A stretch of DNA of 64,000 nucleotides from Arenimonas sp. GDDSR-1 (GTDB taxonomy: Bacteria > Pseudomonadota > Gammaproteobacteria > Xanthomonadales > Xanthomonadaceae): NCBI RefSeq assembly GCF_025980345.1, contig NZ_JAPDUI010000017.1, positions 1 to 64,000 of the forward strand. The letters run 5' to 3'. A program made the translations under genes and the position numbers. How positions within the stretch are numbered: the first letter of the stretch is position 1; the number at the start of each line of letters is the position of its first letter. The notes below the pieces were generated by a model that searched no databases, was not told the DNA's origin, and saw only the letters and a list, made by a program, of their open reading frames with translations. Positions 1 through 64,000 of the stretch are shown here, in pieces.

Positions 1-1062
1 CTGGCGGCCATGACCACCCTGGCCATGAGCTGCTATGCCCAGTACCGATTCGGCGGCGGCAATCGCCGCTGGCTGGATGCCATGTGGTGCGCCTTCGGAT
101 TGGCCTTCCTGACCAAGGGCCCCCCCGGCCTCTTGCCGCTGCTGGCCATCACCGTATTTGCTCTCTGGCACCGTGACGGGCGCGCCCTGCTGCGGCCGCT
201 TGGACTGCTCGGCTTCGTCCTGATCGGATTGACCTGGTATGTGGCGGTCATCCTGCGCCATCCGGGACTTTTGGATTATTTCCTCGGCCACGAAGTGGTC
301 GCCCGCATCGCCAGCGATACCCACAACCGAAACGGCGAGTGGTACGGGCCGTTCACGCAGTTTCTGCCGACTTTGCTGCTGGGCACGCTGCCGGCCCTGA
401 TTGCACTTGCGGTTTTCCGGAAACAAGCCGCGAAACCTGCAGCACCTCTCGAACAAAGTCGCTTTCTCTGGCTTTGGTTCCTGCTGCCCCTGCTGGTGTT
501 CTCTCTGGCGCAATCGCGCTTGCCCTTGTATGTGTTGGGCCTGACCATTCCGGCATTGCTCCTGTTGAGCCGACGCCTTGAACCGGTGCACTTCGGACGC
601 GGCACCGCCATCGCCATGGCCGTCTGGCTGGTCGCGGTGTTGGCCATCAAAGGCCTGTTGCCTGTTGCCTTGGATGATCACGATAAGGACTCACGGGCCT
701 TCGCATCAGAGATAAAGCCGATGTTGCCGGGCAAGCCGGAGCAGATCATTTTCGTCGAGGACATGTCGCGTAACGGATTGAATCTGTATTTCGATGCCAA
801 TATCAAGAAAGTGTCGTTCACGCCGCGTCCGAAGCCGATCTCGGACTCCGCCTACGATTCCAGCCTGGCCGAGGAGCTGGCCAATGCGCCGGACCGCCGC
901 GTGTTCATTCTGAAACGCGAGATTGAGGCGCGCTTCCTGGACGAACTGGCCAAAGCCGGCGTCACGCCGGTCAAGCTCGGCGAATGGATTGAGGATGACC
1001 GGCCCGGGCCGCGTGACCGCATGCTTTACGCACTGTCCGGCGAGTTTCCAGCTGCGGAATGA
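1..1062 (+). CDS. ArnT-like glycosyltransferase family 39 membrane protein, C-terminal part (5' end lies outside the window)
   Basis: Open from the window edge; multi-TM, 'FLTKGPPGLLPLLAITVFALW' and 'GEWYGPFTQFLPTLLLGTLPAL' typical of GT39/ArnT-like proteins. Confidence 0.8.
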   Translation: MAAMTTLAMSCYAQYRFGGGNRRWLDAMWCAFGLAFLTKGPPGLLPLLAITVFALWHRDGRALLRPLGLLGFVLIGLTWYVAVILRHPGLLDYFLGHEVVARIASDTHNRNGEWYGPFTQFLPTLLLGTLPALIALAVFRKQAAKPAAPLEQSRFLWLWFLLPLLVFSLAQSRLPLYVLGLTIPALLLLSRRLEPVHFGRGTAIAMAVWLVAVLAIKGLLPVALDDHDKDSRAFASEIKPMLPGKPEQIIFVEDMSRNGLNLYFDANIKKVSFTPRPKPISDSAYDSSLAEELANAPDRRVFILKREIEARFLDELAKAGVTPVKLGEWIEDDRPGPRDRMLYALSGEFPAAE

Positions 1063-1091
1063 AAAAACGGCCCGAATGGGCCGTTTTTTTA
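1062..1091. terminator. Bidirectional intrinsic terminator between convergent genes
   Basis: AAAAAACGGCCC-GAAT-GGGCCGTTTTTTT. Confidence 0.9.
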
Positions 1092-1108
1092 CATAATTGC
1101 GGAAAGCC

Positions 1109-1702
1109 TTACTGGGCCGGCGCGGCGGTACGGGCCGCCACCGGATAGCGGGTGTAGATCTGGGAGACCGCATACTTGATTGCCGCTCCCGGGTTTTCCA
1201 TCGCTTTCTTGCTCAGGGTGCCTTCCAGCACGCCTTCCCAGACCAGCTCCTTGCGCTTGGCATCGACGATGTCGATGTTGACGGTGCCGACCTTGTAGTT
1301 GCGGGTTTCGACATCGGAACCATAAACCGGAATGCCCAGACCATAACCGAAGCCGCCACGGTACCCGTAGTAGCCCACCGACATCGTCGGGCTGCTGTAG
1401 GTTTCGCTGCGGTTTTCGATGTTGGAATAGAAGTTGACCTGCAGATCCGGGTTGTTGGCATCATAGACATAGCCGCGGGCCGCCATTTCATTCTGGACCG
1501 CGCTCTTGAAGTGCCCGGTGATCATGGTCGAATAGCCGGCTTTGTCGGTCGCCAGCGGGGTGACCCAGCCGTAGGTTTTGTAGGCGGCGAAATCCACATT
1601 CGGACGCGACTGACTGCTGATGCTGGGCTGGCTGGCGCACCCGGCCAGACTCAGGGCGGTTCCGAACAGGACGGCGTTGAGCAATAAGGACTTCATAGAC
1701 AC
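1109..1702 (-). CDS. DUF4136-type lipoprotein
   Basis: Lipobox 'LAGC'; 'VDFAAYKTYGWV...' and 'VNIDIVDAKRKELVWEGVLEG' typical of DUF4136. Confidence 0.8.
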   Translation of the reverse strand: MSMKSLLLNAVLFGTALSLAGCASQPSISSQSRPNVDFAAYKTYGWVTPLATDKAGYSTMITGHFKSAVQNEMAARGYVYDANNPDLQVNFYSNIENRSETYSSPTMSVGYYGYRGGFGYGLGIPVYGSDVETRNYKVGTVNIDIVDAKRKELVWEGVLEGTLSKKAMENPGAAIKYAVSQIYTRYPVAARTAAPAQ

Positions 1703-1821
1703 CTCGATCGATTCTTGGGAAGTTTCCGCACATGTGCGGTCGGACGGGACTCATCCGGCGCCTTTACTTTATCGGATAGTGCCTGAAATTGCCATCGGCA
1801 GCGACTTCCAGCGATGACCGG

Positions 1822-2712
1822 TCAAGGCCGCTCCGACTCGGGCAACCCGGCTTCATGACGCGCCAGATAAATGCCGCTGGCGACAATGATGGCCGCGCCA
1901 ATGAATACCCTGAGCTCCGGCACCACCTGCCAAATCAGCACATCCAAGCCCAGCGCCCAGGCCAGGGCCGAATACTCGAACGGCGTGACCGTTGCCGCCG
2001 GCGCGATTCGGAAGGCCTCGGTGATGGTGAGCTGGCCGAAGAAGCCGGTGACCGCCAAGGCCGCCAAGGGCAGCAGATGCCGCCGTTCCAACGGGGCCCA
2101 TTCCGGCAGGGCCAACAGGCCCGCCAGCACGGCAATGCCGGCCATCGACCACCAGACCATGCTTTCGGCGCTGTCGGTCCGGCTGAGCAGGCGCACGCTG
2201 ATGGCCGACACCGCATAACACAGCGCGGCCGCCAGAATGGCCAATCCTGCCAGACTGACCATCCCGGCGCCGGTCGGCTTGAGCACCACCAGCACCCCCA
2301 GCAGGCCGACACCGATCGCGATCCAGCTGGCGCGTGCGACCCTTTCGCCCAAAAGGGGGATGGACAAGGCCGCGATGGCGAACGGCGAGATGTAGAAAAT
2401 CGCGTAGGCTTCGGTCAGCGGCAGGCGCTTGATGGCGTAGATGAACAGGGCCAACATCAGCACGCCCAGGCCGATCCGTAGCAGATGCAGGGCCCAGCGC
2501 ACGCGCCATAGCGAGGACCAGGCCCCGCGCCAGTGCACATAGAGCAGGATCAGCGGCAGCGAACTCATGGCGCGCAGCGCGGTGACCTGCATCGGCGGAA
2601 AATCGGCGGTCAGCCGCTTCATCACCGCGTCCATGAGACTGAAGAACAGGCAGGCCAGCAGCATCATCAGGATGCCGCGGCGTTTGTTGTCGTTTTTGGC
2701 GTCGTGGGACAT
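1822..2712 (-). CDS. EamA/DMT family transporter
   Basis: About 10 TM helices, 'RGILMMLLACLFFSLMDAVMKRL', two EamA repeats; start set at MSHDAKND inside the longer ORF. Confidence 0.85.
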   Translation of the reverse strand: MSHDAKNDNKRRGILMMLLACLFFSLMDAVMKRLTADFPPMQVTALRAMSSLPLILLYVHWRGAWSSLWRVRWALHLLRIGLGVLMLALFIYAIKRLPLTEAYAIFYISPFAIAALSIPLLGERVARASWIAIGVGLLGVLVVLKPTGAGMVSLAGLAILAAALCYAVSAISVRLLSRTDSAESMVWWSMAGIAVLAGLLALPEWAPLERRHLLPLAALAVTGFFGQLTITEAFRIAPAATVTPFEYSALAWALGLDVLIWQVVPELRVFIGAAIIVASGIYLARHEAGLPESERP

Positions 2713-2775
2713 AGCCACATGATTGCACATCCTCCGCCGCCGAGTCACACTAGCGTCATTATTACCGGAGGATCT

Positions 2776-3258
2776 ATGCCCTCGTTCGACATCGTTTCCG
2801 AAGTGGACAACCACGAACTGACCAATGCCATCGACATCGCCAACCGCGAGCTGAAGAACCGTTTCGACTTCAAGAACGTGGAGGCCTCGTTCACGCTCGA
2901 GAAATTCGTGGTGACCCTGCAGGCGCCGAGCGACTTCCAGGTCCAGCAGATGCTCGACATCCTGAAGGCACGCCTGATCGCCCGCGGCATCGATGCCCGT
3001 TGCATGGACATCGGCGAGCCGGAAGTGAACCTGGCCACGGCCAAGCAGAAAGTCACGCTGAAATCCGGCATCGAGCAGAAGACCGCCAAGAAGATCGCGG
3101 CCGCGCTCAAGGAAGCCAAGCTGAAGGTCGACTCCCAGATCAACGGCGACAAGCTGAAAGTGATGGGCAAGAAGCGCGACGACCTGCAGGAAGCCATCGC
3201 CCTGCTGAAATCCAAGGACTTCGAACTGCCCCTGCAGTTCGAGAACTTCCGGGACTGA
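2776..3258 (+). CDS. yajQ: YajQ family nucleotide (c-di-GMP)-binding protein
   Basis: MPSFDIVSEVDNHELTNAIDIANRELKNRFDFK... is the canonical YajQ start; preceded by GGAGG. Confidence 0.95.
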   Translation: MPSFDIVSEVDNHELTNAIDIANRELKNRFDFKNVEASFTLEKFVVTLQAPSDFQVQQMLDILKARLIARGIDARCMDIGEPEVNLATAKQKVTLKSGIEQKTAKKIAAALKEAKLKVDSQINGDKLKVMGKKRDDLQEAIALLKSKDFELPLQFENFRD

Positions 3259-3269
3259 CCCGGTCGGCC

Positions 3270-3584
3270 ATGCCGGACAACTACAAATTACTGATCATCG
3301 CCGGCACGCTGCAGACCGCGGTTCCGGTCATCTCCCTGCTCGCCTATCTGCCGCAGTGGAAAAAACTGATCGACACCAAATCCAGCCGCGACCTGTCGCT
3401 GCGGTCCTGGTCGATCTGGATCGTGTCTTCTTCGATTTCGCTGTTCTATGCCGTGGCGCTTTACCGCTACACCGGTCAGGGCCTGCCGCTGGTATTTGCC
3501 TCCGCTGCCGGGCTGCTGTTCGTGCTGATCACCGTCTATCTCACCGCCCGCTACCGCAGCCGAAGCGAACCGCCCTCGATTTGA
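3270..3584 (+). CDS. PQ-loop / SemiSWEET-like small membrane protein
   Basis: 3 TM helices, 'LLAYLPQWKKLIDTKSSRDLSLRSWSIW' PQ-loop motif. Confidence 0.75.
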   Translation: MPDNYKLLIIAGTLQTAVPVISLLAYLPQWKKLIDTKSSRDLSLRSWSIWIVSSSISLFYAVALYRYTGQGLPLVFASAAGLLFVLITVYLTARYRSRSEPPSI

Positions 3585-3594
3585 TTCCCAAAAT

Positions 3595-3619
3595 AAGCGG
3601 CCCGAAGGCCGCTTTTTCT
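3595..3619. terminator. Intrinsic terminator between convergent genes
   Basis: AGCGGCC-CGAA-GGCCGCTTTTT. Confidence 0.8.
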
Positions 3620-3631
3620 GCACTGGGTGAA

Positions 3632-4126
3632 TTATGGAATCAGTACGCTGTCGATGACGTGAATCACGCCGTTGCTGGCTTTGATGTCGGTGGCGGTGAC
3701 GTTGGCGTCGTTGACTTTGACGCCATGATGACCGGCCATGATTTTGACGGCTTTGCCGTTCACGGTGTCGGCGCTTTTCAGCTTGACCACATCGGCCGCG
3801 GTGACTTTTCCGGCGACCACGTGATAGGTCAGGATGGCGGTCAGCTTGGCTTTGTTTTCCGGCTTGAGCAGGCTTTCCACGGTTCCGGCCGGAAGCTTGG
3901 CGAATGCGGCGTTGGTCGGCGCGAACACGGTGAACGGACCGGCCGAATTCAAAGTGTCGACCAGGCCGGCGGCTTTCACAGCGGCGACCAGGGTGGAGAA
4001 GTCGGGGTTACCGGCGGCAACGGCGACGATGGTGCCGGTTTCCTTCTTTTCATGATTGTGCGCCAGAGCGGCGGAGCTGGCGCCAGCCAAGGCGATGGCG
4101 AACAGGGCATGCTTGAATACGTTCAT
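3632..4126 (-). CDS. Fasciclin (FAS1) domain secreted protein
   Basis: Signal peptide; 'GPFTVFAPTNAAFAKLP' and 'LTYHVVAGKV' FAS1 motifs. Confidence 0.9.
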   Translation of the reverse strand: MNVFKHALFAIALAGASSAALAHNHEKKETGTIVAVAAGNPDFSTLVAAVKAAGLVDTLNSAGPFTVFAPTNAAFAKLPAGTVESLLKPENKAKLTAILTYHVVAGKVTAADVVKLKSADTVNGKAVKIMAGHHGVKVNDANVTATDIKASNGVIHVIDSVLIP

Positions 4127-4258
4127 GGGATTTCCTTTGCGGTTCATGGGAGGTGTGCTTTGGCACAGCGCCACTATGCCGCGGCAGGCGTGCAGAGCGC
4201 GTCAGATTCGCGTGAGCGTGTTGTGTTCGAAATGTGCGCAGAGCGTGAATACCGCGCA

Positions 4259-4285
4259 TGAAAAAGGAGGGCAAGCCCTCCTGTT
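4259..4285 (-). terminator. Intrinsic terminator downstream of the M48 peptidase
   Basis: Minus strand AGGAGGGC-TTG(CCCTCCT)TTTTT hairpin with T-run. Confidence 0.65.
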
Positions 4286-4306
4286 TCATGACGCCATCGG
4301 TTCGGT

Positions 4307-5632
4307 TCAGGGCTGTCCGGTCGCCAGTTCCTGGTTTTCCTGCAACCACAGCATCGAGGAATGCACGCGGTCGTAACCGCTCGGATGATCGTAGAAAATC
4401 ACTTCTTCCCAGTAGCCCGGATGGATCTTGCGGTAGGTGCTCAGGCGCATGGCGGCGGTGGCGAAACCGTGCGGCTCGCGTGCCGAGTTCAGGCCGTACA
4501 GATCGGCTTCCTTCTCGGCCGTGCGGATGATGGTATTGATCACCGGCGTAGCCAGCAGCATGTAGAAGCTGAACACCGCCACTGCAATCGGCAATACCGC
4601 CGGATCGGTGCGCTCGGTGATGCCGTAGCGCGTGCCGACACGGACGATGGCACGGTCGATCAGCTTGTGCACGAACCAGAATCCGAACATCAGCACCAGG
4701 CTGATATAGGCCAGATTGCGGACGGCATGGTTGAGCACATAATGTCCCATCTCGTGGCCCATCACCGCCTTGACTTCCGGCAACGAGGTTTTGTTGAGCA
4801 GATTGTCGTTGAGGCTGACCTGGGTGGTGCCGGCGAAACCGGAGACATTGGCGCTGACCCGCGTGGTCTGCTTCGAGGCGTCGAAGTACTTCACATTGTC
4901 GGTCGGAATCTGGTTGGCGCGGGCCAGGGAGAGAATCGCCGATTTTACCGGACCGTCCGGCAACGGCTTGTAGTCATTGAACAAGGGATTGATGAACACC
5001 GGGCTGACCATGATCAGCAGCAGCAGAACCAAGAAGCTGGCGATGCCGGCACGCAGCCACCAACTTTCGCCCGCTTTACGCACCGCAGCGAAAATGCCGG
5101 CAACCAGCCAGGGCATGATGATCAATTCCAACAGCAGGTTCTTGCCGGACTCCTCGAACCAGCCCCCGAGGGTCAGATTCGACAGCCCGTAGGCGTGTTC
5201 GCGGTAAAACTCGGTGTAAAGCGCCCAAGGCAGGCTCAGCACGCTCGACGCCAACAACCAGAGCGCTCCGAAAATAGCGGTATACAACCAGGGGCGGTGA
5301 CTGATGCGCTTGGCGATATCGCGCATCTTGACGGACAGACCGCTGACGATGAATACCGCACAAATCATCAAGCCGTAAAGAAAGCCCCAGAGCTGCAGCC
5401 AATAGCCGCCTTCGAAATACGCATCGGACTGCGCCCGTTGCTCCGGGGTCAGCAGGTCGATATAGGACTGCGTGGCCTTGTCGGCATCGAAGCCCGGGCC
5501 GGGTTTGGCGGCATCGGGCACAATCAAGCCGGCCGGCAGTTCGCGCTCGCCGGGTGCGGCGGCTGGCGCCTGCGCGGCCAGTGTGCCACTGAACAGGCAC
5601 AAGGCCAGGAATACGGTGAATAGACGGCGCAT
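4307..5632 (-). CDS. M48 family (Ste24/CAAX-type) metalloprotease
   Basis: 'VMGHEMGHYVLNH' HExxH motif, multiple TM helices, 'EKEADLYGLN'. Confidence 0.92.
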   Translation of the reverse strand: MRRLFTVFLALCLFSGTLAAQAPAAAPGERELPAGLIVPDAAKPGPGFDADKATQSYIDLLTPEQRAQSDAYFEGGYWLQLWGFLYGLMICAVFIVSGLSVKMRDIAKRISHRPWLYTAIFGALWLLASSVLSLPWALYTEFYREHAYGLSNLTLGGWFEESGKNLLLELIIMPWLVAGIFAAVRKAGESWWLRAGIASFLVLLLLIMVSPVFINPLFNDYKPLPDGPVKSAILSLARANQIPTDNVKYFDASKQTTRVSANVSGFAGTTQVSLNDNLLNKTSLPEVKAVMGHEMGHYVLNHAVRNLAYISLVLMFGFWFVHKLIDRAIVRVGTRYGITERTDPAVLPIAVAVFSFYMLLATPVINTIIRTAEKEADLYGLNSAREPHGFATAAMRLSTYRKIHPGYWEEVIFYDHPSGYDRVHSSMLWLQENQELATGQP

Positions 5633-5776
5633 GCCGGTGTCCTCGGAGTGGGTATGCCCCAAGCATAAAGCCGCCGCTGGCTGCCGGCAATGGCCGGAAG
5701 TCATGGGGGCGCTGGCCGACCGCTGCGTCAAGTTGTGCAATAATCCCGAAAACAACCACGACACGGGGAAATCTGC

Positions 5777-7228
5777 ATGAAATCATCCAGAGTGAAGACC
5801 TTGGCCTTGGCGCTGGGCGTCACAGCGGCGACGGTGATGACTGCCGGCTGCAATTCGTCCAAGCAAGAGGCTGCCGGCACCGAAACAGCGGATGTTGGCG
5901 AGGTCAAAGCCTTGGCCGAAGAGGCCTTCATCTACGGCTTGCCGATCGTGATGAACTACGCGGTGATGAATGAGCTGGCCCTCAACAAGGATTCCGGCCA
6001 GTACAAGGCCCCGTTCAATACCATTGCCAGCGAGGCCCGGGTCTTCACCTATCAGGACACGGCCGTGGTCACGCCCAACAGCGACACGCCCTATTCGATG
6101 CTCTGGCTGGACCTGCGCGCCGAACCGATGGTGATATCGGTCCCGGCGGTGGAAAAGAACCGCTATTTCTCGGTACAGCTGACCGACGGCAACACCTATA
6201 ACTACGGCTACATCGGCAGCCGCGCGACCGGCAGCGACGGCGGGGATTATCTGGTGGCCGGCCCGGACTGGAATGGCGAAACCCCGGATGGCATCAAGCA
6301 GGTGTTCCGGGCCACCACGCCGCTGGGCCTGACCATTTTCCGCACCCAGCTGTTCAATGCCGAGGATCTGGCCAATGTGAAAAAAATTCAGGCCGGCTAC
6401 CGGGTACAGCCGCTGTCCGCCTTCCTGAAACAGCCGGCTCCGCCGGCAGCTGCACAAGCGGCATTCCCGCCGGCCAGCAACGCCGGTATCAAATCGGAGT
6501 TCTTCGACTATCTCGATGCCGCGTTGCAGTTCGTCCCGGAATCCCCCCAGGACAAAGCGATCCGGGCAAAACTGGCGCGGCTCGGTATCGGTACCGATGC
6601 ACCATTCGCGTTCAAGGAACTGCCGGCCGCACGCAGAGCGGCAATGATGCTGGGCATGAAATCGGGCGCCGAAAAAATCGATACATTCCTCAACAGCGGC
6701 GGCAAGACCATCAATGGCTGGAAAGTCGGCTCCATGTTCGGCGATGCCGCATTCTTCAACGGCAACTGGATGATGCGGGCCGCGGCTGCGAAAGGCGGCA
6801 TTTACGGCAACAACGCCGAAGAAGCCATGTACCCGATGACGCGTGCGGATGCCAACGGCGAAGTGCTCGATGGCAGCAAGCATAAATACACCCTGACTTT
6901 CGATGCCGGACAACTGCCACCGGTCAATGCCTTCTGGTCAGTCACCATGTACGACGGTACGAGCCAGCTGCTGATCCAGAACCCGATCAACCGCTACCTG
7001 ATCAACTCGCCGATGCTGCCCGGCATGAAAACCAATGCCGACGGCTCGCTGACCCTTTACATCCAGAAGGATTCGCCCGGAAAGGACAAGGAAGCCAACT
7101 GGCTCCCGGCACCGAACGGTCCGATTTACATGGTCATGCGCCTGTACTGGCCGAAAACCGAAGCACCGTCGGTTCTTCCTGCGGGCAGCGGCAGCTGGAG
7201 CCCGCCGCCGGTGATCCGCGTCGATTAA
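5777..7228 (+). CDS. DUF1254/DUF1214 domain lipoprotein
   Basis: Lipobox 'TAGC'; 'TVVTPNSDTPYSMLWLDLRAEPMVISVP' and 'FWSVTMYDGTSQLLIQNPINRYLINS'. Confidence 0.88.
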   Translation: MKSSRVKTLALALGVTAATVMTAGCNSSKQEAAGTETADVGEVKALAEEAFIYGLPIVMNYAVMNELALNKDSGQYKAPFNTIASEARVFTYQDTAVVTPNSDTPYSMLWLDLRAEPMVISVPAVEKNRYFSVQLTDGNTYNYGYIGSRATGSDGGDYLVAGPDWNGETPDGIKQVFRATTPLGLTIFRTQLFNAEDLANVKKIQAGYRVQPLSAFLKQPAPPAAAQAAFPPASNAGIKSEFFDYLDAALQFVPESPQDKAIRAKLARLGIGTDAPFAFKELPAARRAAMMLGMKSGAEKIDTFLNSGGKTINGWKVGSMFGDAAFFNGNWMMRAAAAKGGIYGNNAEEAMYPMTRADANGEVLDGSKHKYTLTFDAGQLPPVNAFWSVTMYDGTSQLLIQNPINRYLINSPMLPGMKTNADGSLTLYIQKDSPGKDKEANWLPAPNGPIYMVMRLYWPKTEAPSVLPAGSGSWSPPPVIRVD

Positions 7229-7242
7229 ACGCTGCACATCTG

Positions 7243-7273
7243 CAAAAAAGCCGCCTTCTGGCGGCTTTTTTCT
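7243..7273 (+). terminator. Intrinsic terminator
   Basis: AAAAAAGCCGCC-TTCT-GGCGGCTTTTTTCT. Confidence 0.9.
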
Positions 7274-7411
7274 ACCCGTAGAATTGAAATGGATACATAG
7301 TGTGCGACGTAAATTCGCAAGCCGCAGAGAGCTTGACCCGGCAGATGTTTATATTGAAAATGAAAGCGCCAGCCGGTTAAAGGCCTTGATAATAATCCTT
7401 GGGGAATTTTG

Positions 7412-8221
7412 ATGAAATACATTAAACACGCAGCGCTCGCGACCTCGCTGTTATTTGTCTGCACGGCCTGTACCGTGGTAGCACCCGATGCCGGACAACA
7501 GGCGGTGCTGATTGATAAACCCTGGCTGTTTGGACACGGTGGTGTTCGGGCGCAGCCGGTATCTCCTGGATTGACATACACATGGATGTCCACGCAGAAA
7601 ATATACGTCAATATGTTTCCGCAGCAATTCGACGGTAATTTCACTGATTTGATGTCAAGTGACGGCGTACCGCTGGACTTTCATGCCATCATTCGCCTGC
7701 AGGTTACTGATCCGGTAGTTCTGGTTAAGGACTTTGGCCAAGACTGGTACAAAAACAACGTTGAGCAGGAATTTTTCAATCGCGTCCGCTCTGCGGTCAA
7801 AAAGCACGGCATGAATGAAACAGCTATTCAGACTACCGCCATCGATGAGATCGACACCGAAGTCACGAAAGCAATGCAAGAATATTTCAAGGCTAACAGC
7901 ATACCGATTCGACTTGTGAAGATAACGGTAGGTAAAGCCAATCCACCCGATGCAGTGCGCAATCAGCGCGTTGAAACGGCGCAGCAGGAACAGCGTGTGC
8001 TCACCGAACATAAACGCGATCTTGCCGAGCAAAGCCGAAAAGCCGCCGAACAGAGTCGGGCCGAGGCAGACAATGCGTACCGAAACGCCATGAATCTGAA
8101 TCCCGCGCAGTTCGTCGAGATGGAACGCATCAAGATGCAGCAGGCAGTCTGTAGCGTACAAGGCGCGAATTGTACGTTTATCGTCGGCGGTCAGATTGAC
8201 CCCGTCATCAATGTGAAGTGA
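7412..8221 (+). CDS. SPFH/Band 7-like domain lipoprotein
   Basis: Lipobox 'CTAC'; 'DGVPLDFHAIIRLQVTDP', 'FFNRVRSAVKKHG', 'NQRVETAQQEQRVLTEHKRDLAEQ' coiled region. Confidence 0.7.
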   Translation: MKYIKHAALATSLLFVCTACTVVAPDAGQQAVLIDKPWLFGHGGVRAQPVSPGLTYTWMSTQKIYVNMFPQQFDGNFTDLMSSDGVPLDFHAIIRLQVTDPVVLVKDFGQDWYKNNVEQEFFNRVRSAVKKHGMNETAIQTTAIDEIDTEVTKAMQEYFKANSIPIRLVKITVGKANPPDAVRNQRVETAQQEQRVLTEHKRDLAEQSRKAAEQSRAEADNAYRNAMNLNPAQFVEMERIKMQQAVCSVQGANCTFIVGGQIDPVINVK

Positions 8222-8223
8222 CT

Positions 8224-8247
8224 TAATCCGCCCAATCAGGGCGGATT
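8224..8247. terminator. Intrinsic terminator between convergent genes
   Basis: AATCCGCCC-AATCA-GGGCGGATT. Confidence 0.7.
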
Positions 8248-8257
8248 GCTTATTCAC

Positions 8258-8959
8258 TTAAGCGAACAGCTTCGCTTCCGCTTCGTCACGCGGCACGATG
8301 CGCCACTGTCCGGGTTCGAGGCCGCTTAAATCCAGATTTCCGGTTCGGCTGCGGTGCAGGCTGAGCACGCGGTTGCCGGTGGCCGCGAACATGCGCCGCA
8401 CCTGATGATAGCGCCCTTCAATGAGTGTCAGCCGGGCATGACGGGCGTCGATAGTTTCCATCACCGCAGGCGCCAAGGGCGTGGTTTCGCTTTCCAACAG
8501 CAGGGTGCCTGCCGCGAAAAGCGCGGCTTCGTCGCCGCGCAGGTCTTCGGCCAATTCCACCTCGTACACTTTCGGCAACTCGGCTTTCGGGGAAATAATG
8601 CGGTGCAGCAGCTGGCCGTCATCGGTCAGCATCAAAAGACCGGAGGTGTCGCGGTCGAGCCGGCCGACCGTGCTCAGTACCGGATTGCGGTAACGGAAGC
8701 GCTCCGGCAATAAATCGTAGACCACGCGCCCGGGATCTTTGGTCGAGCAGGTGTACCCGATCGGCTTGTTGAGCAGGATCAGAACCCCTTGGGCGGGATC
8801 GATCGGCTCGTCGTCCACCAGCAGATCCTCGTGCGTGTAGGCGTCGTCCAGACCGACGGTGCTGCCGTCACGCCGGGTCAGCCAGCCGTTACGGATCAGC
8901 CGGGTCACGTCCTTGCGTGACCCGTAACCGAGATTGGCCAGCAGCTTGACCAGCTTCAC
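8258..8959 (-). CDS. rsuA: Pseudouridine synthase, RsuA/RluE family
   Basis: S4 domain then 'VGRLDRDTSGLLMLTDDGQLLHRIISP' and 'EGRYHQVRRMFAA'. Confidence 0.9.
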   Translation of the reverse strand: MKLVKLLANLGYGSRKDVTRLIRNGWLTRRDGSTVGLDDAYTHEDLLVDDEPIDPAQGVLILLNKPIGYTCSTKDPGRVVYDLLPERFRYRNPVLSTVGRLDRDTSGLLMLTDDGQLLHRIISPKAELPKVYEVELAEDLRGDEAALFAAGTLLLESETTPLAPAVMETIDARHARLTLIEGRYHQVRRMFAATGNRVLSLHRSRTGNLDLSGLEPGQWRIVPRDEAEAKLFA

Positions 8960-8977
8960 GCGCGAAATCCGCGAAAA

Positions 8978-10633
8978 TCAGTCACCCTTGCGCTCGGAGG
9001 CGCTCTGGTCGCGGGCACCGCGGAATTCGGAATCCACCGACCAGTTCGGCCAGTCGTTCGAATTGGCCAGATCGCGGCCCAGGGTGTACAGGATTTCCAG
9101 ATCACGGCTCATGCCTTCGAAGCTCCAGCCGGCCTGCCATTCATCCGCCGGTTGGTGATAACGCGCCGTGGTGTAATCGACCTCTTCCTTGTCGCCGGCC
9201 GCCTTGCCGCCGACCAGAAGGTCATCGCCGCTGCCGAAGGAAATCGCCGGCACGCCGCGCTTGGCCATCGGGAAGTGATCGGAGCGGAAGAAGTGACCCG
9301 CTTCCGGCTTCGGATCCGGCGAGTAGGCGACGTTCCATTTCGCGGCCGTGGCCACCAGACGGTCGAGCAGTTCGAGTTTGGCGCTGCCGGAGATGTTGAA
9401 GTTGCGCGCCTTGCCGCCTGGGCTGAGCGCGTCCATGTTGATCATCGCGACGGTTTTACCGAGCGGGAACACCGGATTGGCGGCGTAGTATTCGGAACCG
9501 AGCAGTCCCTTTTCCTCGGCGGTCACCGCCAGGAACACCACCGAACGGTGGGTTTTCGGAGCCTTGCCGTAAGCGCGCGCCAATTCCAGCATGGCCGCCA
9601 GACCGGTACCGTTGTCGACGGCGCCGTTGTAGATGGTATCGCCCTTGGCATCGGGCGCGCCGACGCCGAGGTGATCCCAGTGACCGCTGTAAATCACCGT
9701 GTGCTTCGGATTCTTGCTGCCTTCAAGGCGGGCCACCACGTTCTGCGAGGTGATGGTCTGGGCATTGACGGCGTAATCGGCCGAGAAGCTGACGCCCTTG
9801 AGCGTGACCGGCTTGAAGCCCGGTGTCTGCGCCTGCTTTTTGAGGGTGTCGAAGTTCAGACCGGCCTGTTTGAACCAGGCCACCGCGGTATCGCGCTGGA
9901 TCCAGGATTCGAGCGGGGCATGCGATTTCTGCGGTTCCTGGCGGACGATATCGAACATGACATTGGTGTTCGAGTTCTTCACGGTCGGCCAACCGTAAGA
10001 GGCCGGCGCGGTTTCATGCACGATCATGGTGCCGATCGCGCCCTGACGGGCCATTTCCTCGAACTTGTAGGTCCAACGGCCGTAGTAGGTCATGGCCTTG
10101 CCGCCGAACGCGCCCTGACCGGTTTCGAAATCCGGGTCGTTGATCAGCACCACGGCGATTTTGCCTTTCAGGTCGACGCCTTTGAAATCATCCCAGTTGC
10201 GTTCCGGCGCTTTGACGCCGTATCCGACGAACACCAGCGGCGCATCCTTGATGGCGACCGCGGTCTGCCCGTTCATGGCGGCGCGGATGGCGATTTCATT
10301 GCCCTGCTGCAGCGGCTTGGCTTTGCCGCCGAGCGACACCGAGGCCTGCACCGGGCCTTTGATTTCGAAGCGACCGAGCGGCACGGCCTGCGTCCACAGG
10401 CGTTTGCCGTTCTTGCTGTCGCCGCCCGGCTGCAGGCCGGCGGCCTTGAACTGCTCGATCAGGTAAGCGACGGTTTTTTCCTCGCCGGCGGTGTTCGGGC
10501 CGCGGCCTTCGAAGGCATCCGAAGACAGCGTCTTTACATGCTGGGAAAGTCGCTGTGCATCGAATGACGGCGTGTCGGCGGCGCCGGCGGTGCCGGCGGC
10601 AAGGAGTGCAATCAGAAGTACGGGCTGTTTCAT
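8978..10633 (-). CDS. M28 family metallopeptidase
   Basis: Signal peptide; 'YSGHWDHLGVG...YNGAVDNGTGLAAMLELARAYG' and 'TAEEKGLLGSEYYA'. Confidence 0.92.
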   Translation of the reverse strand: MKQPVLLIALLAAGTAGAADTPSFDAQRLSQHVKTLSSDAFEGRGPNTAGEEKTVAYLIEQFKAAGLQPGGDSKNGKRLWTQAVPLGRFEIKGPVQASVSLGGKAKPLQQGNEIAIRAAMNGQTAVAIKDAPLVFVGYGVKAPERNWDDFKGVDLKGKIAVVLINDPDFETGQGAFGGKAMTYYGRWTYKFEEMARQGAIGTMIVHETAPASYGWPTVKNSNTNVMFDIVRQEPQKSHAPLESWIQRDTAVAWFKQAGLNFDTLKKQAQTPGFKPVTLKGVSFSADYAVNAQTITSQNVVARLEGSKNPKHTVIYSGHWDHLGVGAPDAKGDTIYNGAVDNGTGLAAMLELARAYGKAPKTHRSVVFLAVTAEEKGLLGSEYYAANPVFPLGKTVAMINMDALSPGGKARNFNISGSAKLELLDRLVATAAKWNVAYSPDPKPEAGHFFRSDHFPMAKRGVPAISFGSGDDLLVGGKAAGDKEEVDYTTARYHQPADEWQAGWSFEGMSRDLEILYTLGRDLANSNDWPNWSVDSEFRGARDQSASERKGD

Positions 10634-10657
10634 GGAAACCTCTCGGTTGTGCCGGCG

Positions 10658-13339
<2,682 letters not shown>

Positions 13340-13384
13340 AGCGTTTTCCAGGTTCTCGTATTTTCAAGTCGGGGTTCGGTCGGG

Positions 13385-15664
13385 TCAGGCGCCGCGTTGC
13401 TCGCGGATCTGCGCTTCGACGGCGGCGATGGCGGTCATGTTGACCACGCGTCTTACCGTCGCGGACGGGGTCAGCACATGCACCGGCTTGGCCATGCCCA
13501 TCAGAATCGGACCGATGCCGATGCCGTCGGTCATGACCCGGGTCAGGTTGTAGGCGGTATTGGCGGCGTCCATGTCCGGCATCACCAGCAGATTGGCGGC
13601 TCCGGTCAGGCGCGAATCCGGGAACAGGCGGTCGCGGATCTCCGGACGCAGGGCGGCATCGACATGCATCTCGCCCTCCACTTCCAGCCGTGGCGAGCGG
13701 GCCAGAATGAGCTGCAGGGCTTCACGCATTTTCTTCGCGCTGGCCGCTTCCGAGGAGCCGAAGTTCGAATGGCAGACCAGGGCGACTTTCGGATTGATGC
13801 CGAACAGACGCAGACGGAACGCCGCCTGCAAGGCCGCTTCGGCGATCTGCTCGGCGCTCGGGCAATGCTGGACGTGGGTGTCGGTGAAGAACAGCGGACC
13901 CTTGTCGCTGATCACCACCGACATCGCCGATACCGCGCTGACCGCCGGATCGACGCCGATGACATCGATGACATGCTTGAGTTTGCCGGAGTATTTGCCG
14001 ACGATGCCGCACAGCATGGCATCGGCTTCGCCGCGCTTGACCATCAGCGCCGCGACCACGGTGCCGCGCGAACGCACGATGGCTTTGGCCGCCGGCGGAC
14101 TGACGCCTTTGCGCGCCATGATCTGCAGATAATGCTGCCAATAATCGTTGAAGCGCGGATCGTCGTCGAGGTTGGTCAGGTCGAAATCGACGCCCTGTTT
14201 CAGGCGCAGGCCGAGCTTTTCGATGCGGCGTTCGATCACCGCCGGACGGCCGATCAGGATCGGGCGGGCCAGGCCGTCATCGACCACGGTCTGCACGGCA
14301 CGCAGCACGGTTTCCTCTTCGCCTTCGGCATACACCACCCGCTTGAGGTCGGCGCGTGCGCGCTCGAACATCGGCCGCATCAAAAGGCCGGTGCGGTATA
14401 CGAACTGCGACAGCTGTTCGCGGTAGGCATGGATGTCGGCAATGGGACGGGTGGCGACGCCGGACAGCATCGCGGCCTGCGCCACGGCCGGCGCCAGCGA
14501 GATCAGCAGACGCGGATCGAAGGGACGCGGAATCAGGTAATCGGCGCCGAAACGCGGGGTTTCGCCGCTGTAGGCCGACCCCAGATCGGAGGCTTCCTTG
14601 CGCGCCAGTTCGGCGATGGCATACACGCAGGCGCGCTTCATGTCTTCGTTGATGCAGGTCGCCCCGACATCGAGCGCGCCGCGGAAAATATACGGGAAGC
14701 ACAGTGCGTTGTTGATCTGGTTCGGGTAATCGGAACGGCCGGTGCCGATGATGGCATCCGGACGCACCGCCTTGGCCGCATCCGGCAGGATTTCCGGATA
14801 GGGATTGGCCAGCGCGAAGATAATCGGGCGCTCGGCCATGGTGGCGACCATTTCCGGTTTGAGCACGCCGCCGGCCGACAGGCCGAGGAAGATATCGGCG
14901 CCTTCAATGATGTCCGCCAAGCTGCGCTTGTCGGTACGGCGTGCATAGCGGGCCTTGTCGACATCCAGGCCTTCGCGGCCCTCAAACAGCACGCCATCGC
15001 GGTCGATGGCCAGGATGTTTTCCGGCTTCAGGCCGAGCGCGACCAGCATGTCGAGGCAGGCGATGCCGGCAGCGCCGGCGCCGCTGGTGGCCAGCTTCAC
15101 GTCTTCGATATTCTTTCCCGCGACATGCAGGGCATTGATGACCGCGGCGCCGACGATGATGGCGGTGCCATGCTGGTCGTCATGGAACACAGGAATCTTC
15201 ATGCGCTCGCGCAGCTTGCGTTCGACCTCGAAGCATTCCGGCGCCTTGATGTCTTCCAGATTGATGCCGCCGAAGGTCGGCTCCATGCTGGCGATGATGT
15301 CGACCAGCTTGTCCGGATCGTTTTCATCGATTTCGATGTCGAACACATCGATGCCGGCGAACTTCTGGAACAACACGCCTTTGCCTTCCATCACCGGCTT
15401 GCCGGCCAGAGGGCCGATATTGCCCAGACCGAGCACGGCGGTGCCGTTGGTGACCACGGCCACCAGATTGGCACGGGCGGTCAGCGAAGAGGCTTGGCCC
15501 GGATCGGCCACGATGGCCTCGCAGGCATGCGCCACGCCCGGCGAGTAGGCCAGGGCCAGATCGCGCTGGGTCACCATCGGCTTGGTGGCGCTGACCTTGA
15601 TCTTGCCGTACGGCGCCATCCGGTGGTAATCGAGTGCCGCTTGCTTGAAATCTTCTTCAGACAT
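13385..15664 (-). CDS. maeB: NADP-dependent malic enzyme with C-terminal phosphotransacetylase-like domain
   Basis: 759 aa; '[36 protein letters not shown]'; PTA-like C-terminal half. Confidence 0.96.
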
Positions 15665-15751
15665 TTCCGCTTCCAGAATCGAGCACGGTTAGTGCTAACG
15701 CTCTATTGTACCCAATGCCGGTCGAAACCGGCTTAATCCGGCCCTAACCGC

Positions 15752-16822
15752 TTATTTCCGCCCGTATTTATCCTTCACGTGGCGTTTGACCCGGGCGCTC
15801 AGCGCCTTGTCCGAAGCGCGCCGGTCGGCCAGGGTCATGGCGGCCGCGTCACGCTCGTCTTTCAGCTTGCAGTAGTGCTGGTAGCGCTCGAGCGTCAGCC
15901 GGCCCTCGGCAATGGCCGCCTGCACCGCACAGCCAGGTTCGTTGCCGTGGCTGCAGTCGCTGAACCGGCACTGTCCCGCCAAGGTGGCGAATTCGGCGAA
16001 CATGCCCTCGTCGAAGCGCTCGTCGCCGCTGAGCTTGAGCTCGCGCATGCCGGGCGTATCGATCAGACAGCCGCCCTGCGGCAAGGCAATGAGCGCCCGG
16101 TGCGTCGTGGTGTGGCGGCCTTTGGCATCGGCCTCGCGCACGCTGCGGGTTTTCATCTTCTCAGTTCCGAGCAGGGTGTTGGTCAGCGTCGATTTGCCGG
16201 CACCTGACGAGCCTACCAGTACCGCCGATTTGCCCGGGGATAAATACGTATGCAGGACCGCGGCTTCTTCGGGGCTCTTGGCATTGAGCGCATGCACCGG
16301 AATACCGCCCTCGGCCAAAGCCGCCAGTTGCGAAATGTAAAACGCGGGATCACCGCATTTGTCGAGCTTGGTCAGCACCAGGACCGGCTTGGCACCGGAG
16401 GCGGCGATCAACAGCAGATAGCGTTCGATGCGTTTGGCGTTGAAGTCGGCGTCCATGCCGCTGACCAGCAGCACGTGATCGATGTTGGCGGCGATCAGCT
16501 GCTGCTGGAAATGCTCGCCGGCAGCGGCGCGTTTGAGCAAAGCATGCCGCGGCAGCAGGCCGAGAATCTGCTTGCCGGCCGCATCCAGCGCCACCCAGTC
16601 GCCGACCACGGCACGCAGCTCCGGATCGGTTCGCGGCCGCAGCCAGCCAGCCGGGGCCTGCGCGCGGAAACTGTGATCAGGGTGCTGTGCCAGTTCATAG
16701 CCGCTGCGGTGCTGCGCGACGACCCGCGCCAGTTGCGCATCGGGCCAAGGCTTCAAGGCCTCGGCAATGGATTGTGCCGGCGGCCAGCCGATGGCCGCGA
16801 AATCGGAATTGGGAACGGTCAC
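15752..16822 (-). CDS. rsgA: Ribosome small-subunit-dependent GTPase A
   Basis: Circularly permuted GTPase: 'VLTKLDKCGD', 'LVGSSGAGKSTLTNTLLG', 'DTPGMRE', C-terminal zinc motif. Confidence 0.95.
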   Translation of the reverse strand: MTVPNSDFAAIGWPPAQSIAEALKPWPDAQLARVVAQHRSGYELAQHPDHSFRAQAPAGWLRPRTDPELRAVVGDWVALDAAGKQILGLLPRHALLKRAAAGEHFQQQLIAANIDHVLLVSGMDADFNAKRIERYLLLIAASGAKPVLVLTKLDKCGDPAFYISQLAALAEGGIPVHALNAKSPEEAAVLHTYLSPGKSAVLVGSSGAGKSTLTNTLLGTEKMKTRSVREADAKGRHTTTHRALIALPQGGCLIDTPGMRELKLSGDERFDEGMFAEFATLAGQCRFSDCSHGNEPGCAVQAAIAEGRLTLERYQHYCKLKDERDAAAMTLADRRASDKALSARVKRHVKDKYGRK

Positions 16823-17706
16823 GCGTCCAGCGCCTTCCAGGCCACCGGCAGGGCGTCCAGCACATCACCGGCGGTCATCCCGGGCGCGCTCAGCGCCTCA
16901 CAGGCCAATTCCCCGGCGATGCCATGCAACCACACCCCGAAGCGGGCGGCTTCAAAGGGCGCAATGCCCTGCGCGGCGATTGCGGCAATGACGCCGGACA
17001 GCACATCACCGGCTCCGGCGGTGGCCAGACCGGGACTGCCGCTGGCATTGAGGTCATGGCGGGTACCGTCCGTGATTCGGCTGCGATGCCCTTTCAGAAC
17101 CAGCACGGCATGACGGTCGCGGGCAAAGGCATCGACTGCCGCTTCGAATTCAGGACGGCTCGCCGGCGTGCCGGCGTGCAGGCGCCGCATTTCCCCGGCA
17201 TGCGGGGTCAGCAGACGCGGCCCGGCCGGCCGCTTGAGCCGGTCTTCGGGAATTTCAGCCAGGGCGTTCAGACCATCGGCATCCAGCAACAGGGTGCGTG
17301 GAAAATCGCGCCACAATGCCAGCACCAGATCCAGCAGTACCGGCGAGCGTCCCATGCCCGGACCGCAAACCACGACATCGGCACGCTGGACCAACGCCAA
17401 GAGGCCCGCGAGCGCCGAGCCCTCGAAGCAGCCGCCGTCCGCTTCCGGAAGGCCATGCACGATCAGGGCCGGATCGAATCCGGCGACCGTGGCCGCCACC
17501 GACTGCGGCACCGCCACTTCCACCACCCCAGCTCCGGCACGCAGCGCGGCCATGCCGGCCAAAGCCGGCGCACCGGCCATGGAACGGCTGCCGCCAATGA
17601 CCAGCACCCGGCCGAAGTCGTATTTGTGGCAATCGGCCGGCCGATGCAGCAGGCGCTTGGCAACGGCGAGCAACTCGGGCGGCAGGGGATGCGCGTTCTC
17701 GGTCAT
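16819..17706 (-). CDS. nnrD: ADP-dependent NAD(P)H-hydrate dehydratase
   Basis: 'KYDFGRVLVIGGSRSMAGAPALAG', 'LLTPHAGEMRRL', 'GAGDVLSGVIAAIAAQG'; ATGA overlap with rsgA. Confidence 0.9.
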   Translation of the reverse strand: MTENAHPLPPELLAVAKRLLHRPADCHKYDFGRVLVIGGSRSMAGAPALAGMAALRAGAGVVEVAVPQSVAATVAGFDPALIVHGLPEADGGCFEGSALAGLLALVQRADVVVCGPGMGRSPVLLDLVLALWRDFPRTLLLDADGLNALAEIPEDRLKRPAGPRLLTPHAGEMRRLHAGTPASRPEFEAAVDAFARDRHAVLVLKGHRSRITDGTRHDLNASGSPGLATAGAGDVLSGVIAAIAAQGIAPFEAARFGVWLHGIAGELACEALSAPGMTAGDVLDALPVAWKALDA

Positions 17707-17793
17707 ACGCCTATGGTAACGGCATTCGACACCGGTGTTCAGTCCGGGCCGATTCCCGTTATCATCGCCGCAACCCCTTTGCCGGAATCCTCC

Positions 17794-18402
17794 ATGCTTC
17801 ATCTGCTCGCTCTCGGCGACTCGTACACCATCGGTGAGGCCGTCGCGCCCGAACAGCGCTGGGTCGAACAATGGGCCGGCCTGATGCAGGCCGAAGGCCA
17901 TGCCATGGCCCGTCCGGTGCGGGTCATCGCTCAAACCGGCTGGACCACCGATGAACTGGCCCAGGCCATCCTTGCCGCGGAACCGCTCGGCGCATGGGAT
18001 CTGGCCACCCTGCTGATCGGCGTCAACAATCAGTATCGCGGCCGCGATGTGGACAGTTTCAGCAGGGAATTCAACAGTCTGCTGGATACGGCCATGGCAG
18101 CCGTGGCCGACCGCCCGGAGCGGGTTCAGGTGTTGAGCATCCCGGATTGGGGCCAGACCCCCTTTGGCGCAACCTGTGGCCGCGACCTGAATCAGGTCAG
18201 CGCCGAAATCGATGCATACAATCTGGCCATCACCCGGCGGTGCAAGGCGCGCGGCATTGCCCTGCTCGACATCACCGCACTGACCCGCCGGCACAGCACC
18301 GACCCGCGTATGCATGCCGAGGACGGTCTGCACCCCTCGGCGGACATGTACGGCCTGTGGGCGCAGGCTTTGCTTTGCACTGGAAAGTTCGGTAGATTGT
18401 AG
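17794..18402 (+). CDS. SGNH/GDSL hydrolase
   Basis: 'LALGDSYTIGEAVAPEQRW', 'LIGVNNQYRG', 'DGLHPSADMY'. Confidence 0.88.
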   Translation: MLHLLALGDSYTIGEAVAPEQRWVEQWAGLMQAEGHAMARPVRVIAQTGWTTDELAQAILAAEPLGAWDLATLLIGVNNQYRGRDVDSFSREFNSLLDTAMAAVADRPERVQVLSIPDWGQTPFGATCGRDLNQVSAEIDAYNLAITRRCKARGIALLDITALTRRHSTDPRMHAEDGLHPSADMYGLWAQALLCTGKFGRL

Positions 18403-18429
18403 GCATGCCTGAAAGGAGGGTTCTGCCGC

Positions 18430-18750
18430 ATGAAAGCCCCATTGATCCTATTGTCAGCGATTTGCCTCGGTGCCTGCGGCGGCACCGGCGGCACATCGAA
18501 TTCACCCAAGGAACGTGCGGCTGCCGCATGCGAAGCCGAGGCGAAAGTCCGCATCGGTGATAAAACCTACCAGCTTGATGCCGCCGCCCTGGCTCAGAGC
18601 GCCAAGCGCGTGGACGATGTCTGGGCCCTGCAGGCGCCGATCATCATCGAGCCCGGGCTGCGCGATGAAGCCAAGCAGACCCTGGAATGCAAGGTGCGCG
18701 TACAGGACGGCAAACCCGATGAAGTGACCTCCATCAACTTCATTTTCTGA
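18430..18750 (+). CDS. Small hypothetical lipoprotein
   Basis: Lipobox 'CLGAC'; RBS AGGAGG upstream; single domain of unknown function. Confidence 0.7.
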   Translation: MKAPLILLSAICLGACGGTGGTSNSPKERAAAACEAEAKVRIGDKTYQLDAAALAQSAKRVDDVWALQAPIIIEPGLRDEAKQTLECKVRVQDGKPDEVTSINFIF

Positions 18751-18769
18751 ACAACGCCCGTGGCCAAAG

Positions 18770-18796
18770 AAAACCCCCGCCATGGCGGGGGTTTTC
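18770..18796. terminator. Bidirectional intrinsic terminator
   Basis: AAAACCCCCGC-CATG-GCGGGGGTTTT. Confidence 0.85.
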
Positions 18797-18814
18797 GCAT
18801 CCGGGCAACGCGCA

Positions 18815-19588
18815 TCAGTCAAAGCGCAGATGCTTGACCGATTTGCCGTGCCGTCGGATCAGCTTCAGGGCCTCGATGCCGATGGTGATGTGGCGCTCCA
18901 CGAAGTTTTCGGTGACTTTGCGGTCCGAGGCTTCGGTCTTGACGCCTTCGGGCACCATCGGCTGGTCGGACACCAGCAGCAGTGCGCCGCAGGGTATCGA
19001 GTTTGCGAACCCGGCGGCGAAGATGGTCGCGGTTTCCATATCGATGGCCATGCAGCGCAGCTTGCGCAGGTAGTTCTTGAATTCTTCATCGTGCTCCCAG
19101 ACCCGGCGGTTGGTGGTGTACACCGTCCCGGTCCAGTAATCGTGGTCGAGATCGCGGATCATGGTCGAAATCACGCGCTGCATGGCGAAGGCCGGCAGGG
19201 CCGGTACTTCCGGCGGCAGGTAGTCATTCGAGGTGCCCTCGCCGCGGATGGCGGCAATCGGCAGGATCAGATCGCCGAGCTGGTTCTTCTTTTTCAGCCC
19301 ACCGCACTTGCCCAGAAACAGCACGGCTTTCGGCGGCAGAGCACTGAGCAGATCCATCATGGTGGCGGCATTGGCCGAACCCATGCCGAAATTGATCATG
19401 GTGATGCCATCGAAAGTGGCGCTGGGCATGGGCTTGTCGCGGCCAACCACTTCGGCGCCGGTCAGCCGGGCGAAAGTGTCGAGATAGCCGCCGAAGTTGG
19501 TCAGCAGAATATGGCCGCCGAAGTCCTCGAGCGCCAGACCGGTATAACGGGGCAGCCAGTTGCTGACGATTTCCTGTTTGTCTTTCAT
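18815..19588 (-). CDS. amn: AMP nucleosidase-like phosphorylase superfamily protein
   Basis: 'FLGKCGGLKKKNQLGDLILPIAAIRGEGTSNDYLPPEVPALPAF', 'MAIDMETATIFAAGF'. Confidence 0.85.
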   Translation of the reverse strand: MKDKQEIVSNWLPRYTGLALEDFGGHILLTNFGGYLDTFARLTGAEVVGRDKPMPSATFDGITMINFGMGSANAATMMDLLSALPPKAVLFLGKCGGLKKKNQLGDLILPIAAIRGEGTSNDYLPPEVPALPAFAMQRVISTMIRDLDHDYWTGTVYTTNRRVWEHDEEFKNYLRKLRCMAIDMETATIFAAGFANSIPCGALLLVSDQPMVPEGVKTEASDRKVTENFVERHITIGIEALKLIRRHGKSVKHLRFD

Positions 19589-19690
19589 GGATTCTCCTTT
19601 GCACTATTGTGCCATGCGTCGGCATTCGGGTAAAAATTCTTGGCAGAAAGCGCCATCTGCTATACGGTATCCGTTCAACCGGAGATTCCC

Positions 19691-21070
19691 ATGTCAAAAA
19701 TCCCTCTCGGCCTGATCATGGCCGCCGCCCTGGGCGCATCCCCCCTGCAGGCGAAAAAAGCCAAGCCGGCACCGGAACCCGCCAAACCGGCGCCCTATGC
19801 CAGCACCTACCGGCCCGTTGCCTCCGGGCCGGTACTGTTGCGCAATGCCACGGTACTGACCGGTACCGGGGAACGCCTCGAGAACGCCGATGTCCTCATG
19901 CAGGATGGCAAAATCCAGGCCGTCGGCAAGGGTCTGGCCGCACCGCAAGGTGCCCTTAGCGTGGATGCCACCGGCAAATGGATCACCCCCGGCATCATTG
20001 ACGTCCACTCGCATCTGGGCGTCTATGCCAGCCCCGGCATCGATGCGACCAGTGACGGCAATGAAGCCACCAATGCCGTCACCGCCAATGTCTGGGCCGA
20101 ACACTCCGTGTGGCCGCAGGATGCCGGTTTCGCCAAGGCCCTGGCCGGCGGCGTGACCAGCCTGCAGATCCTGCCCGGCTCGGCCAATCTGGTCGGCGGC
20201 CGCAGCGTGATCCTGAAAAACGTGGCGGCAACCACCGTACAGGCCATGAAGTTCCCGGATGCGCCCTACGGCATCAAAATGGCCTGCGGCGAAAATCCGA
20301 AGCGGGTTTACGGCGAAAAGGGCGGTCCGTCGACCCGTATGGGCAACATGGCCGGCTACCGCGAGGCCTTCATCGATGCGCAGGCCTACCGGAAGCAATG
20401 GGATGCCTATGAAGCCGGCGGACGCCGCGGCGAGGCGCCGGCACAGAATCTGCGCAATGAGACCCTGGCCGGTGTGCTGCGCGGCGACATCACCGTCAAC
20501 ATCCACTGCTACCGCGCCGACGAAATGGCGCAGATGATCGATCTGTCCAGGGAATTCGGTTTCAAAATCGCCTCGTTCCACCATGGCGTGGAAGCCTACA
20601 AGATCGCCGATGTGCTGGCCCGCGAAAACATCTGCGGCGCGCTCTGGGCCGATTGGTGGGGCTTCAAGCTGGAAGCCTATGACGGCATCGAGGAAAACAT
20701 CGCGCTGGTCGACCGCGTGCCCGGCGGCTGCGCCATCGTGCACTCGGATTCCTCGGAAGGCGTCCAGCGCCTGAACCAGGAAGCCGCCAAGGTCATCGCT
20801 TCGGCCAAACGCGTCAATATCGACATCACGCCCGAGCATGCCATCCGCTGGCTGACCGCGAACGCCGCCAAGGCCCTGCGCATCGACGACCGCACCGGCA
20901 GCCTGCAACCCGGAAAAATGGCCGATGTGGTGGTCTGGAACGGCACGCCGTTCTCGACCTACGCGAAGGCGGAAAAGGTCTACATCGACGGTGCTTTGCT
21001 GTATGACCGCGGCAATCGCGCCCTGCAGCCGCGGGTCGATTTCATTCTCGGACAGGAGGGCCAACCATGA
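19691..21070 (+). CDS. Secreted amidohydrolase family protein, metal motifs intact
   Basis: 'ITPGIIDVHSHLGVYASPG' HxH motif; 'GGVTSLQILPGSANLVGGRS'; signal peptide. Confidence 0.9.
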   Translation: MSKIPLGLIMAAALGASPLQAKKAKPAPEPAKPAPYASTYRPVASGPVLLRNATVLTGTGERLENADVLMQDGKIQAVGKGLAAPQGALSVDATGKWITPGIIDVHSHLGVYASPGIDATSDGNEATNAVTANVWAEHSVWPQDAGFAKALAGGVTSLQILPGSANLVGGRSVILKNVAATTVQAMKFPDAPYGIKMACGENPKRVYGEKGGPSTRMGNMAGYREAFIDAQAYRKQWDAYEAGGRRGEAPAQNLRNETLAGVLRGDITVNIHCYRADEMAQMIDLSREFGFKIASFHHGVEAYKIADVLARENICGALWADWWGFKLEAYDGIEENIALVDRVPGGCAIVHSDSSEGVQRLNQEAAKVIASAKRVNIDITPEHAIRWLTANAAKALRIDDRTGSLQPGKMADVVVWNGTPFSTYAKAEKVYIDGALLYDRGNRALQPRVDFILGQEGQP

Positions 21071-22320
21071 GCCGCCGCTACGTATTCATCGGCCTGATGG
21101 CCTTCGCCTTCGGCGCCCAGGCGCAGAATGTACTGATCCGCAATGCCACCGTGCATACCGCGGCCGCGCAGGGCACCCTGCAGAATGCCGATGTGCTGGT
21201 GCAGGGCGGCATCATCCGCGCGGTCGGAAGGAATCTGGCCAATCCCGGCAATGCGCCGGTGGTGGATGCCGGCGGCAAACCGCTGACGCCCGGTCTGTTC
21301 GGCGGCATTACCGACATCGGTCTCGAGGAGATCAGCCAGGAAGGCTCGACCGTTGATGCCAACTTGAGTCTAAAAACCGGGGACTCCGGACTGATTGAAA
21401 CCCTGCGCCCGGAATTCGACGCCACCCGCGCCTATAACCCGCGCTCGACGCTGCTGGCGGTCGCACGTGTCGGCGGCATGAGTTTCACTGCTCTGGGCAC
21501 CGGCGGCAGCCTGCTGCCCGGCCAAGGCGGTGTGATGCGCCTGGACGGCGGTTATGAACCGCTGCGCCGGACGCCCTTCATCCGTATCGGCAGCAGCCAG
21601 CTCAATGAAAGCGGCTCCAGCCGCGCGGCCCAGTTCATGCTGCTGGAACAGGCCTTCGCCGAAGCCAAGATGCCGATTGCCGGCGATCCGCGCCTGTTGA
21701 CTGCCGCCGGACGCAATGCACTGAACACGGCATCGCTCGGCAACCGTTTTCTGGTCACGGTGAACCGTGAAGCCGACATCCGGCAGGCTTTGAAGCTGTC
21801 GGCGAAAACCGGCATCCGCATCGCCATCGTCGGTGGTGCCGAAGCCTGGCGTCTCAGCGATGAACTGGCGGCAGCGAAAGTTCCGGTGTTCCTCGATGCG
21901 ATGGACAATCTGCCCGGCAGCTTCGAGCAGATCGGCGCCAGCGAAGAGAATGCGGCGCGTCTGCACCGTGCCGGCGTCAGCGTCAGTTTCATCAACGGCA
22001 ATGATTCCTCGCACAATGCCCGCAAAGTCCGCCAGATAGCCGGCGTTGCGGTGGCCAACGGTTTGCCCTGGGAAGCCGGTCTGGCCGGCATCACTTCGGC
22101 GCCGGCGAAGGCGCTCGGTGTGGAAAGCAGGATTGGCAGCATCGAAGTCGGCAAAACGGCCGATCTCGTGCTCTGGACCGGTGACCCGCTGGATGTCGCT
22201 TCGACGGCATCCGCGATGTGGCTGGCCGGCAAGAACACCCCGCTGGTTTCGCGCCAGACCCTGTTGCGTGACCGCTATCTGGCCCCGGAAAGCAGTCTGC
22301 CGCGCGCCTATCAACCCTGA
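21067..22320 (+). CDS. Amidohydrolase-like protein lacking the HxH motif (probable pseudoenzyme)
   Basis: Amidohydrolase scaffold ('VLIRNATVHTAA...LQNADVLVQGG', 'GSIEVGKTADLVLWTGDPLD') but 'TPGLFGGITDIG' where HxH is expected; ATGA overlap with the upstream gene. Confidence 0.8.
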   Translation: MSRRYVFIGLMAFAFGAQAQNVLIRNATVHTAAAQGTLQNADVLVQGGIIRAVGRNLANPGNAPVVDAGGKPLTPGLFGGITDIGLEEISQEGSTVDANLSLKTGDSGLIETLRPEFDATRAYNPRSTLLAVARVGGMSFTALGTGGSLLPGQGGVMRLDGGYEPLRRTPFIRIGSSQLNESGSSRAAQFMLLEQAFAEAKMPIAGDPRLLTAAGRNALNTASLGNRFLVTVNREADIRQALKLSAKTGIRIAIVGGAEAWRLSDELAAAKVPVFLDAMDNLPGSFEQIGASEENAARLHRAGVSVSFINGNDSSHNARKVRQIAGVAVANGLPWEAGLAGITSAPAKALGVESRIGSIEVGKTADLVLWTGDPLDVASTASAMWLAGKNTPLVSRQTLLRDRYLAPESSLPRAYQP

Positions 22321-22330
22321 GGAATAACGT

Positions 22331-25300
22331 ATGACCATCAAACCCCTGGCGCTGCTCTGCAGCGCCCTGCTGCTTGGCCCGCTGGCCGCCGCCGATAAAC
22401 CGGCCTGGGACGTTTCCGCCGATCACGGCAAAACCAAGACCGTGCGCTTCACCACCGATGAAGGCACCTGGCTGGATCTGGATGTCAGTCCGGACGGCAA
22501 GCGCATCGTGTTCTCGATGATGGGCGACATCTACCTGCTGCCGATTTCCGGCGGCACCGCCCAGCGCCTCAGCTCCGGACCGGCCTGGGACGTGCAGCCG
22601 CGGTTCTCGCCGGATGGCCGCGAAATCGCGTTCACGTCCGACCGCGCCGGCGGCAACAACCTCTGGCGCATGGCCGCCGACGGCAGCAATGCCGTGCAGG
22701 TCACCAAGGAAAACTTCCGGCTGTTCAACAACCCGGTGTGGACGCCGGACGGCCAGTATCTGATCGGCCGCAAGCATTTCACCTCGGGCCGTTCGCTCGG
22801 CGCGGGCGAGCTGTGGATGACCCACCGCAACGGCGGCGAAGGCCTGCAGCTGACCAAACGCCGCAACGACCAGATGGATCTGGGCGAGCCGGCGGTCAGT
22901 CCGGACGGCCGCTACGTCTATTACTCGGAAGACGTGAGCCCCGGCAGTTCCTTCGAATACAACAAGAACGTGCATGGCGTGATCTACGCCATCAAACGCC
23001 TCGACCGCGAAACCGGCGACACCGAAACCCTGGTGAACACCCCCGGCGGCGCCATCCGGCCGCAGCCCTCGCCCGACGGCAAGCGTCTGGCCTTCATCAA
23101 ACGCGTGCGCGACAAAACCGTGCTGCATGTGCTCGATCTCAAATCCGGCAAGGTCACACCGGTGTGGGACGGTCTCTCGCACGACATGCAGGAAGTGTGG
23201 GCGATTTTCGGCCCCTACGCGAACTTCAACTGGACTCCGGATTCGAAATCGGTGGTGATCTGGGCCCAGGGCAAGCTCTGGCGCGTGGACATGGCCAGCG
23301 GCAAACCGAGCCCGATCGCGTTCACCGCCGAAGTGCAGCAGAAACTGACCGCGCCGATCCGGGTCAGCCATACATTGGAAGGCGACAGCTTCACCCCGAA
23401 AATGCTGCGTGACGTGGCGACCTCGCCCGATGGCAAAACCGTGGTGTTCCATGCGGTCGGTCATCTCTGGAAGCGCAGTCTGCCGGGCGGTGCAATCACC
23501 CGCCTGACCGGCGAAAGCGTGGCATTCGAATACCAACCGCATTTCAGCCGGGATGGCCGCAGGCTGCTGTATACCGCCTGGAGCGACAAAACCCAGGGCA
23601 GCATCCGGGAAATCGATCTGGCCAGCGGCAGCATCCGCACCCTGAGCGATGAGCCCGGCTTTTATTACCAGCCGAAGTGGTCGCCCGACGGCAAGTATCT
23701 GGTGTTCATCAAGGACGGCGGCGGCAGCCTCACCGGCAGCCTGAATACCGGCACCCCCGGCATCTACATCACGCCGACTGCCAGCTGGTCGCCGCAGAAA
23801 ATCGCCGATGGCGGCGAGCCGCAGTTCACCCCGGATTCAAAAGCCCTGTTGTACATGAGCGGCGGTGGCCTGTCGAAGAAAGTGAACCGCATCGGCCTGC
23901 ACGGCGAGGATAAACGCGAAATCCTGAGCCTGAAATACGCCGACTCGGTGCAGCTCAGTCCGGACGGCAAGCATGTCGCCTTCACCGAACTGTTCAATGC
24001 TTATGTGGCGCCGCTGCCTGCTTATGGCGGCAGCATCGAGTTGAGCAAGGACACCACCGCGGTGCCGGTCACCCGACTGACCAGCAGCGCCGGCCCCTAC
24101 CTGCACTGGTCGGATGCCGACACCGTGCACTGGATGCTGGGCAACCAGTATTTCACGCGCGACATCAAACCCGGAGCTTCGGCCGCTTCGACCTCGATGG
24201 CGTTCAGCGTGCCGAGCGACCGTCCTTCCGACACCGTGGCCTTCACCGGCGCCCGCATCATCACCATGAAAAATGCCGAGCGCCAGCAGGAAATCATCGA
24301 AAGCGGTACCGTGCTGGTGCAGGGTGACAAAATCACCGCGGTCGGCGCCAACGTGACGGTGCCTGCCGGTGCACGGATCATCGACGCCCGTGGCAAGACC
24401 ATCTTCCCCGGCATCGTCGATGCGCACGCCCATGCCGCGCATTTCGGCGGCGGTGTGGTTCCGCAGCAGAACTGGGCCTATTACGCCAATCTCGCGTTCG
24501 GCATCACCACCATGCACGATCCCTCGGCAACCTCGGAAACGGTGTTCTCGCAGGCCGAATTGCAGAAGGCCGGCGCCCTGGTCGGTCCGCGCGTGATGTC
24601 GACCGGCACCATTTTGTACGGCGCGGATGGCGATTTCAAAGCCGTCATCAACTCCATTGACGACGCGCGCAACACCATCGCGCGCATGAAAGCGGTCGGT
24701 GCCTTCAGCGTGAAAAGCTACAACCAGCCGCGCCGCGACCAACGCCAGCAAATCAACCAGGCAGCGCGTGAACAGGGCATCCTGGTGGTCGAGGAAGGCG
24801 GCTCCACCTTCAACCACAACATGACCATGATTCTCGACGGCGTCACCGGCGTCGAACACAACATTCCGGTCGCGCCGCTTTACAGGGATGTGGTCGAGAC
24901 CTGGAAGGCCACCGATGTCCGCAACACCCCGACCCTGGTGGTTAACTACGGCGGTCTGAATGCCGAGTACTGGTGGTACGACAAGATGAACATCTGGGAA
25001 AACCAGCGCTTCCTGAACTTCTACCCGCGCGAGGCCTTGGATGCACGCTCGATCCGCCGGGAAACCGCACCGGACTGGGACTACTACCACATCAAGGTGG
25101 CGCAGCAGGCCAAACGCCTGCGCGATGCCGGCATCCGCATCCAGGTCGGCGGCCACGGCCAGATGCAGGGCCTATCGCCGAACTGGGAAATCTGGTCGCT
25201 GGTGCAGGGCGGTTTCACGCCCTGGGAAGCCCTGCGTGCCGCCACCATCGACGGCGCCGATTATCTGGGTTTCAGCGCCGAAATCGGTTCGCTGGAAGCG

Positions 25301-25537
25301 GGCAAACGCGCCGATCTGGTCATCACCAACAGCAACCCGCTGGACAAGATCGAGAACACCATCGATACCGCCTACGTGATGGTCAACGGCCGTCTGTTCG
25401 ATGCCGCAACCATGGCCGAAATCGGCGGCAAACAGCGGCCGGCGCCGGAGTTCTACTTCAACCGGCAGCAGAGCGGACTGAGTGTTGGCCAGGAATACGG
25501 ACCGACCATGGAAGCGACCGAACAGCTCGTGTGGTAA
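22331..25537 (+). CDS. TolB-like beta-propeller plus amidohydrolase fusion protein, secreted
   Basis: 1068 aa; N-terminal 'DVSPDGKRIVFSMMGDIYLLP' propeller repeats; C-terminal 'IFPGIVDAHAHAAHFGGG' amidohydrolase. Confidence 0.92.
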   Translation: MTIKPLALLCSALLLGPLAAADKPAWDVSADHGKTKTVRFTTDEGTWLDLDVSPDGKRIVFSMMGDIYLLPISGGTAQRLSSGPAWDVQPRFSPDGREIAFTSDRAGGNNLWRMAADGSNAVQVTKENFRLFNNPVWTPDGQYLIGRKHFTSGRSLGAGELWMTHRNGGEGLQLTKRRNDQMDLGEPAVSPDGRYVYYSEDVSPGSSFEYNKNVHGVIYAIKRLDRETGDTETLVNTPGGAIRPQPSPDGKRLAFIKRVRDKTVLHVLDLKSGKVTPVWDGLSHDMQEVWAIFGPYANFNWTPDSKSVVIWAQGKLWRVDMASGKPSPIAFTAEVQQKLTAPIRVSHTLEGDSFTPKMLRDVATSPDGKTVVFHAVGHLWKRSLPGGAITRLTGESVAFEYQPHFSRDGRRLLYTAWSDKTQGSIREIDLASGSIRTLSDEPGFYYQPKWSPDGKYLVFIKDGGGSLTGSLNTGTPGIYITPTASWSPQKIADGGEPQFTPDSKALLYMSGGGLSKKVNRIGLHGEDKREILSLKYADSVQLSPDGKHVAFTELFNAYVAPLPAYGGSIELSKDTTAVPVTRLTSSAGPYLHWSDADTVHWMLGNQYFTRDIKPGASAASTSMAFSVPSDRPSDTVAFTGARIITMKNAERQQEIIESGTVLVQGDKITAVGANVTVPAGARIIDARGKTIFPGIVDAHAHAAHFGGGVVPQQNWAYYANLAFGITTMHDPSATSETVFSQAELQKAGALVGPRVMSTGTILYGADGDFKAVINSIDDARNTIARMKAVGAFSVKSYNQPRRDQRQQINQAAREQGILVVEEGGSTFNHNMTMILDGVTGVEHNIPVAPLYRDVVETWKATDVRNTPTLVVNYGGLNAEYWWYDKMNIWENQRFLNFYPREALDARSIRRETAPDWDYYHIKVAQQAKRLRDAGIRIQVGGHGQMQGLSPNWEIWSLVQGGFTPWEALRAATIDGADYLGFSAEIGSLEAGKRADLVITNSNPLDKIENTIDTAYVMVNGRLFDAATMAEIGGKQRPAPEFYFNRQQSGLSVGQEYGPTMEATEQLVW

Positions 25538-25540
25538 GCC

Positions 25541-25572
25541 AAGGCGCCGGAAACGGCGCCTTCTTTTTTTTC
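25541..25572 (+). terminator. Intrinsic terminator
   Basis: AAGGCGCC-GGAAAC-GGCGCCTTCTTTTTTT. Confidence 0.9.
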
Positions 25573-25674
25573 ATGCTTTACATGAACCCATTTTGGGCAG
25601 TTCTATTGCATTGAGAAATGCCGTATTCATTCGGCCACGCTATGATGCGTTGTCAACACAGAAACAGGCTTTCC

Positions 25675-26841
25675 ATGATTACAACGCTTGAATCCTGGGC
25701 GCTGTTTGCGCTGGTGCTTTTCCAGACATTGGTTTATTCCGGCTCATGGTTTCATTTTCAGCCAAAGCTGGCCGATGAGCGAAAAGCGCTGCTGAACTGG
25801 ACAGTATTCATGGCGCTTACCTCTGCCGCACTGATGCTCAGTCTGCTGCGGGACGACGGTCGCCTGTGGCTGCCGGTGGTCGGCACGAATCTGCTTTCAC
25901 TTCTAGCATTCATTGCCATGAAACGCGGCTTCGAACATTTCATCCTGCGCCGGCCGAATGATGCCGAGCACCTCTGGGTGGCCGTCATCGCTTCTGCACT
26001 GATCCTTTACGCCGGCCCCTCTCCGGAGATGGATTTTCTGCGCAAGAGTGTGTCCTATGCCAGCGCGATATGGCTGACCGCACGGAGCATGCAGATCATG
26101 TATCTGCCCTTGACCCGGGAATTTGGCATGCGCATTGCAGCCACGGCCCTTGTTCCCGGTACCTTGCTTGTGCTTTATTTCCTCACCTTGCTGATTTTCT
26201 TCGGTGGCCTGCAATGGCAGATTTCACGACTCGGCGGCAGCCTTATTGTGCCGCTGCTGCTCAGTTACATGCTGATTTCAGGATTGATGAATTACACCGT
26301 GAATCATCTTCTGTCACGGCGCTTGTTGGCCCAGCTGGATGCCAAAGCCCGCAGGGACCATTTGACCGGACTGTTCAACCGGATGGCCTTCGAGGAAATC
26401 ACCCTGCACGAATGGCACCGGCATCAACGGACGGGCGCTGGGTTTGCCTACCTGGCACTCGACATCGACCATTTCAAGTCAGTCAACGATACCTATGGTC
26501 ACCACAGCGGTGATATCGTTTTGGCTGAAACAGCGGCACGCATCACCGGCGCCGTAAGGCGGATTGATGTTGCCGCCCGCGTCGGCGGCGAGGAGTTTTC
26601 GGTACTGCTTCCGGACACCGGCCTAGAAGAAGCCATGGTGGTTGCCGAACGGATCCGATTGGCCATTCACAGTGAGCCCTTCATGCTTGGTGATACCTCG
26701 CTGGCGATAACAATCAGTGGTGGAATCGCTCTTGCAAATGCAGAGGATGCTTCTGTTGCGGATACGGCATCGCGTGCGGATACCGCTCTGTATGCCGCGA
26801 AAAGCCAGGGCAGAAACCGTATTTGCCATTCTCCGAACTGA
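25675..26841 (+). CDS. Membrane-anchored diguanylate cyclase (GGDEF)
   Basis: Multiple N-terminal TM helices; 'RDHLTGLFNR...', 'VAARVGGEEFSVLLPDTG' intact GGEEF. Confidence 0.93.
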   Translation: MITTLESWALFALVLFQTLVYSGSWFHFQPKLADERKALLNWTVFMALTSAALMLSLLRDDGRLWLPVVGTNLLSLLAFIAMKRGFEHFILRRPNDAEHLWVAVIASALILYAGPSPEMDFLRKSVSYASAIWLTARSMQIMYLPLTREFGMRIAATALVPGTLLVLYFLTLLIFFGGLQWQISRLGGSLIVPLLLSYMLISGLMNYTVNHLLSRRLLAQLDAKARRDHLTGLFNRMAFEEITLHEWHRHQRTGAGFAYLALDIDHFKSVNDTYGHHSGDIVLAETAARITGAVRRIDVAARVGGEEFSVLLPDTGLEEAMVVAERIRLAIHSEPFMLGDTSLAITISGGIALANAEDASVADTASRADTALYAAKSQGRNRICHSPN

Positions 26842-26911
26842 GCAAGCCGGCTTTTGCTAGAATGCCCCATGGGCCGCGGTAGCTTGGCCGTTTTGCATCG
26901 GGGAGTCTGCC

Positions 26912-27250
26912 ATGAAGTTCTACATCACCCTGCCGGATCCGGAACAAGCCCGCGGCAGCAATGCCGCCGTCAGCTTCACGGCCATGGGCGTCGATGCCTT
27001 CGCCGAGCAATTGCAGCATGCCCTGTCCGACCGCCGCTTCATCGAAGACTGGCTGGCCGGCATGGACGAGGATGAGGCCGACCAGGTTGATCCGGCGTTG
27101 CTGGCCATCGATGCCAAAGCCAAGGTCTCGGGAAAGCTGCACGGGCTCGGCTTCATGTTGGTCGCCGATACCGCCCTGAACGGCACGGCATTCAAGCATC
27201 GCATGCGCCTGTTGGCCGGAAACCACTGGCAGCTGGTTGATGTCAAGTAA
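26912..27250 (+). CDS. Conserved hypothetical protein
   Basis: 112 aa ORF with a GGGGAGT-type RBS, adjacent to the DUF1415 gene on the same strand. Confidence 0.7.
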   Translation: MKFYITLPDPEQARGSNAAVSFTAMGVDAFAEQLQHALSDRRFIEDWLAGMDEDEADQVDPALLAIDAKAKVSGKLHGLGFMLVADTALNGTAFKHRMRLLAGNHWQLVDVK

Positions 27251-27254
27251 GCCG

Positions 27255-27827
27255 ATGTCGGACACCGACACTCCTGACACCGTCACTGCACGGACCCGGC
27301 AATGGATCGAGACGGTGGTGGTCGGCATGAATTTCTGCCCTTTCGCCAAGCGGGAGCTGCGCCATGGCACGGTGCGCTTCATCGTCGCTCCGGAGCCGGA
27401 GATTGAATCCGTGCTCTTGCAGCTGATGGACGAATGCACGCATCTGGATGCCGATGACGGTACGCAGACCACCCTGCTGATTCTGCCGGAGGGCTTCGCC
27501 GACTTTGACGACTACCTCGATCTTGCCGGTTTGGCCGAGGACCTGTTGGCCGATCGCGGCTATGAAGGCGTGTATCAGGTCGCCAGTTTCCATCCGGATT
27601 ACCGCTTTGCCGATGCCGACGCCGATGACCCGGCGAACTACACCAACCGAAGCCCGTATCCGATGCTGCATCTGCTGCGGGAAGACGCGCTGGAAGATGC
27701 CATCGCCAATTATCCGGATCCGGACTCCATCCCGGACAACAACATCGCCAAAGCCCGCGCGCTCGGCGCGGATTACTGGATTAAACTGATGGCCGACCTG
27801 CATGCCACGGATTTTCCAAGCCCCTAA
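27255..27827 (+). CDS. DUF1415 domain protein
   Basis: 'WIETVVVGMNFCPFAKRELRHGTVRF', 'NRSPYPMLHLLREDALEDAI'. Confidence 0.88.
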   Translation: MSDTDTPDTVTARTRQWIETVVVGMNFCPFAKRELRHGTVRFIVAPEPEIESVLLQLMDECTHLDADDGTQTTLLILPEGFADFDDYLDLAGLAEDLLADRGYEGVYQVASFHPDYRFADADADDPANYTNRSPYPMLHLLREDALEDAIANYPDPDSIPDNNIAKARALGADYWIKLMADLHATDFPSP

Positions 27828-27855
27828 TCCCAGCACCTACTGCCGAAGCATTTAC

Positions 27856-28149
27856 ATGAAAATACCTGCCGTCCTTTTGTTGTTTCTCGCCCTGCCAGCA
27901 CAAGCCGCCCTGCCGCCGCAGTACCAGAACCGGCGCGATCTCGAGGTCATGCTGACCTTCATCCAACAACACCCGCGTGTTGAAGCCGGCCTCAACGGCA
28001 TCGATCTTGATGCCTACACGGTGCGGTATGAGCGCGAGTGCATCGCCTCCTTCATGCGCGATGTCCAGCCGAAGCCGCAAGGATGGGTCGGGCCGCTGGA
28101 TCCGTTAATCTTCAAAGAAAGTACCTGCGCCTTAGATTACGTTCCCTGA
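27856..28149 (+). CDS. Small secreted hypothetical protein
   Basis: Signal peptide MKIPAVLLLFLALPAQAA; 97 aa. Confidence 0.6.
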   Translation: MKIPAVLLLFLALPAQAALPPQYQNRRDLEVMLTFIQQHPRVEAGLNGIDLDAYTVRYERECIASFMRDVQPKPQGWVGPLDPLIFKESTCALDYVP

Positions 28150-28211
28150 GCGTTGCCGATAGGCATCTCAGTGCTTATCATGGTCTGAAGGCCGCATTGC
28201 AAGGAAATTCG

Positions 28212-29765
28212 ATGCCCAGAAAGTGGTGGTGGTTGGGCGGCGTCATCGTCCTGATGGTTGCCATGTTCATCGCGGCGCCGGAATTGCCACCGCTGACCGG
28301 ACGCATGGCTTCGCAGGCCATGGCTCCGGATCCGACCACGGCAATCACGCGCACCTATGCCGCCGCTGCGGCTCGGCACCCGACGCTGACCGGCATCCAT
28401 TCGCTTTCAGATGGCCGAAGCGCGTTTGCCGCCCGCATGCTTCTCATTGAAAGCGCGCAACGCAGCCTCGACGTTCAGTACTACATTTGGCATGACGATG
28501 TCTCCGGACATCTGCTGTTCGATGCGCTACGTCGCGCGGACTCCCGCGGGGTCCGGGTTCGGCTCCTGCTGGACGACAATGGCATTGCAGGTCTCGACCC
28601 GGTTCTGGCAGCACTGGATGCGCTTCCGAACACGGAAGTTCGCCTTTACAACCCGTTCCAGCAACGACGCTTCAAAGTCCTGGGCTATCTCACTGACTTC
28701 AGGCGCCTCAACCGCCGAATGCATAACAAATCACTCACTGCCGACAATGCGGCCACCATCATCGGCGGCCGCAACATCGGTGATGAATATTTCGACGCTG
28801 CAGAGGGCGTCAATTTCGCCGACCTCGACATGATGGCGGTCGGCAGTGTGGTCACTGAGGTATCTTCATTATTCGACCGCTATTGGAACAGTGAATCATC
28901 TTATCCGCTGTCCAAGCTTGTCAGGACAGCACCTGAAAGTGCGCAACAGCAGATATTCCGCAAACTCGGCGCGCTCGGCGGTGAACCGGAAATACGAAAA
29001 TACGCAGCGGCGCTCAAGACCAGCCAGATCATAGCCAACCTCCGCTCTGGCAATTTCAGCTTCGAATGGGTGCCGGTTAAGCTGCTTGCCGATGCCCCTG
29101 AAAAAACGCTGGCGCAAGGCGATGACCGAACCCGTACCCTCATGCTGCCGCGTCTGGGAAATGCCATCGGCAAGGCCGAAAACCGGCTGGATCTGGTTTC
29201 GCCCTACTTTGTACCCATGACTGAAGGCACCGAGGCGTTTGCCGGTATGGCGCGCAAGGGGGTAAGCATTCGTGTGCTCACCAATTCACTGTCCGCAACC
29301 GATGTCAGCGCAGTGCATGCCGGCTACGCCAAGCGCCGAAAAGCACTTCTGGCGGCAGGCGTCCGCCTGTTCGAGCTCAAACCCGATGCGGCTCAAGGTT
29401 CGGGTGATGTAACCAGCCGGGGATTGGGCAGTTCCAGCGCCAGCCTGCATGCGAAGACGTTTGCGATCGATGGCAGACGCGCATTCGTTGGATCCTTCAA
29501 CTTTGATCCGCGCTCCGCCGAGTTCAATACCGAAATGGGCTTCGTGGTCGAGAGTCCGAAGCTGGCCAGGGCCATCCATGACGCCTTCGATTCCGGACTG
29601 CATAAGGGCAGTTATGAGGTCCGGCTGGACGCCGCCGGAAACCTGGAATGGATCGACCGCTCCTCGGGCACCGAGGTGGCGTGGCATGAAGAGCCCGAGA
29701 CCGGGCTTCTCAAACGCGGTCTAGTGACCGTGCTTTCTTGGCTGCCGATTGATATCATGCTTTGA
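28212..29765 (+). CDS. Phospholipase D family protein (cardiolipin synthase-like)
   Basis: Two HKD-type motifs: 'RMHNKSLTADNAATIIGGRNIGDEYF' and 'LHAKTFAIDGRRAFVGSFNFDPRS'. Confidence 0.92.
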   Translation: MPRKWWWLGGVIVLMVAMFIAAPELPPLTGRMASQAMAPDPTTAITRTYAAAAARHPTLTGIHSLSDGRSAFAARMLLIESAQRSLDVQYYIWHDDVSGHLLFDALRRADSRGVRVRLLLDDNGIAGLDPVLAALDALPNTEVRLYNPFQQRRFKVLGYLTDFRRLNRRMHNKSLTADNAATIIGGRNIGDEYFDAAEGVNFADLDMMAVGSVVTEVSSLFDRYWNSESSYPLSKLVRTAPESAQQQIFRKLGALGGEPEIRKYAAALKTSQIIANLRSGNFSFEWVPVKLLADAPEKTLAQGDDRTRTLMLPRLGNAIGKAENRLDLVSPYFVPMTEGTEAFAGMARKGVSIRVLTNSLSATDVSAVHAGYAKRRKALLAAGVRLFELKPDAAQGSGDVTSRGLGSSSASLHAKTFAIDGRRAFVGSFNFDPRSAEFNTEMGFVVESPKLARAIHDAFDSGLHKGSYEVRLDAAGNLEWIDRSSGTEVAWHEEPETGLLKRGLVTVLSWLPIDIML

Positions 29766-29781
29766 ACCTCAGGAGTAAGAC

Positions 29782-30981
29782 GTGAATCCATCAAGCCCGA
29801 AGCGTCATGATGCCGCCGAAATTCAGCGCAGGCTGGTCGATTTCATGCGGGAATACATCTACCCGGCGGAAGCAGAAATCGCGGCCTGGCAGCAGGATCC
29901 GGCCACGCGCTGGCTGCCCTGCCCGCGCATCGAAACCCTGAAAGGGCTCGCCCGAGACGCAGGTCTGTGGAATCTGTTCTTGCCTGATGCCGAACACGGC
30001 GCCGGCCTGAGCAACCGCGACTATGCCCCGATGGCCGAACAGATGGGGCGGGTGCTGTGGGCCTCGGAAGTATTCAACTGCAATGCCCCGGATACCGGCA
30101 ACATGGAGGTTCTGGCACACTTCGGCAACGAGGTGCAGAAAGCCCAGTGGCTGGCGCCGTTGCTGCGTGGCGAAATCCGATCGGCGTTTGCCATGACCGA
30201 ACCGGAAGTGGCCTCGTCCGATGCCACCAATATCGCGCTCAGTATCCGCGCGGACGGCGAGGACTATGTGCTGAACGGCCGCAAATGGTGGATTACCGGC
30301 GCCGGCGACCCGCGCTGCGCCATCCTGATCGTCATGGGTGTGACCAATCCCGATGCGGATAAACACGCACGGCACTCGATGGTGCTGGTGCCGATGGGCA
30401 CGCCGGGGGTCTCTGTGGTTCGTGCGCTGGAAGCCTTTGGCTTCGATGACGCGCCCAGCGGCCATATGGAGCTGGCCTTCGATAACGTCCGTGTGCCGAA
30501 GGCAAATCTGATCGGTGCCGAGGGCAGCGGTTTCGCGCTGGCCCAGGCGCGGCTGGGTCCGGGCCGTATCCACCACTGCATGCGTCTGATCGGTCTGGCC
30601 CAGCGCGCGCAGGAGCTGATGATCGAACGCGCGAAATCACGCATCGCCTTCGGCAAGCCACTCGGCGCGCAGGGCATGGCGCAGGAAATGATCGCCCTGT
30701 CGCACTGTGAAATCGCACAGGCGCGTCTGCTCACGCTCAATGCCGCCGCCATGCTCGACGCCGGCGGAAACAAGGCCGCCAAACATGAAATCGGCATGAT
30801 CAAGATCGTCGCGCCGCGCATGGCGCTGCAGGTCATCGACCGATCCATCCAGCTGTTCGGTGCCGAAGGTCTGCAGCACCCATTTTTACCGCATGCCTGG
30901 GCCGGCGCACGCTGTCTGCGATTGGCCGACGGGCCGGATGAGGTGCACATCGCCGCCCTGGCACGCGGGCTGCTGAAATAA
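29782..30981 (+). CDS. Acyl-CoA dehydrogenase
   Basis: '[42 protein letters not shown]'. Confidence 0.95.
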
Positions 30982-30985
30982 TCCG

Positions 30986-32017
30986 ATGACCGGCTCCCGC
31001 GCCTCCCTGCAACTCCCCGATGCGGCGCTGGCCGACTATCTGGAATCCCGAATTCCCGGCTTCCGCGGTCCGCTGCAATCGAGCAAGTTCAAAGGCGGCC
31101 AAAGCAACCCCACCTATCTGCTGGAGGCCGGCAGTGGCCGCTATGTGCTGCGCCGCAAGCCGCCGGGCACCCTGCTCGGCTCGGCACATGCGGTCGACCG
31201 GGAATTCCGGGTTCTGGAAGCGCTTCACGGTTCCGGCGTTCCGGTCGCGCATCCCCTGCACCTGTGCTCCGATGACACGGTCATCGGGTCGATGTTCTAT
31301 GTCATGTCCTACATCGATGGCCAGGTGTTTTGGGACCCCTCGCTGCCGGAACTGCAGCCGGAACAGCGCACCGCGCTTTACGAGGCCTTGTTGCAGACCC
31401 TGTCGGCCATCCATGCCGTGGATGTGACTAAAGCCGGTCTGGCCGATTACGGCAAACCGGGTAATTATTTCGCCCGCCAGCTGGATCGCTGGAGCCGGCA
31501 ATACCGCGATTCGGAAACCCAGACCATTCCGGCCATGGAGGCACTGATTACGCAGCTCCCCCTGCGCTGCCCGGAAGACGACGGCAGCGTTTCGCTGGTG
31601 CATGGCGATTTCCGCATCGACAATCTCATGTTCACGCCGGACGGCAGCAGAGTGCTCGCCGTGGTCGACTGGGAGCTGTCCACCCTCGGGCACCCGCTCG
31701 CCGATCTGGGCTATCTGTGCATGGCTTTGCGTCTACCGCGCAATCCGGCGTTGCCGGGTTTGGCGGGCATGGACCGTGCGGCCCTCGGCATTCCGGACGA
31801 AGCGGCCTTGTTGGCTCGTTACGCCACACTGACCGGACGGCGCATTCCTGCCGACTGGCCGTTCGTACTGGCCTTCAGCTTTTTCCGTCTGGCCGCCATC
31901 GCCCAGGGCGTGGCCAAACGGGCGCAGCAGGGCAATGCCTCCAGCGAACAGGCCCAGCAAGCCGGGCGCATGGTGCAGATGCTGGCGGAACTGGGTTTGC
32001 AGGAACTGTTACGATGA
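30986..32017 (+). CDS. Phosphotransferase (APH) family protein, ACAD10/11-like kinase
   Basis: 'QSNPTYLLEAGSGRYVLRRKPPGTLL', 'LVHGDFRIDNLMF', 'VVDWELSTLGHPLADLGY'. Confidence 0.93.
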   Translation: MTGSRASLQLPDAALADYLESRIPGFRGPLQSSKFKGGQSNPTYLLEAGSGRYVLRRKPPGTLLGSAHAVDREFRVLEALHGSGVPVAHPLHLCSDDTVIGSMFYVMSYIDGQVFWDPSLPELQPEQRTALYEALLQTLSAIHAVDVTKAGLADYGKPGNYFARQLDRWSRQYRDSETQTIPAMEALITQLPLRCPEDDGSVSLVHGDFRIDNLMFTPDGSRVLAVVDWELSTLGHPLADLGYLCMALRLPRNPALPGLAGMDRAALGIPDEAALLARYATLTGRRIPADWPFVLAFSFFRLAAIAQGVAKRAQQGNASSEQAQQAGRMVQMLAELGLQELLR

Positions 32018-32619
32018 GGTTACGACATTTCCTGCTGTTGCTCTTGTTCGCTAGCGGCAACATCGGGGCCAAGAATTACACCGAGCCCACGGGTAATGCA
32101 GCCGGGTTGCGCATTGTGCTGGTCAATCCCGAGGCATATTCGGTGCATATCGCCGAATATGATCCGGTAGCCTGCAAAAAAACGGGTGATGTCGGCTGGC
32201 TCAGCGGGGGCCGCAAAATCGATGCCGTGCGCATCGACATGCCAGGCAGTGAAATGCCACGCGAAGGACTCCTCGAACGGCGCATTCCGGCCGATCGACG
32301 GTTCGCCATCGGTGCCGGCTTCATCATGCCCAAACAGTCCATCAGTACCTCACTAATGGGAGCCATCAGCCCCGGCGGTGCCAGTGCTAAGGCGCTGACG
32401 GATTCGCAGTCTGCTTTCTGTGAAGCACCGGTGTTCATCCCGCTCGCCGGCCAGTTCTACGAATTGCACTTGCATCCGCAACCACAACGCTGCGAAAGTA
32501 CGCTGTACCGGCTCGAAACCTTGACGGACGGCAACCTGAAGCGGATACCTGTAATGGCCGAGCGCATCCGCTTTCCCCTTGCACCGGGAAAACCGGTCTG
32601 CCCGGAATCCGGGCCATGA
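32014..32619 (+). CDS. Secreted hypothetical protein
   Basis: Signal peptide MRLRHFLLLLLFASGNIGA; ATGA overlaps with both neighbours. Confidence 0.65.
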   Translation: MRLRHFLLLLLFASGNIGAKNYTEPTGNAAGLRIVLVNPEAYSVHIAEYDPVACKKTGDVGWLSGGRKIDAVRIDMPGSEMPREGLLERRIPADRRFAIGAGFIMPKQSISTSLMGAISPGGASAKALTDSQSAFCEAPVFIPLAGQFYELHLHPQPQRCESTLYRLETLTDGNLKRIPVMAERIRFPLAPGKPVCPESGP

Positions 32620-33734
32620 GCAACACGGATTTCTTCTCGCCGGCCATCGGACCCGTCTGTGTGTTCGGCGGTGGTAACGGCTGGGGAAAGCGCGTTGCCG
32701 AAACGATGATTAACGCCGGCTTCAAGGTGCTCATCGTTGAAAAACATGCCAGCCCTGCTGAAATCGACCAGGCGATTGCCAACAGCGTCCTGCTGTTCAT
32801 CGCCATTCCGGATCCGGCCATTGATGGTCTGCTGCAGATGCACGGCAGTGCCATGCACGGCCGCATGCTGATCGACTGCGCCACCAACAAATCCGGATTC
32901 AACGTCCGGCTGCAGGAATTGGCCTCAAGCGGAGTCCGTGTCTGTTCGAGCCACCCGATGGCGGCCTCCAACGCCGCCCTGCGCGGACAGAACGTGCTGC
33001 TGATGCCCATCGGCAATCAGCCGGAGACTGCCGAAGCGGCGGCACGGCACATCTACGGCCTGCTCGGAATGCAGATCAGCCGGATCGATTTCACACGGCA
33101 TGGCGAGATCATGGCAGTGGTCCAGATGCTGCCGCATGTGGTGCAACGGGTTTTCCTCGATGCGCTGGCCACCGGTCTGGCCGCGCATGCGCTGGACATT
33201 GCCGATCTGACGATGCTTGCCTCCGCGAACTACCTGCTGGCCGAGCTCGGTCTCGGGCGTGTCGCCGCGCAGCGCGGCGAGGTCTCCGCCGGCATCATCG
33301 CCACCGGAATGACCAGCGAGTTCGGCCGTAACCTGCTGGCGGTGCTGCATGACCGTCTGGAAGCCATCCAAACGCACGGCAGTTCACGTACCGAGCTGGC
33401 CGCACTGTTCGATGCGGCAACGCAACGCATTGATCCGGACGGCGTCTGGCGGCGGGACATGGCCCATAAATCGGAAGCTGCCCTGATCCGGCTCGGCAAT
33501 CTCCGCAGCCGGAGCCTCGCGATCGAAGCCCCAAACCGTATCGGCATGCTTCGCGACATCCTGACCGTATTGGCGCGGCACAGCATCGATATGACCGCAC
33601 TGGACTCGCAGTTGATGACAGGTGATGACGGCAGGGAGCGGGTCCGCTTCGAGATCGGCATCGGCGCGCAAGCCCTCGACCTGGAAGGCATTGAATCGGA
33701 GTTACGGACCTTCGATGCTCTGCTTTTTGATTAA
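32616..33734 (+). CDS. Prephenate dehydrogenase-like protein with C-terminal ACT-like domain
   Basis: 'VCVFGGGNGWGKRVAETMINAGFKVLIVEK', 'LIDCATNKSGF', 'SSHPMAASNAALRGQNVLLMP'; C-terminal 'LAIEAPNRIGMLRDILTVLARHSIDMTALDSQ'. Confidence 0.82.
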   Translation: MSNTDFFSPAIGPVCVFGGGNGWGKRVAETMINAGFKVLIVEKHASPAEIDQAIANSVLLFIAIPDPAIDGLLQMHGSAMHGRMLIDCATNKSGFNVRLQELASSGVRVCSSHPMAASNAALRGQNVLLMPIGNQPETAEAAARHIYGLLGMQISRIDFTRHGEIMAVVQMLPHVVQRVFLDALATGLAAHALDIADLTMLASANYLLAELGLGRVAAQRGEVSAGIIATGMTSEFGRNLLAVLHDRLEAIQTHGSSRTELAALFDAATQRIDPDGVWRRDMAHKSEAALIRLGNLRSRSLAIEAPNRIGMLRDILTVLARHSIDMTALDSQLMTGDDGRERVRFEIGIGAQALDLEGIESELRTFDALLFD

Positions 33735-33743
33735 GCCTGAAAC

Positions 33744-33772
33744 ACCCGGCCCATCAAGGGCCGGGCGTGTTG
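33744..33772. terminator. Hairpin between convergent genes, probable terminator
   Basis: CACCCGGCCC-ATCAA-GGGCCGGGCGTG; weak T-run. Confidence 0.55.
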
Positions 33773-33776
33773 GAAC

Positions 33777-34529
33777 TCAGAAGCGATAGGCCAGACCGAA
33801 GCGGATGACATCCGCCTGGAATTCCTGTGTCACGGTTTCGCCATAATTCGGGAAGGTGCTGCCCGGCGCATAATCCAGATCATAAGTCACATCGCCGCCG
33901 TCATAGCGGAGATATTCAAGGCGTCCACTCCAGTTGCCACCGAAGCGGAACTCCAGACCGGCACCGAGCACGGTTTGACTGAGGCTTTTCGAGGCACCGC
34001 CGATTTTGGCATAGCCGTTGTCAAGACCGGTTTCCGTCAACACCGTGGCAAAATCCACATCCGTCCAAGCCCAACCGGCGGTGAGGTAGACCATCACCTG
34101 ATCGCCGGCATATCCGAAGCGGGGCCGGATCGAATAACTGTCGCCGGCATCGAAACCCTGCCCGACCGTATATTCAAGACCGCTGCCGGTAGCCAGAACG
34201 CTGCGGACATCATCTCCGTTTGCGCCGAAATCGCCGTACTCCGCCTCGATGCCGAGCACGAAGCCGTTATCGAAATCATGGTCGTAACCGGCAAAAAGAC
34301 CCCAGGATGTTCCGCTACCGTCCACCTTTCCGGACAACGCATCCAGAACGGCCGTCTGTGTTGCAACCGTCTCGACGCTCCAGTTTCCGCTCAAGGCCGC
34401 CGAGGCATCCGCATCGCCGCTTCCCTGTCCGGCATTGAAGCCTGCATACCAACCGGACCACGAATCCGCTGCCGAGGCAGTCCCTGCAGCCGCCAGCAGC
34501 ATGCTGGTCAAAATCGCACGTTTCAACAT
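33777..34529 (-). CDS. Outer-membrane beta-barrel (porin-family) protein
   Basis: Signal peptide; 'WSGWYAGFNAGQGSGD', ends 'VIRFGLAYRF'. Confidence 0.88.
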   Translation of the reverse strand: MLKRAILTSMLLAAAGTASAADSWSGWYAGFNAGQGSGDADASAALSGNWSVETVATQTAVLDALSGKVDGSGTSWGLFAGYDHDFDNGFVLGIEAEYGDFGANGDDVRSVLATGSGLEYTVGQGFDAGDSYSIRPRFGYAGDQVMVYLTAGWAWTDVDFATVLTETGLDNGYAKIGGASKSLSQTVLGAGLEFRFGGNWSGRLEYLRYDGGDVTYDLDYAPGSTFPNYGETVTQEFQADVIRFGLAYRF

Positions 34530-34908
34530 TTTTAATCCCCCGATGAATGATCTGATGTGATGTGCCGTTGCAATAAATGCTCTGGCGATTGATGCTAGCA
34601 ATTCACCTTAAGCTTGTAAAACCATGCCGAATCCATTCAGGCACCGGTATGGGTACATTCATGTTCAATCTGCGCATATCAGCGGTTTGACAGTAAAATC
34701 AATTACCTGCCAAGCAACGCCGAAACTGAACAGGATGCAGAGTGTCCGTCGGTGCTGCGCAACATCCACCGGCATGACGACCGCCATAGCTGGAATCATG
34801 TCAATGCCTGCAAAGGTCATCATTCCTGAAAGCGGCGGGCGGATGGCGGCACCTGACATGAATATGGCATGCTCGTACTTCCCGCACATGGAAAAGGCAG
34901 TGACCCAC

Positions 34909-35754
34909 ATGACGTACCTCCCTCCGCTCTTTTTAGGGGCACACCGAGCGAAATCGTTCCTGCTTATTGTTTTCCTGGCTCTCCATTCAGGCCAGGTATC
35001 CGCCAACGGCCCGGACGGCTTTGTTTCGGAATCTCCGCTGCGGCGGGTGGAATACTGGCAGCTGCGCGCGGAAGCAATCGATGCGGCCCTGCAAGACCGT
35101 GCCGCATTATCCGCGGTGAAACTGGTATTTCTCGGCGACTCCATTACCGACTTCTGGCAACTGGGCGAGAATCCCTGGGTACGTGGGCAGAAATTCGGAC
35201 AGGACAGCTGGCGGCCGGCCTTCGTTGAAGGACTTCCGGAAAACCGTGCCCTGAACATGGGAATTTCCGGAGACCGTACCGAACACGTGCTGTTCCGCAT
35301 CCAGCCGAAAGCCGAAGGCGGCAGGGGGCAACTCGATGCGCCTGAATTGAATCCGGAGTTCATCGTGCTGATGATCGGCATCAACAATACCTGGGCGCAG
35401 GAAGATCCGGTGGTCGACAGCGTCTTCGCCGGCATTGTCTCGGTCCTGGATGCCGTGCATGCCCGCAAACCGAAGGCCCGTATCATCCTTCAGTCATTGC
35501 TTCCGACCAATGACGCCGAACGCAACCGGACTGTGGTGGTTCCGGTCAACGCCCGCGTAAAAGACCTGGCGGCCAGCCAGCCGCATGCCGGATACACCGT
35601 GTTCCTGGATCTGTATCCGAAGTTTACCGATGCCGACGGCGGACAGAACGCGGCACTGTTCGTGACCGACGGTGTGCATCCGAACGATGCCGGATACCGG
35701 ACCTGGGGCGCCTCTCTGCTTCCCTTTCTGCGTTCCCAACGGCACCCCTATTGA
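34909..35754 (+). CDS. SGNH/GDSL hydrolase (PAF-acetylhydrolase-like), secreted
   Basis: 'VKLVFLGDSITDFW', 'NMGISGDRTEHVLFRI', 'LMIGINNTW', 'DGVHPNDAGY'. Confidence 0.88.
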   Translation: MTYLPPLFLGAHRAKSFLLIVFLALHSGQVSANGPDGFVSESPLRRVEYWQLRAEAIDAALQDRAALSAVKLVFLGDSITDFWQLGENPWVRGQKFGQDSWRPAFVEGLPENRALNMGISGDRTEHVLFRIQPKAEGGRGQLDAPELNPEFIVLMIGINNTWAQEDPVVDSVFAGIVSVLDAVHARKPKARIILQSLLPTNDAERNRTVVVPVNARVKDLAASQPHAGYTVFLDLYPKFTDADGGQNAALFVTDGVHPNDAGYRTWGASLLPFLRSQRHPY

Positions 35755-35807
35755 CGGACGCATGGCGGAACGCTGTAATGGCCTGAATCAAATCCACGGA
35801 GTCCGTC

Positions 35808-36224
35808 ATGAGCGCACGCCCGAAATGGTATCTGCCTGTTTCAATCCTCGCCCTGCTGTGGAACCTGATGGGATGCGCCGCCTACCTCAGCGATGTGATG
35901 CTGAGCCCGGCTGACATCGCCGCCATGGATGCGGCGAACCAGACGCTGTACAACAGCCGGCCGGCCTGGGCAGTGGCAGCTACGGCCGTTGCGGTCTGGG
36001 GCGGCGCGGCCGGCTGCCTTGGCCTGATACTGCGCAAACGCTGGTCGGCCGTACTGCTCGAGCTGTCACTGGCGGGCGTGATTGTGCAGGACATCGGCCT
36101 GTTCATCCTCAGCGGCGTCAATCCAGGCAGCTTAGTGATGGCCATGCAGGGCTTTGTGCTGCTGGTCGCCATTGGACTGGTGGTGCTTTCACGCAGGGCG
36201 CTTGCCCGCGGATGGATTGGCTGA
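35808..36224 (+). CDS. Small integral membrane protein, unknown function
   Basis: 4 predicted TM helices; stop abuts the convergent stop of the next gene (TGATCA). Confidence 0.75.
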   Translation: MSARPKWYLPVSILALLWNLMGCAAYLSDVMLSPADIAAMDAANQTLYNSRPAWAVAATAVAVWGGAAGCLGLILRKRWSAVLLELSLAGVIVQDIGLFILSGVNPGSLVMAMQGFVLLVAIGLVVLSRRALARGWIG

Positions 36225-36992
36225 TCAGCGCTCAGTTTCTTTCATCAGCGCCTGCATGTCCTGTAAATACGGCTTGTAATTCCCAATGGCAGTGATGGCT
36301 ACGCCCTGATTGGCGACCCAAAAGCGCAGTTCCGGCAACAGTTTCGGATCCTTCAGATATGCATCGAGTACTGCTTGCGCCTCGACTTCGGAGACCGGCG
36401 ATTCGCAATCGATGAGATACTGCTCACTCGGTTTGGGTTGCTGCCAGCACTTCGCCCAGATATGGTCGGCCACTTTTGATGGCGTCAGTCCCCGCACGAG
36501 CTTCCGATACTCCGGCTGCAGCATGAACAGATACGCGGTTCCGGAGCCGTTCTCCAGGTAATATTGGGACAGCGCATCGCGCAAGCGCTGGTTGCGGATC
36601 AGTCCCAGTTCGCCGCCACTGCGCATTTCCTGATAGGTCGAGTCGGAAGTCACCCATTGCCACAGCTGGCTGGCTTGATAAAACGCCAACACCGTTTTCC
36701 AGGCGGAGCCGTCCACCAATTCGCCGGTCTCGGCATAGCGGACAGCGCCCTTGCCATAGTTGATCACCTGTCGCCACAAAGCCTCGCGGCGCTCGATTGA
36801 TTGCATATCAGCCTGCAGATTGACTTCAATGCGGGTCAAATACGCTTGCGCCTTGGCATCCTCGGCGCGCGCGGCATTCCAATTCGCCACTTGAATGCCC
36901 AAATAAACACCAGCCACCAACAATACAAACTCAATGCCGATAGCCATCCAGTTCTGTTCTTTCAGCGATTGCGAGAGGCGGCGGAGGATCAT
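36225..36992 (-). CDS. Tandem paralog 1 of the DUF6090-like single-TM protein family
   Basis: 'MILRRLSQSLKEQNWMAIGIEFVLLVAGVYLGIQVANWNA'; 'STYQEMRSGGELGLIRNQRLRDALSQYY'. Confidence 0.85.
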   Translation of the reverse strand: MILRRLSQSLKEQNWMAIGIEFVLLVAGVYLGIQVANWNAARAEDAKAQAYLTRIEVNLQADMQSIERREALWRQVINYGKGAVRYAETGELVDGSAWKTVLAFYQASQLWQWVTSDSTYQEMRSGGELGLIRNQRLRDALSQYYLENGSGTAYLFMLQPEYRKLVRGLTPSKVADHIWAKCWQQPKPSEQYLIDCESPVSEVEAQAVLDAYLKDPKLLPELRFWVANQGVAITAIGNYKPYLQDMQALMKETER

Positions 36993-37744
36993 GGCGCGGC
37001 AAGTTCCTTTTCGATGGCCGCGAGCAGTTCAGCGGTTTCCTCGTTGATATCGCTCATCAGATGGTACTGGGTAATCGCCCACTCGCGCTGGCTGCGCAGG
37101 TAGGCCGCAAACCCCGGGTTTTCCCGTGCCAACGCCACGATTTCGGCAGCCGGCCGCTGATCGAACACCGATAGGCCCAACGGATACTGATCACGAGCCC
37201 CGTCGTTCCGGAAAGGGCGCAATACATTCGACTGGACATCCAGCAGGCTGTCGAAATTGCCGTAATAGGCCTGAATCTGATGTGCGAGTTTGCGGTTCTT
37301 CAGAAGCCCGAGGCGGCCGGAACTTATCAGGGATTCGTAGCCGTTGCGAGAACGCACCGAGATCCTCACCAGATTCACCGCGCCCATCAGGTGATCCAGC
37401 TGTTCGGGCGGAAACGCTTCGGCCGGCGGTGCTTCCCAACGCTCGCTGGCACGCACGAGAGTCACCGGCAGGCGGATTCCGAACGCCTGATCGTAAATGT
37501 AATCGACGGCGGCAATACGCAGTTTGGCCGAATCTTCCAGCTCATCGCGTATGGCAAGATGCATCCGGAGGTCCTGGGCGATTTCGGTCAGATGGCCGCG
37601 CACCAATTCACGCTCCACCCGGGCTTCCTTCCAGTTCGCCACTTGAATGCCGAGATAAACGCCGACCACCAGCAACACGAATTCGATGCCGATGGCCATC
37701 CAGTTCTGTTCTTTCAGGGATTGCGACAGGCGACGGAGGATCAT
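36989..37744 (-). CDS. Tandem paralog 2 of the DUF6090-like family (cysteine-less)
   Basis: 'MILRRLSQSLKEQNWMAIGIEFVLLVVGVYLGIQVANW'; 'NGYESLISSGRLGLLKNRKLAHQIQAYY'; ATGA overlap. Confidence 0.85.
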   Translation of the reverse strand: MILRRLSQSLKEQNWMAIGIEFVLLVVGVYLGIQVANWKEARVERELVRGHLTEIAQDLRMHLAIRDELEDSAKLRIAAVDYIYDQAFGIRLPVTLVRASERWEAPPAEAFPPEQLDHLMGAVNLVRISVRSRNGYESLISSGRLGLLKNRKLAHQIQAYYGNFDSLLDVQSNVLRPFRNDGARDQYPLGLSVFDQRPAAEIVALARENPGFAAYLRSQREWAITQYHLMSDINEETAELLAAIEKELAAP

Positions 37745-38526
37745 GGATTTTCCTTGGCCATGGCGAGGATGTTGTTCCTGACATCATCGCTCAGAAACAG
37801 CTGGGCATTGCTCAACTGGGACTTGATGTCCCCGATACGGAGTCTCAGCAATTCGATGAAATCGGGATTCGAGCGCAATATGCCGGCGGCTCTGTCGATT
37901 TCATCAGATGAAAGGCCGGTGGTACAGGCATAATCAAGCGAGGTATCGATTCTGTCATAGTTTCCGACATCCTGGGGCAGATCGCCGCATTTGCTGCCGA
38001 TGGCAGTCTGGACCTTCAACGGAATCTTCATCCGGAAGGCAATCCGGTATCTTGAATTGATGCCCTCGGACTTCAGGTTTTCATAGGCCACGCTGTTGTA
38101 GACCTCAAGCGCGGTTTTTCGCAGCATCGGATCCTTGATCAGGCCAAGCGACCCCGTCGAAGTCAGCTCGTCATAGGTCGACCGGTGTCGAACGGCTTCA
38201 CCGTACTGGGTGGCGCGGTAGGCGGCGATGATCAGCGCCTCGTTCGACAACTGCGCATCGCCCTCCAGAGCATCCAGCGTTCTTTCGGCGTTGCTCAGGA
38301 CATTGCCGTAATACCCATTCAGGGAAATATAGTTCCACGCTTCGGTTTTCAGGTCCTCGCGGAGCCGGCCGGTGAATATTTCGGATTGTTTGCTGGACAC
38401 ACGCTCCGCATTCCAGTTGCTCACCTGGATGCCCAAAACCACACCGCTCACCAGCAGAACGAACTCGATGACGATGGCGGTCCAATTCTGTTCTCTTAGG
38501 CTCTGTGCCAGCCGGCGAAGCATCAT
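37741..38526 (-). CDS. Tandem paralog 3 of the DUF6090-like family
   Basis: 'MMLRRLAQSLREQNWTAIVIEFVLLVSGVVLGIQVSNWNAER'; 'STYDELTSTGSLGLIKDPMLRKTALEVYN'; ATGA overlap. Confidence 0.85.
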   Translation of the reverse strand: MMLRRLAQSLREQNWTAIVIEFVLLVSGVVLGIQVSNWNAERVSSKQSEIFTGRLREDLKTEAWNYISLNGYYGNVLSNAERTLDALEGDAQLSNEALIIAAYRATQYGEAVRHRSTYDELTSTGSLGLIKDPMLRKTALEVYNSVAYENLKSEGINSRYRIAFRMKIPLKVQTAIGSKCGDLPQDVGNYDRIDTSLDYACTTGLSSDEIDRAAGILRSNPDFIELLRLRIGDIKSQLSNAQLFLSDDVRNNILAMAKENP

Positions 38527-39296
38527 CGAACGCCTTCCTTGATTGCGGCAACGATAGGAACAATCTGTTTTCTGGTTGAGGCGTAATTGGCGGCTTTGGT
38601 GTCGTTTTCAGCAAGCTGATAGCGCAGCGCCTGCTCCATGCCCGGCGCCGCACGCAGCGCGGCGGCTGCGCGCTCGATGTCCTCGGCCGGCAAGTCGATA
38701 TCGCACGTCCTGGGCAGCCAGGTGAGATTGGCCCGGCCTGTACGCCTGACCTGATCGCCACAGGCCGATTTGATCGCCTCCTGAACCGGATAGGGCATGA
38801 CGCCGCGCATCAATTCGCGGTAATGCGGCCTGGACGTGACCGTCAGTGCATCGGTCCAGTCAAATTCGTAATAAGCGATCAGCAGGTTGCGGGCCTTTTC
38901 GGTACGGACCAGATTGACGGCGCCGGTAGCCACGATTTCATCGAAGGTCGACCGGCTGGACGCCGCCTCCTGCCACTGGCTTGCCTGATAGGCGCTGATG
39001 ACGAATGTCTCGGCATCGACCGAACCCGGTGCCTCGAATTCACTTAAGGCGACTTTTGCATACGTCGCGGTGGTCAGGTAGTACGCCTGCAGCGCATCGA
39101 CATTGTTGATTTCGCTTTCCAGATCGCCGATGAGACGGATGAACAGCTCATCCGCCCGACGCTGCTCAACCCGTGCCGCATTCCAGTTGCTGACCTGTAT
39201 GCCCAGAAACACGCCGGTCACCAGCAGAATGAACTCGATCCAGATGGCGGTCCAGTTCTGTTCCTTAAGCGACTGCGAGAGCCTGCGGAGAATCAT
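38523..39296 (-). CDS. Tandem paralog 4 of the DUF6090-like family
   Basis: 'MILRRLSQSLKEQNWTAIWIEFILLVTGVFLGIQVSNWNAAR'; 'STFDEIVATGAVNLVRTEKARNLLIAYYEFD'; ATGA overlap. Confidence 0.85.
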   Translation of the reverse strand: MILRRLSQSLKEQNWTAIWIEFILLVTGVFLGIQVSNWNAARVEQRRADELFIRLIGDLESEINNVDALQAYYLTTATYAKVALSEFEAPGSVDAETFVISAYQASQWQEAASSRSTFDEIVATGAVNLVRTEKARNLLIAYYEFDWTDALTVTSRPHYRELMRGVMPYPVQEAIKSACGDQVRRTGRANLTWLPRTCDIDLPAEDIERAAAALRAAPGMEQALRYQLAENDTKAANYASTRKQIVPIVAAIKEGVR

Positions 39297-40075
39297 GGCT
39301 GCGCTCCGGTGACCGTCTTCAGTCCCTCTACAATATCGGAATTGTTCACGGTCATATCGAACAGACGGGTGCCGATGTCGGCAATACGCACGCGCAGATA
39401 GGGGACGAATTGCGGATTCGAACGCAATGACTTTGCCGATTTCTCAATCTCATCTTTTGGCAGATCAAGCGTGCACGGGTAATCGATGGCATTGAGAATG
39501 GCCTTGTAATCGCCGCGCGTGACGTAGCGGTCACCGCACTGCCGGGCGAGCGCGCGCTGCATGTCATTGTCGATACTCATCCGGAACGCTTCCCGATAAT
39601 GCGACTTCACGCCCTCCTGCGCAAGACTGTCCATGCTCGGGACGTTGTAGATCCGCATGGCAGTCAGGCGCAATTTCTGATCCTTGATCAACCCGATATT
39701 TCCGGTTGAAATCAATTCGTCGTAAGTCGCCCGGAAACGTTGCGGATTCTTGTATTGCGTGGCGCGGTAGGCGTTGATGAGCAGCTGTTCATCCGACAGC
39801 GGCACTTTGCCGGTAAGCGCATTGACCGTCTTTTCGGCACTGACGAGCACATCGCGGTTGTATTCAATCAGGTATTGGTAAAAAAACGCCTCGTTGCGCA
39901 AATCGGCTTTCAGCCGCTCCGTGAACACCTCAGTCTTCCGCCTGGTTTCCCGTTCCGCATTCCAGTTGGAAACCTGCATACCCAGAAAAACACCGGTCAC
40001 CAGCAGAATGAACTCGATCCAGATGGCGGTCCAGTTCTGTTCCTTCAGTGATTGCGAAAGACGGCGCAGGATCAT
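39293..40075 (-). CDS. Tandem paralog 5 of the DUF6090-like family (promoter-proximal)
   Basis: 'MILRRLSQSLKEQNWTAIWIEFILLVTGVFLGMQVSNWNAER'; 'ATYDELISTGNIGLIKDQKLRLTAMRIYN'; ATGA overlap. Confidence 0.85.
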   Translation of the reverse strand: MILRRLSQSLKEQNWTAIWIEFILLVTGVFLGMQVSNWNAERETRRKTEVFTERLKADLRNEAFFYQYLIEYNRDVLVSAEKTVNALTGKVPLSDEQLLINAYRATQYKNPQRFRATYDELISTGNIGLIKDQKLRLTAMRIYNVPSMDSLAQEGVKSHYREAFRMSIDNDMQRALARQCGDRYVTRGDYKAILNAIDYPCTLDLPKDEIEKSAKSLRSNPQFVPYLRVRIADIGTRLFDMTVNNSDIVEGLKTVTGAQP

Positions 40076-40191
40076 GACGCAGCCCCGGACCGGTCCTGAC
40101 CAGGATGCTGCCGCTTGCCGCGTGTGCAGTAAGGGTTCCCCATCGACATCCCCCGATGTCCCTGCAGGGCGGAATCGCGCTGCAAGAGCCT

Positions 40192-40222
40192 ATAGTACCT
40201 GAGTTTTCAGGGGCGATTTCAA
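40192..40222 (-). promoter_or_regulatory. Weak candidate sigma70-like promoter for the paralog array
   Basis: Minus strand TTGAAA-19 nt-TACTAT; spacer longer than optimal. Confidence 0.3.
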
Positions 40223-40268
40223 GGCTTTTTCTTGATGGCCAGGCTTCCGGCAGGACGATTTGGACGAA

Positions 40269-42002
40269 CTACATGCCGCGCCCGAGCCGGCTTCGCTCCA
40301 TCCACCACAGCAGGCTGCTGGCCAGCACCCAGCCGAGGAACCACGGCCAAGGCGAGCCTGGCACCGGCACGCGTGATGCCATGGCCGCATCCGGAGCAGG
40401 CGTGACCAGTTTCAGCGTGGCGGCACGGCTCAGGCTGCGGCGGAGCGCTTCGCCTTCTTTCGGGGAGTGGACATAAAACGGCAACTGGTTTTCGTCGCTG
40501 TAAAGCGTGTACCAGCCCGCGGCCTGCGGCCAGAATCCGGCGCAGCCCCGGTTGCTTCCGGTGGTTTCAACACTGAGCGCCTGACGCTCGCTATCGGTCT
40601 GAACCGTGGCGCCGGGCTGCAACTGACAGAACACCATGCGCTCTTGCGGCCAGGCCAGATCTCCACGCCGAACCGGCGGCATTTCCGTCTGCGGACGCGC
40701 CAACATCGAAACCAGATCACTCCAGATCCGGCTATGGGCATCACCGTATCCGGCCAATGCCAGACGGAAGCTGTCCGATAAGAGCAGTACGCCGACACGG
40801 CCATTGCCCTGCGCCCGCCAGAGGGCCAAAGGTTCGCCCTGTGTGCCCGTCAGTACAATCCGGGCATCGGCAGCGCTGACGCGCACCGGCTGCCGGGTCA
40901 GTGTCGGCCAATCGGCGCTTCCGGCATCCGGCGTCAGCTGCACGCTCTGGGTCAGCGTCGCCGCGTCGATGCGCAGTCCCATCTGCCGGAAATCCGCCGC
41001 CGTCTGCGCCGACATCGGGCCGGTGACACGCAGCAGCAACCCAAGACCGTTTGCAACGGCTTCACGGATATTGCGCCGCTGACCGGCATCGAAATTCTGC
41101 CAGGCGCGTTCGTCGACGATCAGCATGTCCTGCTCGGCCAATGTTTCGGCCCGGATTGCGGAATCTTCGGTACGCACCGCCATGCCCGGTCCGAGGGCGA
41201 TATGGCTTTGCAGCTGCAGCCCCGCATCCAGTGCCCAGCGCCGGAGCGACTTCAGATCGGGCCCGGGGCCACCGGCATGACTGAGCAGTTTCATTGCCGT
41301 CGGTTGACTGACCGCAACCGGGACCGTGAAGTTCTCCCTGATCTTACCGGCGGAATCCAAGACCCGCAGTTGATAATTCACCCGCCCGGCGGCGCGTGCG
41401 ATATCGGACAGTGCGGCCTGCCCGGAGGCATCGACGGCTTTGGCATCAACCAATGCGCCGGAAGGGTCCCGCAGTTCGACCCGCGCATCGGCCATGCCGG
41501 ACACGCGGATGCGCAAGAGCCAACGGTGCCCGGTGCTGATCGATTCCGGCATCCAGAAATCGGTCAGTCCAATCGGCGGCGCGGAGGGCAGAAACCGGAC
41601 GCCCCGACCCGCCACGGCTTCGCGGTCACGCGCGGGCAGGCCGTCGCCGACGATGAGCAATTGTCCGATGTCGGGCGATCGACGGAGCAAACTGGCCAGA
41701 TCCGGAACGCGTGGCACCGCCAGCCCTGCCGGCGCTTCCGGCAAAGCGACGCGCTGGCCGACAGGAAGATTTCCGACGGTATCTGAGCCGGCCGTCATCA
41801 CCATGCGCTGGCCGACAGGCACCTGCCGCGTTGGTGGAATCAATGCGTAATACAGCATCAGCGCCGAAATAACGCTCAAGAGCAGCAATGCACCGGTGCG
41901 CCATGGGCGGAATGCATGGCGGCGCGCGGAAAGTAGAATCAGCGCCGCGCTGATCAGAACGGCAATCCCGAGCACAACCGCCAGTAGCGTCGATGACATC
42001 AT
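40269..42002 (-). CDS. Membrane protein with glutamine amidotransferase-like/BatA-associated architecture, unknown function
   Basis: N-terminal TM pair, large soluble region, C-terminal TM 'WPWFLGWVLASSLLWWMERSRLGRGM'; ATGA overlap with the DUF4175 gene. Confidence 0.7.
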   Translation of the reverse strand: MMSSTLLAVVLGIAVLISAALILLSARRHAFRPWRTGALLLLSVISALMLYYALIPPTRQVPVGQRMVMTAGSDTVGNLPVGQRVALPEAPAGLAVPRVPDLASLLRRSPDIGQLLIVGDGLPARDREAVAGRGVRFLPSAPPIGLTDFWMPESISTGHRWLLRIRVSGMADARVELRDPSGALVDAKAVDASGQAALSDIARAAGRVNYQLRVLDSAGKIRENFTVPVAVSQPTAMKLLSHAGGPGPDLKSLRRWALDAGLQLQSHIALGPGMAVRTEDSAIRAETLAEQDMLIVDERAWQNFDAGQRRNIREAVANGLGLLLRVTGPMSAQTAADFRQMGLRIDAATLTQSVQLTPDAGSADWPTLTRQPVRVSAADARIVLTGTQGEPLALWRAQGNGRVGVLLLSDSFRLALAGYGDAHSRIWSDLVSMLARPQTEMPPVRRGDLAWPQERMVFCQLQPGATVQTDSERQALSVETTGSNRGCAGFWPQAAGWYTLYSDENQLPFYVHSPKEGEALRRSLSRAATLKLVTPAPDAAMASRVPVPGSPWPWFLGWVLASSLLWWMERSRLGRGM

Positions 42003-44092
42003 GGTTGGCGTTCCTTTTGCAGTGCCCGTTGATAGGGACTTTCAACCGGCTGCAGACGCCGTGCTTTCGGCACGGCGGGCGGCTTGGCCAATACCGGCCA
42101 GAGCAGCGCTTTGACCGCTTCGCGGCAGCTGCGGCAATCGGGCCGGCTCTCCATTTCCGCCAGCGCCACTTTCAGACCCAGGGCATCGGGCAGGCGATCG
42201 CCATGATCGGCCATCCAGGTTTTCAAATCGGCCGTCTTCGGCGGATCCGCCGCATCGAGACTTTGCCAGAACGCCAGCAGCGGAGCGTCCTCGCGCACGG
42301 CGGCACGCAACTCGTCGTCGGGCGCCTTGAAACCGCTACGGTCGCCGCTGAGCCGCCGGCTTTCATCGATCGGCGGCAATTCGGGACCGACACGGGCCAG
42401 ATAGATCCGTTCAGCCTGTTGCACTTTCTTGATGAAGGCCAGAGCCCGGTATTCAAAGGGCAGCGCCTTGGCCGGTTCGGCCTGCCGCAGGTGCAGCTCG
42501 GCCTGCCACATTTCATTCAATGCCGAGCGCAGCAAGGATTTGGTTCCGGCATCGAGCAAGGTAGCGGCCTCCGGAATGTCATGCGTGTGTCCGAACTGCT
42601 CGAGGATGCTCTGATCGGAAACGGTTGCCGATTTTTCCGGCGCCTTGCCGCCGCCGTGGTCGTGACCGTCATCCGCGTGGTGCCCGCCGTCCTCCGACGG
42701 CGGTTCCGGGGTTTCGGATTCTTCGCCGAGGAACTGGCCGTAACGCAACCGAAGAACGCGCTGATCGACGCCGATGGTATCGGATCGGATTTCGAATTGC
42801 TCCCGGCTGAGTTTCTTCTTCTCGGCCAGCAGCTTTTCGGTGTCGATGATGATCTGGCGCTGGCTGCGGAAATAAGCCGGCATCACTTTTTTCAGCATGC
42901 CTTCGACGCCGCTGGCCTCATAGGCGTCTTCGACCGGCCAGCGCAGGATATACGCGGCGCTGACGGTGCTGTTGGCCTGCGGCCGGCGCCGGTCACCGAC
43001 GCGGAACTGCACAATCAGATCATCGCCGGCCTGCATGCCCAGCGCGGCCAGATCCAGCGTGGCCGCATAGCGCTGCCGTTTTGACGTTCCTTGGCCGATC
43101 AACGCGCGGCTACTGCTTTTGAATTGGATGTTCTCGCCGCTGCCTTGGGCCAATTGAATTTCCATGACCGCATCGGACAGACCGTAATCGTCTTCGGCCT
43201 CCAGCTGCAGCGGCCATGTGCGCTGCCCCGGGGCAAGCAGGCTCAGACTGCGGTCCGGAAGGCTGACGCGCCATTGCGGCGCCTGATCGGGAATGGCATC
43301 CAGACGCTGCCAGGGTTTGTTCTGCGCCTGCCCGTCGATGACCGCCCGGTACACATCCGAAGCCGTCATGACGGCATCCGCTGTCCAGGCATCGCCTTCG
43401 CGGTGCAGATCCACGTTGCGCCCGCTGAAAAACTGCAGCCGCACCTGCCCGGGTTGCGGCGCGAATCGCAATTGCCAGACAATGCGGCTGCCCTCCGGAA
43501 ATTTCGCCGGCAGACCGGTTTCATTCCGCGCAGGAAGTCCGGTGTATGCCGGTGGAATAATCCGAAGATGGGCCTCGATCAACTTTACCGGCGTACGCGC
43601 GACCGACTCCACGGTCGCTTGCGTTTTGAAGCGTCCGGCTTCCTGCGGCTTCGGCCAAAACAATGCGGCGGAAATCATGGCCAAGCTCAGCAGCAGCATT
43701 CCGGAAATCCACGCCATCGGGAACGGCCGGCGCAGATCCTGTTCCGGCAGGGCGGCCAGGCGCTGCTGGATGCGCTGACGCTGCAGGCCGACCAGAGGCG
43801 ATTCGGACGTCTGATGGCCAAACAGCAGATCCGCACTGTTTTCCAGAACAGGCAAGGCATCCAGACGCCTGATCAGCCACGCGTTATCCAGGCGCTGCAG
43901 CCGATGCCGCAGAATCAATCCGAACAGCGCGAGCGCAGCACCCAGAAAAACCCAGGCGGCAATCGCGCCGACACTTTTCCCGAGGAGGTAACACGCCGCC
44001 GCCAATGGCGGAAGACCGATTGCCAGAACGACGCCGACCTCACGCCAACGGGCCTGTGTGAGCCAACGCAGGGGACGCACAGGAACCGTCAT
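41999..44092 (-). CDS. DUF4175-family membrane protein
   Basis: N-terminal TM helices then long coiled/beta region; 'LRLRYGQFLGEESE', 'YFRSQRQIIIDTEKLLAEKKKLS'. Confidence 0.75.
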   Translation of the reverse strand: MTVPVRPLRWLTQARWREVGVVLAIGLPPLAAACYLLGKSVGAIAAWVFLGAALALFGLILRHRLQRLDNAWLIRRLDALPVLENSADLLFGHQTSESPLVGLQRQRIQQRLAALPEQDLRRPFPMAWISGMLLLSLAMISAALFWPKPQEAGRFKTQATVESVARTPVKLIEAHLRIIPPAYTGLPARNETGLPAKFPEGSRIVWQLRFAPQPGQVRLQFFSGRNVDLHREGDAWTADAVMTASDVYRAVIDGQAQNKPWQRLDAIPDQAPQWRVSLPDRSLSLLAPGQRTWPLQLEAEDDYGLSDAVMEIQLAQGSGENIQFKSSSRALIGQGTSKRQRYAATLDLAALGMQAGDDLIVQFRVGDRRRPQANSTVSAAYILRWPVEDAYEASGVEGMLKKVMPAYFRSQRQIIIDTEKLLAEKKKLSREQFEIRSDTIGVDQRVLRLRYGQFLGEESETPEPPSEDGGHHADDGHDHGGGKAPEKSATVSDQSILEQFGHTHDIPEAATLLDAGTKSLLRSALNEMWQAELHLRQAEPAKALPFEYRALAFIKKVQQAERIYLARVGPELPPIDESRRLSGDRSGFKAPDDELRAAVREDAPLLAFWQSLDAADPPKTADLKTWMADHGDRLPDALGLKVALAEMESRPDCRSCREAVKALLWPVLAKPPAVPKARRLQPVESPYQRALQKERQP

Positions 44093-45229
44093 GCCGGCGG
44101 GCTCCGCGCCGGCCGCGTGGCCAGCACGCGTTCGGCAAGAAACAACAGGGCAATGGCCATCATCAGCCACGGCTGCAGTGGCTGCGGATCGGGAATGGTT
44201 CGCGCGGCGCCGGTACGGGGTCGCTGATTCAACGCCGATGCCGTGTCGGGCTGAGGCATTGCCGTCAGCACCGCCTGTAATTGATCGGGAAAGGCGGCAT
44301 CAAGCAGTTGCGGCGTCTGCGAACCGTTCAAGGGCTGTCGCCACTGCAATATGCGGCCTTCGCCCAAGGCCTGCTGCTCAAGCAGGATGCTACCGTCTTC
44401 CGTGCGCCAAAGCACGTCAGACATGCCGGCATCGGTTAGCGCATCCGGCGCGAGCATGAGCGTACCGCCCGCCCGCCGTTTCCGGAATTTTGCCGGCGGA
44501 CAGAACCACCCAGATCCGCGCCGATGCCGGTGGCGTAGCCTCCGCGGCAAGCAAGGGCAGATCGCGTTGCTGCGCCTCCGGCAGCTGCGCCTGCCAGACC
44601 CGGTAGGCCGCGCGGAAATAGCGCGCACGGTCTGCATTTGCAGGATCGGCAGTCAGCACCATGGCCGGAACTTCAGGCTGCGACGCGGTCTCGCGCGTCC
44701 GGCCTTTGACCACCCGCCATTCCACCGCACGCTGCAAGCGAGGCCGCTCGGCATCCCAACCATGCAGGCGTTCCGGCACCAGTACCGTCAAGCGGGTTTT
44801 GGCCGGTAGTCGTGCATCCAGTTCGCGCAGCAGACTGGCCACCGGAACCGCTGTCGGCGGCAGTGGACGGTCCGCTTCGGGAAAGCCGGGCGCCAGCCAA
44901 TGCCTGCTCACCGAGGACCCCGAGGGCAGCTCGGCATCAGGTGGCCAGATGACGCCCGGCACCGCCACCAGCCAATGCGCCGGAGCCGACGTGTGCTGAC
45001 GGACGGGAATCGCCAGAAAAAGTACAAGCAGCGCCAGCAGAAGCAGGCGAAGCAGCAGCAACAGCCATTCCTGCACGATCGGCTGACGCCGTGGACGGAA
45101 ACGGGCCTGCAGCCAGCGCAAGGCGGCAAAATCGGTGCGCTGCTGCTGTGAGCGTCGGCTCAGATGGATCAGCACCGGCAGCGCCAAGGCCAGCAAGGCC
45201 AGAAATGCGGAAGGCAGCAGGAAATTCAT
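44089..45229 (-). pseudogene. BatA-domain membrane protein interrupted by a frameshift (frame 1: 45229-44417; frame 2 resumes at about 44480-44089)
   Basis: N-terminal 'FLLPSAFLALLALALPVLIHLSRRSQQQRTDFAALRWL' BatA motif; removing one GCGG unit (or one base) at 44465-44476 joins both frames into about 378 aa ending in a TM helix and an ATGA overlap with DUF4175. Confidence 0.75.
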
Positions 45230-46131
45230 GCGCTTTCCTGAAAGCGCGCCTTGCCCTGCGCGAACAGACGTACCAAGGGCGCGTCGAGGCGCTCATCCAG
45301 AACATACGGCACATGCCGGATGCCGGCCGAAGTCAGACGCAGCGCCAGTTCTTTGCAGGCGGCGGAAAACGCACGCAGATAGTCCTCGCGGGCGGCGGCG
45401 GCATCGGTCAGCAGGGCCGCGCCGGATTCGACATCGATGAAGCGCCGGCCATCGCGGAATGGAAAGTCGCGCTCTTCGACGGTCAGGATCTGGATATTCA
45501 GTACCTCGCGTCGGGCGGCGGCTAGCCGTTCAATCAAGGCCAGGGCACGCTCGTCGAAATCGTCGCTGAGCAGCAGCACCAGATCGTTGGCGTGGATGCG
45601 CTCCCAGATCGGCCGACAGGCGGCTTCATCCGGCCAGGCGCCCGCTGCCGACAACGCGCTCAAGGCCTGCAGACAACGGTCGCGGTGACGGGTGCCGCTG
45701 CCGGCATTGATGACCTGCAGTCGGTCACCGCTGACCGCAATCAGGCCGAAACGGTCGCCCTGCCGGCAGGCCAGCTCGAACAGACAGGCGGCCTGTGCTT
45801 TCGCGGCCTGCAGCCGGCTCCAGCCGGGCCGTGCGGCATCCGATTGCGCCATCGAAGCACTGGCGTCGAGCAGCACCCAGGCGGCCAGTGGACTGTCGCG
45901 CTCGGATTCACGCACGAAGAATTTATCGGAGCGCGCGTACAGTTTCCAGTCGATCTGGCGCGGCTCGTCGCCCGGCTCATAAGCGCGGTACTGGGCGAAC
46001 TCCATGCCGGCGCCGCGTGAACGGCTGTGATGCTGGCCGATGCCGAGCGCGCCCGATACCCGGCGCGAGACCAGACGCAGCCCTTTCAGGCGCGCCCGGA
46101 CATCAGCGGGAATCAGATCGGGTCCGGCCAT
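45226..46131 (-). CDS. DUF58 domain protein
   Basis: 'GMEFAQYRAYEPGDEPRQIDWKLYARSDKFFVRESERDSPLAAWVLLDASASM'. Confidence 0.93.
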   Translation of the reverse strand: MAGPDLIPADVRARLKGLRLVSRRVSGALGIGQHHSRSRGAGMEFAQYRAYEPGDEPRQIDWKLYARSDKFFVRESERDSPLAAWVLLDASASMAQSDAARPGWSRLQAAKAQAACLFELACRQGDRFGLIAVSGDRLQVINAGSGTRHRDRCLQALSALSAAGAWPDEAACRPIWERIHANDLVLLLSDDFDERALALIERLAAARREVLNIQILTVEERDFPFRDGRRFIDVESGAALLTDAAAAREDYLRAFSAACKELALRLTSAGIRHVPYVLDERLDAPLVRLFAQGKARFQESA

Positions 46132-46142
46132 GGCGTTTGGGC

Positions 46143-47168
46143 TCAGTGCGGGTATGGAACCGCAGCCAGCAGCAGGGCCACCACGTCATCGGCGCTCTTT
46201 TGTTCGGCTTCGGCCATGAAGGTCAGCAACAGGCGGTGGCGCAGCACCGGTGCCGCCAATGCGCGGACGTCGTCCTCGGTGACCGCAAAGCGGCCGTGGA
46301 TGAGTGCACGCGCCTTGGCGCTGAGCACCAGTGCCTGTCCGGCACGCGGACCGGCGCCCCACTTCACCCATTGCCCGATGCCCGGTGTTTCGGACTGCGG
46401 CCGGCTGGCACGCACCAGACGGTTGATCCAGGCCAGCATGTCGGCGCTGATGTGGACCTCGCGTACCAGTTTCTGCAGGCCGAGCACGGCCTCGCCGGCC
46501 ATCACCGTCGGCACCCGCGAAGATCCGCTGCCGGTGGTCTGCATCAGGATGTCGCGCTCTTCGTCTTCGCTGGGATAGTCGACGCGGATATGCAGCAGGA
46601 ATCGGTCGAGCTGCGCTTCCGGCAGCGGATAGGTGCCGGCCTGCTCCAGCGGATTCTGCGTTGCCAGAACGAAAAACGGTTCCGGCAGGGCATGCGTGAC
46701 GCCGGCATAACTGACGGTATGTTCCTGCATGGCCTCCAGCAGGGCGGCCTGGGTCTTCGGCGGCGTGCGGTTGAGCTCGTCGGCCAGCAGCAGGTTGGTG
46801 AACACCGGACCGGGCTGGAATTTGAAGTGGCGTTTGCCGGTACCGTGGTCCTCTTCCAGGATTTCGGTCCCGAGGATATCGCTCGGCATCAGATCGGGTG
46901 TGAACTGGATGCGCCGGAACGCCAGTGCCAGCGCCTGCCCGAGTGAACGAACCAACAGGGTCTTGCCCAGGCCCGGAACGCCCTCGAGCAGACAGTGACC
47001 GCCGGCCAGCAAACCGATCAACAGTTGTTCGACCACCGCATCCTGGCCGACGATGGCCTTGGCAATGGCGGCGCGCAGCGCGCCGAGCTGGTCGAGGGTG
47101 GCTTGGATATCGGCTTCGGTACTGGTCATGGCGGGCTTTTCCGGTTGGGGTTTCATGGCATCAGGCAT
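46143..47168 (-). CDS. MoxR-family AAA+ ATPase
   Basis: 'GGHCLLEGVPGLGKTLLVRSLGQAL', 'LLADELNRTPPKTQAALLEAMQE', 'FFVLATQNPLEQAGTYPLPEAQLDRF'. Confidence 0.95.
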   Translation of the reverse strand: MPDAMKPQPEKPAMTSTEADIQATLDQLGALRAAIAKAIVGQDAVVEQLLIGLLAGGHCLLEGVPGLGKTLLVRSLGQALALAFRRIQFTPDLMPSDILGTEILEEDHGTGKRHFKFQPGPVFTNLLLADELNRTPPKTQAALLEAMQEHTVSYAGVTHALPEPFFVLATQNPLEQAGTYPLPEAQLDRFLLHIRVDYPSEDEERDILMQTTGSGSSRVPTVMAGEAVLGLQKLVREVHISADMLAWINRLVRASRPQSETPGIGQWVKWGAGPRAGQALVLSAKARALIHGRFAVTEDDVRALAAPVLRHRLLLTFMAEAEQKSADDVVALLLAAVPYPH

Positions 47169-47856
47169 TGAGGGCGTACATCACGATATTGACCGCGAAC
47201 TTGGTATTGTCTTCGGCCAGAAAGCGCTTGTTGCGCCAATCGTAATCCCACTCGCAGCCGTAATCTTTGTTGCTGTAAAGCAGACCGAGGCGGCCATCGA
47301 ATTCGATGCCCTTGAGGTAATCGTGCACGATGTCGTCACCCCATCCGTTCAATTCGAAACCGGTGGTCGGCGGCTCGCTGAAGCGGAAAAAACTCGAATA
47401 CAGCGGGTGGGTATTGGGAATCTTGCGCAGCGCCTTCGGCCCGAAAATGGAGGTCATCTGCGCCTCGAAGGACTTGGCGAACAGGCCGTCGATGTCATGG
47501 TTGCAGTCATCGACGAAAATGAAGCCGCCGCTGCGCAGATAGGCCTCGAAGTTGCGGCGCTCGGCCGGACTGAACTGCACCAGTTTGTGTCCGGCCAGAT
47601 AGCAGAACGGGGCCAGACGCATTTTCGGATCCGACAGGGCGATCACGTGTTCTTTCGGATCGACGCGCAGACTGGTGTAATCGATCAGCGAGGTGATGAT
47701 GTTGGACGGCATGCGCGCATCCACATCCCAGTCTCCGGATTCGTACATCAGCCGGGTGAAGCGGAAATCGTATTCAGGGCCTGCGGCGGCCATGCGCGGC
47801 AGTGCGGCCATCGCCGCACCGCCGAACATCAAACGCAGGAAGTCGGCACGGTCCAT
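47161..47856 (-). CDS. DUF4159 domain protein with signal sequence
   Basis: 'FRFTRLMYESGDWDVDARMPSNIITSLIDYTSLRVDPKEHVIALSDPKMRLAPFCYLAGHKLVQFSPAERRNFEAYLRSGGFIFVDDCN'. Confidence 0.85.
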   Translation of the reverse strand: MDRADFLRLMFGGAAMAALPRMAAAGPEYDFRFTRLMYESGDWDVDARMPSNIITSLIDYTSLRVDPKEHVIALSDPKMRLAPFCYLAGHKLVQFSPAERRNFEAYLRSGGFIFVDDCNHDIDGLFAKSFEAQMTSIFGPKALRKIPNTHPLYSSFFRFSEPPTTGFELNGWGDDIVHDYLKGIEFDGRLGLLYSNKDYGCEWDYDWRNKRFLAEDNTKFAVNIVMYALNA

Positions 47857-47872
47857 GCCGGCTCCCGGGACA

Positions 47873-49207
47873 TCACACGGCGTCCGACAGCGAGGTGAAG
47901 GTGAAGTCGCGGATCTTCATCGGCGGAATCATCATCACGAACGGGGATTCGTCGTCACCGAGGCGGATCGGTTTGCCGAGTTCTTCGATGTTGTTGAGCA
48001 TGATCACCGGCGACTCGTTGAAACGGAAATTCTTGATCGGGTACTTGATCTCGCCGTTCTCGATGTAGAAGGTTCCGTCGCGGGTCAGACCGGTCAGCAG
48101 CACGGTCTGCGGGTCGACCATGCGGATGTACCAGGTGCGGGTGACCAGAATGCCTTTGGCCGTGCCCTTGACCAGATCCATGGTGGACTTGGTGCCGCCG
48201 GCCATGATCAGGTTGCCGGGCGAACCCTTGGCTTCCTTGCCCTTGAGCTTGGCCCAATAGCGGGAATATTCAAGATAGGACACCTTGCCCTTGTCGATGA
48301 TGGTCATCTTCTCGCGCGGCAGGCCCTCGCCATCCCAGGGCATCACCGGCACATCCGGATTCCAGGGGTCGCTGGTCAGGGTCACGCGCGGATCGAAGAC
48401 CTGCTCGCCGAGCTTGTTGCCGCCGCCCTTTTTGGTCAGGAAGCTGCGGCCTTCATCGGCCTGGCGGGCATCGAAGCCGTTCATCATGAAGGAAATCAGA
48501 CCGGCGGAAGCGGCCGGCTCGAGAATGACGGTGTATTTGCCCGGCTCCAGCGCTTTCGCGCCGCGCGAACCCTTGGCCTTCTGGATGGCGGTCTGGATTT
48601 CACGCGAAGCTTTGAAGTCCTCCAGACTGCCGGCATTGCGGGCGACCCAGCCGGAACCGGTACCGTCATCGGTGCGCACGGTGCAGGTGTAATCCAGGCC
48701 GGTCGACTGCTGGTAGGCGAAATTGCCGTTGCTGTTGGCCGAAGCGAAGAAACCGACGCTGTCGGACAGGAAACCGGCGGCGATCAGCCCGTCGTTCTTG
48801 CACGGATTGATGGAATCGGCGGCGACCTGGGCGCGGTACTCCGGGGTGATCGCGGCGATGCCGGCATTGTAGGTCGGCGTCGGTTTATAGGTCTGCTTGC
48901 CGATGGCCGGAACGAATTCCTCGTTTTCCGGCGCCAGCCGTGCCAGCTCCTCGGCACGTCGGACCACGCGGGCCAGCGATTCGTCGTCGAATTCATTGAT
49001 GGTGGCGACGCCGACGCGCTTGCCGAAAGCGACCTGCACCGCCAGTTCGGCATTGGTGACGATGCCGCTGGTGGACACGTTGTTCAGCGCGAAGCGGATG
49101 TTGCCGTTGATGCCGCCGCCGAGGGTGGCGGTGCATTCGTCGGCCTTGCTCAGCGCGATGACCTTGTCGAGGATCGCTTTGGCCTGTTGTTCCGTATACA
49201 TGCTCAT
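47873..49207 (-). CDS. TldE/PmbA-like metalloprotease subunit
   Basis: TldD/PmbA scaffold, no HExxxH; 'TTSLMNGFDARQADEG'-like region, 'TWYIRMVDPQTVLLTGLTRDGTFYIENGEIKYPIKNFRFNESP'. Confidence 0.88.
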   Translation of the reverse strand: MSMYTEQQAKAILDKVIALSKADECTATLGGGINGNIRFALNNVSTSGIVTNAELAVQVAFGKRVGVATINEFDDESLARVVRRAEELARLAPENEEFVPAIGKQTYKPTPTYNAGIAAITPEYRAQVAADSINPCKNDGLIAAGFLSDSVGFFASANSNGNFAYQQSTGLDYTCTVRTDDGTGSGWVARNAGSLEDFKASREIQTAIQKAKGSRGAKALEPGKYTVILEPAASAGLISFMMNGFDARQADEGRSFLTKKGGGNKLGEQVFDPRVTLTSDPWNPDVPVMPWDGEGLPREKMTIIDKGKVSYLEYSRYWAKLKGKEAKGSPGNLIMAGGTKSTMDLVKGTAKGILVTRTWYIRMVDPQTVLLTGLTRDGTFYIENGEIKYPIKNFRFNESPVIMLNNIEELGKPIRLGDDESPFVMMIPPMKIRDFTFTSLSDAV

Positions 49208-49234
49208 GGATGCTTGCTCCTGTAGTGAGGTCGG

Positions 49235-50860
49235 TTAGCCCAGGGACCGGGCCGTGCTGATGACGTTGATGCCGTCGAAGCGCGCGGTGCTGGAACCGTG
49301 CGAGACCGCGGAAACCTGGCCGGGCTGGCCCTTGCCGTCGAAGAACGAACCGCCGAAACGGTAATCGCGCTCGTCGCAGACGGCCGAACAGGCGTTCCAG
49401 AATTCCGGAGTGCGGATCTGGTAGGCGACGTCCTCGACCATGCCTTTGATCTTGCCGTTTTCGATTTCGTAGAACAGCTGGCCGCCGAACTGGGCGTTGT
49501 AGCGCTGCTGGTCGATCGAGAACGAGCCGTCGCCGATGATGTAGATGCCCTTCTCGACATCCTTGATCATGTCGGCCACCGACAGCGGGGACTTGCCCGG
49601 TGCCAGCGAAACGTTGGCCATGCGCTGGAACTGCACGCTCGACCAGGAGTCGGCGTAGCAGCAGCCGTGCGATTCGGTTTCACCGATGATGTGGGCCTGG
49701 TCGCGGATGGCCTGGTAATTGACCAGCGTACCGTCCTTGATCAGATCCCAGCGCTTGGTCTTGACGCCTTCGTCGTCGAAACCGACGGCGCCGAGGGTGT
49801 TCGGCTGGACTTTGTCGGCGAAGATGGTGACCTTGTCGCTGCCGTATTTGAATTTGTCCTTCAGCTTGTCGAGCGTGGCGAAGCTGGTGCCGGCGTAGTT
49901 GGCTTCGTAGCCGAGCACGCGGTCGAGTTCGAGCGGATGGCCGACCGATTCATGGATGGTCAGCCAGGTATGGGTCGGATCCAGCACCAGATCGTATTTG
50001 CCCGGCTTGACCGACGGCGCTTTCAGTTTCTGCTGCGCCTGCTTGGCGGCGGCGACGGCGTCTTCCTTCATGTCGAAGCGGTCGTTGTAGACCATCAGGC
50101 CATTGGGCAGTTCGATGTGGCGGTCGCCGTCGAGGTACTCATAGCCCATGCCCATCGGCGAGGACATGCTGTCGCGGCTGCGGAACTTGCCGGTGGCTTT
50201 GTCGATGGCGGTGACAGTGAAGGTCGGCCAGATCCGGTGCACGTCCTGGTCGATGTAGGATCCGTCGGTGGAGGCGAAATACTTCTGCTCGTTGACCAGG
50301 AACAGCATCGAGTTGACGAAGTTGGCGCCGGCGGCCATGGCCGCGCTGTTGGCGGAAAGCAGCAGGTCGACCTTGTCCTTGACCGGCACTTCCATGGCGT
50401 TTTTCCTGATCGGCGTGGCCCAGGATACTTCGCCGACGCCCTTGACCGGGGCCAGCTGCACCGGCTTGGTCTGTGATTTGGAGTTGGCCTTGGCGATGGC
50501 GACCGCCTGCTGCGCGGCCTTGGCCACGCCGGCGTTGCTGAGATCGCTGGTGGCGGCGAAGCCCCAGGTGCCATTGGCGATGACCCGGATGCCGGCACCG
50601 ATGGACTCGGTGTTGACCACATTCTGCACCTTGTCTTCGCGGGTAATCACGAACTGGCGCATGTAGCGCCCGATGCGGACGTCGCAGTAGCTGGCGCCGG
50701 CGCCGGTCGCGGCGTTCAGGGCGATGTCGGCCAGCACCTTCTTGCGCGCCGGATCCATTTTGGTCAGCAGTGCCTCGGCCGCCACGGCATTGCCGAAGCC
50801 GGGAATCATGAAGCCGCTCAGGCCGAGGCCCGATGCCGCCAAGAAATGTCGTCTATCCAT
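49235..50860 (-). CDS. TldD-like metalloprotease with Tat-like signal (copy 2)
   Basis: 'MDRRHFLAASGLGLSGFMIPGFGNAVAAEA'; 'LTIHESVGHPLELDRVLGYEANYAGTSFA' (HExxxH). Confidence 0.9.
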   Translation of the reverse strand: MDRRHFLAASGLGLSGFMIPGFGNAVAAEALLTKMDPARKKVLADIALNAATGAGASYCDVRIGRYMRQFVITREDKVQNVVNTESIGAGIRVIANGTWGFAATSDLSNAGVAKAAQQAVAIAKANSKSQTKPVQLAPVKGVGEVSWATPIRKNAMEVPVKDKVDLLLSANSAAMAAGANFVNSMLFLVNEQKYFASTDGSYIDQDVHRIWPTFTVTAIDKATGKFRSRDSMSSPMGMGYEYLDGDRHIELPNGLMVYNDRFDMKEDAVAAAKQAQQKLKAPSVKPGKYDLVLDPTHTWLTIHESVGHPLELDRVLGYEANYAGTSFATLDKLKDKFKYGSDKVTIFADKVQPNTLGAVGFDDEGVKTKRWDLIKDGTLVNYQAIRDQAHIIGETESHGCCYADSWSSVQFQRMANVSLAPGKSPLSVADMIKDVEKGIYIIGDGSFSIDQQRYNAQFGGQLFYEIENGKIKGMVEDVAYQIRTPEFWNACSAVCDERDYRFGGSFFDGKGQPGQVSAVSHGSSTARFDGINVISTARSLG

Positions 50861-50974
50861 CGCAGTGCTCCTGGGTTGAATGGGGGTGCGTCCCGCCGGC
50901 AGGCGGTTGGCGAATCCCCATCATAGTGAAGGCCGTGCGGCAATGGCATAGCCCATAAGTCATGCCGGCGGGAT

Positions 50975-52603
50975 TCATCCCAGCGACCGCGCGGTGTTGA
51001 TGATGTTGATGCCGTCGAAACGGGTGGTGGCGGCGCCGTGCGAGACCGCGGACACCTGGGACGGCTGGCCCTTGCCATCGAAGAACGAGCCGCCATGGCG
51101 GAAGTCGCTCTCGTCGCAGATGGCGGTGCAGGCATTCCAGAATTCCGGGGTACGGATCTGATAGGCCACATCTTCGATCATGCCGGTGATCTTGCCGTTC
51201 TCGATTTCGTAGAACAGCTGGCCGCCGAACTGGGCGTTGTAGCGTTGCTGGTCGATTGAGAACGAGCCGCGGCCGAGGATGTAGATGCCCTTTTCGACGT
51301 TTTTGATCATGTCCGCGGGCTGCAGGGGCTTTTTGCCCGGCGCCAGCGAAACGTTGGCCATGCGCTGGAACTGCACATCGGCCCAGCTCTGGGCGTAGCA
51401 GCAACCCTGCGATTCGGTCTCGCCGATGATGTGGGCCTGATCGCGGATAGCCTGGTAATTGACCAAAATGCCGTCCTTGACCAGATCCCAGCGCTTGGTG
51501 CGCACGCCTTCATCATCGTAGGCGACGGCGCCGAGCGTGCCCGGTGCGGTCTTGTCGGCGAACAGGGTGACGATGTCGCTGCCGTAGCGGAAGCCCTGCT
51601 CGCGCTTGTCGAGCGTGGCGAAGCTGGTGCCGGCGTAGTTGGCTTCGTAGCCGAGCACGCGGTCGAGTTCCAGCGGATGGCCGACGTTTTCATGGATGGT
51701 CAGGAACAGATTGCTCGGGTCCAGCACCAGATCGTATTTGCCCGGTTTGACCGAGGGCGCCTTGAGCTTCTGTACGGCGTGCTTGGCCGCCTGCACGGCG
51801 TCCTCGAGCATGTCGTAGCGGTCCTTGTAAGCTGTCAGCCCGTTGGGTAGTGGGATGCTGCGGCCGCCTTCAAGATATTCGTAACCCATGCCCATCGGCG
51901 AAGACAGCGCATTGCGGCTGCGGAATTTGCCGCTGGCCTTGTCGATGGCGGTGACATTGAAGTTCGGCCAGATGCGGTGCACGTCCTGGTCGATGTAGGA
52001 GCCGTCGGTCGACGCGAAATATTTCTGTTCGTTGACGATGAACAGCTGCGAGTTGATGAAATTGGCGCCGGCGGCCATGGCCGCGGCATTCACGCCGAGC
52101 AGTAGCTCGACCTTGTCCTTTACCGGCACCGCCATGGCATTGCGGCCGATCGGGGTGGCCCAGGACACCTGGCCGACGCCCTTGACCGGCGCCAGACGCA
52201 CTGGCTCGGTCTGCGCCACGCTGTTGGCTTTGGCGATGGCCACGGCCTGGCGGGCGGCGCGCGCGATGCCGTCGTTGCTCAGATCGCTGCTGGCCGCGAA
52301 ACCCCAGGTGCCGTTAACGATGACGCGGATGCCGGCACCGGTGGACTCGCTGTTCAGGACGTTCTGGACGCGTTTCTCGCGGGTGGTGATTGATTGCCGC
52401 AGGTAGCGCCCGATGCGCACGTCGCAGTAGCTGGCGCCGGCGGCGGTGGCGGCGCCGAGCGCGATATCGGCCAGCACTTTCTTGCGGGCCGGATCCATGG
52501 TTTCCAGCAGGGCTTCGGCCGCTACGGCGCGGCCGTATCCGGGAATCATCAGGGCGCCGAGCGATGCGCCCGAGGCTACCAGGAAATCACGTCTGTCCAT
52601 CAC
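50975..52603 (-). CDS. TldD-like metalloprotease with Tat-like signal (copy 1)
   Basis: 'MMDRRDFLVASGASLGALMIPGYGRAVAAEA'; 'LTIHENVGHPLELDRVLGYEANYAGTSFA' (HExxxH). Confidence 0.9.
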   Translation of the reverse strand: MMDRRDFLVASGASLGALMIPGYGRAVAAEALLETMDPARKKVLADIALGAATAAGASYCDVRIGRYLRQSITTREKRVQNVLNSESTGAGIRVIVNGTWGFAASSDLSNDGIARAARQAVAIAKANSVAQTEPVRLAPVKGVGQVSWATPIGRNAMAVPVKDKVELLLGVNAAAMAAGANFINSQLFIVNEQKYFASTDGSYIDQDVHRIWPNFNVTAIDKASGKFRSRNALSSPMGMGYEYLEGGRSIPLPNGLTAYKDRYDMLEDAVQAAKHAVQKLKAPSVKPGKYDLVLDPSNLFLTIHENVGHPLELDRVLGYEANYAGTSFATLDKREQGFRYGSDIVTLFADKTAPGTLGAVAYDDEGVRTKRWDLVKDGILVNYQAIRDQAHIIGETESQGCCYAQSWADVQFQRMANVSLAPGKKPLQPADMIKNVEKGIYILGRGSFSIDQQRYNAQFGGQLFYEIENGKITGMIEDVAYQIRTPEFWNACTAICDESDFRHGGSFFDGKGQPSQVSAVSHGAATTRFDGINIINTARSLG

Positions 52604-52673
52604 AGCTTCTCCGTCCCGCGGAATGCGTCAACCGATACCCATCATAACTGAAATCGGCGGCGGGACAGAAGTG

Positions 52674-53807
52674 CTAGAGGCGGTGCTCGTTGAGGATGTC
52701 GGAAATCGGCGAGCCGGCCATTTTGGCCAGCTCATCCAGGGATTTCGGGGTTTCGTCAACCAGACTGTTCTGGATGTTCTCGAGCTGGTCGAAAATGCGC
52801 TCGAACACATGCACCAGATCAGGATCGAAGTGGGTACCCGAACGTTCCCGGAAGTACACCAGGGTCTCCTCGGCCGACCAAGCCGTCTTGTACGGACGAG
52901 CCGAGCGCAACGCGTCGTAAACGTCACAGATTGCGGCGATGCGACCCGACAGCGGAATTTCCTCGCCCTTCAGGCCCTGCGGGTAGCCGTTGCCGTCCCA
53001 GTGCTCGTGATGGTATAGCGCGATTTCCGCAGCCAGACGGCTGAGCGGGGTACCCATGCTGTCGCTCATGATGTGATGGCCGATGCGGGCATGATGTTTC
53101 ATGATTTCACGCTCTTCCGACGTGAACGGTCCGGATTTCTGCAGGATCGCCTCGGGAATGCCGATCTTGCCGATATCGTGCATCGGCATGGCCAACCTCA
53201 TGTGCTCGCACTGCTCTTCGGTCAGGCCGATGGCGCGCGCCATCAGCGCCGCGTATTCGCCGATGCGCATGACGTGACGCTCGGTTTCGTTTTCCTTGTA
53301 GCCTGCGGCACGGGAGAGAATGCCGATGATGCTCTGGTAGCTGCTGCGCAACTGCGCGGTGCGCTCATGCACGGCCTGTTCCAGCTGGTTGCGTTCCAGA
53401 CGAAGGAAGTGATTTGCCGCGCTCAGTTCCAGATTGTTGCGGACCCGCAGCAGCAGCTCGGGCAGATCCAGCGGTTTGCAGATGTAGTCGTTGGCGCCCA
53501 GGGCCAGGCCTTTGCGTCGGTCTTCCGGACGGCTGAGCGCGCTGGCGATGATGATCGGCGCCGCGCTGCGGTCCCGCACTGCCAGCGCCTGCAGGATATC
53601 GAACCCGTTCGGCGCCGGCATGTCCAGATCGAGTACCAGAAGATCCCAGGGATTGCTTTGCAGCCAGGCCAGGGATTCCGCGGAATCGCTGAAGGCGCGG
53701 ATGTTGCGCAGGCCGAATGCGCGCATGCTGGACTCGAGCAGGCGCAGATTGGCGGGCGTATCATCGACCAGAACCACGGTCGCATTTTTCAAATTATCGG
53801 GCAGCAT
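52674..53807 (-). CDS. Response regulator with HD-GYP c-di-GMP phosphodiesterase domain (RpfG-like)
   Basis: Receiver 'VVLVDDTPANLRLLE'; 'MHDIGKIGIPEAIL' and 'HHEHWDGNGYPQGL' motifs intact. Confidence 0.94.
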   Translation of the reverse strand: MLPDNLKNATVVLVDDTPANLRLLESSMRAFGLRNIRAFSDSAESLAWLQSNPWDLLVLDLDMPAPNGFDILQALAVRDRSAAPIIIASALSRPEDRRKGLALGANDYICKPLDLPELLLRVRNNLELSAANHFLRLERNQLEQAVHERTAQLRSSYQSIIGILSRAAGYKENETERHVMRIGEYAALMARAIGLTEEQCEHMRLAMPMHDIGKIGIPEAILQKSGPFTSEEREIMKHHARIGHHIMSDSMGTPLSRLAAEIALYHHEHWDGNGYPQGLKGEEIPLSGRIAAICDVYDALRSARPYKTAWSAEETLVYFRERSGTHFDPDLVHVFERIFDQLENIQNSLVDETPKSLDELAKMAGSPISDILNEHRL

Positions 53808-53811
53808 CGGT

Positions 53812-56706
53812 TTATCCTCGGGAGTTCAGTAGAGCGCTGACCAGACGGCGCAGTTCGGCGCTGTCCAGCGGTTTGGCCAGAAAACCCTGGCAATCCAGAT
53901 CGAGAAGCTGGCCGGCCCCGACCACGCCGCTGAGCACCACGACCTTGAGCGCGCGGGTGCGGACATCGGCACGCAGCGCCTGCAGGAGATCCTTGCCGTT
54001 CATCCCGGGCAGATTGATATCGAGTAGCAGCAGCACGGGCGGTGCATCCAGTATACGCGCAAGGGCTTCACGGCCGTCGGCAACGACGTCGATGCATGCC
54101 ATGTCTTCAAGCGCCATCTTGACCAGGAACTGACTGGCGGGATTGTCTTCGACCAGAACAACGCGCGGCAAGGCCCGGGGCTGCTCAGACGTCAGCGGCG
54201 CCGTGGCCGGCACCGGCGGGACGGAACGGTTCAACGGAAGCTCGATCCAGAAACTGCTGCCGATGCCCGGATGGCTGCTGACGCCCATGCGGCCGCCCAT
54301 CAGCGTGGCGAATTCGCGGCACAGCGACAGGCCGAGTCCGGTACCGAGAATGGCGGTATTCTCGCGGCCCAGTCGCTGGAACGGCTGGAACAGCTGGCCC
54401 TGCAGTTCGGCGCCGATGCCCATGCCGGTATCCTCGACGATGATGCGCACATGCTGGCCGGCGATCTGGTAGGTCAGCGTAATCTGGCCTTCGGGCGAGT
54501 TGTACTTGATGGCATTCGATATCAGATTGATGATGACCTGACGCAAGCGGCGCGGATCGGCCGGTACGCTGAAGTCTTCAGGCGGTAGATCGAGGTTCAG
54601 CGTCAGCCCGGCACGCTCGATTTCAACGCGGACCAGTTCGGCGCAGGCCAGCATGGCTTCGCGCACGATGACCGGCTGAAGTTCAATGGACTGGGGTTCC
54701 GATTGGGCACTGGACCACTCCAGAATATCGCCGACCACCTGGTTCAGGTGACTGCTGGCACTGATGATTTCGTCGATGTACTGCGGCTCGTCGTTTCCGC
54801 TGCCGGACGGGTGCTGCATGCGGATGAGCTGTGCAAAGCCCTGGATGGCATTGAGCGGCGTACGTAGCTCGTGAGTCATGCTGGAAATGAAGCGCGACTT
54901 GGCGACGCTGGCGGCCTGGGCCTCGAGGCTGGCTTCGCGCAGCTCCATTTCGGTATTCTTCAGCGCGTCGATGTCGTGATGGGTGCCGCCGACCAGCAGC
55001 GCCTTTCCGGTCTGCGGGTCGCGCTCGAGCACGCGGCCGCGACTGAGCAGCCAGTGGTAGTTGCCGACGGCGTCGGCAAAGCGGTATTCGCTGTAGTAGA
55101 AATCCTGCACGCCGTCGACGGCCAGCTGTTTGGCTTCGAAAACGGCCTTCAGATCCTCGGGGTGGCCGTGCGAACGGAATTCCTCCTCGGTGACCGTTTC
55201 ACCGCTCAGGCCGAAACGCTTGGCGAAGCGGCCGCGCACGGTTACGGTATTGGCGCGCAGATCCTGCTCCCAGACGCTTTCGGTCGTGCCTTCCAGAACC
55301 AGTTCGAGGCGCTGCTGCGCCTGCTGCCGTTCGGCTTCACTTTGGCCCAGACGCTGGCCCATGGCCGAGGCATGTCCGGCCATGGCGTCCAGTTCGCTGA
55401 TTTCGGAACCGGCCCTGGCCGGCTGCCACAGGCCGTTGCCGATCTGGTCGAGCATGCGGGAAACGCCGATGATCGGCTTCTCCAGACGTGCGCTCAGGCT
55501 GCGCGAGCGCAGCCACATGTAGGTGAAGAATACTGCATAGAAGAATACGAGTCCGGCGATCAGCAGATAGCCGATCTGGGTGAAGCGTCCGGCCAGCATA
55601 TTGGTTTGCTGGAAGATATCCTCCTCGGCAACCACGGCCATCAACCGCCAGCCGGTCTGCTCGATGCGCGTCCATGCCACCAGATGCGACTTGCCGCCGA
55701 GGGGCAGCGCGATGATGCCGGAAGCATTGGCCTGCATGGCCCGTGCCAGCTTCTGGGTGTCCTTGCGTTTGCCGAGATTGAAATCAGAGGGTTTGTACCT
55801 TTCCTTGCTGATGGCTTCGTCATAGGTGAAATCGGTCAGCTCGGTCAGGCCGAAATCGGCTTCGCCGGCTTCGGGCAGTGCCATGATGTTCAGCTCGTCA
55901 CTGACCAGCACGGCATAGCCATTCCAAGGCACCTTGAGGTTGCTGATTTCCGTCAGAATGTTGCCGACCGTGACATCCAGCCCGACCACGCCTTCCAGAA
56001 AGTCGGCGCGGTACACGGGCGCGATGGCGGACATCATCCAGCCCTGTCCGGCCGGATCGACATAGACATCGGTCCAGACTACGCCGCGTTTCGGGTTGTG
56101 TTTGGCATCGGCCAGATAGTAGAAGTTGTAGTCCGGAATCGGCATGTTGTGGTCATACTGTTCCGGCGTCAGGAACCAGGGATAGATGTAGTTCAGACTG
56201 TCCCAGCTGTTGAAGTAAATCGCCGACACCAGCGGATTCTCGGCTTTGATCTGGCGCATCAGGCCATCGACGTGTTCGAGCTTGGCGAGCTTGACCAGGT
56301 CATGGCCGCTCTTTTTCCAGAGCGCGGCCGAATAGAACACCGCGGGGCGGCCGTCGTCCTTCGGGCTGTAGTGCACGCCGGTATCGGTCAAAGCCAGATT
56401 CGAGGTCAACGGCACGGTTTTGGGGTCACGCAGCGCGCTGCCCACTTCATTGGCATACATGCGTGTAAGCGCGCCGATTGCCGACAGCTGCTGGTCGATG
56501 ACGCGCGATTCCTGGCTGGCCACCGCGCGCAGGTCGTTGCGCGCGTTCTCCCGCAGATACTCGATCTGGGCATCACGGATGGCGCTGTTGCTGAGCAGGT
56601 AGACGGCAATCAGGACCGTCTCCACCAGCAGCAGCGGAATCAGCGCACTTTGCATGAAGGCGCGCCACATCCAGGTGCGCAGCTGCACCGTAGGGTTTTG
56701 TTTCAT
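53812..56706 (-). CDS. Hybrid sensor histidine kinase (dCache-like sensor, HAMP/PAS, HisKA, HATPase, receiver)
   Basis: 'MTHELRTPLNAIQGFAQLI', 'NLISNAIKYNSPEGQ', 'GTGLGLSLCREFATLMGG', receiver 'VVLVEDNPASQFL...LLLLDINLPGMNG'. Confidence 0.93.
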   Translation of the reverse strand: MKQNPTVQLRTWMWRAFMQSALIPLLLVETVLIAVYLLSNSAIRDAQIEYLRENARNDLRAVASQESRVIDQQLSAIGALTRMYANEVGSALRDPKTVPLTSNLALTDTGVHYSPKDDGRPAVFYSAALWKKSGHDLVKLAKLEHVDGLMRQIKAENPLVSAIYFNSWDSLNYIYPWFLTPEQYDHNMPIPDYNFYYLADAKHNPKRGVVWTDVYVDPAGQGWMMSAIAPVYRADFLEGVVGLDVTVGNILTEISNLKVPWNGYAVLVSDELNIMALPEAGEADFGLTELTDFTYDEAISKERYKPSDFNLGKRKDTQKLARAMQANASGIIALPLGGKSHLVAWTRIEQTGWRLMAVVAEEDIFQQTNMLAGRFTQIGYLLIAGLVFFYAVFFTYMWLRSRSLSARLEKPIIGVSRMLDQIGNGLWQPARAGSEISELDAMAGHASAMGQRLGQSEAERQQAQQRLELVLEGTTESVWEQDLRANTVTVRGRFAKRFGLSGETVTEEEFRSHGHPEDLKAVFEAKQLAVDGVQDFYYSEYRFADAVGNYHWLLSRGRVLERDPQTGKALLVGGTHHDIDALKNTEMELREASLEAQAASVAKSRFISSMTHELRTPLNAIQGFAQLIRMQHPSGSGNDEPQYIDEIISASSHLNQVVGDILEWSSAQSEPQSIELQPVIVREAMLACAELVRVEIERAGLTLNLDLPPEDFSVPADPRRLRQVIINLISNAIKYNSPEGQITLTYQIAGQHVRIIVEDTGMGIGAELQGQLFQPFQRLGRENTAILGTGLGLSLCREFATLMGGRMGVSSHPGIGSSFWIELPLNRSVPPVPATAPLTSEQPRALPRVVLVEDNPASQFLVKMALEDMACIDVVADGREALARILDAPPVLLLLDINLPGMNGKDLLQALRADVRTRALKVVVLSGVVGAGQLLDLDCQGFLAKPLDSAELRRLVSALLNSRG

Positions 56707-56744
56707 CGGTTTCAAGGCGTTATCGGCATAATCGGCGGTATTCG

Positions 56745-56773
56745 AGCATACCGAGTTGACTGGGCACTGCCAA
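56745..56773 (-). promoter_or_regulatory. Candidate sigma70-like promoter of the histidine kinase gene
   Basis: Minus strand TTGGCA-17 nt-TATGCT, about 40 nt upstream of the ATG. Confidence 0.45.
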
Positions 56774-56786
56774 TGCCGGCACCGGC

Positions 56787-56816
56787 AAAAAAAGAGGCCA
56801 CGCAGGGCGTGGCCTT
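56787..56816 (-). terminator. Strong intrinsic terminator (minus strand), upstream of the histidine kinase
   Basis: Minus strand AGGCCACGC-CCT-GCGTGGCCTCTTTTTTT. Confidence 0.9.
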
Positions 56817-56940
56817 TAAAAGTGTGATGGAATGAACACACCTGGGATCGGCGGAGCAGAGAGAGGGAGGGCGCTCCGCACATCAGGTAAATCCATATTA
56901 TTTTAATAATACAAGTATTGGTATTAATATTTTTAATAGT
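56787..56940 (-). ncRNA. Candidate small RNA with C/U-rich hairpin loop (5' end not defined)
   Basis: Minus strand GCGGAGC-[GCCCTCCCTCTCTCT]-GCTCCGC hairpin (56851-56879), then an 8-9 bp terminator plus T7; preceded by an AT-rich region at 56885-56970. Confidence 0.5.
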
Positions 56941-57258
56941 GATTATGTGTATTTTTAATTTAATCAACCACATATCGCGCAGCACATCGGCCTCAGGACC
57001 TCGCCAAGCCCTGATGAGCCCGCGCGCGCACGGGGTTTGGGTCTGCCGACTCCGCCGAGATGTCGGAAATCCGTCCACCACAGTTGAATTGTAAATTTAT
57101 TGTGAAATCGAAAGAATCCCGGACCAAGGCCAACCCATATATCGGTTATTTGCGCGGAACCGGCACGGCCTTCCACACCAAGCCATCGCCTTTTGATTTC
57201 CTGTCCGCTACCAGCGCAGGGATTACAATGAAAGCCTGTACAGGCCAATGAGAACTCC

Positions 57259-57600
57259 ATGAGCGCGCTGCCACCCTGCCCCAAATGCCAATCCGAATAC
57301 ACCTACGGCGACGGGGACAACTATGTCTGCCCGGAATGCGCCCACGAATGGCCGCAATCGGCCGCCGCGGAAACGCCCGATGCCGCAAAAACCGTCAAGG
57401 ATGCGGTCGGCAACATCCTGCAGGACGGCGATACGGTGACGGTGATCAAGGACCTGAAAGTCAAAGGCAGCTCGTCCTCGGTCAAAGTCGGCACCAAGGT
57501 CAAGAATATCCGTTTGGTCGACGGCGATCACGACATCGACTGCAAGATCGACGGCTTCGGTGCCATGCAGCTGAAATCGGAATTCGTACGCAAAGCTTGA
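57259..57600 (+). CDS. yjdM: YjdM/PhnA-family zinc-ribbon protein
   Basis: '[28 protein letters not shown]...[58 protein letters not shown]'. Confidence 0.95.
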
Positions 57601-57747
57601 AAGTGGCACATGTGGCCGTAATCATTTTCAATCGACGGCGAATAATCTGACGTTCCGCATCCGAGCCATTTGCCGTTGCTGCGCCTTCACATTACGCTTT
57701 CGGCTTTTCATGTACCGTGAAGCCTTTCCTAAATAAGTGAATGACCC

Positions 57748-58272
57748 ATGCGCCTTTTCATGCTCGCCTGTATTTTGCTGTTGAGTGCTTGCAGCGCCAA
57801 AACACCGGAGCACGTCAAACCGGTGTCCAACTTCGATGGCCCGCGCTACCTGGGCACCTGGTATGAAATCGCACGCATCGACAGCCGTTTTGAAAAAGGT
57901 TTGAGCCGGGTCACCGCCACCTATACCGCGCGCGACGATGGCGGCATCACCGTGGTGAACCGCGGTTTCGAAGCCGCCAGCGGGCAATGGAAGGAATCGG
58001 TCGGCAAGGCGTATTTCGTCGACGGCAAGGACAAAGGCCACCTGAAGGTCTCGTTCTTCGGCCCGTTCTACGGGGCCTACGTGGTGTTCGAGCTGGAACG
58101 CGAAGGCTACCAATACGCCTTGATCAGCGGACCGGACACCTCGTATTTCTGGCTGCTGTCGCGCACGCCGACGATGGATGAAAAACTACGCCGTGAATTG
58201 ATCGACAAGGCGGTGGCCAAAGGCTTCCGCCGTGAAGACATCCTTCTGGTCGATCAAACCGCGGCGCCCTGA
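57748..58272 (+). CDS. blc: Blc-type bacterial lipocalin lipoprotein
   Basis: Lipobox 'LSAC'; 'RYLGTWYEIARIDSRFEKGLSRVTATYT', 'YFWLLSRTP'. Confidence 0.93.
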   Translation: MRLFMLACILLLSACSAKTPEHVKPVSNFDGPRYLGTWYEIARIDSRFEKGLSRVTATYTARDDGGITVVNRGFEAASGQWKESVGKAYFVDGKDKGHLKVSFFGPFYGAYVVFELEREGYQYALISGPDTSYFWLLSRTPTMDEKLRRELIDKAVAKGFRREDILLVDQTAAP

Positions 58273-58977
58273 TTGCACGTGCATCCGCTGCTGCTTCTGC
58301 CACTGGCGCCGCTGCTTCTGCTGCAAGGCCTTTATGTCCGTAAAGTCACGCCGCGTCTGCCGGAACCGCCGGGGCCACGCAGCGGTGAGCTCGGCGATGG
58401 GCAACCTCTTCGCCTGCTGATTCTGGGGGATTCGGCGGCGGCCGGCGTCGGTGCCGCCACGCAATCAGATGGCTTATCGGGCCAGTTGATTCAAAAGCTG
58501 AAGGGCAGCTATCGAATATCCTGGAAACTCTGGGCCGGCAACGGTCGGACCAGCGCGCAATGCCTGGCTTTGCTCGACGCGCATGACGCGGAGACCTTCG
58601 ATACCGTAGTGATTTCCCTCGGCGTCAATGATGTGACCAGCGGCGTGTCGCTGGCGGCCTGGCAGGCGCAACAAGCGCAACTGGCCGATCTGCTGCGTGG
58701 CAAATTCGCGGCAAAACGCATCTTATTCACCGCTTTACCGCCGATGCATCACTTTCCGGCACTGCCGCAACCGCTGCGCCATGTGCTCGGTGTGCGCGCC
58801 AAAACATTCAACCGGGTACTGCAGGCCTTCGTTTCAACTCGGGATGATTGCCGTCTGCTGCAGTTCGGTGCGCCGATGCAGGCCGAATTCATGGCCGTGG
58901 ATGGCTTTCACCCCAGCGCCGTCACCTATGGGCTCTGGGCCGAGCAGGCTGCCAAGGCCCTTATTGCGGCGGATTGA
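58273..58977 (+). CDS. SGNH/GDSL hydrolase
   Basis: 'RLLILGDSAAAGVGAATQSDGLSGQL', 'VISLGVNDVTSG', 'DGFHPSAVTY'; TTG/GTG start. Confidence 0.85.
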   Translation: MHVHPLLLLPLAPLLLLQGLYVRKVTPRLPEPPGPRSGELGDGQPLRLLILGDSAAAGVGAATQSDGLSGQLIQKLKGSYRISWKLWAGNGRTSAQCLALLDAHDAETFDTVVISLGVNDVTSGVSLAAWQAQQAQLADLLRGKFAAKRILFTALPPMHHFPALPQPLRHVLGVRAKTFNRVLQAFVSTRDDCRLLQFGAPMQAEFMAVDGFHPSAVTYGLWAEQAAKALIAAD

Positions 58978-59629
58978 ATCCGTCAAAGCGCTGCACCACG
59001 CCCTTGAAACCGAACGTGGCCCATTGCGCCGGCGTTCCGGCAACGCTTTGGCAGAGGAAGCCGGCCGCTTCCATCCGTTTCCGGAAACGCACATGCAACC
59101 GGCGCTTGGGATCGACGATGATGATGCGCGTTCCGGCATCGCTGTGCCGGGCCAGGAATGCGGAAAGCAACGCGGGATGATCCGGCTCGTACAGCAGATC
59201 GCTGCCGATGATCAGATCGAAAACCCCCAGATCCGGATCCGGGACACGCCAATCCAGGCGTTGGAAGGGCGTATCGGCCAGGGCATTGCGTTGGCTGTTG
59301 TCGTGCAAAAATGCTTCCGCGCGCGGATGGTAGTCGGTGGCCAGAATATCGCCGCCGCGTGCGTTGATGACCAGGCTGGCCATGCCCAGGCCGCAGCCCA
59401 GCTCCAGAATGCGGCCGGTGCCCAGAGGTTCGCGGCTGAGCAGATCGGCCAACAGCACGCCCGAAGGCCAGAGCATGCCGAAGAACGGCCAGCTGGCCGG
59501 CGATATGCCGAGCGCTTCGGCCGAGCCGTCCGGATCATCGAATTGGTTGCCGTCGACCAGACGTCGGATGCGGTAGGCAATGCCGTCGAAATGATGGGTG
59601 TCGACACGGGTCTGCAGCGGCGGGGCCAT
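58961..59629 (-). CDS. Class I SAM-dependent methyltransferase
   Basis: 'GRILELGCGLGMASLVINARGGDILATDYHP', 'FDLIIGSDLLYEPDHP'. Confidence 0.9.
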   Translation of the reverse strand: MAPPLQTRVDTHHFDGIAYRIRRLVDGNQFDDPDGSAEALGISPASWPFFGMLWPSGVLLADLLSREPLGTGRILELGCGLGMASLVINARGGDILATDYHPRAEAFLHDNSQRNALADTPFQRLDWRVPDPDLGVFDLIIGSDLLYEPDHPALLSAFLARHSDAGTRIIIVDPKRRLHVRFRKRMEAAGFLCQSVAGTPAQWATFGFKGVVQRFDGFNPPQ

Positions 59630-59778
59630 GGCGTGCTCGGATTCAAATCGTGAGTGATATGAATCCCGGGCAAGTCCGGACCGGTGTGCGTGCCGGTGTG
59701 GCCGCGGGCGGGAACGGAGCTGGACAAATCCATGCGAACCCCCACCCTACGCCTTTGCCGGCGCAAACGCCAGCCGTG

Positions 59779-61134
59779 TCAGTATGCGAACTGCTTGAAG
59801 ATCTGGTCGATGTCGCCGTTCCAGACGCCGTGATACAGCGCCAGCTTGCGCTCGGCCGGAGTTTCGTTGGCCAACGCGATCTCCATCAGCGGATGCAGGA
59901 ACAGCGCCTCATCATCGCCGTGCCGGTTCAAGCGGCGGCGGTTCTTCAGGCCCAGTGCCGAAATCTTCAGCGCCTCGATGGCCAGCTCGCGCAGGCTGTG
60001 ATGGCGGAACGGCAGCTTCAAGCCGTGCTTCGGCACGCCATCGCGCAATTGGTTGCGCTCGGCCATGCTGAAATCCTTGACCAGATCCCAGGCGGCATCG
60101 AGCGCTTCGGTGTCGTACAGCAATCCCACCCAGAACGCCGGCAACGCACACAGCCGCCGCCACGGGCCGCCGTCGGCGCCGCGCATTTCCAGATATTTCT
60201 TCAGGCGCACTTCCGGAAACGCCGTGGTCATGTGGTCCGACCAGTCGGCCAAGGTCGGCAACTCTCCGGGTAAAGGCGCCAGTTTTCCGTTCAGGAAATC
60301 ACGGAAGCTGCGGCCGGCGCAATCAATGTATTTTTTGTCGCGATAAGCGAAATACATCGGCACATCGAGCAGGTAATCCACATAACGTTCGAACCCGAAG
60401 CCGTCCTCGAACACGAAATCGAGCATGCCGGTGCGGTCCGGATCGGTGTCGGTCCAGATGTGCGAGCGGTAGCTCAGGTAGCCGTTCGGCTTGCCTTCGG
60501 TGAACGGGGAATCGGCGAACAGCGCGGTCGCCACCGGCTGCAGGGCCAGCGACACGCGGAATTTCTTGACCATGTCGGCTTCGTTTTCGAAATCGAGATT
60601 GGTCTGCACCGTGCAGGTGCGGGTCATCATGTCCAAGCCGAGCGAGCCGACTTTCGGCATGTACTCGCGCATGATCTTGTAGCGGCCTTTCGGCATCCAG
60701 GGCATGTCGGCGCGAGCCCATTTCGGCTGGAAACCCATGCCGAGGAAGCCGATGCCGAGTTCATCGCCGACCGTTTTGACTTCCGACAGATGCAGATTGG
60801 TTTCCTTGCAGGTCTGGTGCACATTCTCCAGCTGGGCGCCCGACAGTTCGAACTGTCCGGCCGGCTCCAGAGTGATCGAGGCGTCATCGCGCAGCAGTGC
60901 GATGATGTTGCCGCCCTCTTCGACCGGCTGCCAGCCGAAGCGGGTCAGACCCTTGAGCAGGGCGCCGATGCCCTGCTCGCCTTCGTAAGTCGGCGGGCGC
61001 AGATCATCGAGCCGGAAACCGAATTTTTCGTGTTCGGTGCCGATCCGCCAATCCTGCGGCGCACGCGCGCCGGAGGCATGGAAGGCGACCAATTGGTCTT
61101 TGCCGGTAATCAGGGGCGAATCGTTATCAGCCAT
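59779..61134 (-). CDS. gshA: Glutamate-cysteine ligase, plant/proteobacterial GCS2 type
   Basis: '[34 protein letters not shown]', '[45 protein letters not shown]'. Confidence 0.94.
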
Positions 61135-61744
61135 GGGTATCTCCTTCGGCAACCGGTGCAGCCATCAGCCAGCCGGTGACCACTTCGCGCGCTTCGTCCA
61201 GACCCAGTTTGGCTGAACCGGAAAACAGCTGGGCACTGGCCCGTCCGGCCAATTCCTTTTTCACCAAGGCCAGGGTACGGGCCTGCTCGCTGCGGCCGAG
61301 CTTGTCGGCCTTGGTCAGCAGGCAGTGCACGGAAATATTGCGCTTGAAGGCGTAATCGAGCATCTGCAGGTCGTAATCGCGCAGCGGATGGCGCACGTCC
61401 ATGACCAGCACCAGACCGACCAGGGGCTCGCGGATCTGGAAATAGCGGGTAATGAAGGCCTGCCAGTGGTCGCGCACGGCAATCGGCACCTTGGCGTAGC
61501 CGTACCCGGGCAGATCGACCAGATAGCGGTTTTCGGTGATGCGGAAATACACCAGATGCTGGGTACGGCCCGGGGTCTTGGAGGTCCGCGCCAGGCTGTT
61601 CTGGTTGCACAAGGCATTCAGCGCCGTGGATTTGCCGGCATTGGAGCGGCCCGCGAACGCGACTTCGGCCAGACTGTCTTTCGGCAGCTGGGCGAGGGCA
61701 TTGGCCGAGAGCACGAATTCGGCTTGGGCGAGGGGATTGGCCAT
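61127..61744 (-). CDS. engB: EngB/YsxC/YihA ribosome-biogenesis GTPase
   Basis: '[42 protein letters not shown]', '[11 protein letters not shown]', 'LLTKADKL'. Confidence 0.97.
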
Positions 61745-61896
61745 AAGGACCGCTTCGGGGGAGATTGGCCTATTCTACCCTTTGTTTCTCCGGCAAAACG
61801 CCGTTACGGATTGACCGAACCCCGTAAACACTGGGATAATTGGCGCTTGACGGGCATGCCCGACGCTTAATCCACTTTTTTGCTTTCGGAGTCTCA

Positions 61897-62667
61897 ATGA
61901 AGCTCTCCCACCTCCTCGTCCTGAGCACCGCCTTGGTTTTCACCGGCGCCATTGCCCAACAGGCTGTCGCTCCGGCTACTCCGGAGGCCGCCCCGGCTGA
62001 TGCCGCAGCGGTTGCCGCGCCGGCACCGGTTGTCGCCGTGGACACCGGCCCGGTCAAACCCGGTGATCCGAAAGCCGGTCAAGCCAAGGCCGGCGCCTGC
62101 GCCGCCTGCCATGGCGTGGATGGCAATGCCGCCGCCGCGCTGTATCCGAAACTGGCCGGCCAGCACGAACAATACATCTGGCGCCAGCTGAAAATGTACA
62201 AGTCCGGCGAACGCAACAACCCCATCATGCTCGGCATGGCCGCAGCACTGACCGAGCAGGACATGCGCGATATCGGCGCCTACTTCGGGCAGCAGAAAGT
62301 CATCGCCGGCCTTGCCGACGAAACCGTGATCGCCCAAGGCCCGAATGCCGGCAAGAAGTTCTACCAGGTCGGTGAGAAAATCTACCGCTCCGGCAACACC
62401 GCCAGCGGCGTACCCGCCTGCATGGCCTGCCACGGCCCGGCCGGCGCCGGTATGCCGGGCCCGACCTACCCCGCACTCGGCGGCCAGCATGCCGAATACA
62501 TCAGCCTGCGTCTAAATGAATTCCGCGCCGGCACCGTGTGGGGCAAGGACAAAAACGCCAATGTCATCATGTCGCAGGCCGCCAAAGGCCTGAGCGATGA
62601 AGAAATCCAGGGTCTGGCCACCTACCTGCAGGGCCTGCACAAGGCCGCCAAACCCGCCGCGAAGTAA
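61897..62667 (+). CDS. Diheme cytochrome c4
   Basis: Signal peptide; two CXXCH motifs ('CAACHGVDG', 'CMACHGPAG'). Confidence 0.95.
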   Translation: MKLSHLLVLSTALVFTGAIAQQAVAPATPEAAPADAAAVAAPAPVVAVDTGPVKPGDPKAGQAKAGACAACHGVDGNAAAALYPKLAGQHEQYIWRQLKMYKSGERNNPIMLGMAAALTEQDMRDIGAYFGQQKVIAGLADETVIAQGPNAGKKFYQVGEKIYRSGNTASGVPACMACHGPAGAGMPGPTYPALGGQHAEYISLRLNEFRAGTVWGKDKNANVIMSQAAKGLSDEEIQGLATYLQGLHKAAKPAAK

Positions 62668-62691
62668 GCCCCCTGACAGCATCCGTTCAGC

Positions 62692-62729
62692 AAGCCGATA
62701 GCATCCTGATGTTATCGGCTTTGTTTTTC
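62692..62729 (+). terminator. Intrinsic terminator
   Basis: AAGCCGATA-[loop]-TATCGGCTTTGTTTTT. Confidence 0.7.
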
Positions 62730-62744
62730 CCCAAAGGAGTAATC

Positions 62745-63392
62745 ATGATCCGTCGTCTTGTTTTCAGTCTGCTGCTGCTCGCCCCGCTTGCCGTCGGCGC
62801 CCAATTGAAGGCCGGCGTGCCGGTCGCCGGCAAGGATTATGTCGTGCTGAATCCGGCGCAACCCACCTGGGGCACCGGCGGCATCGAAGTCGCGGAAGTG
62901 TTCGGTTACACCTGCATCCACTGCGCGCAGTTCCAGCCGTTGGTCAACAACTGGAAGAAAACCCTGGCGGCCGACGTCAAGTTCCGCTATGTTCCGGCTG
63001 CTTTCGGCGGCATCTGGGACAACGGCGCACGTGCCTTTTTCGCCGCTGAAGCCCTGAAAGTGCAAGAACGCACCCACGATGCCGTGTTCAAGGCCGTGTT
63101 CATCGACAAAAAAGTGAAGACCGCCAGCGTCGAGGAATTCGCCGATGTCTATGCCGGTCTCGGCGTCGACCGCGCGAAAATCCTGAGCGTGATGAACGGT
63201 ACCACGGTTTCGGGCAAGCTCAACCGTGCCCGTCAGTTCGCGCAACGCGCCGGCGTCAACGGCACGCCGACCCTGATCGTCAACGGCAAATACCGGATCA
63301 CCGCCAAATCGCACGAAGAATCGCTCAAGGTCGCCGAATACCTGATCGCCAAGGAGCGCGCCGCGCTGCCTGCAGCCCCCGCAAAAAAATAA
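62745..63392 (+). CDS. dsbA: DsbA-type thiol:disulfide interchange protein
   Basis: 'VAEVFGYTCIHCAQFQPLVNNWKKTL' (CIHC active site), 'RAGVNGTPTLIVNGKYRI'. Confidence 0.94.
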   Translation: MIRRLVFSLLLLAPLAVGAQLKAGVPVAGKDYVVLNPAQPTWGTGGIEVAEVFGYTCIHCAQFQPLVNNWKKTLAADVKFRYVPAAFGGIWDNGARAFFAAEALKVQERTHDAVFKAVFIDKKVKTASVEEFADVYAGLGVDRAKILSVMNGTTVSGKLNRARQFAQRAGVNGTPTLIVNGKYRITAKSHEESLKVAEYLIAKERAALPAAPAKK

Positions 63393-63421
63393 GTACCTGC
63401 CCCGCTCCGGCGGGGCCGTCC

Positions 63422-64000
63422 ATGACCGAGCGTCGGATCAAACTCCTCAGCAGCAACATCCAGGCCGGCTCCACCACCCGGGCGTACAGCGAGTATGTGA
63501 CGCGTTCGTGGTCGCATGTTTTTCCGAACGGCAAACGCGGCAATCTCGATGCCCTGGCCCAGACCTATGCGCCCTTCGATGTGGTCGGTCTGCAGGAATG
63601 CGATCCGGGCAGTCTGCGCTCCGGGTTTGCCAACCAATCGGATTATCTGGCGGAAAAAGCCGGATTTCCGTTCAGCTCACACCAGGCCACCCGCCGCATC
63701 AGCCGCTTCGCCGGCTCCGGCAACGCGCTGCTGTCGCGCCTGCAACCGTCCAAGATCGAACATTTCGTGCTGCCCAGCCGGATTCCCGGACGCGGCGTGC
63801 TGCTGGCGGAATTCGCCAATGAGGGGCTGCCCTGGCATATCGCGGTCACGCACCTGTCGCTCAGCGCCAGTGCCCGCCGGGTGCAGATCGCCTATCTCGC
63901 CGAACTGCTGGCCGACCGGCCGCGGCTGGTGCTGATGGGGGATTTCAACTGCGATCTGCTGGCGCCGGAAATGAGCCGACTGTTCCAGTTCACCAGTCTG
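63422..64000 (+). CDS. Endonuclease/exonuclease/phosphatase family protein (3' end outside the window)
   Basis: 'LLSSNIQAGSTT', 'DVVGLQECDPGS', 'HLSLSASARRVQIAYLAELL...LVLMGDFNCD'; open to the window edge. Confidence 0.88.
   Translation, partial: MTERRIKLLSSNIQAGSTTRAYSEYVTRSWSHVFPNGKRGNLDALAQTYAPFDVVGLQECDPGSLRSGFANQSDYLAEKAGFPFSSHQATRRISRFAGSGNALLSRLQPSKIEHFVLPSRIPGRGVLLAEFANEGLPWHIAVTHLSLSASARRVQIAYLAELLADRPRLVLMGDFNCDLLAPEMSRLFQFTSL

What the first reader, a model, noticed from the sequence alone, without database searches (positions are those of the whole stretch)
36225..40075. Five-gene, translationally coupled array of paralogous single-TM proteins with constant N-termini and variable C-terminal domains
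Five consecutive minus-strand ORFs of 251-261 aa each start with nearly the same roughly 40 aa (M[IM]LRRL[SA]QSL[KR]EQNW.AI.IEF[VI]LLV.GV.LGIQV[SA]NW). This is a basic cytosolic tail plus one TM helix, so an N-in topology with a periplasmic C-terminal domain is predicted. The roughly 210 aa C-terminal parts diverge but keep a core motif, R.[ST][YF].E[LIM].[SA][STG]G.[LVI][GN]L[IVL][KR]. All four junctions are exact ATGA overlaps (36989-36992, 37741-37744, 38523-38526, 39293-39296). The layout resembles what I recall of DUF6090-type proteins in Bacteroidetes, for which I know no established function. A stoichiometrically co-translated set of five diversified paralogs suggests a hetero-oligomeric envelope complex or a diversifying ligand/toxin-binding family. 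This is the best candidate here for an undescribed system.
Basis: partly seen in the sequence, partly recalled or inferred. Interest (0 to 1): 0.85.

Follow-up and report, generated by a model that had tools for sequence, protein, structure and literature searches.

The report
Shuffling cassette array of membrane-anchored periplasmic proteins
Five neighbouring genes make inner-membrane proteins that share one almost identical anchor but carry different outer domains; relatives in many bacteria form longer, reshuffled sets whose shared anchor DNA is kept alike by recombination, so this looks like an undescribed, easily rearranged protein repertoire whose function is not yet known.

Summary
Five minus-strand genes (36225-40075) overlap by ATGA at all four junctions and share a 38-residue anchor (30-37 of 38 identical), while their periplasmic domains are strongly diverged. 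Only gene 1 passes the Pfam cut-off for DUF6090 (function unknown). There is no match in PDB, PADLOC, phage or plasmid collections. AlphaFold gives confident all-helical models (pLDDT 95 and 93) with no PDB fold match. Related arrays occur in 54 of 200 genomes of the order and in Alphaproteobacteria, with up to about 15 coupled genes; 172 of 228 close junctions are -4 overlaps. Within arrays the anchor is 84% identical against 58% between genomes, yet periplasmic domains are equally unrelated (19% in both). Synonymous codons in the anchor are shared far above expectation (66% vs 43%) but not in the outer domain (43% vs 40%). The anchor DNA is therefore homogenised by recombination while outer domains are reshuffled. 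Best reading: a recombinable periplasmic repertoire whose anchor block doubles as crossover site. Arrays in Lysobacterales are often embedded in tandem CadC-like/TPR membrane genes. The biochemical role remains inferred.

The parts
39293..40075 (-). gene 1 (260 aa), outer-domain type A; DUF6090 over the Pfam cut-off
39962..40075 (-). constant anchor block of gene 1 (38 codons)
39293..39296 (-). ATGA overlap of genes 1 and 2
38523..39296 (-). gene 2 (257 aa), outer-domain type F
39183..39296 (-). constant anchor block of gene 2; 37/38 residues identical to gene 1
38523..38526 (-). ATGA overlap of genes 2 and 3
37741..38526 (-). gene 3 (261 aa), outer-domain type A
38413..38526 (-). constant anchor block of gene 3
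37741..37744 (-). ATGA overlap of genes 3 and 4
36989..37744 (-). gene 4 (251 aa), outer-domain type H, with a beta-hairpin insert in the model
37631..37744 (-). constant anchor block of gene 4
36989..36992 (-). ATGA overlap of genes 4 and 5
36225..36992 (-). gene 5 (255 aa), outer-domain type B; 81% identical outer domain in L048
36879..36992 (-). constant anchor block of gene 5; 37/38 residues identical to gene 4
40076..40268 (-). 193-bp gap between the upstream operon and the array, probably carrying the array's promoter; no consensus sigma-70 site found by the scan
   Evidence: promoter inferred

Best explanation
The five genes are one translationally coupled repertoire of inner-membrane-anchored periplasmic proteins. 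Each protein has a basic cytosolic tail, one TM helix that always carries an acidic residue at position 21 and a small-xxx-small pair (G28, G/A32), and a helical periplasmic domain. SHOWN: array habit, shared helical architecture of two diverged members, homogenisation of the anchor DNA, and reshuffling of outer domains among arrays. INFERRED: the ~115-bp anchor block is both a functional membrane/packing module and the site of homologous crossover, so whole outer-domain cassettes can be gained, lost or swapped in frame without breaking the start-stop coupling. INFERRED, weaker: the outer domains are binding modules, each for a different periplasmic ligand or partner, displayed at equal dose and perhaps co-assembled through the common TM helix. 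In Lysobacterales the likely partners are the linked CadC-like/TPR membrane proteins. I give about 0.8 to the recombinable-repertoire part and about 0.35 to the ligand/partner-binding role.
For: Anchor identity within arrays is 84% vs 58% between genomes, with outer-domain identity 18.8 vs 18.6%. Same-codon use at identical residues is 65.8% observed vs 42.9% expected in the anchor and 42.5 vs 40.1% in the outer domain; excess is positive in 54 of 56 arrays, p = 2.7e-10 against the outer domain. For 162 genes with a cross-genome outer-domain ortholog, the best array mate matches the anchor at least as well as the ortholog in 141. Direct cases: L045:8777 vs gene 4, outer domain 62% but anchor 39% identical; two Henriciella genomes, outer domain 86% but anchor 53%, with similarity resuming at nucleotide 68 of the gene and two extra cassettes upstream in one genome. 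Array leaders occur on foreign domains (L084, L118, L062, L097) and as stubs (L043, L062, L097). Subtypes recur in changing order and repeat within an array less than shuffled (27 vs 42.6 +/- 6.8). Acidic residue at position 21 in 269/269. Junctions: 172 of 228 are -4. Models. Linkage to CadC-like/TPR genes: 27 of 78 loci, 26 on the same strand; co-occurrence 10/10 vs 3/17 genomes, p = 3.4e-5.
Against: In the window itself codon sharing clearly exceeds expectation only for pairs 1-2, 2-3 and 4-5. Anchor amino-acid identity between separate arrays of one genome is as high as within an array, which also fits co-evolution with one membrane partner. No CadC-like/TPR gene lies in this window; the genome has copies on other contigs only, and most alphaproteobacterial arrays lack them. 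No ligand, partner or phenotype is known. The fold has no PDB match. The loci were fetched with anchor-type patterns, so members with unusual anchors are under-sampled.
Confidence: 0.55

Rival explanations
1. An immunity (self-protection) array: each periplasmic domain neutralises a different periplasm-acting toxin from competitors, and the array expands by recombination as for esaG and tipC.
For: Closest described behaviour: tandem paralogous immunity genes with ~50-130 nt homology blocks recombine to alter repertoire (PMC9484751). Non-redundant subtypes, patchy presence and periplasmic placement fit.
Against: Among 113 neighbouring proteins no toxin or secretion-system family stands out in the 25 commonest Pfam families or in PADLOC. 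No PADLOC hit for the five proteins. A family-wide conserved core (T117, E120, G125) argues for a shared activity.
Confidence: 0.2
2. Periplasmic co-component sensors: each protein pairs with a linked 3-TM CadC-like/TPR protein to form a receptor, in the manner of VtrC with VtrA or ToxS with ToxR.
For: Single-TM periplasmic proteins are coupled to genes whose periplasmic part matches the CadC/HilA profiles and carries TPRs. Interleaved loci such as TTT-D-x-DDDDDD-TTT in L103. Co-component genes overlap in known cases (PMC9214523).
Against: No such gene in this window and few in alphaproteobacterial loci. The linked proteins lack a DNA-binding domain. The outer domain is helical, not lipocalin-like.
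Confidence: 0.2
3. Fixed hetero-oligomeric envelope complex made in equal amounts.
For: Start-stop coupling at every junction; conserved acidic residue and G-xxx-G in the TM helix.
Against: Content, order and number vary between genomes; single-gene loci exist.
Confidence: 0.15
4. The constant N-terminus reflects only purifying selection on a membrane anchor after ancient duplication, with no recombination.
For: W15, G28, Q34 and W38 are conserved in all arrays (Q34 and W38 partly by the selection of members); codon sharing also somewhat exceeds expectation between genomes (49% vs 38%).
Against: The within-array synonymous excess (66 vs 43%) and anchor/outer-domain mismatch of orthologs cannot come from protein-level selection alone.
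Confidence: 0.08
5. A filament-forming or motor-type membrane protein: the TM segment (IELVIVV, acidic residue at its cytosolic end) works like a type IV pilin or an ExbD/MotB helix.
For: Always acidic at position 21 within the hydrophobic segment; resemblance by eye to the pilin IEL.IVV motif (from knowledge).
Against: No pilin or ExbD hit in Pfam or NCBIfam; only a chance-level ComGG match (E 0.13). No Gly/Phe prepilin-type site. The 73-residue helix followed by a helical domain is not pilin-like.
Confidence: 0.04

Closest known systems
Pfam PF19578 (DUF6090), uncharacterised
   Same: Gene 1 passes the curated cut-off; the match starts at the acidic TM residue and runs without gap into the outer domain.
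   Different: Genes 2-5 fall below the cut-off; no paper in the held library names the family; tandem coupling and anchor homogenisation are not part of its description there.
Tandem immunity gene arrays esaG/tipC (T7SS) and lpl lipoprotein arrays of Staphylococcus/Streptococcus (PMC9484751)
   Same: Tandem paralogs with short conserved DNA blocks that mediate recombination and changes in repertoire.
   Different: Gram-negative hosts, one 5' block that is a TM anchor, start-stop coupling at nearly every junction, no known toxin, different fold.
Co-component systems VtrA/VtrC and ToxR/ToxS (PMC9214523)
   Same: A single-TM periplasmic protein encoded by an overlapping gene next to a CadC-like periplasmic partner in some relatives.
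   Different: No DNA-binding partner; long arrays; helical outer domain; no partner in this window.
Rhs/CDI C-terminal displacement
   Same: Constant N-terminal part with exchangeable C-terminal modules.
   Different: Small membrane proteins; outer domains all homologous; no toxin-like C-termini recognised.

Membership tests
DUF6090 (PF19578) | profile score above 23.5 bits | tested here: inconclusive
   Met by gene 1 (27.2); genes 2-5 at 19.4 bits or lower or without a listed match. All five match one common profile strongly.
DUF6090 (PF19578) | TM helix from the acidic residue followed by the family's soluble domain | tested here: met
   Gene 1 residues 21-144 align to profile 1-124.
Recombining tandem immunity arrays (esaG/tipC type) | tandem paralogs with conserved DNA blocks and recombination through them | tested here: met
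Recombining tandem immunity arrays (esaG/tipC type) | cognate secreted toxin or secretion system linked | tested here: not met
   No toxin or secretion family stands out among 113 neighbours (only the 25 commonest of 149 Pfam families are shown).
Co-component signal transduction | adjacent membrane-tethered partner with a CadC-like periplasmic domain | tested here: not met
   Absent from this window, though present in 27 of 78 loci examined.
Co-component signal transduction | obligate periplasmic heterodimer | not testable with these tools
   No complex prediction offered.
Type IV pilins | prepilin N-methylation motif | tested here: not met
   No pilin family in Pfam; NCBIfam only E 0.13.
Integron gene cassettes | attC site between genes | tested here: not met
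   Genes overlap by 4 nt, leaving no room.
Known anti-phage defence systems | match to a defence protein model | tested here: not met
   No PADLOC match up to E = 1.
Phage or plasmid cargo | close relatives in phage, plasmid or viral records | tested here: not met

The most novel reading that the evidence does not exclude
A bacterial combinatorial receptor repertoire: outer-domain cassettes on a recombinable TM anchor assemble into mixed complexes with each other and with tandem CadC-like/TPR proteins, so that recombination in the anchor block continually changes what the cell envelope can recognise.
Probability: 0.15. Interest if true: 0.9.

Novelty: new variant of a known kind. Interest (0 to 1): 0.62.

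Why it matters
It turns an anonymous domain family into a defined genetic system with testable rules: a short DNA block encoding a membrane anchor is kept uniform by recombination while attached periplasmic domains are dealt into different hands in different genomes. Recombining arrays of this sort are known mainly from Gram-positive immunity and lipoprotein genes. A Gram-negative, translationally coupled version that is sometimes interleaved with CadC-like/TPR genes would point to an unrecognised envelope recognition or competition system in Lysobacterales and marine Alphaproteobacteria.

Tried and rejected
Phage or plasmid origin: no relatives in phages, plasmids or viral contigs. Known defence: no PADLOC hits. 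Solved relatives by sequence or fold: none (the best fold hits are chance-level helical bundles). RNA element in the window: none at Rfam gathering thresholds. Pilin or spanin: only weak matches. Toxin or secretion gene linked to arrays: none stands out. Recent tandem duplication as the source of the arrays: rejected, since array mates are no more alike in the outer domain than strangers. Some early neighbour clustering was polluted by shadow ORFs and was replaced by profile searches. Bacteroidota DUF6090 proteins could not be sampled.
Full report
OBSERVATION. The first 38 residues match at 30-37 positions in every pair; the following 38 match at 5-17, and shuffled anchors never exceed 11. The published motif fits genes 1-3 exactly and genes 4 and 5 loosely. 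Genes 1 and 2 form one close anchor pair and genes 4 and 5 another (37/38 each).

SURROUNDINGS. Upstream on the same strand lies a MoxR-DUF58-BatA type operon (46143-47168, 45226-46131, 44417-45229 and two unassigned genes down to 40269), separated from the array by 193 bp. Downstream, a convergent ORF of 138 aa with no family ends at 36224, next to the stop of gene 5; beyond it are a GDSL lipase and a small outer-membrane barrel. No promoter-like site or terminator excess was found. The genome (2.04 Mb, 89 contigs) has no other array member. By its relatives it is a member of the Lysobacterales; its genus includes a genome deposited as Arenimonas sp. (placement inferred from matching contigs).

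FAMILY. Gene 1 passes the DUF6090 cut-off; genes 2-5 do not, but all five match one profile. Nothing was found in NCBIfam, PADLOC or PDB, and PHROGs gave only short or weak matches. No paper in the held library names DUF6090. Members occur in 10 of 27 genomes of the genus, 13 of 150 of the family, 54 of 200 of the order in 23 of 72 genera, 5 of 276 of the class, and in Alphaproteobacteria such as Hyphomonas, Henriciella and Marinicaulis.

ARRAYS. In 77 named loci plus the window I found 341 member ORFs or fragments. Of 228 close same-strand junctions 172 are -4 (159 ATGA) and 23 are -1. The longest array has about 15 genes (L074). Subtypes of the outer domain recur in different orders; window order is A-F-A-H-B. 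Same-type pairs within arrays are fewer than in shuffled decks (27 vs 42.6 +/- 6.8).

ANCHOR HOMOGENISATION. Within arrays the anchor is 84% identical, between genomes 58%, while outer domains are equally unrelated (18.8 and 18.6%). At positions with the same amino acid, the same codon is used in 65.8% of anchor cases against 42.9% expected from codon usage, but in 42.5% against 40.1% in the outer domain (first run). The excess holds in 54 of 56 arrays. It is weaker between arrays of one genome (55.8 vs 39.2%) and weakest between genomes (48.6 vs 37.9%). In the window the excess is visible for pairs 1-2, 2-3 and 4-5. The drop in similarity is abrupt after codon 39.

EXCHANGE EVENTS. Gene 4 and L045:8777 share 62% of the outer domain but 39% of the anchor; L045:8777 shares 92% of the anchor with its best array mate. 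In two Henriciella genomes the orthologous gene is 86% identical in the outer domain and 53% in the anchor; DNA similarity resumes at nucleotide 68 of the gene, and one genome has two further cassettes just upstream between flanks that are otherwise shared. Array leaders sit on outer domains of a second family in L084 and L118 and on unrelated secreted proteins in L062 and L097; leader stubs remain in L043, L062 and L097. From this I infer that the anchor block is the usual crossover site. A crossover there keeps both the reading frame and the start-stop coupling.

PROTEIN. AlphaFold models of gene 1 (pLDDT 95.4) and gene 4 (92.7) are essentially all-helical: one continuous helix through the membrane and stalk (15-87 in gene 1), followed by a helical bundle, with a beta hairpin inserted in gene 4. 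Foldseek found nothing significant in PDB or viral models. Position 21 is acidic in 269 of 269 members, G28 is invariant and position 32 is always G or A, a pattern that in general suggests specific helix packing (inference). Two or more Cys in 209 of 269 outer domains fit a periplasmic disulfide (inference).

LINKED GENES. In 27 of 78 loci, mainly Lysobacterales, the same neighbourhood holds 3-TM proteins with a CadC/HilA-like periplasmic region and TPRs; 26 of the 27 are on the same strand, 19 lie within 200 bp, and they are themselves often tandem. Within the genus every genome with array members also has such a gene (10/10 against 3/17, p = 3.4e-5, not corrected for relatedness). None is in this window. 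Other neighbours are generic (M28 and M20 peptidases, TPR, DUF4440), with no toxin or defence signature standing out.

INTERPRETATION. The recombining-repertoire reading is well supported; what the repertoire recognises is not. The nearest described behaviour is that of esaG and tipC immunity arrays and lpl lipoproteins (PMC9484751); the nearest described architecture beside CadC-like partners is the co-component sensor (PMC9214523). Immunity and sensing are therefore the two leading functional rivals, and neither passes a full membership test here.

Noticed in passing
L103, L066, L053, L028, L124: Tandem arrays of 3-TM CadC-like/TPR membrane proteins, often coupled and interleaved with the DUF6090-like genes; apparently another undescribed array family.
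   Followed up: partly
L115:1170-2881, L042, L043, L046, L052, L059: A co-array family (about 270 aa, SRWRRFSPSMGW..FWSEI.IVVLGVVIALAANEAV) with the same acidic TM spacing and no Pfam or NCBIfam match; its outer domain appears on the array leader in L084 and L118.
   Followed up: partly
L055:5902-6393, L062:8233-8778, L083:5855-6397, L087:1056-1625: A second small membrane-protein type without a significant Pfam match, coupled into alphaproteobacterial arrays.
   Followed up: partly
L122:13979-16495: A CadC-like/TPR-type periplasmic module behind what looks by eye like the end of a Ser/Thr kinase domain, suggesting a signalling output for that family.
   Followed up: no
L114:4523-6876: Several array leaders are interrupted by the same short repeat-like sequence (HSHAGAWERE when translated).
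   Followed up: no
window 40269-47168: MoxR-DUF58-BatA type operon directly upstream of the array, same strand; probably independent.
   Followed up: partly
window 35808-36224: Convergent 138-aa ORF without any Pfam match; its stop codon abuts the stop of gene 5.
   Followed up: no

Follow-up and report, generated by a model that had tools for sequence, protein, structure and literature searches.

We found that the minus strand of the window, the whole 64,000-nt stretch of Arenimonas DNA that we analysed, carries a putative small RNA (sRNA) gene of ~107 nt (56787–56893) with orthologues in two related genomes. As the sequence-only reading of this DNA had proposed, the element is very likely an independent gene. 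That conclusion is well supported because a promoter-like site is conserved, loop and linker are kept while the stem sequence changes, the terminator is conserved, there is no upstream gene on the same strand, and the neighbouring kinase gene has a separate promoter-like site. The fuller reading of a stand-alone gene whose RNA acts in trans through its loop is also likely, with somewhat less assurance; our analysis shows the sequence, the predicted fold, the pattern of conservation and the order of genes, and from these we infer transcription, pairing, repression and the use of a chaperone.

Predicted structure of the element

The element has a 5′ hairpin (56851–56879, minus strand) with a 7-bp stem and the full sequence GCGGAGC-GCCCTCCCTCTCTCT-GCTCCGC. 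Its 15-nt pyrimidine-rich loop, GCCCUCCCUCUCUCU (56858–56872), is the proposed seed for pairing with Shine-Dalgarno sequences. A 14-nt linker, GGUGUGUUCAUUCC (56829–56842), which may serve as a second binding site, separates the hairpin from an intrinsic terminator with a 9-bp stem and a U-tract (56815–56787; AGGCCACGC-CCT-GCGTGGCCT-CTTTTTTT). The predicted fold has one pyrimidine-loop hairpin plus the terminator. The minus-strand sequence contains the 7-bp hairpin, the 15-nt loop and the terminator as the sequence-only reading had described them. Its range for the element, 56787 to 56940, is slightly long on the 5′ side, as the predicted start is near 56893 and 56894–56960 is promoter and AT-rich upstream sequence.

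To compare the fold with chance, we used dinucleotide shuffles. The 106-nt piece from 56893 to 56788 has a predicted energy of –39.1 kcal/mol, compared to –21.6 ± 2.9 kcal/mol for the shuffles (z = –6.0; 0 of 200), and the orthologue in genome G006 has a z of –5.5. A terminator scan does recover the terminator; however, about one site of this type also turns up by chance in shuffles of the region, and taken alone the terminator is unremarkable. The weight rests on the combination with conservation: the predicted fold is stable and ends in a rho-independent terminator, which is conserved in three species.

Conservation of loop, linker and terminator

Our first search for relatives covered 61 genomes, namely the window's own (G000) and 60 relatives, and took in the whole genus. 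We found an orthologue with 83% identity (E = 5.6e-49) in G001, on a contig from the metagenome assembly of an uncultured gammaproteobacterium, and a weaker match in G006. Both copies sit between yjdM and an orthologue of the kinase gene. The loop is identical in G000 and G001, and G006 retains its core, CUCCCUCUCU; the linker is invariant in the three-species alignments, and the terminator stem GCCACGC/GCGUGGC is aligned in all three. The sequence-only reading had made its proposal depend on conservation outside this strain, and the terminator and at least the loop core are conserved in G001 and G006. Outside the element, the intergenic DNA aligns poorly with that of G006, and the global alignment scores 110 compared to at most 43.5 for 300 shuffles.

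In G006, the stem of the hairpin is replaced, with pairing kept around the pyrimidine core (GAAGCGTG/CACGCTTC, written also as GAAGCGUG/CACGCUUC); a helix as long as the longest one in G006, with G-U pairs allowed, was reached by 0.04% of shuffled flanks. Between G000 and G001, two pairs are changed on both sides, from U-A to G-C in the hairpin and from G-C to A-U in the terminator. For the stem covariation that had been suggested as a check, three sequences give no statistically strong signal: between 41 and 198 of 500 shuffles reached or passed the pair measures, in part because the G006 stem is out of register in the alignment. Because these formal counts do not clearly exceed shuffles, the argument for RNA conservation rests on the sequences themselves.

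To see how far the element extends, we ran a pattern search that joins the loop core to the linker over 299 genomes of the family, 17 of them of this genus; three genomes matched, every match was at this locus, and the reversed control gave 0 matches. A stricter stem-and-loop pattern over 27 genus genomes returned G000 and G001 only, to which the first relatives search adds G006, so the element is found in three of the 27. With a covariance model, we searched the yjdM loci of 12 other genus genomes that have this gene and found no copy beside it. The same kind of search over 120 family genomes gave, apart from the window itself, a best score of at most 29 bits compared to 130, with no convincing distant relative, and the loop and linker motifs were both absent from the 14 top-scoring loci elsewhere. 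The element was not found in the viral contigs searched.

The sequence-only reading had said that no ORF of normal size precedes the element, which is correct; only a 26-codon ATG-to-TAA frame (56896–56816, minus strand), which we judged to be non-coding, runs through the hairpin. In principle, this frame could encode MDLPDVRSALPLSAPPIPGVFIPSHF as a small protein or a leader peptide, and the hairpin would then be incidental; the frame spans the element in G000 and a similar peptide, MDLPELWSALPLSAPSLSGVFIP, can be read in G001. However, the differences between the G000 and G001 ORFs fall 5/1/4 on codon positions 1/2/3, the G001 ORF has an earlier stop, and the predicted transcript would begin at the ATG or downstream of it. 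In G006, the frame does not exist and the linker would fall in another frame. Since the 26-codon ORF is lost in this third species, the conserved thing is the RNA, and we regard a peptide product as very improbable.

Promoter-like sites and genomic neighbourhood

Upstream of the element we found a promoter-like site, TTAATA-16-TAAAAT (56900–56927, minus strand; consensus scan), that was absent from the sequence-only reading and that would place the transcription start at ~56893. In the alignment, the 16-nt spacing is common to G000 and G001 (both TTAATA-16-TAAAAT) and G006 (TTCATA-16-TAATAT). Next to it lies an AT-rich stretch (56928–56975, minus strand) where G000 and G001 are 75–85% identical, compared to mostly 35–70% farther upstream, and where ATTAAAAA, CATA and other letters are invariant across the three species. 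It may be an UP-element-like or regulator site, possibly the binding site for a regulator of the RNA. The element has its own promoter-like site, as judged by sequence, and is intergenic with no coding gene upstream on the same strand; yjdM (PhnA domain) and a lipocalin gene lie divergently on the opposite strand. Because these two genes point away on the other strand, there is no protein gene for the terminator to end.

On the other side, the adjacent gene (53812–56706, minus strand) encodes a hybrid sensor histidine kinase with Cache-like, PAS, HisKA, HATPase and receiver domains (Pfam). It is followed on the minus strand by an HD-GYP-type response regulator (52674–56706 together), and the two are possibly a c-di-GMP signalling pair. 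We found a full-length kinase orthologue (72–100% identity) in three of the 27 genus genomes, G000, G001 and G006 only, and a GTDB scan with the kinase returned one related locus, which is G001. Within the genus, the element and the kinase thus have an identical distribution, in these three genomes. The three are probably closely related to one another, and a single evolutionary event may underlie the co-occurrence.

The main rival explanation is a leader or attenuator of the kinase gene. Transcription would again start at 56893, but the terminator would be read through in a signal-dependent manner and hairpin and linker would act in cis. The terminator is on the same strand as the kinase gene and ~80 bases before its start, and a leader would also account for the shared distribution. 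In contrast, the kinase gene has a promoter-like site of its own after the terminator, TTGGCA-17-TATGCT (56773–56745, minus strand; consensus scan), as had been reported from the sequence; the hexamers and spacing of this site are the same in G001, and it is not recognisable in G006. By inspection, we found no antiterminator pairing shared by all three sequences, although in G006 alone GCGUG of the stem could pair with CACGC of the terminator. We found no leader peptide that is conserved, and no Rfam leader or riboswitch reached its cut-off (Leu_leader scored 21.6 bits compared to 50). We therefore consider a kinase leader unlikely.

Less likely still is that terminator and hairpin merely shield the kinase gene from stray transcription and make no regulatory RNA. 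No other part of the element is as strong as the terminator and transcription of the sRNA is a prediction, which fits a shielding role; however, such a role leaves unexplained why the promoter spacing is conserved, why the loop core is held on a changed stem and why the 14-nt linker is invariant. A further, more speculative idea is that RNA and kinase form a lineage-specific pair, in which the sRNA is gained and lost with the hybrid kinase and might act as its output arm or feedback brake, using loop and GGUGUGUUCAUUCC linker for different partners. We hold this idea only tentatively. The co-occurrence with one sensor kinase offers a testable link between a signal and an RNA.

Proposed mechanism and relation to known small RNAs

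In the mechanism that we propose, RNA polymerase would start near 56893 at TTAATA-16-TAAAAT and stop at the terminator at 56787, and the ~107-nt product would consist of 5′ hairpin, short linker and 3′ terminator. The stem would present the C/U-rich loop in single-stranded form. The loop is the complement of AGAGAGGGAG and hence of strong purine-rich ribosome-binding sites. With AGAGAGGGAG as core target, the loop would pair in trans with G/A-rich ribosome-binding sites and block translation there, while the invariant linker would make a second contact, with a different mRNA or with an RNA chaperone such as Hfq. We infer this anti-Shine-Dalgarno mechanism from the loop and from analogy, and on these grounds the RNA probably represses mRNAs through pairing of its loop with G/A-rich Shine-Dalgarno regions.

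The analogy draws on three groups of RNAs. Xanthomonas sX13, which is short and structured like the candidate, represses in trans through C-rich apical loops that target G-rich sites close to translation starts, in Shine-Dalgarno regions (PMC3771888). However, the three stem-loops of sX13 carry 4C/5C motifs, as described in the same work, and its gene is at the polA locus, whereas the candidate lies between yjdM and the histidine kinase gene and has one pyrimidine loop (core CUCCCUCUCU) and an invariant linker; neither the three stem-loops nor the polA locus is found here. In the Rhizobiales CCUCCUCCC-loop RNAs (SmelA075, SmelA099), the anti-Shine-Dalgarno loop is fixed and the stems are variable (PMC3927594), and a conserved loop of this type on stems of variable sequence is what they share with the candidate. 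These RNAs form three or four hairpins, each of which has a CCUCCUCCC-like loop; in contrast, the candidate has a single hairpin whose loop is of another motif (GCCCUCCCUCUCUCU), and it comes from a gammaproteobacterium. The sequence-only reading had likened the element to both groups, and the likeness stands as one of function and falls as one of family: the candidate is neither an sX13 nor a Rhizobiales CCUCCUCCC RNA, and it probably works like them.

The third group is LhrC1-5 of Listeria, which is induced by a two-component system and whose C/U-rich loop pairs with AG-rich Shine-Dalgarno regions; LhrC4 represses in trans through such a loop, acting on these regions (PMC5880928). LhrC RNAs exist in five copies and have several C/U-rich sites, one of which is the terminator loop, whereas the candidate is a single locus with no known sequence relation to them, and its link to a kinase is by position only.

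An Rfam scan of the window, which had been suggested as a check, found no family at its cut-off, and permissive scans gave only sub-threshold matches that differed among the three orthologues. In the window, the candidate weakly matches suhB/mmgR (RF00519, 29.5 bits compared to a cut-off of 41) and ncS54 (RF02871, 26.4 compared to 43), mainly through the terminator hairpin and U-tract, and the G006 and G001 orthologues lack these matches. A weak asX2 match was also seen on the opposite strand in two orthologues. The RNA thus falls in none of the families tested and is best regarded as a new family of a well-known kind. It adds a previously undescribed sRNA family of clear anatomy, from a gammaproteobacterial group represented here by genome assemblies alone, and it is another case of a pyrimidine loop suited to ribosome-binding sites that is kept while its stem drifts, suggesting that such loops arise repeatedly.

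Candidate targets

Loop core and linker, the two candidate seeds, are conserved, and the complement searches did not establish target enrichment. For the loop, AGAGAGGGAGRG with one mismatch was no commoner than its reversed control. A 12-mer, GGAGAGGGAGGG, is present in all three genomes; we rejected it as a target, as it complements the 3′ end of a tRNA-like gene that, from its sequence, is apparently tRNA-Ser. For the linker, complements gave more matches than the reversed control, mostly inside long open frames; because in those frames GTGTTCATTCC is readable as codons of the opposite strand, we make no claim of linker targets from this search.

We also observed GGAATGGAAACACC, a near-complement of the linker, immediately upstream of the start of a potG/potA-like polyamine ABC transporter ATPase gene, at its start codon (G000:C15:10194 and G001:C54:6495). 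The predicted pairing energy at this site is –19.7; among background start regions of the window, the best reaches practically the same value, –19.6, and as a linker target the site is only a lead.

For the loop, a GlsB/YeaQ-like small membrane protein gene (Pfam Transgly_assoc; C15:15170–15430 in G000) has the sole AGAGGGAG-spacer-ATG site in the G000 genome and in the G001 genome, and this site is the ribosome-binding site of the gene. The predicted pairing with the loop is –19.7 kcal/mol. Since pairing at or below –18 kcal/mol is reached by 0.35% of random 50-mers, several such pairings per genome are expected by chance and the site is a lead, not a result; the GlsB/YeaQ-like gene as a target of the RNA is only suggestive. 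G006, which has the element, lacks this GlsB-like Shine-Dalgarno site. In the relative G024, where the element was not found in an 85% complete assembly, the GlsB-like site carries GAGAGGAAA and is predicted to pair at –14.2 kcal/mol.
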